Below, one piece after another: positions 1-41,136 of a DNA stretch of 41,136 nt. Source of the stretch: a virus; the IMG/VR virus record IMGVR_UViG_3300029258_004545, positions 1 to 41,136 of that record; one strand, given 5' to 3'. The stretch's first letter is position 1, and every line of letters starts with the position of its first letter. The translations under genes and the position numbers were made by a program. The notes beneath the pieces are model-generated. The model had not been told where the DNA came from and ran no database searches. It was given only the letters and a program-made list of their open reading frames with translations.

Positions 1-144
1 ATCCGGTTCCCCGGCCGCCGTCTCCGGCAGTGATTCGGCAGGTGGCGTCGATACAGTCGGCCATCGCGCCGCGGGCCTGTCCGGCCGCCCAGATGGTCAG
101 GCCGATCACCACGGCCAGCGCGAAGAACCAGTAGGTCAGGAACA
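1..144. repeat. Left copy of 144-bp terminal direct repeat
   Basis: Positions 1-144 match 40993-41136 exactly, base for base. The protease reading frame runs through the join without a break, so this is best read as a circular or circularly permuted molecule written with an overlap. The unique length is 40,992 bp. The length is close to common assembly k-mer sizes, so it is more likely an assembly overlap than a biological terminal repeat. Confidence 0.97.
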
Positions 145-163
145 GCTTGGTCGAACGTTTCAT
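1..163 (-). CDS. Trypsin-like serine protease, N-terminal part (gene crosses the contig ends)
   Basis: This is the 5' end of the gene that continues at 40992-39725 after circularisation; positions 1-144 duplicate 40993-41136. The ATG at 163-161 is preceded by GGAGAT about 8 bases upstream. The first residues are MKRSTKLFLTYWFFALA followed by VVIGLTIW, a short basic start and a hydrophobic helix that acts as a signal peptide or membrane anchor. This start adds 17 residues to the longest frame visible at the right end of the window and gives a 476-aa protein. See the entry at 39725-41136 for the catalytic domain. Confidence 0.85.
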   Translation of the reverse strand, partial: MKRSTKLFLTYWFFALAVVIGLTIWAAGQARGAMADCIDATCRITAGDGGRGTG

Positions 164-231
164 GTTACATCTCCGAATTGAAAAGGGGGAATGGTTTTTT
201 GTCGAATGCAAAAACGGTTTTCGATTGCTCG

Positions 232-744
232 TTACGTCGGCAGTTCCTTCACGAAGGCAGTCACGCACAATCCTTGTGCCTGCGTTCCCGTCGAACCGCT
301 CACCGCCGCCACCAGCCGCATAATGTCGCCGTCGGCAAACGAAGCCGAAGCGAGCGTGCCGGTCACGGGTACTTTGTTCGTCTCGCCGGAGTCGATCGTG
401 ATTACGCTCGTCAACACGGTCGACCAGGACCCGCCGCCGCTCGATTTCTGGATGTCGATGGTTACCTGCTTGTCGCCGCCGGCCGGTACGCTCTCGGCCA
501 CCGCCTCGACGGAAACGAGCGAGCCGGCACTGCGAAAGACGTGGAGAATTACGGTGTCGGCGACAACGTCGGAGCCGTCGGATTGCGCGTAGCGGAGAGG
601 AAACTGATGCTGAATGTTCTCTGCCAAGAGAACTTCCTTGATCGCGTCGTTGCCGACGGAGTTGTCCGGGGCAACGGACTCTTTGCAAGTGAGTTTGCCG
701 CGAACGTTGACGTCGCCGGAGAAATCTACTAAGCCATCACTCAC
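232..744 (-). CDS. Beta-rich hypothetical structural protein
   Basis: A 170-aa protein that I cannot assign to a named family. It has no signal peptide or membrane segment. It is rich in Ser, Val, Thr and Gly, with alternating hydrophobic strands and a Gly-Ser-rich turn near residue 105, which suggests a beta-sandwich such as a virion decoration or tail-tip protein. It starts 9 bases after the papain-like hydrolase ends and is followed by the trypsin-like protease, so it belongs to the late operon. A virion role is inferred from position only. Confidence 0.75.
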   Translation of the reverse strand: MSDGLVDFSGDVNVRGKLTCKESVAPDNSVGNDAIKEVLLAENIQHQFPLRYAQSDGSDVVADTVILHVFRSAGSLVSVEAVAESVPAGGDKQVTIDIQKSSGGGSWSTVLTSVITIDSGETNKVPVTGTLASASFADGDIMRLVAAVSGSTGTQAQGLCVTAFVKELPT

Positions 745-753
745 GATCTATCC

Positions 754-1395
754 TCACTTCAGCCGCACGGGCTTCTGGGAAATGCCGCGTCGCAACAGCG
801 CGCGGCAAAGGGCGTTGGGGTTCCACTTGCTGGCGTTGGCCGTGTAAAAGGCCTCGATATGGTCCAGGGCCACCGCGGCGAACTCGCTGCAAAACAGGCT
901 GGTGAGGTCCTGTCCCAAGAAAAACTTCTCGAACCAGCCGAAGCCGGCGCCGCGACTGCGAAAGGCCCCGATGCGGTCGTAGGACGTGCCGAGGTTCGAC
1001 ATGCAGAACTCGGTCAGGTCGACCGATTGCTCGGCGCTGATCGACCGCCGCCGCGGGTAGTGCCAGACCTTGCCGCGATAGGCCTCCACTCGCGGCCAAA
1101 TCTCGTGACACTGCACGCCCTCGACGATCTCGCCCTGAAGCAGGCAGGGCTCGTTATAGAGCGACGTCGACTCGAAGAGGACTGGACGGCCATCGTCGGG
1201 ATGCGCGGCCACGAGGGCCACGTGGGATAGACCCCACAGCGGAAGGCCCCAGGTGCCGCCGTTGATGATCCAGCCGGTCCACTCGGACGAAGAGAATCCG
1301 ACCACGTCGCCCGGGCGAAGCGGCGAATCGCAACGCAGCGCGGCTTTCGTCAGCCGGCCGTGTCCGGCGAGCCTTTGCAGAAGATCACTACTCAT
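754..1395 (-). CDS. Papain-like (NlpC/P60, YiiX-type) cysteine hydrolase, possible endolysin
   Basis: A 213-aa protein with the layout of a permuted papain-like fold. The likely catalytic His is H58 in GLSHVALVA, and the likely nucleophile is C169 in LFCSEFAAVAL near the C-terminus. E75 in the LFEST strand could be the third polar residue. Members of this superfamily cleave amide bonds in peptidoglycan or in acyl and peptide substrates. There is no signal peptide. The gene overlaps the upstream connector gene by 4 bases and sits between head-tail connectors and late proteins, so it may be the endolysin or a virion-associated wall hydrolase. It is the best lysis candidate in the window, but the substrate cannot be read from sequence. 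Confidence 0.75.
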   Translation of the reverse strand: MSSDLLQRLAGHGRLTKAALRCDSPLRPGDVVGFSSSEWTGWIINGGTWGLPLWGLSHVALVAAHPDDGRPVLFESTSLYNEPCLLQGEIVEGVQCHEIWPRVEAYRGKVWHYPRRRSISAEQSVDLTEFCMSNLGTSYDRIGAFRSRGAGFGWFEKFFLGQDLTSLFCSEFAAVALDHIEAFYTANASKWNPNALCRALLRRGISQKPVRLK

Positions 1396-1829
1396 CGCAC
1401 CACCCTGTAAGTAAGAGTCAACACGCTGGTAAACACGCGATCCTCGCGAAGATGATCGGGAACGAAGATCGGCTCGTTGCCGGTCTCCACCCAGACGGCC
1501 AGCCGAAAACCTTCGGTATCCGTCAACACCCGGCCGTTGAGGGCGGCGAACACTTCATCCACCAGGCCCATCATCGTGTCGGCCTCCGCATCCGTTTCCG
1601 CTCGCTTCTGTATGCCGATGTCGATGGCGATATCCTGCTGATAGCCGGATCGATCGGCGGCGGCCGTAACGCGGCCCTTCGGAACCACGGTCACCCGCAG
1701 CGTCTTGTACTGCGATAGCTTCCGCTCCGGGTTGTAGGTTCGCTCGGCCGTGAACTGTTCACTAAACTGGCCCGCGTTGAGGGCACGGACCACCGCGTCG
1801 GCTACTTCGATTACGATGCTTTCGCTCAC
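1392..1829 (-). CDS. Head-tail connector / tail terminator-like protein
   Basis: A 145-aa soluble protein. The beginning (SESIVIEVADAVVRALNAG) is an amphipathic helix, followed by a beta-hairpin segment, a helix near residues 80-95 and a strand-rich C-terminus (VFTSVLTLTYRVV). This helix-plus-sheet pattern and the size match tail terminator or minor tail proteins of lambda-like siphophages. It overlaps the neighbouring connector gene at 1826-1829 and the hydrolase at 1392-1395. The role is assigned from size, predicted fold and position between capsid and tail functions. Confidence 0.65.
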   Translation of the reverse strand: MSESIVIEVADAVVRALNAGQFSEQFTAERTYNPERKLSQYKTLRVTVVPKGRVTAAADRSGYQQDIAIDIGIQKRAETDAEADTMMGLVDEVFAALNGRVLTDTEGFRLAVWVETGNEPIFVPDHLREDRVFTSVLTLTYRVVR

Positions 1830-2209
1830 AGTTCGACCTCGTCGATGTTTTTGGTGTGAATGCGAAGCGTCTTTCGCCGCGAATCGCTGTAGCGGAAACA
1901 GGGCTCGTTCTGGCCGGGGGCCGCCACCTCGTAAGTGACTTCCGTGCCGTCGATGACTTCCACGACCTGGTCGCCGGAGACGGGCAACGTGCGTTCGTCG
2001 TCGAGGATCAGGTCCTCGGTGCGGATCAGATAATCGCGGGTCTCCACCCGGATGCTGCCGCCGAAACCGTCATGCACGTCGTGTTCGCTGCTACCCACCG
2101 TGGCCGAAACCTCGACCGAGGCGCCGCCACGCCAATACGTGACGGCGTCGGTCAGGTGCTCATGCCGTTGTTCGGTGAGCCAATCAGCCGCATTCGCGAG
2201 CATGTTCAT
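1826..2209 (-). CDS. Head-tail joining protein-like
   Basis: A 127-aa acidic, beta-rich protein. The N-terminal 20 residues are helical (MLANAADWLTEQRHEHLTD), and the rest is strands with a segment about acceptance of sequence pairs such as VSGDQVVEVIDGTEVTYEV. This arrangement resembles the small gpFII-like head-tail joining proteins. It follows the decoration protein and overlaps the next connector by 4 bases. The function is inferred from position and size; no catalytic motif is visible. Confidence 0.6.
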   Translation of the reverse strand: MNMLANAADWLTEQRHEHLTDAVTYWRGGASVEVSATVGSSEHDVHDGFGGSIRVETRDYLIRTEDLILDDERTLPVSGDQVVEVIDGTEVTYEVAAPGQNEPCFRYSDSRRKTLRIHTKNIDEVEL

Positions 2210-2224
2210 GACGGGGAAGGTCTC

Positions 2225-3016
2225 TTACGCGGCGTTCGTCGGGATGTAGCGGATCACCAGGCTGAAGGCCGGAAGGTCGGCCGTGGTGCCCTGCGTCACG
2301 TCGAGCGTGACGTGTTCGCCGGCCGCAAGAACCTTGTGGGTCGCATCGGGCGTACCCAAGTCCTCGTAGTCGCCGTCGGGCGGCTGGTTCGCCGTGTCGT
2401 ACGTCTTGGTGAGGATCGTGTTGGCCGCATCGTCCTTCAGCGCCAGCACGGCCGTGTTGGCATCGTCGACGCCGGCCGGCGATCCCTGGGTGAGGATGCC
2501 CACCGAAACGATGGTCACCGCCCGCGGGTGGACGAAGATCGGACGCGCGGCGATGTCGCCATCGGCCGCCAGGTCCTCGACGGGAACGATTACCGACTGC
2601 TCGGCGTGCGCGTCGTCGAGGGTTGCCGAGTTGCCGTTGGAAACGACGTCGCCGGTGAGCGCGGGAAGGGATTGCAGGACGATCCGCACCGTCTCGGCAC
2701 TCTCGGCCGCGCCCGCGATGGCCACACCACAGTACTTGCCGTCGGCGGCCGTCTTCGTGACCGCACCGCTGCCGGCCGTACCACCTACCGGATCGCCGTC
2801 GTCATCCCAAAAGACTTCGTCACCGGCACTGATCGCACCGGTCACCTTGGGAAAGTCGAACACGCCGACAATCGCCAGGGCGCCCAGCGCGTTGGCCGCG
2901 ATGTCCAACTTGGCCACGCCGATCAGGTCGCCTTGCACGACCACGTCGCCGGCCGAGACGGCCGAACCGGGCGTATGATCGATCGACTTGCCTTCTTGCA
3001 CGAAATGAACACTCAC
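2225..3016 (-). CDS. DUF2190-like capsid decoration (cement) protein with C-terminal extension
   Basis: A 263-aa protein. Residues 1-110 have the DUF2190 pattern: an opening SVHFVQEGKSIDHTP, then AVSAGDVVVQGDLIGVAK, and a later GDEVFWDDDGDPV segment. In this family the domain decorates phage capsids. Usual members are about 110-130 aa. Here about 150 further residues with beta-strand character follow, ending in SLVIRYIPTNAA, so the protein probably carries a second surface domain. The gene lies directly downstream of the capsid gene, separated from it by a hairpin at 3075-3108, which fits a cement protein made at high level. Confidence 0.75.
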   Translation of the reverse strand: MSVHFVQEGKSIDHTPGSAVSAGDVVVQGDLIGVAKLDIAANALGALAIVGVFDFPKVTGAISAGDEVFWDDDGDPVGGTAGSGAVTKTAADGKYCGVAIAGAAESAETVRIVLQSLPALTGDVVSNGNSATLDDAHAEQSVIVPVEDLAADGDIAARPIFVHPRAVTIVSVGILTQGSPAGVDDANTAVLALKDDAANTILTKTYDTANQPPDGDYEDLGTPDATHKVLAAGEHVTLDVTQGTTADLPAFSLVIRYIPTNAA

Positions 3017-3074
3017 GTTTATGCTCCTTCTGTTTGAGACTTGTTTGGTTCTAGCGCCTTACGCTGCACGAAAT

Positions 3075-3108
3075 CGATGGGGCGGTACGTGTGCCTCCCG
3101 CCCCATCG
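3075..3108 (-). terminator. Strong hairpin between capsid and decoration genes
   Basis: An 11-bp perfect stem, CGATGGGGCGG at 3075-3085 and CCGCCCCATCG at 3098-3108, with a 12-base loop. In the minus-strand transcript it follows the capsid stop codon by about 20 bases and is followed by a short ATTTCG, not a long U tract. It could be a leaky terminator or an RNA-stabilising hairpin that sets the ratio of capsid to downstream proteins. Confidence 0.6.
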
Positions 3109-3128
3109 AGAGAATTCTGCCTTTTGGC

Positions 3129-5096
3129 TTACGATTCGCCCTTCATCTTCAGGGCACCGCGGTAGTCTTGCTCGCGAACACCGAAGTCGATATAGCCGCG
3201 ATACTGGACGCCCAGCGTGTTGAAGTCGGCGTCGGCTCGCTCAACGGTCGGGCGGTCGACGCCACCGAGGAACGCGACTTCGATCGCCGGCAGACGGTTC
3301 GGATCGGCCAGGAGATGCCACGCCTTGTTGCTCGCACCCGGGAATGTGGTATTGCTGGGATAGGCCGAAGAGACGACTTCAAACTTTCCGGCGTGCGGAT
3401 TGTTGGCCGGCTTTGCCTTGTTTGCCGTAGTGGTTTCGTTCACCTGCAGCGCGGTCATGAGTTGTTCGGCCGGAACCTTCAATGCCGTGGGCACCAACAG
3501 CAATCTCGCGGGCACGCCCAAGGGGCGCCCGTTGGGCTTGGTCTGCTCGGCAAACGCCACCTCGGCCATGGTTAGGCCGTCGATCGTCAGGGCGGTGTCG
3601 GCGCCGGCGAGGTAGTTGTTGTGATCGGCGTGAAAGAACTTCAGGCCGTCACTCTGCACGGGATTGGAGAGAAACAATCCCCAGACGGCGTCGGCGATCG
3701 CCTCGGCTGCCCCCATGCCGATTCGGCGCGGAATCTCGGTCAAGGCGCCCAGATCATCATTGATAATCATCTGCCGAGTCAGGGCGAACATGATCCCGTG
3801 CGTGTCGACCTTTTGCCCGAACTGCTGCTCGCCAACCTTTCCATGCTTCAGTTCGCCGTCGGGGCCGACCTTCTGAAACACGAAATTGTCCGTCATGCGA
3901 TACCGGCTGTGTTCCTTGAAGTCGTTGACCGAAGCGATCTTGCAGATTCGCCGCCAGGCGTCTTCGACGTAGTTGTAACCCTCCAGCAGAGATTTGTTGG
4001 CCACATTCGCCAGAATGTTCGGCAAGCTCGTAGTGCTGAATGCCGCCCTCAACCAGCCGGTCGCATCTCGACGATACCGCGGCAAGCGCTCCCCGCTGGC
4101 CAACTCGCAGAATTCTTGCAGATCGACGCCCCGGAGCTTGTCGGCCGCTTCGAGCGTCTGTTCGGAGTATGACGCCTCAAGTGTGGCGGTCGTAACGCCC
4201 GAAGCCGACAGCGCAACCACCTCGAAGACTTGCGGTCCGAAGGTGTCGGCCGGAACGTGCACGGCCGGTGCCGAGGGACGCGACTCTTGAATCGCAGCAC
4301 GCACTTCCCTGGCGCAGCGATCTTCATCCCATTTCTCTTCGAGAGCTTGAGCCCTAATGTCCGGATGTTCCGAACAGAGTTGGTCAATCACGAGGAACCG
4401 CTTTCGCGCTCTTTCCTCCCCCTCCGCCCTGATGGCCTCGACGTCGACTTGACCCGCACCACTCGCTTCGAGCTTCTCGGGAGTGTCCGTAACGTTCGAC
4501 TTCTTGTCGGCGGAAGCTTCCTTCTTGTCTTCGTTCGCTTTGGGCATGTTCTGTTTCTCCTCTTCGGGTGATTGGGCGGACACGACGGCCCTGGCGTCAC
4601 TGTCCGCACCGTTATCGACAAAACTGATTTCTTTCAGGGTCATCCGGCGAACCACGTGCAACGGTCCTTCGAACGACTGGCCGTTGACCTCGATGTTCCG
4701 GCCGGCCGACACGAACTCGGCCTTGATTACCGGGCCGCCGATACTGGCCCGCCACGGGAACCCGTTGCTTCCGCTGCGGGCCACGTCGCGTGCCCACGAG
4801 GTGTCACGGCTGATGAGGCCTTCCGCGACAAGCTTTCCGCCACGGGCCTCGATTCGCGTCGTGTGGCCGACACCTTGGCTCGGCTTGTGATCCAACCGGA
4901 TCGGGACCGACTGGTCGGGAACGTCCAGGCCGCCCAAGTCGACTACCACCGCGTGAGGAAAACCGGCCAGGCGCATCGCGCCGCCCGAATAGGCAACCAT
5001 CGAAAACCGCGGCAGTTCCTTTTCGCCGGCAGCCGCTTCGATGGTCGGCACGGCGGAGAACTCGACGAATTCAGGCGACTTGACGCTGTTGGGCAT
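3129..5096 (-). CDS. Prohead protease fused to Mu gpT-like major capsid protein
   Basis: A 655-aa two-part protein. Residues about 40-190 look like an HK97-type prohead serine protease. H70 lies in IRLDHKPSQG, the likely Ser is S118 in RASIGG, and the acidic EISFVDNGAD follows at 156-165. A charged linker rich in Lys, Glu and Ala (about 175-235) resembles a scaffold delta-domain. Residues about 285-655 resemble the Mu gpT-like major capsid protein, with segments such as FFHADHNNYLAGADTAL and RPLGVPARLLLVPTALK. In many phages these are two or three genes. Here one polypeptide supplies protease, scaffold and shell and must be cut after assembly. The gene overlaps the portal gene by 26 bases. 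Confidence 0.88.
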   Translation of the reverse strand: MPNSVKSPEFVEFSAVPTIEAAAGEKELPRFSMVAYSGGAMRLAGFPHAVVVDLGGLDVPDQSVPIRLDHKPSQGVGHTTRIEARGGKLVAEGLISRDTSWARDVARSGSNGFPWRASIGGPVIKAEFVSAGRNIEVNGQSFEGPLHVVRRMTLKEISFVDNGADSDARAVVSAQSPEEEKQNMPKANEDKKEASADKKSNVTDTPEKLEASGAGQVDVEAIRAEGEERARKRFLVIDQLCSEHPDIRAQALEEKWDEDRCAREVRAAIQESRPSAPAVHVPADTFGPQVFEVVALSASGVTTATLEASYSEQTLEAADKLRGVDLQEFCELASGERLPRYRRDATGWLRAAFSTTSLPNILANVANKSLLEGYNYVEDAWRRICKIASVNDFKEHSRYRMTDNFVFQKVGPDGELKHGKVGEQQFGQKVDTHGIMFALTRQMIINDDLGALTEIPRRIGMGAAEAIADAVWGLFLSNPVQSDGLKFFHADHNNYLAGADTALTIDGLTMAEVAFAEQTKPNGRPLGVPARLLLVPTALKVPAEQLMTALQVNETTTANKAKPANNPHAGKFEVVSSAYPSNTTFPGASNKAWHLLADPNRLPAIEVAFLGGVDRPTVERADADFNTLGVQYRGYIDFGVREQDYRGALKMKGES

Positions 5097-6504
5097 CTTG
5101 TTTTTCCTTTTCGGAGTTTGGCGGAACCGATTCTTTCGCTTCGAGCCCCAGTTCCCTCATGAGTTTCTTTTCCTTCGCTCGCTGGCAAAGTTGGGTCTCC
5201 CAGTCCTTGCCCTGCCGGCCATACTCATCGGCAAGCGTGGTCGTGTTGTTCTCCAACCGCGTTGCCTGGGCGTTGGCCTCTTTAGCCGGGTCGACGTGTT
5301 CCATCCCGTCCCAAAACCACTGGTGAGGCAGCGGCACTCGCGGCCCCCGAAGAAAAGCCAACTCCTCGAAGGTTGCCGCTTCCTCGATCCATGCCGCCAG
5401 GATGCGGTCCGCCACCGCTTGGCCCATGTGCGATTGCGTGATCCGAAGGCTCTTGTAGTAGGTCTGTTTATCGAGGCGCCCACTGGCGTAATTGTGCCGG
5501 CTCGAATCGCCCGTGATGACGTTGATCGGCACCTGCAAGCAGCGGCCGATTTCGCCTAGAATTTCGCGCTTGAACTCGGTGTACGTAGTGGCCGGCTGTT
5601 CGGCCTTGATCTGGCCGAGTTTCCAGCCGTCGGGCAGCGTGGTCGCCATCCGCTTTTCGAGTTCGATCACATCGAGCGGATCGACCGAAGCTATCTCATC
5701 GCCAGCCGGAGCGTCCGTGTAAAGCACTGCCGCGAAGTCGGCCGCCGTTTCGGCCGCACCCAACACGGCCAGCGTGTAGCGGCGAAGTTGAGCGAACAGC
5801 GGAAGGGCCGGCGTGATTTCCGGCACGCCCCGATGTTGACCCGGCCGGTCCGCGCGAAACCAATGAATCATCGACGCTGCGGGGATTTCCTCGCTGTCGA
5901 CGAACGCCGGCCCAATTCCGTAGGCGCCGGGGTGTTCGTGCAAAAGGTGGTAGGCTCGAACATTTCCAAAACTATCCAACTCGATTCCGTCTACCACGTC
6001 CGGGCGATTGATTGCCGTTACCGGCGTGACTATTTGGTCCGCTTCAATCAGCCGAAGATCAAGTTTGATGGGATGGTCGAGATGCGGGTTGGTAAACAAC
6101 AGCGCGAACGCTTCGCCGTCGGTTACCTTCGCCATGAACATCGTGCGAAGCTTCGCGGCCAAATCGACGGCCGCGGCCCAGTCTGCAAACCACTTTTCAA
6201 CAATCCGGTTCGCCTCATTATCTTCCGTCAGCAGTTGCAGCCGCGGCCCAGTCCCCACGCAATCACCCGCAACCGTCAGTACCATTCCCTTGGCGTAGGA
6301 GTTGTTGGCCACTTCGTAACGGGCACGTTTGCAGAGCGTTCGCCGTACGTGGGGCGTCATCGCCGCATCGGCGGAGAGCCCATCGGCCATTGCCCAGTGC
6401 CGGGCGTTTTCGTCGGTCGTCTGCGCGGCGTCGTAGCGTGCCCGGATATAGTCCGAGACGGAAAACCGGGCTTTGGTCTTACGGCGAAAAGGCCACCACA
6501 TCAA
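5071..6504 (-). CDS. Portal protein, lambda family
   Basis: A 477-aa protein of the lambda gpB-type portal family, forming the dodecameric DNA channel at one capsid vertex. Recognisable parts are the basic N-terminus (WWPFRRKTKARFS), the early helix with RYDAAQTTDENARHWA, the segment YEVANNSYAKGMV followed by GDCVGTGPRLQ, and later DSSRHNYASGRLD before the long C-terminal helices. The length is slightly below the lambda protein (533 aa). The start overlaps the stop of the small upstream gene by 4 bases. The order terminase, small joining protein, portal, protease-capsid is the usual lambda-like arrangement. Confidence 0.92.
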   Translation of the reverse strand: MMWWPFRRKTKARFSVSDYIRARYDAAQTTDENARHWAMADGLSADAAMTPHVRRTLCKRARYEVANNSYAKGMVLTVAGDCVGTGPRLQLLTEDNEANRIVEKWFADWAAAVDLAAKLRTMFMAKVTDGEAFALLFTNPHLDHPIKLDLRLIEADQIVTPVTAINRPDVVDGIELDSFGNVRAYHLLHEHPGAYGIGPAFVDSEEIPAASMIHWFRADRPGQHRGVPEITPALPLFAQLRRYTLAVLGAAETAADFAAVLYTDAPAGDEIASVDPLDVIELEKRMATTLPDGWKLGQIKAEQPATTYTEFKREILGEIGRCLQVPINVITGDSSRHNYASGRLDKQTYYKSLRITQSHMGQAVADRILAAWIEEAATFEELAFLRGPRVPLPHQWFWDGMEHVDPAKEANAQATRLENNTTTLADEYGRQGKDWETQLCQRAKEKKLMRELGLEAKESVPPNSEKEKQDAQQRQVA

Positions 6505-6698
6505 ACGGTTCCCCCGGGGCTGATCTTCGCCAGTTTGATGCCGAGGCCCGTGGACTGAGTCGCTCGCTTTGATGCTAAATGCTTGTCCGCCGCGATCTGA
6601 TCCGGTAGCGAGTGCCCCTCGACACTTTGCCCGTCGATGGTGGCTCGCTTCGGACCGGTAGCGGCTTCGCGAATGGTGGAGTCGAGATCGTCAGCCAT
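6501..6698 (-). CDS. Small gpW-like head protein between terminase and portal
   Basis: A 65-aa protein, ADDLDSTIREAATGPKRAT at the start and GLGIKLAKISPGGTV at the end. Small proteins of this size and helical pattern, lying between a large terminase and a lambda-type portal, correspond to the gpW-like head-completion position. Its Shine-Dalgarno (AGAGAGGTG) lies 8-9 bases upstream of the ATG and is inside a perfect 10-bp hairpin at 6705-6728, so translation may be controlled. It is the first gene after a regulatory gap and probably heads the structural operon. Confidence 0.7.
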   Translation of the reverse strand: MADDLDSTIREAATGPKRATIDGQSVEGHSLPDQIAADKHLASKRATQSTGLGIKLAKISPGGTV

Positions 6699-6704
6699 GA
6701 AAGA

Positions 6705-6728
6705 ACACCTCTCTATAAAGAGAGGTGT
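6705..6728 (-). promoter_or_regulatory. Hairpin that hides the ribosome-binding site of the head operon
   Basis: A perfect inverted repeat: ACACCTCTCT at 6705-6714, ATAA loop, AGAGAGGTGT at 6719-6728. In the minus-strand mRNA the 3' arm contains the purine-rich ribosome-binding sequence of the gene starting at 6698. Folding would mask it. The same half-sequence AGAGAGGTG recurs beside the related element at 21552-21600, but there the hairpin is imperfect. Confidence 0.55.
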
Positions 6729-6769
6729 AAACGCCGTTTACCGATATGCGTATACGCTGTATACGGGCT
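6721..6769. promoter_or_regulatory. Twin-palindrome operator element, copy 1
   Basis: Two adjacent palindromes: GTAAACGCCGTTTAC at about 6727-6741 and GCGTATACGCTGTATAC at about 6748-6764. A 49-base element about 80% identical occurs at 21552-21600. Both copies lie just upstream of the first gene of a minus-strand operon (head genes here; recombination genes there). They are probably binding sites for one or two dimeric repressors or activators. The binding protein is not identified by sequence. Confidence 0.65.
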
Positions 6770-6785
6770 GGCGTCAGATGGGGGG

Positions 6786-8870
6786 TTATCGCTTCTCCCG
6801 CTGCAATTCCGAAAGCTTGATTCGCTTCCGCTTCACTCGCTTCCCTACGGCGCTCGTTTCCTTCAGCGAAGCCCCCTGGATCGAGGCACCCACCGCGCAG
6901 CCTACCAGGCAGTCGAGCCAGTGATTATCCGGCTTCTCGGCCCGCGGCTTCCATTCGTCAACCGTACGGCCGCGGCCCTCGGTCCGGACCCGGTACTCGG
7001 CCGTGATGTGCTCGGCAAACAGCCGATGGGCCTCCGGCTTGGCTCCGAACAACGAAAGGCAGCCCCGGTCCCCCATGGCGATGGCCAGGCGGGTGTGGCA
7101 AAAAGACTTCCAATAGTTGGTGTCGAAAACAACATGGCGGATTGAACGCTTACCCTGCACGTTGGGAATTCGCCAGTTGTGGCCCACACGGTCGCCACGT
7201 TTGCGCTTGTATTCGGACATGGGAACACTGCTGGCACCTATGAAGCGGCCGTGGCTGGGTATCACGACGGCAGAATGGGTGCTCTGACGGCAGAACTGAT
7301 AGACCACTTCTGTCATCGGGCCCCAGTTCGCGTCGATCAGGCAGCGATCGATCCGCATCATGGCCCCGTCGTCACGCTTCCACTCGCGGGCCAGAATGGG
7401 GTTCGTGAGGGCCTCCAGCCCGGCGTAGATCGAGCCCTCCAACCCGGCGCCGTCGGCCGCGGTGGCCAGTGTGTTGCGAACGTCGCGCAGGGTGAAGTAG
7501 GTTTTCCGCTGCTTCGGGTACGCGCCGTAATCAACCACATAGCCGGTGAAATCATCCTCCCAAGCGGCCACGGTGTAATACAAGAGGTTTTGGTGTACGT
7601 CGACGAACATCGTTAGGTGGTTGCAGCCGATCGGAATCACGCCACGCGGCAGCCGGTTGATCTTCATCGCCACCTGATCGGCGGTGAGCTCCTCTTCGTC
7701 GAGCGTGTCTTCTGGCAGCGGTTCGTTCTGATATTCGGCGAAAAAGGCCGCCTCATCTCGCAACCGCAGGTTTATCGCGTGCTGGATGGCCGAGAGTTCG
7801 TCCTCGTTATGACGCTCCGGCCACGCGATCCGGGCGCCCTCATCCATCGCCGTCCGATTCTCGCGATAGAACGCAGTCGCCTCCGAACCGTCGCTGTCAT
7901 TGCGTAGCGAGTCACTACGAATCGTGGCGTAGCGGTCCCAAAGTTTTTCATTGCTGGGGAACGAATAGACCATCTTGGTCCGTTTGCCCTGCCATTCCGG
8001 ATGTTTTTCGCGGTTGAGTAAGCGATCAGCCATATCATCCGGCCGGATCACAGTACACGTCATCAGCCCGGCGATCTTCTTACCTGGGCCGGCCATACCC
8101 AGGACGTCGCCGGACAGGGTTGCTTCACGGCGTTGTGTCTGTGTGCGCGACCAGGCTGATTCGGTTGTCTGCGGGTCATCGATCAAAACCAACTGGGGGC
8201 GAACTACCTGGCCGTCTGCTCGGGCATGCAACTGGCCGCGGATGTCGCCACCCTTCATGCCGCTACACGAGATCACCACGCCGGAGGTCTTAAATAGTTC
8301 CAGGGTCTTTGGGTCCCGCATCGTAGGTAGTACGATCTTGTCCGCCACCCATTCGATGCGTGTCGGCTCTCCGTTGGATTTCTGCCCCTTCTGCCGGTTG
8401 GTGATGCGTTCAAGGCACCTGATCGGAAAACAAGCCTCGGGAAAATCGTCCGCCAAAAGAACATTCGTTTCGAGCCACGTTTTGATGTTCTCTAGGAGGT
8501 CTTTGGCCCGGTCGGCGCTGGCGGCAACCAGCGTGACGAAGGGGGTTGCTCCGATCAGGGCCGACCACAGAACGGCCGTCTGACACAGGACCGTCTTGCC
8601 GCTTCCGCGAGGCATGGCCATCGCGAACAACCCACCCGTACGTACCGCCCGTTCGATCTTGGCGATGACCTTCAAATGGTCCTCAGACCAGGGTAGGTAG
8701 AACACTTCGCTGAAGTAGGTCTCGCAAAACATGCGAAACGATCCAACCGCCGCCGCACGCCGTACGGAATCCTTGCACTCCGGCGCAGTGCCAATATCTT
8801 GTCCAGTTTTGACAACTGCCGCATTCCGCTCAGCTTGTCGTCGCTTTCGTTCTGGGTAGTCTTGTGGCAT
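6786..8870 (-). CDS. terL: Terminase large subunit (GpA-like)
   Basis: The DNA-packaging motor. Walker A is PRGSGKT at residues 87-93, Walker B is LVLIDDP, and the C-terminal nuclease domain shows acidic clusters FVDVHQN, LIDANWG and DNHWLDCLVG. With the start used here (ATG at 8870, beginning MPQDYPERKRR) it has 694 aa. A start at 8993 would add 41 residues of Pro/Gly-rich sequence that looks non-coding and overlaps palindromic DNA, so I prefer 8870, although its ribosome-binding site is weak. The length fits the GpA-type large terminases. No small subunit was recognised nearby; packaging specificity may lie in this protein or in an unrecognised gene. Confidence 0.9.
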   Translation of the reverse strand: MPQDYPERKRRQAERNAAVVKTGQDIGTAPECKDSVRRAAAVGSFRMFCETYFSEVFYLPWSEDHLKVIAKIERAVRTGGLFAMAMPRGSGKTVLCQTAVLWSALIGATPFVTLVAASADRAKDLLENIKTWLETNVLLADDFPEACFPIRCLERITNRQKGQKSNGEPTRIEWVADKIVLPTMRDPKTLELFKTSGVVISCSGMKGGDIRGQLHARADGQVVRPQLVLIDDPQTTESAWSRTQTQRREATLSGDVLGMAGPGKKIAGLMTCTVIRPDDMADRLLNREKHPEWQGKRTKMVYSFPSNEKLWDRYATIRSDSLRNDSDGSEATAFYRENRTAMDEGARIAWPERHNEDELSAIQHAINLRLRDEAAFFAEYQNEPLPEDTLDEEELTADQVAMKINRLPRGVIPIGCNHLTMFVDVHQNLLYYTVAAWEDDFTGYVVDYGAYPKQRKTYFTLRDVRNTLATAADGAGLEGSIYAGLEALTNPILAREWKRDDGAMMRIDRCLIDANWGPMTEVVYQFCRQSTHSAVVIPSHGRFIGASSVPMSEYKRKRGDRVGHNWRIPNVQGKRSIRHVVFDTNYWKSFCHTRLAIAMGDRGCLSLFGAKPEAHRLFAEHITAEYRVRTEGRGRTVDEWKPRAEKPDNHWLDCLVGCAVGASIQGASLKETSAVGKRVKRKRIKLSELQREKR

Positions 8871-9224
8871 GCAACAAACTCTGTATGGTTTTGTGACTGT
8901 TCCCACGGCTAGGGGGCGGCTTCCATCGGCCGGGAAGGACCCACCCAACGGGTGGTGTGATCCCCCGTTCGGGTCCCTGCTAGTGGGTGGCAACTAACTT
9001 CTTTCACCAAACTTCCTTCACCCCCCTCACTTACACGCGGAAACGCCAAAAATTTCCCCCGCGCGACCCCCGGTGAAAGATTAAGTATTTCTCTCTCTTT
9101 TCTTTATATGTATAGGGACTTATGCAATTTTTTGGGGGGTGAAAAAAGGGGTGAAGGAAGGTGAAAGAAGCTTACCTGCGATGTAGCCAGCACCCACCAT
9201 AAGAGCCCCTTCTTTCACCTTCTT
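8871..9224. other. Gene-free interval between terminase and primase genes
   Basis: No convincing reading frame. The right half has palindromic GC-rich DNA around 8937-8955 (CCACCCAACGGGTGGTG). The centre (about 9078-9135) is AT-rich, with runs of TTTCTCTCTC and TATATGTATA. On both sides lie copies of an 11-bp repeat described at 8998-9240. This layout fits a replication origin or a complex promoter for the packaging genes. Confidence 0.6.
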
Positions 9225-9240
9225 TCAACCTTCCTTCACC
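8998..9240. repeat. Cluster of CTTYYTTCACC repeats flanking AT-rich DNA (candidate origin)
   Basis: Copies of CTTCTTTCACC or CTTCCTTCACC are at 8998-9008, 9012-9022, 9209-9219, 9219-9229 (one mismatch) and 9230-9240. Inverted copies are at 9150-9160 and 9160-9170, with weaker ones at 9072-9080 and 9139-9148. Spacing of the tandem copies is 10-14 bp, close to one helical turn. About 60 bp of AT-rich DNA lies between the two halves. The last copy also encodes the final residues VKEG of the primase. Iterons beside a primase gene suggest an origin of replication; a regulator array is the alternative. Confidence 0.55.
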
Positions 9241-11465
9241 CGGCACAAACGATACACCGTTCTCGTTCGCCCCTTGGTCGCCTTGACGTCAGGCTCGATA
9301 TCATTCTGCTGCATCAGCGTTTCCACGATCTGCTGAAAGTCTCTCGCGTTAACTTTCATCCGCTTCATCAACACGCTATGCGGGAGTTCACCACCCGCAC
9401 TACGCAGCTTCTCCAGCACCTTCAAACACTCGGCATGAAACGGATTCTCCGCCACGTGCGAACTGGCCAGGAACAGCATACGGTCGGCCAGGTGCCGGGC
9501 GAATCGTGACGCCCACTCGGCCGCCTCACGATCGATCCGCGGGTTCTCGTGAGCCCGACTGCACGCATAGACCAGCGCCAGCCGGGTGGCGTTCTCACAG
9601 ACGCGAGTCCACAAGATGGCCCGTACCCGATCCCCACCGGCCATGGCGGCGTCGTATTCGTCGTCGGCTTGCGTACCGAGTTCATCCAGCACCGCGAAGC
9701 CCTCGCCCTCGTAGGGCACCACGGCCGGCGTGGGATGCTCATCGCCCAGGTCGGGCTTCCGGCCGGTGGTCGGGTGAACCGGTTCCGGGTTGTAATCCCG
9801 CCACCACTCGGCCACCTCGATCAGGCGTTCCGGCATCGCCCCTACATCTCGCGGACGCTGCTTTCGGCCCCGCTTACCCACGTCGACGATGATCGACCGC
9901 GAGAACAGCCCGTTGGTCAAAAGCTTCGGGCTCATCGCCTGAAAAAAGCACTCCGGCGTAGCGGTCCCGAAGATCACCAGCCCCGGCTGATCGATCTCGC
10001 CGCGAATCTCTTCCCCCTGCCCCTTGGCCCGCGCCTTGGTCCGCATCGCATGCGTTTCATCGGCCTCGGTATAGAGCTGCAACAGCATGGCCAACAGCAT
10101 GCTATGATACGCCTCTTTCGACGAAGAGAGCGAACGAAGCATGTTGTCGACCTCATCGGTCTGGTAAAGCATCTTCCGATGCACGAACATCTCGTCTTCG
10201 AGCCCCTGACCGCTTGCGATCTGGTTACCGACCGCCGCGGCCAGCCCGATCTGACCCAGAATGTGCGAGTTGATCTTGCGCGGATACGCCTTGCCGTGTC
10301 CCGATCCGGCCAGGGCCAGCATGTAGAGGTTCGGGCGCAGGCCGCCTTCCTCGCGGACCTTGCGACTGCACAGATACGATTGCAGGGCCATCGCCCCGCA
10401 GAACGCCAGCGGCACGCTCGGATAGCGGGCACTTTGCCGGCAGAATTCCATCACGTCGCCGACGAACCCGGGCACCCGCATCAAGTCATCGGGAATCGGC
10501 CCCGGATCGTCCGGTCGGTCCGGCTCTTCCGGTTCCGGCTCCGATTTACACAGCCGAAATTGCGATAAATCCACGTCCGGATATTCCTCCGCCGGCGCCG
10601 CCGGAGTATCGCGCAGCCAACCATACGGCCGATCGTGCTCCCGCTTCGCCGCGTCCTCGACCTTGTGTCGCAACTCCCGCTCTGACCACTCCGGCTGACA
10701 GCGCGGGTTATACTCGCTTAGTAACAGGTGAAAGGCCCGATCTGGCTCCAGGCCGAATCCATGCACCAAAGCCGTGGCCGCCGTGTACGTCGCCGGATGT
10801 CCGCCGGAACCGCTGATTGCCGGCGGCAGCGCGGCCAGGTAGGCGATCGCGCGTCGCTCGACGTCTTGTTCTCCCTGTGCCAAAGGCTCGCCACACGGGC
10901 GGACCTCGGCCGCCTGGGGCCGCCTCTCCGGTGGCGACTGCTCACCATGCCGGGCCTTGACCACCGCTTTGGCCAACGCTTCGACACAAGCGGCCAGCAT
11001 CGGACCGGACACGCGGGCCGGCTCGGCGTTCAACACGTCGTACGGTTCGCCCGACGGGTGAATACTCGGCCCCACAACCGTCTGACATCCGGTCCCTCGC
11101 AACTCGACGATCATCGTCTTGTCGACCGGATCGGCGTGCTTCTTCGTCTCCACGTCAGCGAAATACCAGCGATGCGAACCCGGCGCCGACGGCCTTCCGG
11201 TAACCGCCGGCGTAGGCGGCAGAAACTGGTCGGCCAATTCCCGGGCTTCCTCGCAATCAAGATCGACGTCGATCAGTCCGCCGGACGGTTCGCCCAACAA
11301 CAGGCCGATATTGCCGGCGCTGCCAAATAATATCGATAGATCGGCCTCCCTAGGGCGCAGCTTCTGCCAGCCCGGCAACCGCGGCCCCTTCTGGCCCGCC
11401 GGAATCGGGATCGGAACGAGCCCGCGTTTCAGGTAATCTTGAGCAGCTTGAATTCGGTCCGTCAT
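9225..11465 (-). CDS. Primase-polymerase with DUF3987-like helicase domain
   Basis: A 746-aa replication protein. Residues 1-190 form a bifunctional primase-polymerase (archaeo-eukaryotic primase fold): metal-binding DVD at 66-68 in GLIDVDLD, a basic/His motif GSHRWYF at 97-102, and a later GTGCQTVVGPSIHPSG segment. A middle helical linker contains GSGGHPATYTAA and a repeat of charged helices. The C-terminal half resembles DUF3987, with P-loop-like GSGHGKAYPR, then QTDEVDNML and GTATPECFFQA, as in phage replicative helicases. It should start and unwind DNA at the phage origin. The start overlaps the radical SAM stop by 4 bases. Candidate iterons lie directly downstream. Confidence 0.88.
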   Translation of the reverse strand: MTDRIQAAQDYLKRGLVPIPIPAGQKGPRLPGWQKLRPREADLSILFGSAGNIGLLLGEPSGGLIDVDLDCEEARELADQFLPPTPAVTGRPSAPGSHRWYFADVETKKHADPVDKTMIVELRGTGCQTVVGPSIHPSGEPYDVLNAEPARVSGPMLAACVEALAKAVVKARHGEQSPPERRPQAAEVRPCGEPLAQGEQDVERRAIAYLAALPPAISGSGGHPATYTAATALVHGFGLEPDRAFHLLLSEYNPRCQPEWSERELRHKVEDAAKREHDRPYGWLRDTPAAPAEEYPDVDLSQFRLCKSEPEPEEPDRPDDPGPIPDDLMRVPGFVGDVMEFCRQSARYPSVPLAFCGAMALQSYLCSRKVREEGGLRPNLYMLALAGSGHGKAYPRKINSHILGQIGLAAAVGNQIASGQGLEDEMFVHRKMLYQTDEVDNMLRSLSSSKEAYHSMLLAMLLQLYTEADETHAMRTKARAKGQGEEIRGEIDQPGLVIFGTATPECFFQAMSPKLLTNGLFSRSIIVDVGKRGRKQRPRDVGAMPERLIEVAEWWRDYNPEPVHPTTGRKPDLGDEHPTPAVVPYEGEGFAVLDELGTQADDEYDAAMAGGDRVRAILWTRVCENATRLALVYACSRAHENPRIDREAAEWASRFARHLADRMLFLASSHVAENPFHAECLKVLEKLRSAGGELPHSVLMKRMKVNARDFQQIVETLMQQNDIEPDVKATKGRTRTVYRLCRVKEG

Positions 11466-12319
11466 ATCGCCCCTTGTGCCAATGGCCGGCCCGTATGCTG
11501 ATAGTAGTACCGCATCAAATGCCGTTGTCCCTGCTTAGTCCAACCCATCGCTTCTTGCTCCGGAGTCACCGCCCCGTACGTCATCGCATCCAGCGGGTGA
11601 TACCACTGCGGCAGCGCCCGGAGTTTGAACGACTCGACGAACTCGCATCGCGCCCAGTCGGCCTCCGGTCCGCCGGAAAGGCCGCAGAGAACGTAGGTAC
11701 GGATTCGCTTCTTTGCGATGCCGGCGGTTCGCAATCGATCGACCGCCGTGGTCCAGGCCTCCCGGTCGGCATCCGAGTCGAGTGACAGCCGGACCATCGG
11801 TACCGTGATTCGCGCGATCTGTTCGGCGTGCCAAGGCGTCAACAGCCTGGCGTCGAGACCCTGATTGAAGTCGCACCATTGCCAGTGTACGAGCCGATCG
11901 ATTACGATCTTGAAGTGTGCCACATTGGCCGCCAGCAGGTTGTTATCGCAAATGACCGGCAAATTGGGCCAATCGTCCAACTCTCGAAACTCGCCCTCGA
12001 TCTTTCGCCGGCCGATCCCGCAGAACTTGCACCGCCGCGGACACCCGACCGTTGTCCGCGTCGCCATCGGGTTGACGCGCTGCAGGACGCCCTTCGCATA
12101 GTCGCCGATCTTCACATTCGGCACGCCATCGAAGAACCACGGCATCAACCGCACCGCCGGTCCGCCGACAATCCAGCGTTTGGCGAACAGATCGCCTTGC
12201 AGCACGTACTCACGAGCCTTCGGCAGCAACCACGTGAACGGCACGGATAGATAACCGGTCCGGCCGCTCTGCCAAATAGTCAAGTCTTTCGGCCATACGG
12301 TTCGCGTCGGAGCTCGCAT
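11462..12319 (-). CDS. Radical SAM protein
   Basis: A 285-aa protein with a radical SAM cluster motif of the CX3CX2C type: C93, C97 and C100 in GCPRRCKFCGIG, which would hold the [4Fe-4S] that splits S-adenosylmethionine. Later segments ICDNNLLA, DFNQGLDARLL and VRLSLDSD fit the strands of a partial TIM barrel. There is no recognisable accessory cluster domain. It lies directly after the C5-methyltransferase and before the primase in the same operon. The substrate is unknown. Its position beside two DNA methyltransferases makes a role in modifying bases or nucleotides an attractive but unproven idea. Confidence 0.85.
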   Translation of the reverse strand: MRAPTRTVWPKDLTIWQSGRTGYLSVPFTWLLPKAREYVLQGDLFAKRWIVGGPAVRLMPWFFDGVPNVKIGDYAKGVLQRVNPMATRTTVGCPRRCKFCGIGRRKIEGEFRELDDWPNLPVICDNNLLAANVAHFKIVIDRLVHWQWCDFNQGLDARLLTPWHAEQIARITVPMVRLSLDSDADREAWTTAVDRLRTAGIAKKRIRTYVLCGLSGGPEADWARCEFVESFKLRALPQWYHPLDAMTYGAVTPEQEAMGWTKQGQRHLMRYYYQHTGRPLAQGAI

Positions 12320-13393
12320 TTATGATTCTTTCGCGTTCTTTGAGTTCTCTTGCGGTGGATTCAGTTCACCCCACAACTCCCGGAACGCGATCGCCGCGCA
12401 CTCGGCAACGACTCCGTTTCCGCCGAGTCGCAACAGATCAACTCGCGAGGCTCCAGCCAGCCCATCAGCCAGAATTGGAACCGGGGATTCAGCCGCAAGT
12501 TCGGCGGGGAGGGCGGGCAGCAAGTCCCATCGTCCGGCCCGCAAGACTTCGGCCCAGGCGTCTCGGTCGTCAGGGCCCGGTGCAAAAGCCGGCAGAGTTC
12601 GGCGGGGTCCCACTGCTTGCTCGCAGTCGCCAAGCTCGGATTCCCGCCCGCATAACACTTCGGCGCCTTGGTTCCGTCCGTTGCCGCGGTCGTCGGCCAT
12701 TGGCGAGTTGCCATATCGAGTGGTATGCTGCCTGTGCGAAAATTTCTCTGCTTCCGGCCACCCGAGGGAGTCATAGCCGTCGGCCATCGAGACGCCGTCA
12801 GTTGCAGGGGCGTCCCGCCTTGCGCGAACTTCTGTTTCCGGCCACCCGTATCCGTTGTTGCGGTCGGCCAACACGAACACCCGTTGCCGCTTGTGACTGG
12901 CGCCCGCTTCGGCAGCCGCGAAACAACCCCACGCCGCATCGTACCCCGCTTCGGCCAGGTCCCCGAGAATGATTCCGAGTCCTCCCCGGGAAACAAGGGG
13001 AGGCACGTTTTCCAGGAAGACGATCGCCGGTCGAACCTGGCGAACGATGCGTGCGATATGGGGCCACAGCCACCGGGCGTCGGCGGCTCCGAGTCCTTTT
13101 CCGGCGGCGCTCCAGGGCTGGCAATTAAAGCCGGCCGTAAGGACGCAAGCGTATCGTCGAGCCATTTTCCGTAGCGATTCGAGCACTCGCCCTGGAATCC
13201 GCGTGACATCGCTATACACAGGCGCGTCATCCAGCCGCCCCCGGCGAATCGCTTCGCCCAGGTACGCGGCTGCGAATGCTTCCCTCTCCACGTACAGAAC
13301 CGGGCGAACCGCGTCAGGCGCGACCGCTTGCGCCACGCCCCTTTCGAGCGCGCCCGAGCCCGCGAACAGTGAGATGCAGGGAAGTACAGCCAC
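12320..13393 (-). CDS. DNA (cytosine-5)-methyltransferase
   Basis: A 357-aa C5-methyltransferase that transfers methyl from SAM to cytosine. Motif I is PCISLFAGSGALERG (residues 5-19). The catalytic loop is FNCQPWSAAGKG, with C91 as nucleophile; the usual PCQ is NCQ here. Motif VI is ENVPPL, with E128. The middle (about 200-290) is a variable target-recognition region, and the C-terminal GGNGVV fits motif X. I chose the GTG at 13393, which overlaps the region of the upstream stop and follows AGAGGAAAC; the longer frame has no motif support. The last 12 codons (PPQENSKNAKES) come from a dispersed repeat. It probably protects phage DNA from restriction. Confidence 0.88.
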   Translation of the reverse strand: MAVLPCISLFAGSGALERGVAQAVAPDAVRPVLYVEREAFAAAYLGEAIRRGRLDDAPVYSDVTRIPGRVLESLRKMARRYACVLTAGFNCQPWSAAGKGLGAADARWLWPHIARIVRQVRPAIVFLENVPPLVSRGGLGIILGDLAEAGYDAAWGCFAAAEAGASHKRQRVFVLADRNNGYGWPETEVRARRDAPATDGVSMADGYDSLGWPEAEKFSHRQHTTRYGNSPMADDRGNGRNQGAEVLCGRESELGDCEQAVGPRRTLPAFAPGPDDRDAWAEVLRAGRWDLLPALPAELAAESPVPILADGLAGASRVDLLRLGGNGVVAECAAIAFRELWGELNPPQENSKNAKES

Positions 13394-13394
13394 A

Positions 13395-13928
13395 TCAGGT
13401 TTCCTCTGGCAATCGGTTCCCGCAGAAGGGGCACTGCGGCTCTTGTGCGTAATCGGGATGGTACTGCAAGGAAAAATGACGCCCGCAGGAACCGCAATCG
13501 AAGGCCTTTCTTTCCCATTCCGGAACGCCTTCCGACACCGGGGCCGGCACATCGCAAGCCGCTTCCGCCGGTACGAGGTCCGCCTGATACGTCGGCATAT
13601 CGTCCAACTCAGCCGGCAGCACGCCGCGGCGGATCATCTCTTCGTAGTGAATGATGGCCATGGCGTTGAAGATCACGGCCGCCAGGTGATCTTCCGACCG
13701 GTCGCCCTGGTGATACTGCATCACGTGCCGGCGGAGAGAGGCGAAACACCGGCTGGCCGGGATACCCTGTTCCCAGTTGCGTTCGGAATACTTCACCGCT
13801 CCCGCGCGAAGCCATTCCCCTACCCGCTCTTCAGCAAACGGCGAGAAGAGGTCCGGCCGCGGCTTTTCCTCGGCCGCATCGCGGACGGCGCCGGTTGCGA
13901 ACGATTGACGTTTCCCACTGTCGTGCAT
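13395..13928 (-). CDS. DUF5664 (dATP/dGTP diphosphohydrolase N-terminal-like) protein with zinc ribbon
   Basis: A 177-aa protein. Residues about 5-95 match the DUF5664 pattern: KRQSFATGAVRD, KPRPDLFSPF, GAVKYSERNWEQGIP, then RRHVMQYHQGDRSEDHL and AIIHYEE. This is an all-alpha fold related to MazG-type nucleotide pyrophosphatases and annotated as dATP/dGTP diphosphohydrolase-like. The acidic residues in SEDHL and HYEE may bind metal. The C-terminus carries a zinc ribbon, CGSCG and CPFCG. It may adjust the nucleotide pool during replication. The gene is next to the C5-methyltransferase (1-base gap) and is preceded by a 90-bp gap holding a hairpin repeat. Confidence 0.8.
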   Translation of the reverse strand: MHDSGKRQSFATGAVRDAAEEKPRPDLFSPFAEERVGEWLRAGAVKYSERNWEQGIPASRCFASLRRHVMQYHQGDRSEDHLAAVIFNAMAIIHYEEMIRRGVLPAELDDMPTYQADLVPAEAACDVPAPVSEGVPEWERKAFDCGSCGRHFSLQYHPDYAQEPQCPFCGNRLPEET

Positions 13929-13955
13929 ATTGGTCTTCCTTTCTCATTGGAATCC

Positions 13956-14006
13956 ACCGCGAAAGAGCGAGAAGAAGCTACCTTCTTTTTTGTGTTCCTT
14001 CGCGGT
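13956..14006. repeat. Inverted pair of dispersed host-type repeats (long hairpin)
   Basis: ACCGCGAAAGAGCGAGAAGAAG and its approximate inverse CTTCTTTTTTGTGTTCCTTCGCGGT face each other across CTAC, giving an imperfect stem of about 22 bp. Related single copies end at about 12362 and 34336. The sequence type (GCGAAGGAACGCGAAG) is common as a dispersed intergenic repeat in Planctomycetes and some other bacteria. On the minus transcript it follows the methyltransferase gene and could act as a terminator. Confidence 0.6.
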
Positions 14007-14018
14007 AAATTATCTTCT

Positions 14019-15077
14019 TCATACCCTCACCCAAATCACTTCTTCCCAGTCGATCCGCCTCGGGTCATCGGCCGACAGCTTGGCTTCGTGCAACCGGCGA
14101 AAGAACGATTTCCGTTCGGTGGTCGTGACGATCGGCTCCCCGCCGAACAGGCTCGGATGTTCTTCGCGCTTGACCAGCCAACAGCGGGTTCGGTTGAAGA
14201 CGTCGAAGCCGATGGAATCCAGAAGTTGGCACGTCAAGTCGCAAAGGGGCACGCGCCGCTTGTTCTTGACGTAATCCTTCACAACGATCGCGGCCACTCC
14301 GTACGGCTTTACCGCCAAGTGCAGTTGCCAATACACCGTCTCCATCGCTGTCCAGTAGGTTTCGCCGGAAGTGTTTCCGACTTGGCCGGTAGTCGTGCCG
14401 TAACTCTGCTTAAGATTCCTCATGCGACGATGGTAACCGTCGGGATTTTGTGTATCTGGCCCGCCGGCGTTAAGCGAAGACTCGTACGGTGGGCTCGTTA
14501 CCGCGGCATCCAACTTGCCTTCCTTCATCGCCCCGATCTGGCCTTCACCCACGCCGTACCCGCCGTGACGTTGCGACTGGCCGAGCGATCCGCCGGCCGT
14601 TTTCCGCTTATTGCGACTTTGCTTGGCCGTTTCGGTTTCCTTGTGTTTTCCCTTCACCGATTCGGCATACGGCGGACTGCACACGACCGCATCGCATCCG
14701 CTGACAAGCCGCGAGAACTCGCGAGAATCGCCTTGCAGGATCATCGGCAGCGGATCGCCGGCCGCCTTCCACATCGGACGATGCTTCGCGAAGTTGCGGC
14801 GGGCCAACTCGACGAAGTGGTTTTCCAACTCGACGCCAACCCAGCGCAGGCCACGCGATGCCGCGACGATCCCGCCGGTCCCGACCCCGCCGAACGGATC
14901 GCCGATCGTGTTGCCCGGCTTCCAGTATCCCTGTTGGAGGCCGCAATCGATGATCCGCTCGATCTGCCCGCGGGCGAACTTCGCCGGGTGTGCGAACGCT
15001 TCGGGCGTAATCACACCCTTCCAACTGTCTTCGTAACAGTTGTGCCAATCGGTTGTTTCTGTCGTGCAGATCATCAC
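14019..15077 (-). CDS. DNA methyltransferase, N4-cytosine or N6-adenine type
   Basis: A 352-aa amino-methyltransferase. The SAM-binding motif I is DPFGGVGTGG (residues 60-69), followed by motif II-like GVELEN. The catalytic motif IV is CSPPY at 133-137. A second TSPPY is present at 194-198, so either two related domains share the chain or one is vestigial. SPPY is typical of m4C enzymes and also occurs in some m6A enzymes. The gene begins ATGATG and overlaps the phosphoesterase stop by 4 bases. It probably protects phage DNA from host restriction; the recognition sequence is unknown. Confidence 0.88.
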   Translation of the reverse strand: MMICTTETTDWHNCYEDSWKGVITPEAFAHPAKFARGQIERIIDCGLQQGYWKPGNTIGDPFGGVGTGGIVAASRGLRWVGVELENHFVELARRNFAKHRPMWKAAGDPLPMILQGDSREFSRLVSGCDAVVCSPPYAESVKGKHKETETAKQSRNKRKTAGGSLGQSQRHGGYGVGEGQIGAMKEGKLDAAVTSPPYESSLNAGGPDTQNPDGYHRRMRNLKQSYGTTTGQVGNTSGETYWTAMETVYWQLHLAVKPYGVAAIVVKDYVKNKRRVPLCDLTCQLLDSIGFDVFNRTRCWLVKREEHPSLFGGEPIVTTTERKSFFRRLHEAKLSADDPRRIDWEEVIWVRV

Positions 15078-15877
15078 GCCACCCCCACATCCTCGACCTC
15101 GAACAGCGCCGTCGCCGAAAGCCGCTTCCGGCCGTAGACCTTGCCGTGATAGTTGTAGCGGCCCTTCACGACGGCTACCTGTTCAACATGAAAGTAGTCG
15201 CGGTGCGTCCAGACGACCGACCAGCCGTGCTGCCAGTCCGGGGCGGTTACGTAGTCCGGATTAAGATCGCACAGACACCCGTTCTCCCAGGCCGCGTAGG
15301 TATCGGAAATATCGCGATGGTAAAACGCGCCCAGCCGATGCGTGTGGCCGTGGATCACGCAACAGCCGTACTTCTCGAAGTGGCCACGCGCGGAATACCC
15401 CGACCACTTGCGGGCCAATTGGCCGTGCGTGAACAGCAGCGACCCCACGCGATACGGCTTGTCGTGCTGCCGATAACGAATCTTCAGCGCCGCGAAGTCC
15501 AACAGCTTTTCCAGCCGCAACGCCCGCAACAGCGCCAAGGCCTTCGCCTCGGTCCGCAGGTAGTTCCGCAGCCGAAACTCGTGATTGCCTTCCGAGAAGA
15601 TCAGCCGGGAACCCGGCGCCGCCTCACGCACCTGGCGAAGGAAATCCCGCGTGGCGTCGAGGTCCTGTTGCAAGTCCTCTTTCCGCGCCGGGTCCTTGGC
15701 AAACCGGCTGATCGAGTAGAAATCGGCAATGTCGCCCAGCAGGTGGATCGTCCCCGGTCGATGCTCGCGGATGAACGCCAGAAGCATTTTGCAGACGTGC
15801 TTGTCCTGAAACGGAACGTGCGTGTCGGAAAACACCACGCCCATACGACGGTCGACCGTTTTTCTGTTCTTGGCCAT
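15074..15877 (-). CDS. Calcineurin-like metallophosphoesterase
   Basis: A 267-aa protein with the complete two-metal signature: DTH at 18-20, GD at 48-49, GNHE at 97-100, and GHTH near residue 185. It would hydrolyse a phosphoester in DNA, RNA or a nucleotide. The ATG at 15877 overlaps the helicase stop (TGATG). A much longer open frame extends upstream to 16609, but it lies antiphase to the helicase and has no motifs, so it is not used. The location in the replication module suggests a nuclease or phosphatase used in DNA processing. Confidence 0.88.
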   Translation of the reverse strand: MAKNRKTVDRRMGVVFSDTHVPFQDKHVCKMLLAFIREHRPGTIHLLGDIADFYSISRFAKDPARKEDLQQDLDATRDFLRQVREAAPGSRLIFSEGNHEFRLRNYLRTEAKALALLRALRLEKLLDFAALKIRYRQHDKPYRVGSLLFTHGQLARKWSGYSARGHFEKYGCCVIHGHTHRLGAFYHRDISDTYAAWENGCLCDLNPDYVTAPDWQHGWSVVWTHRDYFHVEQVAVVKGRYNYHGKVYGRKRLSATALFEVEDVGVA

Positions 15878-18441
15878 CAGAACGGTATCTCCTCTTCGGC
15901 AAGACCCATCGCAACCGCGATCGGGACCGGCTCCGGCTTCTCGCCCAGTTCGTAATTGATGATCGTGTCGAACCGCTCGCCGGCCACGCTGCGGACGGTA
16001 ATCGCTTTCGTCTGGCAGAGGCCGCCGGCCGAAGCGATATCCACCGCCCGCTCGGCCGTCGGCGGAATCGGATCGTCCGACCGCTCCGACCACCACTTGA
16101 CGAATTTTCGCCGGGCGAAGCCGTCGTGTTCGGGACAGACCCACTCGCACCGATAGTCGTGAAAGCCGACGTCGTAGTCGACGCGCATCGTTTTGGGCGA
16201 GTCTTCGTCGGCGCCGCGTTTCGTGTGGACCGAATAGAAGATGTCGCGGACGGTGTATTCGGTGTCGGTGACCTGGCCGGTGATAATCCCCGCCTCGCTG
16301 GCCTTTGCATCGTGTTTCGGTTCGTCCGAATTGGGAAACTCGTAGCCGCAGTCGGGGCAAACGCTGTATCCACAAGCAATCACCGACCGGCATTCGGGGC
16401 ATTCCTTGGCCGGCCCTTCGCCCGCGCTGCCGCCGCCTCCACTCTTCGGTGTGCGAATCTGGATCGCGTCCACCGGGCCGTGTCGCAAGATGTTCCCGGC
16501 GAAGTCCAAGACGAGGCAGTTTTCCTTGCCCGGGAACAACCGAAAGCCGCGGCCGACCATCTGGTAGTAAAGCCCCGGCGAGTTGGTCGGTCGCAGAAGC
16601 ACCACGCAATCGATATTCGGCGCGTCGAACCCGGTCGTCAGCACGTTGACGTTGACCAGATATTTCAGCGGCGGGCGAGAATCGTTGAACAGATTCGCCG
16701 GGACCTTTTCGCCCTTGAATCTGGCCAACGTCTCGGCACGTTCACCCGGGGGCGTATCGCCGCAGACGAACCCGCACTCAACGCCGTGCTTGTCTTGCAG
16801 CACCGATTGAATATGCCGGGCATGCGCGATACTGGAGGCGAAGATCAGGCAAGAGTTGCGATCGGCCGTCCGCTCGACGATCTCCCGGCAGGCCGCCTCG
16901 ACCAGTTCGTCGGTGTCCATCAACTCTTCGACTTCGCTGCCGATGAACTCGCCGGCCCGAACGTGCAGGCCCGACGTGTCGACCTTCCGCACGCCGGCCT
17001 TCGTCACCAGCGGACAGATATACCCGTCGCGGATCAGTTCCTTCACGCCCACTTCGTAGCAGACCGCGTTCAACAGGTTGTCAGGACCGCAGAGCATTCC
17101 CGATTTCATGCGGTACGGCGTGGCTGTCAGGCCGATCAATCTTGCGCCGGGATTAACGATCTTCGCATCCGCCAGGAACTGCCGATACATCCCGTCGCCT
17201 TCCGCCGGAATAAGGTGGCAGTTGTGAACTAGAACGCCTTCGGCGAAGTAGTTTTCATTTCCTTCAACTTGGAGATTGTAGACTCGATCTTCGCAATGAC
17301 TGCATTCATGTTGCGGAGAATGTCGTTGTTCGAGAACCTCAACGTGGTCCACCCTAACTGGGACAAGATGCGGTTGCGCCTCGCGTCTCGGGCCTGGGCC
17401 TCCAGTGTCTTGTGGCTGCCGCCGTCGATCTCGACGCACAGTTTTAGTCCGGCATGGGCCAGATCGGCCGAGTACCACGTGGCGTTTCCGTCGCGTTTGG
17501 GAAGGCCCGTCTTGATTACCATTTCGGGAGTCCACGCCGGGCCGAGCATCGCGAACAACTGTTTTTGCGGACGCGTCAGGCCCCTTCCCTTCCCGCCTTG
17601 AATTACCGGTTTGTGCCCCCTGTCCTTCATCGTTGCCGACACCTTCCCGCGGACGGATGGATCGCTCATCGGATTTAACCGTTTCATCCGAGTCGAAGAC
17701 AGGGCTCCCCGGAAACGATGTGAGCATGCCTTGCTGCAAAACATTCGCTCTACTCTGGCGAACACTTTGAGCTGGTTGTTCGTTGGCTCGGGAATGTCGG
17801 CTCCGCATTCGTGGCACGTAAACCACTGCATTTTCCACAAGCGTATTCGCGGGGACATATGCGTCTCCGTTATAGAAGGGGTGATTCGGGGTCGACGTTA
17901 GTTGCCTGCCGTCTTCGAGGGTGATTCTTACCATGCGAGCGGGTTTGGGTCGCGATGAGACGGCAAGTACCGGCCGCGTTTCGATTTCTTGTGTTTTGTG
18001 ATTGAACGACCGGACCATATCGCCTGCTTGAATCATCTCGATGGGCCGCCCGTCAACGGTTGTTCCCGCCGGAAAACATTCGTCAATTACGACCAGGTCG
18101 AAGGCGCCCAGATCGCAGGCCCGCTTGTAGACCGACTGGATGCCGCCGACGATCACCGGCTGCTCGGTGTCCCGCCGCTTCAGCCCGGCCGAATAAATCC
18201 CCACCGAAACTTCCGGACAGATCGCCCGCAGCTTGTCGGCCGCCTGTTCCAAGAGTTCCTTGACGTGAGCCAGAACGGCAACCCGACCGCCCCAGCGCGT
18301 AACCGCGTCCCGGCAGATCGTGGCCAGCACGGGCGTCTTGCCGCCGGCGGTCGGAATGACCACGCACGGGTTATCGTCGTGCTCGCGCAGGTAACGATAC
18401 ACCGCCTCGACGGCTTCGCTCTGGTAGGGTCGCAACTTCAC
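15877..18441 (-). CDS. DEAH-type superfamily 2 helicase containing an intein
   Basis: An 854-aa precursor. The host protein starts KLRPYQSEAVEAVYRYL, then PTAGGKT (motif I), and the motif II DECH box is interrupted after VVIDE by a 286-aa intein (17221-18078). After splicing, VVIDE would join CHLIPAEGDG. The rest shows motif III-like GLTATPYR, helicase motifs through GRGFRLFPGKENCLVLDFAG, a zinc ribbon CPECR and CPDCG, and a C-terminal domain ending EEEIPF. The GTG at 18441 is preferred because AAGGGGAAC lies 5-6 bases upstream; an ATG 27 bases earlier overlaps the previous gene. It probably unwinds or remodels recombination intermediates with RusA and the ATPase upstream. Confidence 0.9.
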   Translation of the reverse strand: MKLRPYQSEAVEAVYRYLREHDDNPCVVIPTAGGKTPVLATICRDAVTRWGGRVAVLAHVKELLEQAADKLRAICPEVSVGIYSAGLKRRDTEQPVIVGGIQSVYKRACDLGAFDLVVIDECFPAGTTVDGRPIEMIQAGDMVRSFNHKTQEIETRPVLAVSSRPKPARMVRITLEDGRQLTSTPNHPFYNGDAYVPANTLVENAVVYVPRMRSRHSRANEQPAQSVRQSRANVLQQGMLTSFPGSPVFDSDETVKSDERSIRPREGVGNDEGQGAQTGNSRREGKGPDASAKTVVRDARPGVDSRNGNQDGPSQTRRKRHVVLGRSGPCRTKTVRRDRRRQPQDTGGPGPRREAQPHLVPVRVDHVEVLEQRHSPQHECSHCEDRVYNLQVEGNENYFAEGVLVHNCHLIPAEGDGMYRQFLADAKIVNPGARLIGLTATPYRMKSGMLCGPDNLLNAVCYEVGVKELIRDGYICPLVTKAGVRKVDTSGLHVRAGEFIGSEVEELMDTDELVEAACREIVERTADRNSCLIFASSIAHARHIQSVLQDKHGVECGFVCGDTPPGERAETLARFKGEKVPANLFNDSRPPLKYLVNVNVLTTGFDAPNIDCVVLLRPTNSPGLYYQMVGRGFRLFPGKENCLVLDFAGNILRHGPVDAIQIRTPKSGGGGSAGEGPAKECPECRSVIACGYSVCPDCGYEFPNSDEPKHDAKASEAGIITGQVTDTEYTVRDIFYSVHTKRGADEDSPKTMRVDYDVGFHDYRCEWVCPEHDGFARRKFVKWWSERSDDPIPPTAERAVDIASAGGLCQTKAITVRSVAGERFDTIINYELGEKPEPVPIAVAMGLAEEEIPF
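17221..18078 (-). other. Intein inserted in the helicase DECH motif
   Basis: A 286-aa intein. Its first residue is Cys in CFPAGTTVDG (block A). Block B is TSTPNHPFYNG, with TxxH. Block F is VYNLQVEGNENYFAEG, and block G is VLVHN followed by Cys as the +1 extein residue. All residues needed for protein splicing appear present. Between blocks B and F lie about 170 residues of Arg-, Ser- and Gln-rich sequence with no LAGLIDADG or HNH motif in this frame. That same DNA encodes a complete Vsr/DUF559-like endonuclease in another frame. The site splits the essential Walker B/DECH box, a position where inteins are hard to lose. Confidence 0.9.
17229..17858 (-). CDS. Vsr/DUF559-like homing endonuclease nested in the intein in another frame
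   Basis: A 209-aa protein read in a frame different from the helicase-intein frame. The N-terminus has a zinc-binding pair, TCHECG and FCSKACSHRF (residues 14-49). A middle segment, NPMSDPSVRGKVSATMK, resembles the DNA-binding NUMOD-like modules of homing endonucleases. The C-terminal domain is Vsr/DUF559-like: LKLCVEIDGGSHKT, with the likely metal-binding Glu and Asp in VEIDG and the His in GSH, then RNRILSQLGWTTLRFSNNDI. The ATG at 17858 has GGAG 6 bases upstream. The stop is inside intein block G. It would cut intein-free helicase genes and so spread the intein. Confidence 0.8.
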   Translation of the reverse strand: MSPRIRLWKMQWFTCHECGADIPEPTNNQLKVFARVERMFCSKACSHRFRGALSSTRMKRLNPMSDPSVRGKVSATMKDRGHKPVIQGGKGRGLTRPQKQLFAMLGPAWTPEMVIKTGLPKRDGNATWYSADLAHAGLKLCVEIDGGSHKTLEAQARDARRNRILSQLGWTTLRFSNNDILRNMNAVIAKIESTISKLKEMKTTSPKAF

Positions 18442-18442
18442 G

Positions 18443-18628
18443 TTAGTTCCCCTTGGCGCTCGCTTCATCGAGACACAGGGCCCGCCGGGGATGCGGCCGC
18501 CTGTGTTGCATCTCTTGCCGCAGACGATGGGTCAGTTCGTCGAGCGGATTGCGAACCGGCGCGGTGGCGTGCGACTGTTCGCCGTCATCGATGTCGATGA
18601 CGAACACGCCGGAAATAATCACTCTCAT
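18443..18628 (-). CDS. Small hypothetical protein
   Basis: A 61-aa basic protein starting RVIISGVFVIDIDDGEQ. The N-terminal half could form two beta-strands and the C-terminal half is Arg- and His-rich. No family is recognised. The ATG overlaps the RusA stop by 4 bases and its stop is one base before the helicase GTG, so translation is coupled to both neighbours. That packing is the main evidence that it is real. Confidence 0.6.
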   Translation of the reverse strand: MRVIISGVFVIDIDDGEQSHATAPVRNPLDELTHRLRQEMQHRRPHPRRALCLDEASAKGN

Positions 18629-18987
18629 GTTCGGTTCCCTTCAAAACTTTCGATCTTGACGACCACCTGACCGCCCTTGACCGGCTCGTGTTTCTCGGCC
18701 GTCAGCTTCATGATCTGGTTGTCGTCGTGATACGCCCCGCCCTTTTCCAGCGCGTCGAACAGGGCCTTTAGAATGTTGTCCAAGTCATGCTTCCGCCGGT
18801 CGGGCGGAAATGCCTGGACGTCGACGGCCAGCGGGCCGGGAATCGGCTCCGCCCCGACCGCCGAGAGGATCGAGCAGACCTTCTCGCGGTACGCCCGACC
18901 CTTTCGGCTGATCTTCGTAACCGACCCGACGTGACGCCAGTAGTGGTTGACACTGGGCGGATACGGCAGTCGGAAACTAGCGATCAC
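18625..18987 (-). CDS. rusA: RusA-like Holliday junction resolvase
   Basis: A 120-aa protein, close to the 120-aa length of RusA. It cuts four-way DNA junctions. Family features are the opening FRLPYPPSVNHYWR and the acidic catalytic segment HDLDNILKALFDAL, with D68 and D70, and a further DD at 88-89 in YHDDNQI. A Lys in the LKAL helix follows the active-site Asp as in RusA. It sits 1 base after the DUF669 gene and overlaps the next gene by 4 bases, in a recombination module with RecE-like nuclease, ATPase and helicase. Confidence 0.93.
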   Translation of the reverse strand: MIASFRLPYPPSVNHYWRHVGSVTKISRKGRAYREKVCSILSAVGAEPIPGPLAVDVQAFPPDRRKHDLDNILKALFDALEKGGAYHDDNQIMKLTAEKHEPVKGGQVVVKIESFEGNRT

Positions 18988-18988
18988 G

Positions 18989-19450
18989 TTACGACCGCTG
19001 CCAGGGCGGCGTACTCTCGGAGGCCTGCGGCGCCGCCTCGGCAGCCGCCGTCGCTTCCTTCCGCTTGTAACCCTTGATTTCGTTGCCGATCTCGCCGGTG
19101 TCCTCGCGCTTCTTGCACGCCACCTTGACCATAAGCGGCAAGTTGTGCAGTTCGACCGAGTCGCGCGGCTTCATCACGCCCACCGCGTGGCAGATCGCCG
19201 ACAACTTGCGCTGTGCGATCTCCACCGTCACCGCGTTGGTGTGCTGAAGGCACAACTGATCCCAGAGCTTGCGGCCCTTGAACTCGCCTTCGATGATTTG
19301 GAAGGTGAGTTTCATGTAGTTGCCATTTCCCGACTTGACCGGCTTCATCTCGCTTTCGACGATTGCCGCCGGATACTCCCCGGTCGGAATTGGATTGAAG
19401 ACCTCAGCCGGGTCTACTTCGTTGGCATCGAAGCCATTCATATCGACCAT
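18989..19450 (-). CDS. DUF669-like single-strand DNA-binding recombination protein
   Basis: A 153-aa protein with the DUF669 pattern: NPIPTGEYPAAIVESEMKP, YMKLTFQIIEGEFKGRKLW, then IAQRKLSAICHAVGV and ELHNLPLMVKVA. Proteins of this family lie next to Sak4-like ATPases in phages and probably bind single-stranded DNA through an OB-like fold. The tail is Ala- and Glu-rich and ends PPWQRS, an aromatic tip of the kind through which SSB proteins recruit partners. There are 53 bases between it and the ATPase gene. Confidence 0.85.
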   Translation of the reverse strand: MVDMNGFDANEVDPAEVFNPIPTGEYPAAIVESEMKPVKSGNGNYMKLTFQIIEGEFKGRKLWDQLCLQHTNAVTVEIAQRKLSAICHAVGVMKPRDSVELHNLPLMVKVACKKREDTGEIGNEIKGYKRKEATAAAEAAPQASESTPPWQRS

Positions 19451-19503
19451 AACACGGTTCTCCTTTTGGCTCTAAAAGGGTTGGGGTTGCTGTTTTTTGA
19501 GAC

Positions 19504-20298
19504 CTACTCGGCCTCTTCTTCTTTTGTGGACGTTCCGCCGCCGATAATCCCCGCATGAAGCGTCGGCCAGTCAAGTGGCAGTTCGGCAGGCAGTCCGTAG
19601 CGATTCGCCGCCACGCTGGATGGCCGGTTGACACATCGCAGAACGCGGTCGCCGCCGTTCTGGCCTAGCCCGTCCGCTATCGTGCGCTTGCGTCCGAACC
19701 CGGCGTCCTCGGTCTTGGTGATGATCTTCTGGGTCGCGAACAGCACGGCATCGCACCATTCGCAGAGCATGGCCGAAGCGTGCTTATTCAGACGCGGCGA
19801 ATAGCGATCGTAGGCCGAAACGTCCGGGTCCTCGAATTTCTCCACCTTTGCATGGGCCGTGAGGATAACGGTCATGCCCCGCTCGTGGCGAAGGTAGGAC
19901 AGGGCGTCTTTGATTTCCATCCATTCCTTCAGGGCGTGGGTGTAGCCTTTGCCAAAGCCATCGTCGACCTTTTCGATCTTACCCGAGTCCATGCCGAATC
20001 GTTCGCAGACGTGGTCCCAGATCAACCGCTCCAGCCAGTCTACCGAGTCGATTACCACCGTCTGAAAATCGTGCTGCTTGGTCGCTAGGTCCCGCAGCGC
20101 TTCGATCACTTCGGAATACTTCGTTGCCAGCGGAAATTGATCGCAGTCGATCTCACCCAAGCCGTCTTCGGTCGAGATGAAAATCGGCTTCGGCGCCGCG
20201 GCGGCGAGCAACGACTTGCCGATACCCTTGATACCGTATACCAGCAGCCGCGGCGGGCCGCCCTGCTTGCCGCTCTTGATTCGTTCCAACATGCGCAT
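19504..20298 (-). CDS. Sak4-like (AAA_24) RecA-family ATPase
   Basis: A 264-aa ATPase. Walker A is GIKGIGKS (residues 22-29) and Walker B is TVVIDSVDW (about 83-91), followed by TAHAKVEKF, a sensor-like strand. This is the AAA_24/Sak4 family, RecA-related proteins that promote annealing or strand exchange in phage recombination. The start ATGCGCATG gives two possible Met codons 6 bases apart. The gene follows the RecE-like nuclease by 36 bases and precedes the DUF669 protein, the usual partnership. Confidence 0.88.
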   Translation of the reverse strand: MRMLERIKSGKQGGPPRLLVYGIKGIGKSLLAAAAPKPIFISTEDGLGEIDCDQFPLATKYSEVIEALRDLATKQHDFQTVVIDSVDWLERLIWDHVCERFGMDSGKIEKVDDGFGKGYTHALKEWMEIKDALSYLRHERGMTVILTAHAKVEKFEDPDVSAYDRYSPRLNKHASAMLCEWCDAVLFATQKIITKTEDAGFGRKRTIADGLGQNGGDRVLRCVNRPSSVAANRYGLPAELPLDWPTLHAGIIGGGTSTKEEEAE

Positions 20299-20334
20299 AC
20301 TCTCCGTGTGTCTTGAAGTTCGTGGGGAAGGAAA

Positions 20335-21495
20335 CTAGACGTAATCGAACACCCGAACCTCTTCGTAGTCGGTCGGCCAGGTGTACGTGTTCCGGCAGTA
20401 GGTCAGCCGCGCGATGGCGGCTTCGTTCTCGCGCTGGGCGTGGTTGAGAATCTCGGGGTCGACTTTCCAGACGCCGACTCGATACGGCTCTTTTTTCTCG
20501 GCGGCCACCAGCCACACCGGCACGACCTGGCCGACCACCAGGGCGTAAACCGCTCGGTAAAATGCCAACTGGTGCGCGTAGCCGTACCGCTTGGCGTCGG
20601 CGCCGAACCAGGTCAGATCGTCGCACGTCTTCAGGTCGACGATCCCGCGCGAGGCGAGCCAGTCGATGCGAATCTGGCACGGTACGCCGCGGTATTCCGC
20701 CCGGCAGACCTGCTCGGGCTTGCCTTCGGAAAAGAGCTTCTTGGCTTCGGCATGTTCATCGACGGCCGCGGCCATGTTCCAGATAAGCCGGTGTTGATCC
20801 TCGGTCAGCACCGGCTTGCCCTGGGCCTCGGCCCACTCGGCGAATTTCTTGGTCAAGCTGCCGTACGGCTTTCCCGTGCTGGGATTGACCGGCCCGCCGA
20901 CGGCATACTTCGCGTTGAACGTCTCGACGCCTTCGAGGATCAGCGTGTGCCCCGCTTCGCCGATAAAAAAGGCTTCCGACTCTTTACGCGGAATCAGCCC
21001 GAGTTGTTTGCGATGGTAGAGTTTCGGGCAGCGGCGAAAATCCTTCAGTTGGCTCGACGACAGATATGTTTCGGTCTGCCCGTGATACTCATCGGCCGGT
21101 TCGCTGCACGGATAGCGGCTCTCCGGCTCCATCCCCGCTTCGGCGAACACGGTCCGTAACTCCGGCATTCGTGCCTCTTCATCGGCCGTTAGCGCCTGGC
21201 CGTCCATCAGCTTCGCCGCGATCATCCGCAGTTCCGGGTTGAGACGATCGAGGACGGTTTGAAAGTCCATCCGCAGGTCCGCTTGTTCGGTTGACCCGTC
21301 TTCAGCTTGGGTGGTCTGGTGCCACGAGTGTAATAGAGGATCACCGAGAATCTCTTGGCTGCCTTGTGGGCCCGCGATCCCAGTGTCTCCCATGTACAGT
21401 CCGGCAAAATTCGGTTCCCCGGCGGCCGGCTCTACCAAGGCGTCCAGCACATCCAGGTTGGACGCATCGGATTCGAGCATATCAGTTTCACGCAT
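20335..21495 (-). CDS. RecE-like PD-(D/E)XK exonuclease with N-terminal sigma-region-4-like segment
   Basis: A 386-aa protein. Residues about 142-386 form the RecE/DUF3799-type nuclease: YLSSSQLKDFRRCPKLYHR, GEAGHTLILEG, then the active-site strands QIRIDWLA and GIVDLKT (Asp and D-x-K), and YAHQLAFYRAVY. It would resect DNA ends to give single strands for recombination. Residues about 70-125 are unusual for this family: the LDRLNPELRMIAAKLMDGQ stretch resembles the first helices of sigma-70 region 4-like proteins. This suggests a fusion or a read-through into an older coding fragment. The ATG is preceded by AAGGG, and a twin-palindrome operator lies at 21552-21600. Confidence 0.82.
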   Translation of the reverse strand: MRETDMLESDASNLDVLDALVEPAAGEPNFAGLYMGDTGIAGPQGSQEILGDPLLHSWHQTTQAEDGSTEQADLRMDFQTVLDRLNPELRMIAAKLMDGQALTADEEARMPELRTVFAEAGMEPESRYPCSEPADEYHGQTETYLSSSQLKDFRRCPKLYHRKQLGLIPRKESEAFFIGEAGHTLILEGVETFNAKYAVGGPVNPSTGKPYGSLTKKFAEWAEAQGKPVLTEDQHRLIWNMAAAVDEHAEAKKLFSEGKPEQVCRAEYRGVPCQIRIDWLASRGIVDLKTCDDLTWFGADAKRYGYAHQLAFYRAVYALVVGQVVPVWLVAAEKKEPYRVGVWKVDPEILNHAQRENEAAIARLTYCRNTYTWPTDYEEVRVFDYV

Positions 21496-21551
21496 ATCGA
21501 TACCCTTCGTTTTGGTGAAAACGTGAATGGCTTGTCTTCGTCCTCATCAAG

Positions 21552-21600
21552 AGAGGTGTAAACGGCGTTTACGAGTTCGCGTATACGCCGTATACATACT
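21552..21600. promoter_or_regulatory. Twin-palindrome operator element, copy 2
   Basis: Contains GTAAACGGCGTTTAC at about 21558-21572 and GCGTATACGCCGTATAC at about 21579-21595, both palindromic. It matches 6721-6769 over 49 bases with about 10 differences, most of them between the palindromes. It lies 57 bases upstream of the RecE-like gene start and directly behind two tandem paralogous genes that may encode the regulators. It is a probable operator for the recombination and replication operon. Confidence 0.65.
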
Positions 21601-21601
21601 C

Positions 21602-22072
21602 TTATTTCCATACAACTAACCGGTCACGCGTGTCTGGCCGGTAAGAAACGTATCTTCCGGAGCGTATGCTTTCCCTGAGATGGAGAGCCATGTCCGCAAT
21701 GGGCGTCTTTTCGATCAATCTCAAGGACTTATCTAGCGTGCGTTTCAGTAGTATGCGGGCACCGTCCGGGGATCGGCGTTCATGAAAACGATACGTATGT
21801 GTTCTTAGATACTGCTGTACGGCAGGATCATCACTGTTCTTCAGTTGGCGAATGCCATCTTCGTCGAGAACGACGTCCTCACCAAATGGCACAATCGGGG
21901 CGCCCCTCGCGGCGTTTAACAGGGCAGTGACCGAAATGTCACGGTTGGGATAACGCACTAGCAGCGATAAATAAAACAGCCCTCGATATGGGTCCACGAT
22001 GGTCGCACGCCCGTCCCAGTTTAGTTGCCACGAATCGCCGATCCGTGAAATGCTGGCCGAGATGGTTTGCAT
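21602..22072 (-). CDS. Hypothetical protein, paralogue of the next gene (possible winged-helix regulator)
   Basis: A 156-aa protein. Residues 6-50 (SISRIGDSWQLNWDG, then IVDPYRGLFYLSLLV) are nearly identical to the neighbour at 22097-22486. This opening resembles a divergent winged-helix module in which a compact beta part (W-L-W-DG) leads to helix GLFYLSLLV and a recognition-like helix near residue 55. The C-terminal half differs and has a long basic helix (LLKRTLDKSLRLIEK). A twin-palindrome operator lies directly downstream, before the recombination operon. A regulator role is an inference from fold pattern and position. Confidence 0.7.
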   Translation of the reverse strand: MQTISASISRIGDSWQLNWDGRATIVDPYRGLFYLSLLVRYPNRDISVTALLNAARGAPIVPFGEDVVLDEDGIRQLKNSDDPAVQQYLRTHTYRFHERRSPDGARILLKRTLDKSLRLIEKTPIADMALHLRESIRSGRYVSYRPDTRDRLVVWK

Positions 22073-22096
22073 GATGTTCCCTTCGACTGCGGTTCC

Positions 22097-22486
22097 CTAC
22101 TGCCACGCGACTTGCCCACCATCTAACTGCGGACGATAGGAAAACTCGCACCCGGATAGAATGGTGGCCTTTAGATGGTCGGCCATTTTGGGCAGACGTG
22201 AGCGGGAGATTTCCCTGACGGCCTTATCGATTGTCCGCTTGACGGGTACGCGGATACGATTCCGCAACGCAACATCCTGGCTTTCGGTCAGGAGTGGCGA
22301 CCCGCTGGCGGCCAAAAACAAAACATCAGCCGGAAACGATTGGTTCGGCCGGTGAACCAGTAGCGAGAGATAAAACAGCCCACGGTATGGGCCTACGATA
22401 TCTGTTTGTCCGTCCCAGTTCAGTTGCCATGAATCGCCGATCCGCGAAATGCTGGCCAAGATGGGGTGGGTGAGTGTGGTTTGCAT
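22097..22486 (-). CDS. Hypothetical protein, tandem paralogue (possible winged-helix regulator)
   Basis: A 129-aa protein starting MQTT, as its neighbour starts MQTI. Over the first 60 coding bases after that point the two genes are close to identical at the DNA level; after residue 50 they diverge, with this one having a shorter insert. The C-terminal part VKRTIDKAVREISRSRLPKMADHL aligns with LKRTLDKSLRLIEKTPIADMALHL in the paralogue. The pattern indicates tandem duplication followed by divergence of the middle part. The Shine-Dalgarno AAAGGAC lies 7 bases before the ATG. Confidence 0.7.
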   Translation of the reverse strand: MQTTLTHPILASISRIGDSWQLNWDGQTDIVGPYRGLFYLSLLVHRPNQSFPADVLFLAASGSPLLTESQDVALRNRIRVPVKRTIDKAVREISRSRLPKMADHLKATILSGCEFSYRPQLDGGQVAWQ

Positions 22487-22571
22487 GGTGTGTCCTTTCG
22501 GGGTTTGCTCGTAAGATTATGAAAGGCAACTCGATCCAAGTTTGGACAAACCGCCGCCACGAACCGCGCGA

Positions 22572-22760
22572 CTACGATTCGCGGCGGTGGTCCCTCTTGC
22601 GATCCACCGTCACGAACCCGGGCCGATCCTCGAATTTCTCAAACCGCTCCATACCCCGCCGATCGTCCTCGGCCTCTCGCTTGCTGTCGTACGGGCCGCA
22701 GTCGGGCGCGTTGGGTACGTCGACGATCCACCAGCCGTCTTCGCGTTTCACGGATCGCAT
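22572..22760 (-). CDS. Small hypothetical early protein
   Basis: A 62-aa charged protein: VKREDGWWIVDVPNAPDCGPY followed by an acidic-basic helix (SKREAEDDRRGMERFEKF). The compact WW-IVDVP beta-hairpin plus helix resembles many small phage-encoded proteins of unknown role. Its ATG overlaps the stop of the upstream gene (TGATG), which supports translation. No function can be assigned. Confidence 0.6.
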   Translation of the reverse strand: MRSVKREDGWWIVDVPNAPDCGPYDSKREAEDDRRGMERFEKFEDRPGFVTVDRKRDHRRES

Positions 22761-22993
22761 CAGTTGGCCTTCCGTAGTTTCATCGCCCGGAACACGATCG
22801 TCAGCGGAACGGTCGGAGAATTCGGGCTCCGCTTCGTCGTAGCGAGCAGCCCCATCGATTCCAGTTCGTCCCAGGTGGTCTGCTCGCGCTCAACCAGGCG
22901 ATAGGCCGCCCGGTAGCAGCGGAAGCAAACGCCGCGCGTGTGTACCTTTCCGGTACATCCCTTGATCCGGCACTCTTGTTTGGTTTTCGGCAT
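22760..22993 (-). CDS. Small zinc-finger-like early protein
   Basis: A 77-aa protein with a likely zinc site: C8 and C13 in ECRIKGCTGKVHTRG and C22, C25 in VCFRCYRA, with a nearby His. Two helices follow. The AAAGGAAC ribosome-binding site is 7 bases before the ATG. It is the first gene of the early minus-strand operon, just inside the attachment region, and may be a DNA- or RNA-binding regulator. The remaining sequence matches nothing I recognise. Confidence 0.65.
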   Translation of the reverse strand: MPKTKQECRIKGCTGKVHTRGVCFRCYRAAYRLVEREQTTWDELESMGLLATTKRSPNSPTVPLTIVFRAMKLRKAN

Positions 22994-23118
22994 TGGTAAG
23001 TTCCTTTTGGTTGAGGTTGGTTGTCCGCGGGCGTGTCGCTCGCGTTGCGTTTAACCATACCAGCGATTTCGGAGAATTCGGGCCATTTAGAAAAGTGCAC
23101 ACGAAATAGCTCTCCAAG

Positions 23119-23337
23119 TCGCACGCCGGTCGCACGCGAATTTTTGCCAATACCGTCTTTGGCGGGGGTGCCAAGAAATGAGAAACGCCACGGCTTCATG
23201 CCGTAGCGTTTCCTTGCGGTGGCGAATGGCGCGCACCCAATGCGCCACCTGGAGCGCATCTTTATGCAGTGTCAAACGTTAACTGCTTACAAGAAAAACC
23301 TTTCGCACGCGAACTCGGGCCCCAAGTCGCACGCGAA
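23119..23337. promoter_or_regulatory. Four TCGCACGCGAA repeats, candidate integrase arm-binding sites
   Basis: TCGCACGCGAA occurs exactly at 23130-23140, 23303-23313 and 23327-23337, with a variant TCGCACGCCGG at 23119-23129. Two copies are adjacent and two lie 13 bp apart, and both pairs flank the hairpin at 23182-23212. They end 14 bp before the tRNA half. Repeats of this kind beside a tyrosine integrase gene and a core site are the usual layout of arm-type binding sites. Confidence 0.6.
23182..23212. terminator. Strong hairpin in the attachment region
   Basis: GAAACGCCACGGC at 23182-23194 pairs with GCCGTAGCGTTTC at 23200-23212 around TTCAT, with one unpaired base. There is no clear U tract on either side, though the minus strand continues TCATTTCTT. 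It may stop transcription between the integrase and the early operon or be part of the recombination structure. Confidence 0.45.
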
Positions 23338-23350
23338 TCCACCCAATCCA

Positions 23351-23408
23351 TTTGACTCGAAATCAGGTGCCGGCTTGCCGGTTGAGGGTTCGAGTCCCTT
23401 GCCCTCCG
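23351..23408 (+). other. attP: 3' half of tRNA-Ser(CGA): candidate attP core
   Basis: The sequence folds as the 3' part of a serine tRNA. Anticodon stem: TTTGA (23351-23355) with TCAGG (23363-23367). Anticodon loop: CTCGAAA, anticodon CGA. Long variable arm: GCCGG/CCGGT (about 23369-23382). T arm: GAGGG, TTCGAGT, CCCTT (23384-23400). 3' acceptor strand: GCCCTCC and discriminator G (23401-23408). The 5' acceptor strand and D arm are absent upstream. Phage integrases often use such a half gene to restore the host tRNA on integration. The crossover probably lies in the anticodon arm. Confidence 0.85.
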
Positions 23409-23450
23409 CTTTCTTATGCTCTTTGACAATCTATACTTAGAGCCCTTCGC

Positions 23451-24617
23451 TTATTCAGTGCCATCAGACGGCTTTTCCGGCGCGCCACCTGTGGCGCCAC
23501 CTGAGTCGTCTTTGTGCCAGGCTCGGGCGGCGAGTTGCATGGCCTTGACGGGTGGATAATGCTTCTGCGTTACCTTCATATCCGAGTGGCCCAGAAACAG
23601 TTGGACTTCGTCGGTCGTGTAGCCGTATCGTTCGTGCAGCACGGCAGAACATCCCTTCCGCATATCATGGGCACTGGCACACTTGCCGCTTTCCGGATCG
23701 GTCACCAGGCCGAGCTTGCGGCCACAGTCCGAAATGATGTGGCCTAGCGTTGATTTGGCCATCTGGCCGGAACGACCGGCAACAGGAAAGACCGGCCCCC
23801 GCCTTATCGCCGACTCGCAAGCCAACTCCCAGAATTCGGGTAGAACGTAGCGATTTTCGTCGCGACGGGACTTTTCCCCGCTGAAACTGATCCAGATGAC
23901 CGGAATGTCCCTGGAGCCGTCCAGCCACAAGTGGGAACCACGGTCCCAGGATAAACGACGGAGTTGGTCCAGCCGTAGGCCAGACCAGAAGAGCCCCCGC
24001 ATGAATCTTTGGATGTGGATGTAGTCGCCAGGGCGCAATTCCCGAGTAGCCTCGCACATGGCGTCCAGATCAGCGAGCGAAATCGCGCCCCCTCGGCTTC
24101 GAGTGCTTCCCACGGCAATCGCCGGCACCCGGCCGATTAGCTCCAGGCGGTACGCCCAATTGAGCGCCGCACGAACATAGGACGAATAGCGGGCAACGCT
24201 CGTGTCGGACAAAGAACGGGCCTTTCGTAGCCGGTTCTGCCACCGTAGGATTCGCTTGGCATCGCACAGGTCGGCCAGCAGGCGGGGCCGCGGACGAAAG
24301 TATTCCTTGATCCACCGGCGGGTCGTGCTCCACATCTCGATGTGATCCGACGATAGGTTTGCCATGTGCTGGGAACCGTAGAGTTCGCAGAACTCATCCC
24401 AGGTCAATTCGGCTCGGCCTTCGTCGACGGCGCGGACCAAAGCTTCGGCTTGATCTTCCGCATCGGCTTTGCGCGTAAGACGCGTACGCTTCCAGCGACG
24501 GCCCGTGTCGGGATCGTCATAACGAATGACGTAGCCCCGCGCCGCCTTCGGCCGATAGACCGATATGCGAAATTCGTAGAACAGGTTAGCCTTCGTCTTC
24601 CTCCTTACTCTTGTCAT
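23451..24617 (-). CDS. int: Tyrosine recombinase integrase
   Basis: A 388-aa site-specific integrase. The catalytic residues are visible: R215 in SGLRLDQLRRLSW, a candidate Lys in FSGEKSR, H317 and R320 in SAHDMRKGCS, H344 in LFLGHSD, and the nucleophile Y354 in KHYPP. The N-terminal half has the arm-binding-like basic beta region and a SAM-like core-binding domain. The ATG at 24617 has GGAGGG upstream; the longer frame would overlap the neighbour further. Its stop lies 43 bp from the tRNA-Ser half, the normal position for an integrase next to attP. It overlaps the excisionase-like gene by 32 bases. Confidence 0.95.
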   Translation of the reverse strand: MTRVRRKTKANLFYEFRISVYRPKAARGYVIRYDDPDTGRRWKRTRLTRKADAEDQAEALVRAVDEGRAELTWDEFCELYGSQHMANLSSDHIEMWSTTRRWIKEYFRPRPRLLADLCDAKRILRWQNRLRKARSLSDTSVARYSSYVRAALNWAYRLELIGRVPAIAVGSTRSRGGAISLADLDAMCEATRELRPGDYIHIQRFMRGLFWSGLRLDQLRRLSWDRGSHLWLDGSRDIPVIWISFSGEKSRRDENRYVLPEFWELACESAIRRGPVFPVAGRSGQMAKSTLGHIISDCGRKLGLVTDPESGKCASAHDMRKGCSAVLHERYGYTTDEVQLFLGHSDMKVTQKHYPPVKAMQLAARAWHKDDSGGATGGAPEKPSDGTE

Positions 24618-24951
24618 GGTTTCCCTCCGCTTTGATGAGTTCCGACCACGTGGATCGCACGAGCGGTTGCGCATGCTTTTGAACCCACGTCTTCAGGTCC
24701 TCGCGAACGATAATGTGCTTGTTGCCGAACTTCGCTACCGGCGGGCCCAATACGACCTCATCAGTCTGCGGGTCACGAATCGGCGCCTTCGTCTTGGAGT
24801 TGCACGGATATAGGATGTGATCCTGAACCCAGGACTTCGACTGATTGAAAATAACCGGCAGCCATTCGACCAACAGGAAGTCGCACGGAATATTGAGGCC
24901 TACTTGCACCCTTTGGGGGGTGTCTTCAAACGGGTGTTTTCTGCGGGACAT
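24586..24951 (-). CDS. Excisionase-like DNA-binding protein
   Basis: A 121-aa protein. The middle and C-terminal part looks like a winged-helix excisionase (HTH_17/MerR-like) module: a helix pair in FLLVEWLPVIFNQSKSWVQDHI, a basic wing region, and the closing segment FGNKHIIVREDLKTWVQKHA. The last 20 residues are strongly acidic and basic. It starts with GGAGAATTACCG upstream of the ATG at 24951 and overlaps the integrase by 32 bases, so both are translated from one mRNA. It is the most likely recombination directionality factor. Confidence 0.7.
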   Translation of the reverse strand: MSRRKHPFEDTPQRVQVGLNIPCDFLLVEWLPVIFNQSKSWVQDHILYPCNSKTKAPIRDPQTDEVVLGPPVAKFGNKHIIVREDLKTWVQKHAQPLVRSTWSELIKAEGNHDKSKEEDEG

Positions 24952-24974
24952 CGGTAATTCTCCGTCAAAACCGG

Positions 24975-25003
24975 TTGACAGACGCCACCGACACCGCTAT
25001 CAT
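24975..25003 (+). promoter_or_regulatory. Sigma-70-type promoter for a short transcript
   Basis: TTGACA at 24975-24980, a 17-base spacer, and TATCAT at 24998-25003. The start of transcription is expected near 25010. It points away from the excisionase-integrase operon and leads into a short stretch that ends in a terminator at 25101-25127. Confidence 0.6.
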
Positions 25004-25009
25004 TACGTA

Positions 25010-25127
25010 CACTTGACGCGGGGCCGTCTGGCGGTCCTTTGCGTAACTGCTGTCCGGCAAGGGGTCACCAACCGCAACGCCGTTCAGCAACGAAAGTTAG
25101 CGGGGGTCGTTCAGGCGGCCCCCGTTT
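25010..25127 (+). ncRNA. Candidate small RNA of about 118 nt
   Basis: Bounded by the promoter at 24975-25003 and the hairpin terminator at 25101-25127. No reading frame with a ribosome-binding site lies inside. The promoter is divergent to the excisionase-integrase operon, so the transcript could be a lysogeny regulator or an unterminated-leader remnant. There is no match to a known RNA family that I recognise. Confidence 0.45.
25101..25127 (+). terminator. Rho-independent terminator
   Basis: CGGGGGTCG (25101-25109) pairs with CGGCCCCCG (25116-25124) around TTCAGG, then TTT and AGCTT. The stem is very GC-rich and the U tract is short. The same hairpin could stop transcripts arriving from the right on the minus strand. 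Confidence 0.65.
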
Positions 25128-25130
25128 AGC

Positions 25131-25472
25131 TTAGGCACACATTCTCATACGCCCTCCCTTCTGCCCGATCTGGGCAAGCGGCGTTTCCTGGTACATGTAG
25201 AAGCTCTCATTGTAGAACCTATTCGTGATCCGAACGGATGGGGTGACGTACCCTCCCGTAGATATGTGTCGCCAGAAGGCGGCGGTGCGGTCAGGAAGAC
25301 CGATTGAAGCCAGTGAAGCAGAGCTTCCTTGCATGGGTCCTGTCCATGTCTTGGATGCTTTGTGGAGGAACCCGGCCGGTGTTAGCGCACTGGTCGGGTT
25401 TTGTATGCGCTTGAGTGTACTCGGAATCGCCAGATTGGCAAGCCCGATCTCTCGGAAGAGGCCCCGTTTCAT
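25131..25472 (-). CDS. Doubtful small reading frame behind a strong promoter
   Basis: A 113-aa frame starting MKRGLFREIGLANLAIP. I do not recognise it. There is no good Shine-Dalgarno before the ATG at 25472, and the frame stays open further upstream to 25679, so the start is uncertain. The only support is a good minus-strand promoter at 25570-25597. The composition (Ser, Thr, Pro, Arg) is unremarkable. It could be a small lysogeny or toxin-type gene, or the transcript could be non-coding. Confidence 0.25.
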   Translation of the reverse strand: MKRGLFREIGLANLAIPSTLKRIQNPTSALTPAGFLHKASKTWTGPMQGSSASLASIGLPDRTAAFWRHISTGGYVTPSVRITNRFYNESFYMYQETPLAQIGQKGGRMRMCA

Positions 25473-25569
25473 CGTGTTAATTTGGGTAAGTGCCCTGATC
25501 CACGGTGCGGCTCCGCCACAGCAAGGCACCGGCGGCACCCAGGCCGATTCGGTTGTAACGATGGCATAA

Positions 25570-25597
25570 AGTATACAGATGTATAGCATCCTGTCAA
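25570..25597 (-). promoter_or_regulatory. Minus-strand sigma-70 promoter with embedded GTATAC operator
   Basis: On the minus strand: TTGACA (25597-25592), a 16-base spacer, and TATACT (25575-25570). Between and over them lies GTATACAGATGTATAGC (25571-25587 on the plus strand), an imperfect palindrome that resembles the second palindrome of the operators at 6721 and 21552. This is the best consensus promoter seen in the window and is probably repressible. Confidence 0.6.
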
Positions 25598-25639
25598 CCC
25601 ACGAAATTGCCACTTTGTGCTTTTTTGGCAAAAATTCGC

Positions 25640-25774
25640 GGGAGGGCCTTCGAGATGCTTGCCGCCTCTGTACCTGCAAGCTATGCTGACAGATTGAGGG
25701 GCAACCTTCTCGAAGGCTTGCCTCCCACCCGGACCCGCGTTCCTGCCAAGGGTTTGCGCGGGTCCACCTTTTTT
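25640..25774 (+). ncRNA. Structured non-coding element 1 with terminator
   Basis: A nested structure. Outer stem: GGGAGG (25640-25645) with CCTCCC (25721-25726), then CCTTCGAGA (25647-25655) with TCTCGAAGG (25708-25716). Inside it, GCTTGC (25657-25662) pairs with GCAAGC (25676-25681), followed by the conserved stretch TATGCTGACAGAT. It is closed by a terminator: GGACCCGCG (25731-25739), CGCGGGTCC (25757-25765), then six T. Element 2 at 26831-26968 has the same plan and the same conserved bases with different stem sequences. It could be a small RNA or a transcribed leader. A coding reading (MLAASVPASYA...) is less convincing than the structure. Confidence 0.6.
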
Positions 25775-26199
25775 CTTGCTCGGGCGATAGTATCTCCCTG
25801 TTTTTCTACGTCCTAGTAAGAGGCCCCGAAAATGAGGCCCCGGCGGGGCGGGTTAGAGACCCACGAAAGCTGCCGCCAAGAGGATGCTTCTTCTACTCTG
25901 CCCGTCGCGTCGAAACCTGGCGGCAAATTTCAGCGGGCCCCATGCCTACTGGTTTGCCGTCTGGACGTCCCCTTTTCCTGTTACCGTTATCGTGCCAAAT
26001 CGCTAAGCGTTTGTCAAGTAGTTTTGTCTACCCTTTCATCGCAATCGCGACAATTCGTGAAAGTTTTTTCGTCGCGTTTTTCGGCACCGCCTGAAGGATA
26101 ACCTGCCCTGGCAGCGAGCGTCTTGTCCGATTGTTTAGCGGCTACTAAGATTTCGGCAAAAAAGGATTGATAAGTGGCCCTCGAACTGGAATCACTGTT

Positions 26200-26740
26200 G
26201 AAGACTTCTCAGGCCGCCGGTCCGAAAGGCGCCGGCAGCCGGTCGGCATCCGGATCGGTGGCCAGGATAAGGTCGGCGCCGATCTGCCGTCAGCGCTTCG
26301 GTGGACCAGTAGATCTTCACCGCGTTGTTCGCCGGCGGATTGTGGCTGGCCGTAATAATGATACCGCAGTCGCAGTTCTTATAGTGTACGGCGAAGGGCA
26401 GCGCGGGCGTGCTGCGATAGCCGTCGAGAAAATAAACGGCAAACCCGGCCGCGGCCATGATCCGGTTGCACAGTTCGGCGAAGTGTCGGGGTTGATGGCG
26501 AGTGTCGTAGGCCACCGCGTAGAAAAAGCGACCGGCCCGGATTGACCAACTTGACGAAATCGGCCAGGCCCTGGGCACTTTCACCGATGGTGCGGTCGTT
26601 GATGGCGTTGGCACCGACCGGATACATCCGGCCGCGGCGCCCGCCGGTGCCGAAAGGCATGATCGCCCGATCCGCCGGCCGGACGACGGGCTCAATCTCG
26701 ATATGGCCCACATGCGAATCGCGGGCGTCGGTATCTGACG
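26200..26740 (-). pseudogene. Fragment of a phosphoglucomutase/phosphomannomutase gene
   Basis: Pieces of one protein in different frames on the minus strand: PVVRPADRAIMPFGTGGRR, NAINDRTIGESAQGLADFVK, then after a frameshift AVAYDTRHQPRHFAEL and the active-site serine loop IITASHNPPANNAVKIYW, and after a further shift the metal-binding loop GADLILATDPDADRL. In an intact enzyme the last two motifs are roughly 130-150 residues apart, but here they are nearly joined, so an internal deletion is present. The N- and C-terminal parts are missing. This is a decayed host gene. It probably arrived by illegitimate recombination. A plus-strand frame just beyond it, at about 26174, has a plausible start but no recognised product. 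Confidence 0.85.
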
Positions 26741-26744
26741 GCCG

Positions 26745-26795
26745 GCCCGGGCTTATTTTTCTCAAGACGGTCTGTGGAAAATGAAAACCGCGGGC
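26745..26795. repeat. Conserved hairpin motif, copy A
   Basis: GCCCG (26745-26749) pairs with CGGGC (26791-26795) around the core TTATTTTTCTCAAGACGG followed by a CTG-GGAAAA run. The core is nearly the same as copy B at 27109-27160, while the stem bases differ and still pair. That pattern of changed but paired stems suggests a structured RNA or DNA signal. Confidence 0.5.
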
Positions 26796-26830
26796 TCGTC
26801 TCTGTCTGCTTCCAAAAGAATTCTACAGAG

Positions 26831-26968
26831 AGATCGGCCAAATGCTTGCGGTTATTTTGGCCGCAAACTATGCTAAAGATGGCCAGGCTGGCCTGCGTAG
26901 CTGCTCGGCCGGTCTGTTCTCCTGGAACCCGCAACCCCCTGAGAAAGAGTTCGCGGGTTCCTTTTTTT
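26831..26968 (+). ncRNA. Structured non-coding element 2 with terminator
   Basis: Same plan as element 1. Outer stem: AGATCGGCC (26831-26839) with GGCCGGTCT (26907-26915). Inner hairpin: TTGCGG (26846-26851) with CCGCAA (26861-26866), then ACTATGCTAAAGAT, close to the conserved TATGCTGACAGAT of element 1. Terminator: GGAACCCGC (26924-26932) with GCGGGTTCC (26953-26961), then seven T. The stems differ in sequence from element 1 but pair. It lies between copies A and B of the short hairpin motif. Confidence 0.6.
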
Positions 26969-27108
26969 CGCTGGCGCTTTTCTTCGCGGTGTTTGCAATT
27001 ACGTATGTAGGGCTGTGCGCTGTCGGTATGCGCCGATGGCACTACATGCACGGCCTTAGCGCCGGCACGTAGCAGGGGCAGGCGGTGTCGGCGCGTCTTT
27101 TCCGCGGG

Positions 27109-27160
27109 GCGTCCTGGGCCTATTTCTCTCAAGACGCCCTGGGAAAAATAAAGGGGACGC
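27109..27160. repeat. Conserved hairpin motif, copy B
   Basis: GCGTCC (27109-27114) pairs with GGACGC (27155-27160) around CCTATTTCTCTCAAGACG followed by CCCTGGGAAAAATAAAG. The core matches copy A (26745-26795) at most positions. The two copies are in the same direction, about 365 bp apart, on either side of structured element 2. Confidence 0.5.
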
Positions 27161-27421
27161 GTGAACTACCGTCAACCCTTGCGTGGGGGCAACCGATTTC
27201 CGATAATCTCGGGTATGCAGCGGTATGCAGCGAAGTTCTACTTGCTCTGAAGTTCTTGGCGTTTGTTGGCAATCGCAAGTCTATTGAAGTTTCGCGGTCC
27301 CTAACAAGAAGCGGCAAAGATATGAACCGCCTAATTATCTTTGGGATCGGCGTAGTTTTCGTTTCACGCATCTGATAAGTGATGTGTTCGCAACTGAAGT
27401 CAAGAAGGTTGAAGGTCCGAA

Positions 27422-27829
27422 ATGGATAGTGATGAAAAGACATTTCGTGTGATCGATTCGCTACAACAAGGGATCAAGGCCGTCGCCGACTTTGGCGTGC
27501 GCGGCGTCTTAGTGTATCTTGCGATAACAGCTTATTCTTTCACCTTCGCCTTTGAAAACTCCGGCCGCTTCAGAAGCGTAGTCTGTATCGGGAACATCAT
27601 CGTCGGCATCTTTGCCACTGCGGGCTTCTTGTTTGTTGGAAAAACGCTGAACAAGAAACGAAAGCAACTTATTAATCTCTACGCTGACGTCGACGTCGAC
27701 ATCGGCTCTGACGTTTCCAAGACAAGCAGTCTGTCATGGACAACACTCTTTTGCGCGCTGCTTTCTGTCGTCGTGATCGTGCTATGGACCCTGGCGATAT
27801 GGATACCTGGGCCCGATGGAGTGGAATAA
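27422..27829 (+). CDS. Small multi-pass membrane protein
   Basis: A 135-aa protein with three likely transmembrane helices: VRGVLVYLAITAYSFTFAF (about 26-44), VVCIGNIIVGIFATAGFLF (about 53-71) and TLFCALLSVVVIVLWTLAI (about 108-126). Between helices 2 and 3 is a basic then acidic loop (KTLNKKRKQ, DVDVDIGSDV). The N-terminal 25 residues are charged and probably cytoplasmic. The ATG at 27422 is preceded by GAAGGTCCG. The gene is the first of the plus-strand cargo block, against the direction of the phage operon. No family is recognised. Confidence 0.7.
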   Translation: MDSDEKTFRVIDSLQQGIKAVADFGVRGVLVYLAITAYSFTFAFENSGRFRSVVCIGNIIVGIFATAGFLFVGKTLNKKRKQLINLYADVDVDIGSDVSKTSSLSWTTLFCALLSVVVIVLWTLAIWIPGPDGVE

Positions 27830-27975
27830 TTTATCGCGCCTTTGAGAAGTTCGATTCGTCTCGAAGCACTTACTCCATATAACGTTTAACAAATGGTTGG
27901 CGACAAGAACAGCGGCTATTGCTTGTAACGTCAGTTTGGGGAGCAACAGGAATCGAACTCATAGAGGCATGAAAA

Positions 27976-28719
27976 ATGAGTCAGACTGCTTGTTCTCATT
28001 GCGGTGCCGGGGTGCTGTATGACGAACGATTGGCCGGCCAAGAGGTGGCCTGTCCGAATTGCGGCCGAACCTTCCCGATGATCCTGCTTCCCCAAGCGTC
28101 CGAAGTGGTTCCGGCAATCGAAACCGCTCCGAGCCAGCCGGCGTATTCGTCGCCCCTTTCCGACCGGCACGGCCGGCGCGCCCAATCCGTTCCCGGGGCG
28201 TACTGGTGCCTGCTGATTACCGTCGCGCTGATTTGCCTGGTGGCCGGGTATTTTGTTGGCCGCGAGCACCTGAAGCATCAAATTGCCAGCACGATGGTGG
28301 AAGTGGCAGAAGGGATTGCGAAAAGCTTCGAGGCGGAGTTCGATAGCATCCCGGAAACCGAATCGGCTAGCGAACCGGAAGATGATCCGTGGCGAAAACA
28401 CATCCTTCGCGCGAAATACATTGGAGACGAGAAAGGCAGTATCAGCACAAGATTGAAATTCCGACTAACGAATATTTCCGGCAAGGACGTCGATGCGGCG
28501 AAGGGCAGTATTTACGTTCACGACCAATTCGGGGATCTTGTCGGAGGGGGCGGCCTAGGCATAACGCTGGAAGAGCCGTTGGCCAAAGGCAGCGCGGTCG
28601 TGAAAGAAGTGGTGTGGGGAACTGCCCACCACACCGCAATTCTCCGTGGCGGAAAATGCCGGATCGAATTCATAGCCACGGACGTCATATATTCCGATGG
28701 CAGCCGAGAGAAGTTTTGA
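27976..28719 (+). CDS. Membrane-anchored zinc-ribbon protein
   Basis: A 247-aa protein. An N-terminal zinc ribbon has CSHCG (6-10) and CPNCG (26-30). After a Pro- and Ser-rich linker comes one membrane helix, AYWCLLITVALICLVAGYF (about 74-92). The C-terminal part (about 135-247) is a beta-rich domain (ISTRLKFRLTNISGKDV) resembling the FxLYD-like extracytoplasmic domains that occur in such proteins. The arrangement zinc ribbon, helix, outer domain is common in Planctomycete proteins of unknown role. It lies 12 bases before the nuclease gene, so both may be one operon. Confidence 0.78.
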   Translation: MSQTACSHCGAGVLYDERLAGQEVACPNCGRTFPMILLPQASEVVPAIETAPSQPAYSSPLSDRHGRRAQSVPGAYWCLLITVALICLVAGYFVGREHLKHQIASTMVEVAEGIAKSFEAEFDSIPETESASEPEDDPWRKHILRAKYIGDEKGSISTRLKFRLTNISGKDVDAAKGSIYVHDQFGDLVGGGGLGITLEEPLAKGSAVVKEVVWGTAHHTAILRGGKCRIEFIATDVIYSDGSREKF

Positions 28720-28731
28720 GGGCAACGCCCG

Positions 28732-29376
28732 ATGGTCAGACCAGCACGAACATCGGCGGCGATTGCGATCGGTTTCGCGACCGTTGCACTCTTTGCGGCC
28801 AACTTGCCGGCCGCTTCGCCGGCGTTCTCGGCGAAAGTCGAGCGTGTCGTCGACGGCGATGGGGTGATGGTGTCTATCGGCTCGCGTCGCTACGAAGTGC
28901 GGCTGAGCGGTATCGACGCGCCGGAGGCCGGCCAACCGCACGGTGAGAAGGCGACCGCCGCGCTAAGGACGATGGTGCTGGGCAAGACGGTCCGGATCGT
29001 GCCCCAGGGAAAGGACCGATACGGCCGCGGGTTGGGCGTGATCTGGATCGATGGCAAGTGCGTCAACGTCGAGATGGTCCGCCGGGGGCACGCCTGGTGG
29101 TTTCGGCGATACAGTCCCAACTCGAAGACACTGGCCGAAGCCGAGAAGGACGCCCGCGCGAACGGGCGGGGCCTGTGGGCCGCCGAGTCGCCGGTTTCGC
29201 CACGGCAGTGGCGGGCGGCCCACAGAAAAAAGACACCGGTAGTTGCGGGTGGCTACTGGTTGAATACGTCCAGCAACGTACGTCACAACTCCGGCTGCCG
29301 GTACTATCAGAAGACGAAAAAGGGCCGATCGTGCGGACCGGACGAAGGGCGGGCGTGTGGGATGTGTGGCGGGTGA
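28732..29376 (+). CDS. Secreted thermonuclease (staphylococcal nuclease-like)
   Basis: A 214-aa protein that cleaves DNA or RNA with calcium. An N-terminal signal-like hydrophobic segment (SAAIAIGFATVALFAANLPA) ends near AASPA. The nuclease domain has DGDGV (41-45), RLSGIDAPE (57-65) with the catalytic Arg and Glu, and KDRYGRGLG (94-102) with the second catalytic Arg. The C-terminal 45 residues (YWLNTSSNVRHNSGCRYY, then CGPDEGRACGMCGG) form a Cys-rich motif that often follows such nucleases. The ATG overlaps no gene, 12 bases after the zinc-ribbon gene. It might degrade competitor DNA or supply nucleotides. Confidence 0.92.
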   Translation: MVRPARTSAAIAIGFATVALFAANLPAASPAFSAKVERVVDGDGVMVSIGSRRYEVRLSGIDAPEAGQPHGEKATAALRTMVLGKTVRIVPQGKDRYGRGLGVIWIDGKCVNVEMVRRGHAWWFRRYSPNSKTLAEAEKDARANGRGLWAAESPVSPRQWRAAHRKKTPVVAGGYWLNTSSNVRHNSGCRYYQKTKKGRSCGPDEGRACGMCGG

Positions 29377-29430
29377 GGTATCCAGCGGGGGTATTTGGCG
29401 ATTTGAAGGGTACCGAAGACATTTGAGCAC

Positions 29431-29447
29431 CCTGCCAACTTGGCAGG
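29431..29447. promoter_or_regulatory. Perfect palindrome before the kinase cassette
   Basis: CCTGCCAACTTGGCAGG is a 17-base palindrome in the 213-bp gap between the nuclease and the next gene. It can fold as a six-pair hairpin with a 5-base loop after the nuclease gene, or it can be an operator for the cassette that starts at 29590. There is no T run after it, so I favour the operator reading. Confidence 0.45.
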
Positions 29448-29589
29448 CTTAGACTCGCTAGATGCTTTCCTGGATTACCCTGCCCCCCAACATTTCCTTC
29501 CCAGGTCGTGTTTTGGCAGCCTCTGACTCGGCACGCGAATTGCTCAAGTTTCCAAAGTTGCAGACGTAAACGCAAAAAGAGGGTTTGTT

Positions 29590-30093
29590 ATGAGGGCCAT
29601 AGGTGTACGTGTCGAGAAAGATAAGGTCCACTGGTCCGTGGTAGAAGGAACGCCCGAACAGCCTGTTCTTGTGGCGGATGACAAGTTCAGTGCTCCAAAG
29701 ACATATGATGTTTCTGCTCAACTCGCGTGGTACCGCAAGAGAGTTAGAACCCTAATCGAAGAGTACGCCGTTGATCATGTCGCGGTCCGTTACGCCGAGA
29801 CTTTCCTGAGACACAAGCTGAAACCGAACGTCCTCGCGAGTATGTATGCTCGCGCCCGCATTGAAGGGGTTGTTGTCGAAGCGGCCGCTTCTCTGAATGT
29901 TCCGGTACTCACGGGGACACTTGGGACAATTTCGGCTGGACTGGGCTCTCGTCGCGCGAAGAGCTATCTTGAATCTGGCGAGATTCGTGGCATCGATCTC
30001 AATGGTAAGCCCACTAACCGGCGCGAAGCCATTCTGACAGCAGCCGCAGCCCTGGCTGGAGAAGAGGAGACGAAAGATGGACGTCAGGGGTGA
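29590..30093 (+). CDS. Possible RNase H-fold (RuvC-like) protein of a kinase cassette
   Basis: A 167-aa soluble protein. The start, MRAIGVRVEKDKVHWSVVEG, is a beta-hairpin like the first strands of the RNase H/RuvC fold. The segment DHVAVRYAET matches the second acidic strand position, and a C-terminal helix follows. The usual first catalytic Asp is missing (V at that place), so the protein may be a non-catalytic relative. GAGGG lies 7 bases upstream of the ATG. The last 17 bases overlap the kinase gene, so translation is coupled. I do not know a described pair of this kind. The fold assignment is uncertain. Confidence 0.6.
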   Translation: MRAIGVRVEKDKVHWSVVEGTPEQPVLVADDKFSAPKTYDVSAQLAWYRKRVRTLIEEYAVDHVAVRYAETFLRHKLKPNVLASMYARARIEGVVVEAAASLNVPVLTGTLGTISAGLGSRRAKSYLESGEIRGIDLNGKPTNRREAILTAAAALAGEEETKDGRQG

Positions 30094-31117
30094 AATCACC
30101 TACACGCGAATCAGAGAGATTGGCATGGGGCAAGGGCGAAATTCGCACGTGTTTCTCGCTCACGATCCGCAACTTGGTGGCCAGATTGCGGTCAAGGAGA
30201 TCCCCAAGGACAACTTTCCAGATGTGGATGCGTTCTTCCACGAAGCCAAAACCATGTATCGGGTGGCTCATGAAAATGTCGTGCCAATCAAGTGCGCGTT
30301 CCAGACGCCGGATAAAATCTGCCTTGCGATGGAGTACTTCGAGAAGGGTTCACTACGTGACCTTACGGCAGCGAATCCCATCCAGCCGAAAGAGGTAATC
30401 CGTATTGGTCAAGACATGCTGTCTGGACTTTCGAGTATTCACATAAATCGCTTCATCCATTTTGACGTGAAGCCGTCCAACATATTGTTCTCTGTGAACG
30501 GGCATGCGATGGTCGCAGACTTTGGCCAAACTCGGGCGATTGGACCGACGGGGGTGACTCAACGCCCACCGATGTACGTCGATTCAATCCCACCAGAGTG
30601 CTTTGATGGCGCAGGTATCGTCCAGTCGGATGTCTACCAGGCGGGCTTGACGCTCTATCGTGCCGTCAACGGTGATAAATGTTTCGATGCTCAGCGTCCA
30701 AACTCTCCAACGGAACGAGAAGAGCGCACAATCGCGGGCACTTTTCCACAGCGAAACCGTTTTCTGCCTCACGTACCGAGGCGATTGCGAACCGTCATTC
30801 GTAAGGCGATGGCAGTAAATCCAAGTGACCGCTACCAAAGCGCGGTAGAATTCGCCGAGGAGCTTGGAAGGGTAGAATTCACCAGAGACTGGGAAGTCCG
30901 CACCTTCTCAGATGGTGAAGTCTCTTGGCGGTCAGAACACCTCAGCGTGGCCACCCTGGTTGTAGACCTGAAGCACGCCGGCGGACGACGCTGGAATGTC
31001 GAGATTTTTTCGGATAACAGTGGGAGACGCAGGTATCGCACTGCCGATTGGCGTGCAAATGTAACGCTCACGGAAGCGAATCGTTACCTTAAGAGCCTTT
31101 TTGCTGAATTGGGATAG
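30077..31117 (+). CDS. Serine/threonine protein kinase with C-terminal unknown domain
   Basis: A 346-aa Hanks-type kinase. The nucleotide loop is GMGQGRNSHV (16-25), the catalytic Lys is K40 in IAVKEI, with E56 in HEAK. The catalytic loop is HFDVKPSN with D130, the metal-binding DFG is at 148-150, and SDVYQAGLTLY is the subdomain IX. All key residues are present, so it should be active. Residues about 275-346 form an extra beta-rich domain (VRTFSDGEVSW, then RRWNVEIFSDNSG) that I cannot assign. There is no membrane helix. GAGGAGA precedes the ATG. Soluble kinases beside small partner genes are common in phage-defence and regulatory cassettes. Confidence 0.85.
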   Translation: MDVRGEITYTRIREIGMGQGRNSHVFLAHDPQLGGQIAVKEIPKDNFPDVDAFFHEAKTMYRVAHENVVPIKCAFQTPDKICLAMEYFEKGSLRDLTAANPIQPKEVIRIGQDMLSGLSSIHINRFIHFDVKPSNILFSVNGHAMVADFGQTRAIGPTGVTQRPPMYVDSIPPECFDGAGIVQSDVYQAGLTLYRAVNGDKCFDAQRPNSPTEREERTIAGTFPQRNRFLPHVPRRLRTVIRKAMAVNPSDRYQSAVEFAEELGRVEFTRDWEVRTFSDGEVSWRSEHLSVATLVVDLKHAGGRRWNVEIFSDNSGRRRYRTADWRANVTLTEANRYLKSLFAELG

Positions 31118-31301
31118 CAACTAAATAGTGGCCATCCTGCCGGTTTTCAACTAGGCCGACTTGCCTCCTCACAGCTTCAAGACGATCCGAAAGGCATCCG
31201 CAGCAAAACGGATTCTCTCGATATGACGCCGGGGACACCACATCAGTCAGATCGGTTTCACAGTGAAGACAGCGCCTTACGATACTGAGAATGCTTGCCA
31301 T
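31089..31301 (-). CDS. Small zinc-ribbon protein convergent with the kinase
   Basis: A 70-aa protein: MASILSIVRRCLHCETDL, then CCGC, giving two cysteine pairs for a zinc ribbon or treble-clef-like knot, and a C-terminal helix with basic residues. The ATG at 31301 has a strong GGAGG 9 bases upstream, which is why the shorter start is used. It overlaps the kinase 3' end by 29 bases on the opposite strand. A GTATAC-type operator and a promoter region lie just upstream. It could be a regulator of the neighbouring cassette. Confidence 0.72.
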   Translation of the reverse strand: MASILSIVRRCLHCETDLTDVVSPASYRENPFCCGCLSDRLEAVRRQVGLVENRQDGHYLVAIPIQQKGS

Positions 31302-31562
31302 TTTGTAGCGACCTCCTACCACGATTGTATACAGTACCCGCACGCGTGTACACTACGAGGAGTTGACGATACCATTTTAGTTTAGCGATTTTTCCTGTGA
31401 AAGCTAAAGAGCAGTATGTTATCGGCTGTCGGCGACACCTTCTTAATACTGTCTTGGACTACCCAAAAACCTGAGCATGCGAAAAATATAGGTGTCCGAT
31501 CTCCCGGGGACAGTAGCCCTCGGGGGGGGCTAGGTAAACGATGGTTGTGCTTCTTTTCTGCC
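31302..31562. promoter_or_regulatory. Regulatory gap with GTATAC and GTGTACAC boxes
   Basis: Contains GTATACAG at 31327-31334 and the palindrome GTGTACAC at 31346-31353, upstream of the small zinc-ribbon gene on the minus strand. GTATACAG also occurs in the operators near 6755 and 25571. A weak hairpin TAGCCC/GGGCTA at 31514-31532 may end the late tail operon that stops at 31563. No reading frame is supported. Confidence 0.5.
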
Positions 31563-31940
31563 CTACCACTTCCACTCCGGACACCCCTCCGTCTCCATCC
31601 TGATCTTCTTAGCCAACGGTAGCCGCTTTTTGTTCTTGCAGCCGGCGCACTTTTGACAGCGGTCGCCGCGGTTGAATTCGCAGGGTCCGCACAGTTCGTT
31701 GGCGATGAACTCGATGTCGCCGGCGCCCCGGACCGGGAAACCGGCTCGCGTCCAGCGGGCCAAGGCCTGCGCGAAGTAGGGCACGTCGACGGGAAAAATC
31801 CTCAGACGTTCGGCGGCCTCGGCCAGGTCGGGCGAATTGGAACAGTTGCGGCGGGGCGGCCTTTCCGCCTGAAGCGGATAGACCCAATCGCATTGCGGAC
31901 AGGTCCAACGATCGGCGATGAGTTCTAGCGGACAATCCAT
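31563..31940 (-). CDS. Cys-rich zinc-binding protein at the end of the tail operon
   Basis: A 125-aa protein with three cysteine clusters: CPQCDW near residue 14, CGPCEFNRGDRCQKCAGC near 85-101, and a final CPEW. It ends with a basic stretch (KKRLPLAKKIRM). The layout suggests several zinc sites. It is the last gene of the tail operon, 21 bases after another Cys-rich gene. I do not recognise the family. It might be a tail-tip or receptor-binding part with metal-stabilised fold, or a small regulator. Confidence 0.65.
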   Translation of the reverse strand: MDCPLELIADRWTCPQCDWVYPLQAERPPRRNCSNSPDLAEAAERLRIFPVDVPYFAQALARWTRAGFPVRGAGDIEFIANELCGPCEFNRGDRCQKCAGCKNKKRLPLAKKIRMETEGCPEWKW

Positions 31941-31961
31941 CTTTTCAAAGCTGAAAGCTGG

Positions 31962-32429
31962 TCAGAGGGAGGTTACTGTGACGGTGGCGCCGGAGTAGTC
32001 GCAGCCCAGGCCGGACTGGGAAACGTACGGCACGTCGACGTTGGTGAGGTTATCGCACGCGATCTCCGCGCCGTACGTCTTGCGGAAGAGAGCGGTGCCG
32101 TATACAGGATAACCGCCGCTGCCGGTGAGCATGATCTTGACCTCCAGCTTATAGTCGGTGACAAATTCGGCCGTGACGAGAAGATCGGCGTTGGAATACT
32201 GCCGGCACTCGGGATCGGCCAGTAGGTAACTGTAGCCGCAATTCTGGCCCGGGAAATCGGTCGCGCCGTCGGGGTCGAGAACAAACGTATCGTTGCGGCC
32301 GGAACAGTCTTCACCCTCGGGACATTTGCCCGCGTCGGCCACTCCCGAGACGACCACCTGTAACTGATCGGACATCACGCCGTTGATGCAGTAGAGACAC
32401 GCGCCGCAGTTGCACGGGTAGCCTGGCAT
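31962..32429 (-). CDS. Cys-rich tail-region protein
   Basis: A 155-aa protein rich in cysteine: PCNCGACLYCINGVM at the N-terminus, then CPEGEDCSG, CGYSYLL, CRQY and CDNL. The remainder is strand-rich. No family is recognised. The cysteines may form disulfides in the virion or bind metal. It lies between a large beta-rich tail protein and another Cys-rich gene in the late operon. Confidence 0.65.
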   Translation of the reverse strand: MPGYPCNCGACLYCINGVMSDQLQVVVSGVADAGKCPEGEDCSGRNDTFVLDPDGATDFPGQNCGYSYLLADPECRQYSNADLLVTAEFVTDYKLEVKIMLTGSGGYPVYGTALFRKTYGAEIACDNLTNVDVPYVSQSGLGCDYSGATVTVTSL

Positions 32430-32441
32430 TTGGTGCCTCCG

Positions 32442-33488
32442 TCACGAACACTCGACTTGCAGGGCCCGCCACGTGGTGCCGCCGGCCCAAATCGCCATCG
32501 CCGTATCGCCCGCTTTGCCGCGCCAGCCGAACGTATTGCTGACGGTAATGTTGCTGCCCGGGTCCTGGCGGACGATGAGCCCGTTTTGCGGACTCAGCAC
32601 GGTAACGTTGGTAAGCGAAAACGCGCCCGCGGCGGTGGTGAAATCCGAAACGATCTCGCCCTGGATGATCTCCGCGGGCGGCGTCAGGTCGATGATCGCC
32701 AGCTTGTCCAGTTCGTGCCCGTCGCGCAGCGGCATGGCCAGACCGCGGGAGCCCTGATTGTGCGGCGATGAGTATTGGTTTTTGCCGCGACCCTGATACT
32801 TCGCCCCGGTGGAGGCGCCGGAATAGCCGAACGGATCGTAAACCTCGAACGTGCAACCGGTTTGCACGGCACCGAATTCGTCGACCAGGTAGGCTTCCGG
32901 ATCGTCGCTGCCGGGATAGATCGCGTCTTTCAACTCGAAGCGGATGGGCCAGGGGGCGAGTGTGCCGAGCCGTACGACGGCCCATTTTTCGCCAGTCCCC
33001 GACTGCTTCCAGAGGATTTCGGCGGCGCCGTACCAACCGCTGCGGAGTTTGCTGCCGGAGTCGTACTTATCGGCCGCGTCGGCGTGCGTGTGGCCCGCGT
33101 AGCCGACGTCGATCTTGGCCGGCGTGATTCCGGAGATGCAGGCCCGGCCGAATTTGCCGGCCGGAATCGGTTCCTGAGCGATGACCCAGCGGCCGATGTG
33201 GGCGTTGTCGTCGATCCCCTTGCACTTGGGCACCGGCCGGTTCTTGAACTCGATCAGATTATCGGTAGGCGAGATGACCATCGAATCTTCGATACGCATG
33301 GCCTCGAAGCGTTCGATGTCGAACACGTCGTCATTCTTGACCAGCACGATCCCCGGCTGCCGCGTCTCGCGCAGCGGCCGGGCGCCGCCGCCCTGCTGGC
33401 GCATCTTGAAGTCCCGGGCGGCGTCGACAAACGTATTGAACGTCTCGGCCGTCATTCGGAACGGATCGCCGGGTTTTACCTTCTCCAT
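32442..33488 (-). CDS. Large beta-rich tail protein (tail fibre or adhesin candidate)
   Basis: A 348-aa protein. It opens with a helix (DPFRMTAETFNTFVDAARDF) and continues with mixed strands and loops, ending in a Thr-, Ser- and Gly-rich segment (TTAAGAFSLTNVTVL). No enzymatic motif or coiled coil is seen. The size, lack of motifs and place after the tail tape measure and distal tail gene suggest a baseplate or fibre component. It overlaps neither neighbour and begins 3 bases after the preceding gene. Confidence 0.65.
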   Translation of the reverse strand: MEKVKPGDPFRMTAETFNTFVDAARDFKMRQQGGGARPLRETRQPGIVLVKNDDVFDIERFEAMRIEDSMVISPTDNLIEFKNRPVPKCKGIDDNAHIGRWVIAQEPIPAGKFGRACISGITPAKIDVGYAGHTHADAADKYDSGSKLRSGWYGAAEILWKQSGTGEKWAVVRLGTLAPWPIRFELKDAIYPGSDDPEAYLVDEFGAVQTGCTFEVYDPFGYSGASTGAKYQGRGKNQYSSPHNQGSRGLAMPLRDGHELDKLAIIDLTPPAEIIQGEIVSDFTTAAGAFSLTNVTVLSPQNGLIVRQDPGSNITVSNTFGWRGKAGDTAMAIWAGGTTWRALQVECS

Positions 33489-33491
33489 CGA

Positions 33492-34289
33492 TCAGGTCCC
33501 TATGCCCAGTTCGGAAAAATCGCCGTCCTCGTAGACCTTCTCGACGTAGGCGGCCAGTGGCTTCTTCACCATCCGCTTTGCCGTGGCGTCGTCGCTGTCT
33601 TCGTAGCGGACCCAGAGATACTCCCAGCCCTTTTTGTCGATCCCCGTGATGTCGCCGATCGTCAGGCTGGTGACGTTCGGACTGGCGGCGAAGCGAAACG
33701 TGATCTCGTGGTCGTCTTTTCCCCGCTTCGATCCGGACGCGCCCTGGAAGAGCACTTCGCCGGCAGCGAAACCGCGAAAGGTGCCGTCGTTCACCCGGCC
33801 GGTCAAGTTGAACAGCTTCGCCTTGTAGGCCTGCGTAACCGCGTCGTTGGCAATGAAATGGGTCTCGGTCCAGTTGTAGACCGGCGTAACGACGTCCACG
33901 CCCTCGACGCTGTCGGTGGTCACGCCGATGGCGCCCTTGAAATCGGGGGCCGTCTTGCCCGGCGGGGCCTTTTTCTGGATCGTCTCGATACTCTGGGTGA
34001 TATGCTGAGTACCGCCGCCGGTGTCGAACGAGTAGGAAGAATCGCCCGTCTCGGGCGGTTTCTCGGTGCCGTACGGAACGACGCCTTCCCAGAGATTATC
34101 GCCGACCTGGGATATCGAGTAGCTCTGGCGGAACAGCCCGTCGTAAGTCAGCGGGGACGCGGCGGCCAGATGAAACTTCGCCAAGAGGTCGTCGTTCGTG
34201 CCGTAGATGTTATACAGCAATTCGATCGACGGATTCTCCGCGCTCTCCGTCGAACTTCGCGAACCGAACTTTTCGGCAACAACCGGCAT
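33492..34289 (-). CDS. Distal tail or baseplate-like protein
   Basis: A 265-aa protein starting PVVAEKFGSRSSTES. It is beta-rich, with segments such as YRQSYSISQVGDNLWEG-like strand patterns and GDITGIDKKGWEYLWVRYED. It has no membrane helix or enzyme motif. It follows the tape measure gene, where siphophages carry the distal tail protein, so that role is inferred from position. The gene ends 3 bases before the next one. Confidence 0.6.
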   Translation of the reverse strand: MPVVAEKFGSRSSTESAENPSIELLYNIYGTNDDLLAKFHLAAASPLTYDGLFRQSYSISQVGDNLWEGVVPYGTEKPPETGDSSYSFDTGGGTQHITQSIETIQKKAPPGKTAPDFKGAIGVTTDSVEGVDVVTPVYNWTETHFIANDAVTQAYKAKLFNLTGRVNDGTFRGFAAGEVLFQGASGSKRGKDDHEITFRFAASPNVTSLTIGDITGIDKKGWEYLWVRYEDSDDATAKRMVKKPLAAYVEKVYEDGDFSELGIGT

Positions 34290-34297
34290 GCTTTTCT

Positions 34298-34336
34298 ACA
34301 CCTTCCTTGCGTTCTCTGCGTTCTTTCGCGGTCGAT
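34298..34336. repeat. Dispersed host-type repeat
   Basis: CCTTCCTTGCGTTCTCTGCG followed by TTCTTTCGCGGT, lying between the tape measure and distal tail genes. It matches the repeats at 13956-14006 and at the 3' end of the C5-methyltransferase gene near 12321-12362. Confidence 0.5.
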
Positions 34337-34345
34337 TCATCCCCG

Positions 34346-36274
34346 TTACGTAACGGCCGCGCGAACAAAGGTCGGCGCGTCGCTCTTCATCCCCTTCTTC
34401 AGCAGCGCGCGGGTATTCTTGGCCGTCTCTTCGGTGGCCTTAGCGATCCGTTCTTCCGATCCGCGAGCGCCAAGACTACGCGCCGCCATGGCGTTGAAGG
34501 TGCCGCGGACCGTGGCAGGTACCAGGCCGCTATTGACTCGCGCGTAATACTCCGGCGTGCCCTCTTCGGGCATCTTGCGCTTCCCGCCCTTGACACCCTT
34601 TTCCTGGGCCTCGGCAACCGCCTTCTGCCACTCGCGTTTGGCCTCATTGAACTTCCGCTCGGCCTGGGCCGCTTCCTTGTCGCTTTCCTTGTCCAATTCG
34701 AGCAGTGCCGCGTCGCGAGTATCTTCGATGATCCTTACTTGCTTCTCGCGCTGACTTGCTATGGACGCGATCTCCTTCTCGTCGGCCTCTTCGCGTTCGC
34801 GCTGTTCCTTGTGAAACGTGCGGTCGCGTTGCGACATCATTTCGGCGATTTTCGCATCGGACGTACCCTTGATCTTCTCGGCGATGTAGGTCCAGCCTTT
34901 TGCGATCAGATGCTTCGCTTTCTCCCACAGACCGATGACCGTATTGATCGTCTTGGCCCAGGCGGTCCGCACCTTGGCCGACGACTCCACCCAAATCTTG
35001 CGAATACCAGCCCACGTGTTCGTGAACACTTGGGCCGTGGTGAACTTGAACTTGACCCACATGCGCTTCAGAACAGCGAGCCCCTTTTGCCAAATCATTT
35101 TCAGTGCCGACCACAGGACCCGGGCGGCCAAGCCGATGTCGCCTTTTGCCAGGGCCGAACCGATGGCGCCCAGCGTCTTGGTAAATACACCCTTGAGCCA
35201 GCCGAACTTTTCCGATAGCCAATCGATGGCCTTGCCGCCGGCACCGGAGAAGTAGAGGATGGCCCCGGCCGCGGCGGTAACCGCGGCGATGACCAGACCG
35301 ACGGGCGAACAAATAGCACCGAGTACCGTGCCGATAACGCCCAAAACCGTACCGGCGACGGAAACGGCGGTGGCCAGGGCGCCGAAGATTGCGCCCACCC
35401 CGGAGATGACCGCCCCGACGGCGACGATCGCCACACCGACCCCCGTTACCACGGCCGCCACCTTCAGGGCGGTAACGATCAACTGGCCGTTTTCCTTGAT
35501 CCAATCGATGATCGGCCGGATGTTCTGAGTGATCTTGTCGGCCAGACTGGTCAGCGCCGGCGCCAGTGCCGAGCCGATCTGTATCCCGGCCATCTTCAGG
35601 GAGTTTTTCAGCTTCGTCCAGGAATCGGTGAGCACGGCGGCCTTCTGGGCGTCTTCGGTGCTCATCACCAGGCCCAGTTTGCGAGCCTCTTCCATCATCG
35701 CACTGAGGCCGCCGGCGCCGTCTTTGAGCATCGGCAGAAGCTTGGTGCCGGCGCGGCCGAAGATAACCTGAGCCAGGGCGGCCTTCTTGGTGTGGTCCGT
35801 CATCTTCGACAGCGCGGTTACCGACTCCATGAAGAGTTGCTCGGTCTGCTTGAGCCGGCCGTCGGCGCCCTTCGCTTCCACGCCGAGTTCCTGAAAGGCC
35901 TCGACGGCGGTCGACAGGCCCCGCTCGGCATCGTAGGCCGTGCGCTGCAAACGCTTGATCCCGCTCTCCAGCGAGTCGATGTCGGTGCCGCCGAGTTGGG
36001 CGGCGTGGGAAAGGGCCGACAGAAACTCGACAGAAGCGCCCACGCGGCCGCTCATCTTGTCCAGGGCGTCCCCGGCCGTCATGAACTGGTGGACGGCGGC
36101 CAGCAGGGGTGCCATTAAACCGGCACCGGCGGCCATCATCTTCAGGCCCATGCCGCGGACCGCACCGCCAAAGGCTCGCAAGCGGCGCTGAGCCCCCTTC
36201 AAACCGCGAATCAGGGCCGAATTGTCGGCGTACACCTTCACCATCGCGGCGCCGGCGTTGATCTTTTTCCCCAT
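34346..36274 (-). CDS. Tail tape measure protein
   Basis: A 642-aa protein that sets tail length and is ejected with DNA. The N-terminus (about 1-100) has Ala- and Gly-rich helices (RRLRAFGGAVRGMGLKMM). A large hydrophobic central part (about 260-345) contains several membrane-like helices such as VGVAIVAVGAVISGVGAIFG. The C-terminal third is long charged helices rich in Glu and Lys (EKEIASIASQREKQVRIIED), then a variable tail ending MKSDAPTFVRAAVT. This matches the TP901 tape measure type. At about 0.15 nm per residue the tail would be roughly 95 nm. Confidence 0.9.
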   Translation of the reverse strand: MGKKINAGAAMVKVYADNSALIRGLKGAQRRLRAFGGAVRGMGLKMMAAGAGLMAPLLAAVHQFMTAGDALDKMSGRVGASVEFLSALSHAAQLGGTDIDSLESGIKRLQRTAYDAERGLSTAVEAFQELGVEAKGADGRLKQTEQLFMESVTALSKMTDHTKKAALAQVIFGRAGTKLLPMLKDGAGGLSAMMEEARKLGLVMSTEDAQKAAVLTDSWTKLKNSLKMAGIQIGSALAPALTSLADKITQNIRPIIDWIKENGQLIVTALKVAAVVTGVGVAIVAVGAVISGVGAIFGALATAVSVAGTVLGVIGTVLGAICSPVGLVIAAVTAAAGAILYFSGAGGKAIDWLSEKFGWLKGVFTKTLGAIGSALAKGDIGLAARVLWSALKMIWQKGLAVLKRMWVKFKFTTAQVFTNTWAGIRKIWVESSAKVRTAWAKTINTVIGLWEKAKHLIAKGWTYIAEKIKGTSDAKIAEMMSQRDRTFHKEQREREEADEKEIASIASQREKQVRIIEDTRDAALLELDKESDKEAAQAERKFNEAKREWQKAVAEAQEKGVKGGKRKMPEEGTPEYYARVNSGLVPATVRGTFNAMAARSLGARGSEERIAKATEETAKNTRALLKKGMKSDAPTFVRAAVT

Positions 36275-36283
36275 CGAATTACC

Positions 36284-36877
36284 TCACGTCGAAGATCGCA
36301 CGCTGTTGGTCCACATACCGGGCAGTTTGGGAAGCTCTTCTTCCAGGGAGGGCCCCATGTAGGGGCGGGGCTCGATCTCTACCGTTTCGCCGTTGGGCAA
36401 TCGCGTCGTTCCGCCGTGTTCCAAAACGCCCGGAATATCCCCCTTGGCCCGCAATGTGGCCGGCCCGATGGTTTCCGAGCGTTCGGCCGGGCTGTACCAA
36501 AAGAGAATCTTGTCTCTCAGCAGGCCGGTAATGCTTCGCGGCGGTTCTCCAGGCTTCGACGAAGCCAGCGGGCGCTTCGGTTTCGGCCCCTTTCCCTGCT
36601 TGAATCGCCGTTGAGCCCGGCGGTAGCGAATCATCTCCTCGGGCGAAAGTTCGTCGACCTTCTTTTGCCGGGCTCGTCTGATTTTCTTCTTGGCCGTACG
36701 GCGGACGAAGGCACCGAAGCGGCTCAGCACTTGCCGAGTTTGCCGGTCGGTCTGGCCGATTACCTTCTGTTTGTCGAAGAACCATTGGACCTCGAACAGG
36801 CCGCGTCGCGACTTTCCACCGAACGATCCTCCGCCGCCCAACATGCGGCTGACGTTGAGTCGCTTGGAGATCCCCAT
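36284..36877 (-). CDS. HK97 gp10-like tail completion protein
   Basis: A 197-aa basic protein. The C-terminal third shows the gp10/gpV-like features: HGGTTRLPNG, then VEIEPRPYMGPSLEEELPKL, where PRPYM is the conserved turn. The N-terminal half has strongly basic helices (RTAKKKIRRARQKK). Proteins of this family join head and tail. Here it lies between the tail chaperone and the tape measure, a place also used by tail-side members. The function assignment is moderate. Confidence 0.75.
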   Translation of the reverse strand: MGISKRLNVSRMLGGGGSFGGKSRRGLFEVQWFFDKQKVIGQTDRQTRQVLSRFGAFVRRTAKKKIRRARQKKVDELSPEEMIRYRRAQRRFKQGKGPKPKRPLASSKPGEPPRSITGLLRDKILFWYSPAERSETIGPATLRAKGDIPGVLEHGGTTRLPNGETVEIEPRPYMGPSLEEELPKLPGMWTNSVRSST

Positions 36878-36878
36878 G

Positions 36879-37178
36879 CTACTTCCCCACGAACGCCTCG
36901 CGCATCAGGCCGACGTTGCTCTTGTCGATCACGATCCCTTCCGGCTGTTTCGCCTTCCGGTGGTACGGATGATGATCCGCCGGCCGGACCGGGCGAGACT
37001 TTTCCGGGTCGCGATGACAATTCTCCAACATGGCCAGGACGGACGCTGTTCGGTCCCACTCGGCTTCGTTGCGACCGCGAGCCATCCAGACCAGTTCGCG
37101 AAGCGTTAGCGGCCCGGGGTCGACGCCGACGATGCCGGCGAGTTCCCAGATGAGTCGCCAGGCTCGCTGAGCAGGGCC
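36879..37178 (-). CDS. Downstream part of the tail assembly chaperone (gpT-like frame)
   Basis: A frame beginning around QRAWRLIWELAGIVGVDP and running to DKSNVGLMREAFVGK, about 100 residues. The stretch LRELVWMARGRNEAEWDRT followed by ASVLAMLENCHRD is typical of tail-chaperone C-terminal parts. It overlaps the 3' end of the chaperone gene (37106-37594) and is in the -1 frame relative to it. No start codon with a ribosome site is seen before the conserved part, which points to a frameshift, although a GGGAAC is the only slip-like site near 37145. Internal start at the WMARGR Met (about 37085) is the alternative. The end coordinate is approximate. Confidence 0.65.
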   Translation of the reverse strand, partial: GPAQRAWRLIWELAGIVGVDPGPLTLRELVWMARGRNEAEWDRTASVLAMLENCHRDPEKSRPVRPADHHPYHRKAKQPEGIVIDKSNVGLMREAFVGK

Positions 37179-37594
37179 TTCAACTGGCGATCCAGTTCCG
37201 GACTCTCTAACCGCGTCTCCGCCATCTCGATCCCGGCCGTCTCCAGTTCCTTCAGCTTCTGAAGCGCCTTCTGAATCACTCGGCGCTTCCGGCCGGGGAA
37301 AAAATCCGAGAGGGCCTCCAAAAAGGCATTGGTGGCGTGCTCGATGGCATCGCCGGCCATCGCGGAGCCGAAATCTTCGTCGCCGATCCCCTTCGCCTCT
37401 ACTTCCGATTCGCAGAGGCAGTAGATCACGTCGCACAGCAGGACCGGATCGGTCACCAGCCGGCCGAGCAGATCGGCCTTGTCGTCGAGGATTGACAGCA
37501 GGTCGATATCCAGCAAGTCGCGGCACCGCTTGATGGTGGCCGTGTTGACGGCGATCGTCCAGGTCCGGCCGGCGTTGTCGGTAAACGTTTTCAT
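37106..37594 (-). CDS. Tail assembly chaperone (gpG-like)
   Basis: A 162-aa protein, MKTFTDNAGRTWTIAVNTATIKRCRDLL at its start, so I describe it in pieces: a short beta-hairpin (KTFTDNAGRTWTI), then helices including ADLLGRLVTDPVLLCDVIYC and AFLEALSDFFPGRKRRVIQ. This is the layout of lambda gpG-like chaperones that hold the tape measure protein during tail assembly. The last 40 residues are disordered (Ser-, Ala- and Pro-rich). The downstream overlapping frame is probably joined to it in some molecules, as lambda gpGT. Confidence 0.78.
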   Translation of the reverse strand: MKTFTDNAGRTWTIAVNTATIKRCRDLLDIDLLSILDDKADLLGRLVTDPVLLCDVIYCLCESEVEAKGIGDEDFGSAMAGDAIEHATNAFLEALSDFFPGRKRRVIQKALQKLKELETAGIEMAETRLESPELDRQLKALLSEPGDSSGNSPASSASTPGR

Positions 37595-37625
37595 GGTCTG
37601 ATTATCCCTCTACGGGTAAGCTTGT

Positions 37626-37679
37626 AAAAAACTCGCCCTTGATGCGCGTCGCCGCCGTGGCGGGAGAGGCGCGGCGAGT
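37626..37679 (-). terminator. Terminator behind the major tail gene
   Basis: In the minus-strand transcript, ACTCGCC (37679-37673) pairs with GGCGAGT (37637-37631), with an inner hairpin GCCGCCACGGCGGC, and is followed by TTTTTT (37631-37626). It sits between the major tail protein stop (37687) and the chaperone start (37594). It would let the tail tube protein be made in excess of downstream proteins. Confidence 0.7.
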
Positions 37680-37686
37680 GTGTTGG

Positions 37687-38127
37687 TTACACGCTAACGA
37701 CGCACCATTCGGTGAAACTGTGCAACTTGGCGGTAACCGAAATCGTCGCTTCGTCGCCGAGCGGTTCTTCGCGGGGGAAGTCGATGATGGCGAAATCGCC
37801 CATCGGACCTTCCGAACCGGCCGCGTCGTTGGCACCGGTCAGTGCCGCCAGGCAAATCATGGTGCCTGCCAAATAGGCCGCCTTGATCGCCGTGTAGGCC
37901 GCATCGCTGGTGTCGACCGGAATATCGAAGTCGATACTGAGCGTCTTGCGGGTCTGCGCGGACGCCTCCCAGCCGCCGTTGGCGCGGGTGCCCACTTCGG
38001 CCTCGCCGGCCCCCAGGTTGAGCTTCACGTCCTTAGCCTTTTCAAGCTCGGTCAGGTTGCCTACGGCCGATTCGCCGGCCGTGCCGTAATAGAGCTTGCA
38101 ATCTTTGCCCATCAAAAAAGCACCCAC
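37687..38127 (-). CDS. Major tail (tube) protein
   Basis: A 146-aa protein. The start, GAFLMGKDCKLYYGTAG, leads into a beta-rich chain with a long loop (GAGEAEVGTRANGG) and strands TLSIDFDIPVDTSDAAYTA, typical of tail tube proteins. The C-terminus EATISVTAKLHSFTEW fits the closing strands. The GTG at 38127 has AAAGGGA about 7 bases upstream and is used; an ATG 15 bases further in is possible. The neighbours (chaperone, tape measure) support the role. Confidence 0.82.
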   Translation of the reverse strand: MGAFLMGKDCKLYYGTAGESAVGNLTELEKAKDVKLNLGAGEAEVGTRANGGWEASAQTRKTLSIDFDIPVDTSDAAYTAIKAAYLAGTMICLAALTGANDAAGSEGPMGDFAIIDFPREEPLGDEATISVTAKLHSFTEWCVVSV

Positions 38128-38185
38128 AATTGTTCCCTTTCATGTTCAATTTCGTGATGATGATTTCGCCGCCGGCGGGAAGCTG

Positions 38186-38590
38186 CTATTCCGCGGCCGT
38201 AGCGAGTTGGTTTAGCAGGTCGGCCACGCGGTCCTTTGCCGCGGTCAAGCGCGTGATCCGCCGCGACATACTCTCGACGGCCTTGCCGACCAGGTTGTCG
38301 ATCGTCGGCTGATCGCCGCCGGCAAGCTTCCCCCGCTCGACCTCCAAGGCGTCGGCACGCTCGCGAGTGGCCTGGACGCGGTTTTGCAGGCGATCGGCCG
38401 TCTGCAAAACCAGGTCGGCAACCGCCTCGGCATCGCCGGCGTTGAGTTGCGCCTTGGCCGCGGCCACCGCGTCGATGTCGGCCTGCTGTTTGTCCGCCAG
38501 GGCCTGCAAGTCGTCTTGCCGCAAGATGCGATCGCCGGGGGCCAAGACGACCTTTTCGCCGTTGAGGGTCGCGATCTCGAAGTCTGCCAT
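38186..38590 (-). CDS. Coiled-coil hypothetical virion or assembly protein
   Basis: A 134-aa protein. After a short beta opening (ADFEIATLNGEKVVLAPGD), almost the whole chain is a long helix rich in Ala, Gln, Arg and Glu (ADKQQADIDAVAAAKAQL and RVQATRERADALEVERG), which suggests a coiled coil. No enzymatic motif. It lies just before the major tail gene. It could be a tail-assembly helper or a trimerisation element for the repeat protein encoded next to it. Confidence 0.62.
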   Translation of the reverse strand: MADFEIATLNGEKVVLAPGDRILRQDDLQALADKQQADIDAVAAAKAQLNAGDAEAVADLVLQTADRLQNRVQATRERADALEVERGKLAGGDQPTIDNLVGKAVESMSRRITRLTAAKDRVADLLNQLATAAE

Positions 38591-38630
38591 TTGATTGGCT
38601 CCTATGTTTGTTTCGTGAAAGCGAAGTGAA

Positions 38631-39236
38631 TTACACCGACACCTTGACGTTGACGTGCAGGTTGTTGCTGCCGTCGAACGTCAGCTTGTCGGTCTGCGCG
38701 CGAATGGTTTGCAACTCGCTGTAGATGTTGGTCAGCGGACCGGAAAGCGAACCGGACAGATACTGCACCAATTCGTAAAGCCGGCCGGAACTGGTGGTAC
38801 TGTCCAACAGGTCTTCGATGGTGGTTAGCGGTCCGGAGGAATTACCGGCGAGGTATTGCTCCATGTTGTAGAGCGGCCCGGAACTGGTAGTGCCGTCCAA
38901 CACGTCTTCCATACCGACCAGCGGACCGACGGAACTGCCGGACAGATATTGCACCAATTCGTAGAGCGGACCATAACTGTCCGAGCCGTCCAGCAAGTCT
39001 TCCATATTGGACAGCGGACCGGACATCGAGCCGGAAAGATACTGCACCAATTCGTAGAGCCAACCGGAAGTACTACTGGACAAGTACCCGCTGATGTCGG
39101 TCAACAGACCGTCTAGATCGCCGAGCGTGGCATCTGAGCCGGGCTCGCCGGCGATGCCCTCCACGATGGCCTCGACGTCGGCCAGAATGATGTCCGCACT
39201 GATCGCTCCGCCGGAACCGGTAGCGCCGTAACCCAT
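38631..39236 (-). CDS. Protein with four 31-residue repeats
   Basis: A 201-aa protein. Residues about 70-185 are tandem repeats of 31 residues, pattern YELVQYLSGS, x-SGPL, x-x-MEDLLDG and GPL, occurring four times with the last copy incomplete. Each copy is encoded by about 93 bases and copies differ at Ser/Thr-rich positions. The repeats may build a regular solenoid or a fibre shaft. The ATG overlaps the preceding stop (TAATG). The longer frame in front of it has no support. The location among late genes suggests a virion appendage. Confidence 0.7.
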   Translation of the reverse strand: MGYGATGSGGAISADIILADVEAIVEGIAGEPGSDATLGDLDGLLTDISGYLSSSTSGWLYELVQYLSGSMSGPLSNMEDLLDGSDSYGPLYELVQYLSGSSVGPLVGMEDVLDGTTSSGPLYNMEQYLAGNSSGPLTTIEDLLDSTTSSGRLYELVQYLSGSLSGPLTNIYSELQTIRAQTDKLTFDGSNNLHVNVKVSV

Positions 39237-39490
39237 TACCAGGTACCTCCAATCAGGGTGATCTTGTCGCCGGGCGTGCCTTTGACCTCGATCGCGGCCA
39301 GGTCGACCCGGTAAAAGGTGTGCCACTCGCCGGGTAACCACGGCACGTCGCTGCCGTCGTCGCCTTTGAAGATCGCGTTGCCGGCGTTCGTCGGCAGACA
39401 ATTGACGGTCATCGATACGACCGTCTGCTCGGTGGCAAGCGGCTGGTAGGTATCGGTGAGCGTGATCTCCCGCATGATTACGTTATTCAT
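39236..39490 (-). CDS. Small beta-rich hypothetical protein
   Basis: An 84-aa protein starting MNNVIMREITLTDTYQPL and ending KITLIGGTW. It is rich in strands and in Thr and Val and has two Pro-Gly turns. GAGGG precedes the ATG at 39490, so the shorter start is used instead of 39532. Its stop overlaps the start of the repeat protein. No family is recognised; a virion or appendage role is inferred. Confidence 0.65.
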   Translation of the reverse strand: MNNVIMREITLTDTYQPLATEQTVVSMTVNCLPTNAGNAIFKGDDGSDVPWLPGEWHTFYRVDLAAIEVKGTPGDKITLIGGTW

Positions 39491-39500
39491 GTGTCCCTCG

Positions 39501-39728
39501 CTACTCTTCTTGCTGAGCCTCCAAGACGGCAATGCGGGCCTCGTGATCGGTGTGACAAGCCCACAGTTGCTGATTGGACTGGGTCGCTCCGCCGATCTTT
39601 TCGACCAGGCCCGCCAGTTGGGCGGCGATCTCCGCCAGCTTGGCGTGGACCATGAACATCCACGAACCTAGCGCCAAGCCGACGGTCACCACCACCCCGA
39701 TCACGATGCCCCAGATACCGGCGTTCAT
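39501..39728 (-). CDS. Small membrane protein with coiled coil (holin-like)
   Basis: A 75-aa protein. A single membrane helix (GIVIGVVVTVGLALGSWMFMV, about residues 7-27) is followed by a helix with heptad-like Leu and Ala (KLAEIAAQLAGLVEKIGG) and an Ala-rich end (IAVLEAQQEE). Small one-helix membrane proteins beside late genes can be holins, spanin-like or membrane anchors for a protease. Its start overlaps the protease stop by 4 bases. No holin family is certain. Confidence 0.6.
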   Translation of the reverse strand: MNAGIWGIVIGVVVTVGLALGSWMFMVHAKLAEIAAQLAGLVEKIGGATQSNQQLWACHTDHEARIAVLEAQQEE

Positions 39729-41136
39729 TTCTTTGCCTTTCGGGCGGGAAGGTCCGGCTCGACGTCGGCTGCGCCGTGGACGCGATCCTTCAGGGCGTCG
39801 ATCTTGTCGCTGACTCGATCGACCGCCCGGTGAAGCAGCGACTCATCGCCCCCAACGCGACGGCCGATCCGGCGGGAGACGAACCAGCAGCCCGCGGCGA
39901 TCGCCGCCGCCAGCGGTCCGGAGATTCCCAAGGCACCGCTAAGCAGTTTTCCGGTGGTCAGGCCCAGCGCACCGCTGCCGAGTTTTTCCTTAGCCAAGTC
40001 CTTGGCATACGCCCGGGCAATCTCGCGTTTACTCGCATCTTCACCGAGTTCCTTCTTGACCTTGTCGATGCGGGCCTCGAAGCGAGCGTGCAACGTTTTC
40101 CGATCGCCGATCAGTTTACTCACCGCCTGGCGAAGCTTGCTGCTTTCCTCTTTCGCCTCCGCGACTTGCTTCTTAACCTCTTCGGCCGCCGGGCCTTCTG
40201 CTTTCTGCTTTCCGCTTTCTGCTTTCCCTCGCATCTCGATCAGCAATTCGGCGATCTTGTCCTGCCCTTCGCCGATGCGGTCCAACTTGGCACCCAACGG
40301 GCTGAGATCGATCGTGGTCGACGTCGACGGCTTCGGCAGCGTAGGCCAGGTACTTTCGAGCCGGCCGATACGTTGATTCTGCCCTTGGTTTTGCCGGTCC
40401 TGTCGATACCGATACGGCGAGATACGCGGGGGAATCGGGCACTGTCCGCCCGGGCATTGGGTCGGGGCCGTGAGTTTTGAGCTTTGAGCATTGAGCTTTT
40501 TGCTTTGGCCGAAAGCCGCATACAACCCCTGAAGCGACGTGGCGATGCCGTACGAATCGGCCACCTCACGTCTGGCCCGCAAGAGGCCGACGATCGCGGT
40601 GCCATCGGCGTTGAATACGGCCGAGCCGGATCGTCCGTTAGCCGGCGTGGGAGTGAAACAGAGGTCCGATTCGACGTAGCCCAGAGCGTGGCCCTTCCAG
40701 CCGGTCGACCAGGCACCTTTGGCACAGCCGACCGAAGTCAAGGTTTCGCCCTGCTTCACCACGTAGTCGCGCGGGGCGATGGGAATCACCTTCGGCAACA
40801 CGCCCCCGAAAGCGGTCTCCGGTATGACGACCAGGGCCGCGTCGGCAGACGGCGCTCGGCGGGTGACCCTTCCGGTGATCGGCTGTGATCTGTGGCCGTC
40901 TCGCCAGAACTCGCACTGCACGGTGGGCGCGTTTTCCACCACGTGGACGCAAGTCAAAATGTGAACGTAGCCGCCGGACCGCTCGAATACGCATCCGGTT
41001 CCCCGGCCGCCGTCTCCGGCAGTGATTCGGCAGGTGGCGTCGATACAGTCGGCCATCGCGCCGCGGGCCTGTCCGGCCGCCCAGATGGTCAGGCCGATCA
41101 CCACGGCCAGCGCGAAGAACCAGTAGGTCAGGAACA
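39725..41136 (-). CDS. Trypsin-like serine protease with coiled coil and membrane segments (continues at 1-163)
   Basis: This is the larger part of a 476-aa protein whose start lies at 163 across the join. After an N-terminal hydrophobic anchor comes a trypsin-like domain. Full-length numbers are H71 in LTCVHVV, D105 in PSADAALVVI and S176 in NGRSGSAVF, so the triad is complete. A Ser-, Lys- and Pro-rich linker follows, then a long charged helix (about 280-390) and a C-terminal hydrophobic segment (LGISGPLAAAIAAGCWFV). The linker contains runs KLNAQSSKLTA and GKAESGKQKAEG that look like inserted simple repeats. It may process virion proteins, or act on host surface proteins. Confidence 0.85.
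   Translation of the reverse strand, partial: FLTYWFFALAVVIGLTIWAAGQARGAMADCIDATCRITAGDGGRGTGCVFERSGGYVHILTCVHVVENAPTVQCEFWRDGHRSQPITGRVTRRAPSADAALVVIPETAFGGVLPKVIPIAPRDYVVKQGETLTSVGCAKGAWSTGWKGHALGYVESDLCFTPTPANGRSGSAVFNADGTAIVGLLRARREVADSYGIATSLQGLYAAFGQSKKLNAQSSKLTAPTQCPGGQCPIPPRISPYRYRQDRQNQGQNQRIGRLESTWPTLPKPSTSTTIDLSPLGAKLDRIGEGQDKIAELLIEMRGKAESGKQKAEGPAAEEVKKQVAEAKEESSKLRQAVSKLIGDRKTLHARFEARIDKVKKELGEDASKREIARAYAKDLAKEKLGSGALGLTTGKLLSGALGISGPLAAAIAAGCWFVSRRIGRRVGGDESLLHRAVDRVSDKIDALKDRVHGAADVEPDLPARKAKK
40993..41136. repeat. Right copy of 144-bp terminal direct repeat
   Basis: Identical to 1-144. Joining the two copies restores the 5' end of the trypsin-like protease gene, whose start codon is at 163-161 on the minus strand. 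Real fixed termini cannot be excluded from sequence alone. Confidence 0.97.

Follow-up and report, generated by a model that had tools for sequence, protein, structure and literature searches.

Our data show that the helicase gene in the window (i.e. the whole stretch of 41,136 nucleotides analysed here, a 41-kb phage record from IMG/VR) is interrupted by an intein whose DNA, when read in the +1 frame, contains a second gene, for a DUF559/Vsr-like endonuclease. This nested +1 layout represents a conserved class and is the rule for this branch of endonucleases, i.e. it is neither transient nor a one-off. In all probability, the element is a mobile intein that splices in cis and is combined with a separately translated homing endonuclease overprinted in the +1 frame.

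The helicase, its intein and the overprinted endonuclease

The helicase is encoded by an uninterrupted open reading frame (ORF) of 863 codons on the minus strand, and the regions flanking the insert match ResIII and Helicase_C in Pfam (table 1). Its true start is probably the GTG at 18441, which is preceded by AAGGGG, and not the ATG at 18468; helicase relatives align only from residue 6-10. As had been stated in the preliminary description of this DNA, the intein splits the DECH motif exactly before its cysteine (DE^CH, between ...VVIDE and CHLIP...), and its splicing blocks are intact, with Cys1 in block A, TPNH as block B, VYNLQVE as block F and a terminal HN^C. Across 26 aligned inteins, Cys1 as well as T63 and H66 of block B are invariant, and the His-Asn followed by a cysteine at +1 is the C-terminus of a class 1 intein. 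In the AlphaFold model, residues 1-92 and 231-286 form a Hint fold (pLDDT ~97 for most part), which matches solved inteins in Foldseek searches, and the splicing residues are retained in nearly all nested loci.

The element is distinct from three other established categories. The match to Intein_splicing (E 1.2e-11) sets the element apart from ShiLan-type insertions, which have no splicing domain, the single continuous ORF sets it apart from split inteins, and the +1 phase of the endonuclease, in the window as well as in all nested relatives, sets it apart from canonical inteins with an in-frame endonuclease. Judged by sequence and model, the intein looks splicing-competent within a single continuous precursor.

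The claim of an out-of-frame, 209-aa Vsr/DUF559-like endonuclease is borne out by a Pfam match to DUF559 (E 1.6e-14) in a separate frame, and both intein and endonuclease have homologues. The endonuclease model (pLDDT 89) comprises an N-terminal Cys4 zinc knuckle and a nuclease domain, for which Foldseek gives 3hrl, I-Bth0305I (3r3p) and Vsr as the closest structures, with modest E-values (best 1.2e-3). Conserved catalytic residues and the predicted Vsr-like fold place it among the EDxHD nucleases.

At either end, the endonuclease gene also extends into DNA that encodes genuine splicing domain. Its TAG stop falls inside the codons for VLVHN of the intein, and STISKLK in its last helix is the +1 reading of VYNLQVE in block F. 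Endonuclease helix 184-200 and intein block F strand 257-273 are encoded by common DNA, and both products are modelled confidently, except for a loop at intein residues 257-261. What lies between the splicing halves is a shadow of the endonuclease frame, as originally proposed, but with a clearly disordered part of about 123 residues (96-218) it is shorter than the ~170 residues first given.

Table 1. Features of the helicase-intein-endonuclease locus (positions in the window).
Feature	Position	Strand	Basis
SF2 (ResIII/Helicase_C) phage helicase precursor, 863 aa from ATG	15877..18468	-	Pfam
N-extein ending ...FDLVVIDE (Walker B / motif II)	18079..18468	-	
C-extein starting CHLIPAEG...	15877..17220	-	
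Class 1 intein, 286 aa, Cys1 ... His-Asn^Cys	17221..18078	-	Pfam Intein_splicing 1.2e-11; predicted Hint fold
N-terminal splicing half, intein residues 1-92 (blocks A, B)	17803..18078	-	AlphaFold pLDDT ~97
Shadow of endonuclease in intein frame, residues 96-218, predicted unstructured	17425..17793	-	pLDDT ~41
C-terminal splicing half, residues 231-286 (blocks F, G)	17221..17388	-	AlphaFold
209-aa DUF559/Vsr-like (EDxHD) homing endonuclease gene, +1 frame	17229..17858	-	Pfam DUF559 E 1.6e-14
GGAG Shine-Dalgarno-like motif, 6 nt upstream of endonuclease ATG	17865..17868	-	
Catalytic segment E143-x-D145-G-G-S-H149...D158	17385..17432	-	Invariant in 30 relatives
Dual-coded 5' overlap: endonuclease residues 1-19 / intein residues 74-92	17803..17858	-	
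Dual-coded 3' overlap: endonuclease C-terminal helix STISKLK / intein block F strand VYNLQVE	17229..17309	-	

Nested, empty and fractured loci

A protein search with the endonuclease over 50,697 phage records produced matches in 41 of them, and the annotated features beneath these matches are helicases or unnamed proteins. Seven loci from Corynebacterium, Pseudomonas and Vibrio phages were opened; in each of them the endonuclease is in the +1 frame and never annotated separately, i.e. the annotation gives the helicase only and misses the nuclease. A profile search covered the best 80 loci from IMG/VR and the best 80 from GTDB genomes, drawn from a larger total, with every locus sorted by frame and the branch delimited by a profile E of about 1e-22 or better. 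Among the matches listed, this branch contains 116 entries (including the window and some duplicates), all of them in phase +1, with one continuous host ORF in 113 and a fractured one in three; no endonuclease in phase +2 or in frame with the intein was found among these 116 close entries. The 113 continuous entries reduce to 94 at 90% protein identity, and 47 weaker profile matches are free-standing DUF559 proteins. A search for close relatives with an in-frame endonuclease gave none, the only in-frame cases being DUF559 inteins of Mu-F-like genes, whose nucleases form a distant branch of this family. Two of these, in Mu-F-like head genes (L265:1483-3675 and L270:1951-4845), have the canonical layout.

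Carriers in GTDB, among the matches listed, include Chloroflexi, Elusimicrobia, Riflebacteria, Verrucomicrobia, Myxococcales, Acidobacteria, Planctomycetes, Actinobacteria, Clostridia and others, with Ktedonobacter racemifer as the one cultured strain; many of these loci may be prophages or phage contigs. Insertion is mostly at motif II of SF2 helicases (DE^C), and other hosts are a SNF2-like helicase-methylase, a terminase-like protein and a clamp-loader-like ATPase. On a plasmid of Rhodovastum atsumiense, a very long SNF2-related ORF contains an unannotated DUF559 match that is in +1 by its coordinates (L290:1-5339). Another locus features a helicase ORF that apparently has two inteins, one of the nested DUF559 type and one with an in-frame LAGLIDADG endonuclease (L044:2252-6145).

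Intein-free helicases with 62-72% amino acid identity (78 found, 67 parsed) have a contiguous DE-xH without a gap at the insertion site, comparable to the DE-CH join expected in the preliminary description, with x being Ala in 51, Cys in nine, Ser in six and Val in one of the 67. A cysteine at +1 is needed for splicing. The intein-free relatives (L175-L252) mostly have DEAH, with Ala at +1, as opposed to DECH in the intein-bearing allele; the intein may either invade DECH alleles only or bring the cysteine along by co-conversion. A near-identical intein-free helicase, which would be proof of recent homing, was not found, the closest empty sites being those at 62-72% identity.

The three fractured entries (L070, L088 and L100, with the later copies L254, L255/L256 and L263) have fractured helicase genes and split inteins, with the endonuclease again in phase +1. 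In all of these loci the two intein halves reside on separate ORFs, of which the one for the N-intein ends just past the endonuclease start, while that for the C-intein restarts within the endonuclease; these ORFs overlap the endonuclease at both ends, and the broken frame between the intein halves has accumulated 24-30 stops. The fractured IMG/VR loci have 33-40% GC. Thus, the nested layout is linked to split inteins. The continuous precursor with its out-of-frame endonuclease had been regarded as a step between intein types, and this connection holds, since the fractured loci show the same phase; the layout is no transient, however, as 113 of the 116 entries are nested and their frame is strongly selected.

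The fractured layout could also be the older one, with the continuous precursor having arisen by fusion, and a constrained IQ-TREE tree with fractured forms outside the nested clade is not rejected (AU test, p 0.82). Yet FastTree sets the fractured forms inside the nested ones, with L070, L088 and L100 as one branch (0.99) adjoining the nested L021 and L047 (0.97), nested forms are far commoner and more widespread, and a fusion would have required the loss of all stops in the broken frame, which altogether makes this order of events rather unlikely. The direction from nested to fractured is likely, because a gene can dispense with read-through more easily than it can rid itself of some 25 stops. 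We give an even chance to the more comprehensive proposal that inteins with a nested out-of-frame gene form a class of their own, which is old, widespread and as yet undescribed in phage helicases, has a fixed +1 register locked by the overlaps at both ends, and was the intermediate that gave rise to fractured genes and some naturally split inteins.

Endonuclease expression and selection on both frames

An important question is how the endonuclease is made, and here the sequences point to internal initiation as the likeliest route. The Shine-Dalgarno site already ascribed to the gene is indeed present, as a motif of 4 nt only, and several relatives have none at all; matches of at least 5 nt precede 23% of the first ATGs versus 3.7% of internal ATGs. 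Programmed frameshifting, by which the endonuclease would be fused to the N-terminal part of helicase and intein, might exploit the overlap of the frames near the endonuclease start and would account for loci that have no clear Shine-Dalgarno-like site. However, the enrichment of such sites at a fairly steady position before the start, as well as the stop of the N-intein just after the endonuclease ATG in fractured loci, which is reminiscent of coupled genes, render frameshifting improbable.

Selection on both frames, also raised in the preliminary description, is clearly apparent. Across the endonuclease, the intein frame of the window contains no stop versus 5.7 expected, with none of 400 synonymous shuffles being stop-free, and in the 94 non-redundant nested loci there are again no stops versus 772 expected from synonymous shuffling. 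By comparison, the third frame of these loci has 1347 stops (1235 expected), and the equivalent frame of 46 free-standing relatives has 452 (483 expected), i.e. no avoidance. Together, the missing stops and the free-standing controls therefore indicate that read-through of the precursor is under strong selection. The absence of stops is not an artefact of selecting loci, because defining 'nested' by an open frame excluded three entries only.

Counted by first, second and third codon position in the endonuclease frame, substitutions in the endonuclease core number 977, 814 and 1731 (21 pairs); this bias argues that the endonuclease frame is selected too, by purifying selection, and that the middle of the intein frame is its shadow. 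At the dual-coded 3' end, there are 0.134 versus 0.268 substitutions per site, and the bias between codon positions is nearly gone (27/31/36). A halved rate and a lost position bias are what dual coding at the block F overlap is expected to produce. Distances between endonucleases correlate with those between inteins (r 0.50, 0 of 500 permutations), as well as with those between exteins (r 0.51-0.58), so that joint travel of intein and endonuclease is not separable from vertical descent.

These data also bear on the possibility of a decayed mini-intein, whose frame would be an open shadow owed to base composition and whose precursor would remain unspliced. Such decay would fit with a middle part that is unstructured in the model and with the tendency of alternative frames to stay open in GC-rich genomes, but stops are equally absent from loci of 28-45% GC, in most of which about 8-15 are expected, there are hardly any loci that have lost splicing residues, and the splicing halves are conserved and modelled with a pLDDT of ~97. 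We thus consider decay highly improbable; base composition as the cause of the open frame is ruled out by the synonymous shuffles and the free-standing controls. In several loci with a GC content of at least 62%, as many as 1-4% of the shuffled sequences have a shadow free of stops, and an origin of the nested layout in a GC-rich phage therefore seems plausible.

The existence of in-frame DUF559 endonucleases in Mu-F-like head genes notwithstanding, it is next to inconceivable that the two frames were created by faulty sequencing or assembly, or that an ordinary intein containing its endonuclease in frame has recently undergone a frameshift, since two IMG/VR contigs from other metagenomes contain the helicase at 100% and 99.96% DNA identity, so that three assemblies agree, the nested relatives listed are uniform in phase and none of them is in frame, and a single frameshift could not restore both block F and the last endonuclease helix on their common DNA. 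The independent assemblies and the uniform +1 phase exclude a decayed in-frame intein as well as the error in the reads that had been considered at the outset.

Proposed mechanism and relation to known systems

From sequence and structural models, we infer that the element operates by splicing, internal initiation, cleavage and homing. Ribosomes starting at the helicase would read through the intein frame, with the central ~125-150 residues forming a disordered loop, and the two Hint halves would fold and splice to generate a helicase with an intact DECH motif. Initiation at the internal ATG behind the Shine-Dalgarno-like site would yield a separate nuclease with a zinc knuckle and an EDxHD domain, which would cleave motif II of helicase alleles that have no intein, and repair of the cut allele would copy the whole element. 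Selection would keep the intein frame open, because loss of the frame would truncate the helicase. In an AT-rich branch, the frame would have been lost and the intein halves would have become separate genes, i.e. a fractured gene with a split intein.

Fractured genes, in which the two parts of a split intein flank a free-standing Vsr-like endonuclease, were reportedly described by Dassa et al. in 2009. Our element resembles them in its kind of endonuclease, its intein and its phage DNA-metabolism host, but its intein is a continuous precursor enclosing the endonuclease, and L070, L088 and L100 are the fractured counterparts. Because nested and fractured loci that agree in phase and nuclease exist side by side, the element offers a concrete and testable route to split inteins, the origin of which is debated. 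I-Bth0305I and other Vsr-like EDxHD nucleases are similar in fold (3r3p, 1vsr) and in their conserved residues of the E-D-H-D type; I-Bth0305I is a mobile intron protein according to the PDB, whereas the nuclease in the window starts with a zinc knuckle domain at its N-terminus and is overprinted on intein DNA.

With canonical bifunctional inteins, the element shares the Hint fold, the insertion into an active-site motif and the position of the endonuclease between N- and C-terminal splicing halves. In those, however, the endonuclease is part of the precursor protein, and according to a 2014 review, the endonucleases of inteins are fused to the intein (PMC3943268), whereas here it is read in the +1 frame, outside the precursor protein. 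A precursor and a hidden gene on one DNA would thus be a third way to join splicing and homing, besides a fusion or a broken gene. ShiLan, i.e. out-of-frame HNH genes in insertions of actinophage methylases without a splicing domain (Arsenault, Gosselin & Gogarten 2025, PMC11855218), is alike in having an out-of-frame endonuclease in an insertion that is open in the host frame, in having long been overlooked and in its disjunct distribution. It involves an HNH nuclease for which no ribosome-binding site was found (PMC11855218), while our case features a complete intein around an EDxHD/DUF559 nuclease.

In the literature covered by our search, we found no account of a DUF559 nuclease encoded out of frame within an intein that splices. 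A 2025 preprint on non-canonical actinophage inteins, which is cited for overlapping actinophage frames in PMC11855218, may describe out-of-frame endonucleases in inteins; the class presented here is mostly found outside actinophages. The nested loci are also a large example of natural overprinting, for which free-standing and in-frame relatives serve as internal controls. Elsewhere in the window, a 655-aa ORF (3129-5096) matches 'major head and protease' families along most of its length, which suggests a protease-capsid fusion.
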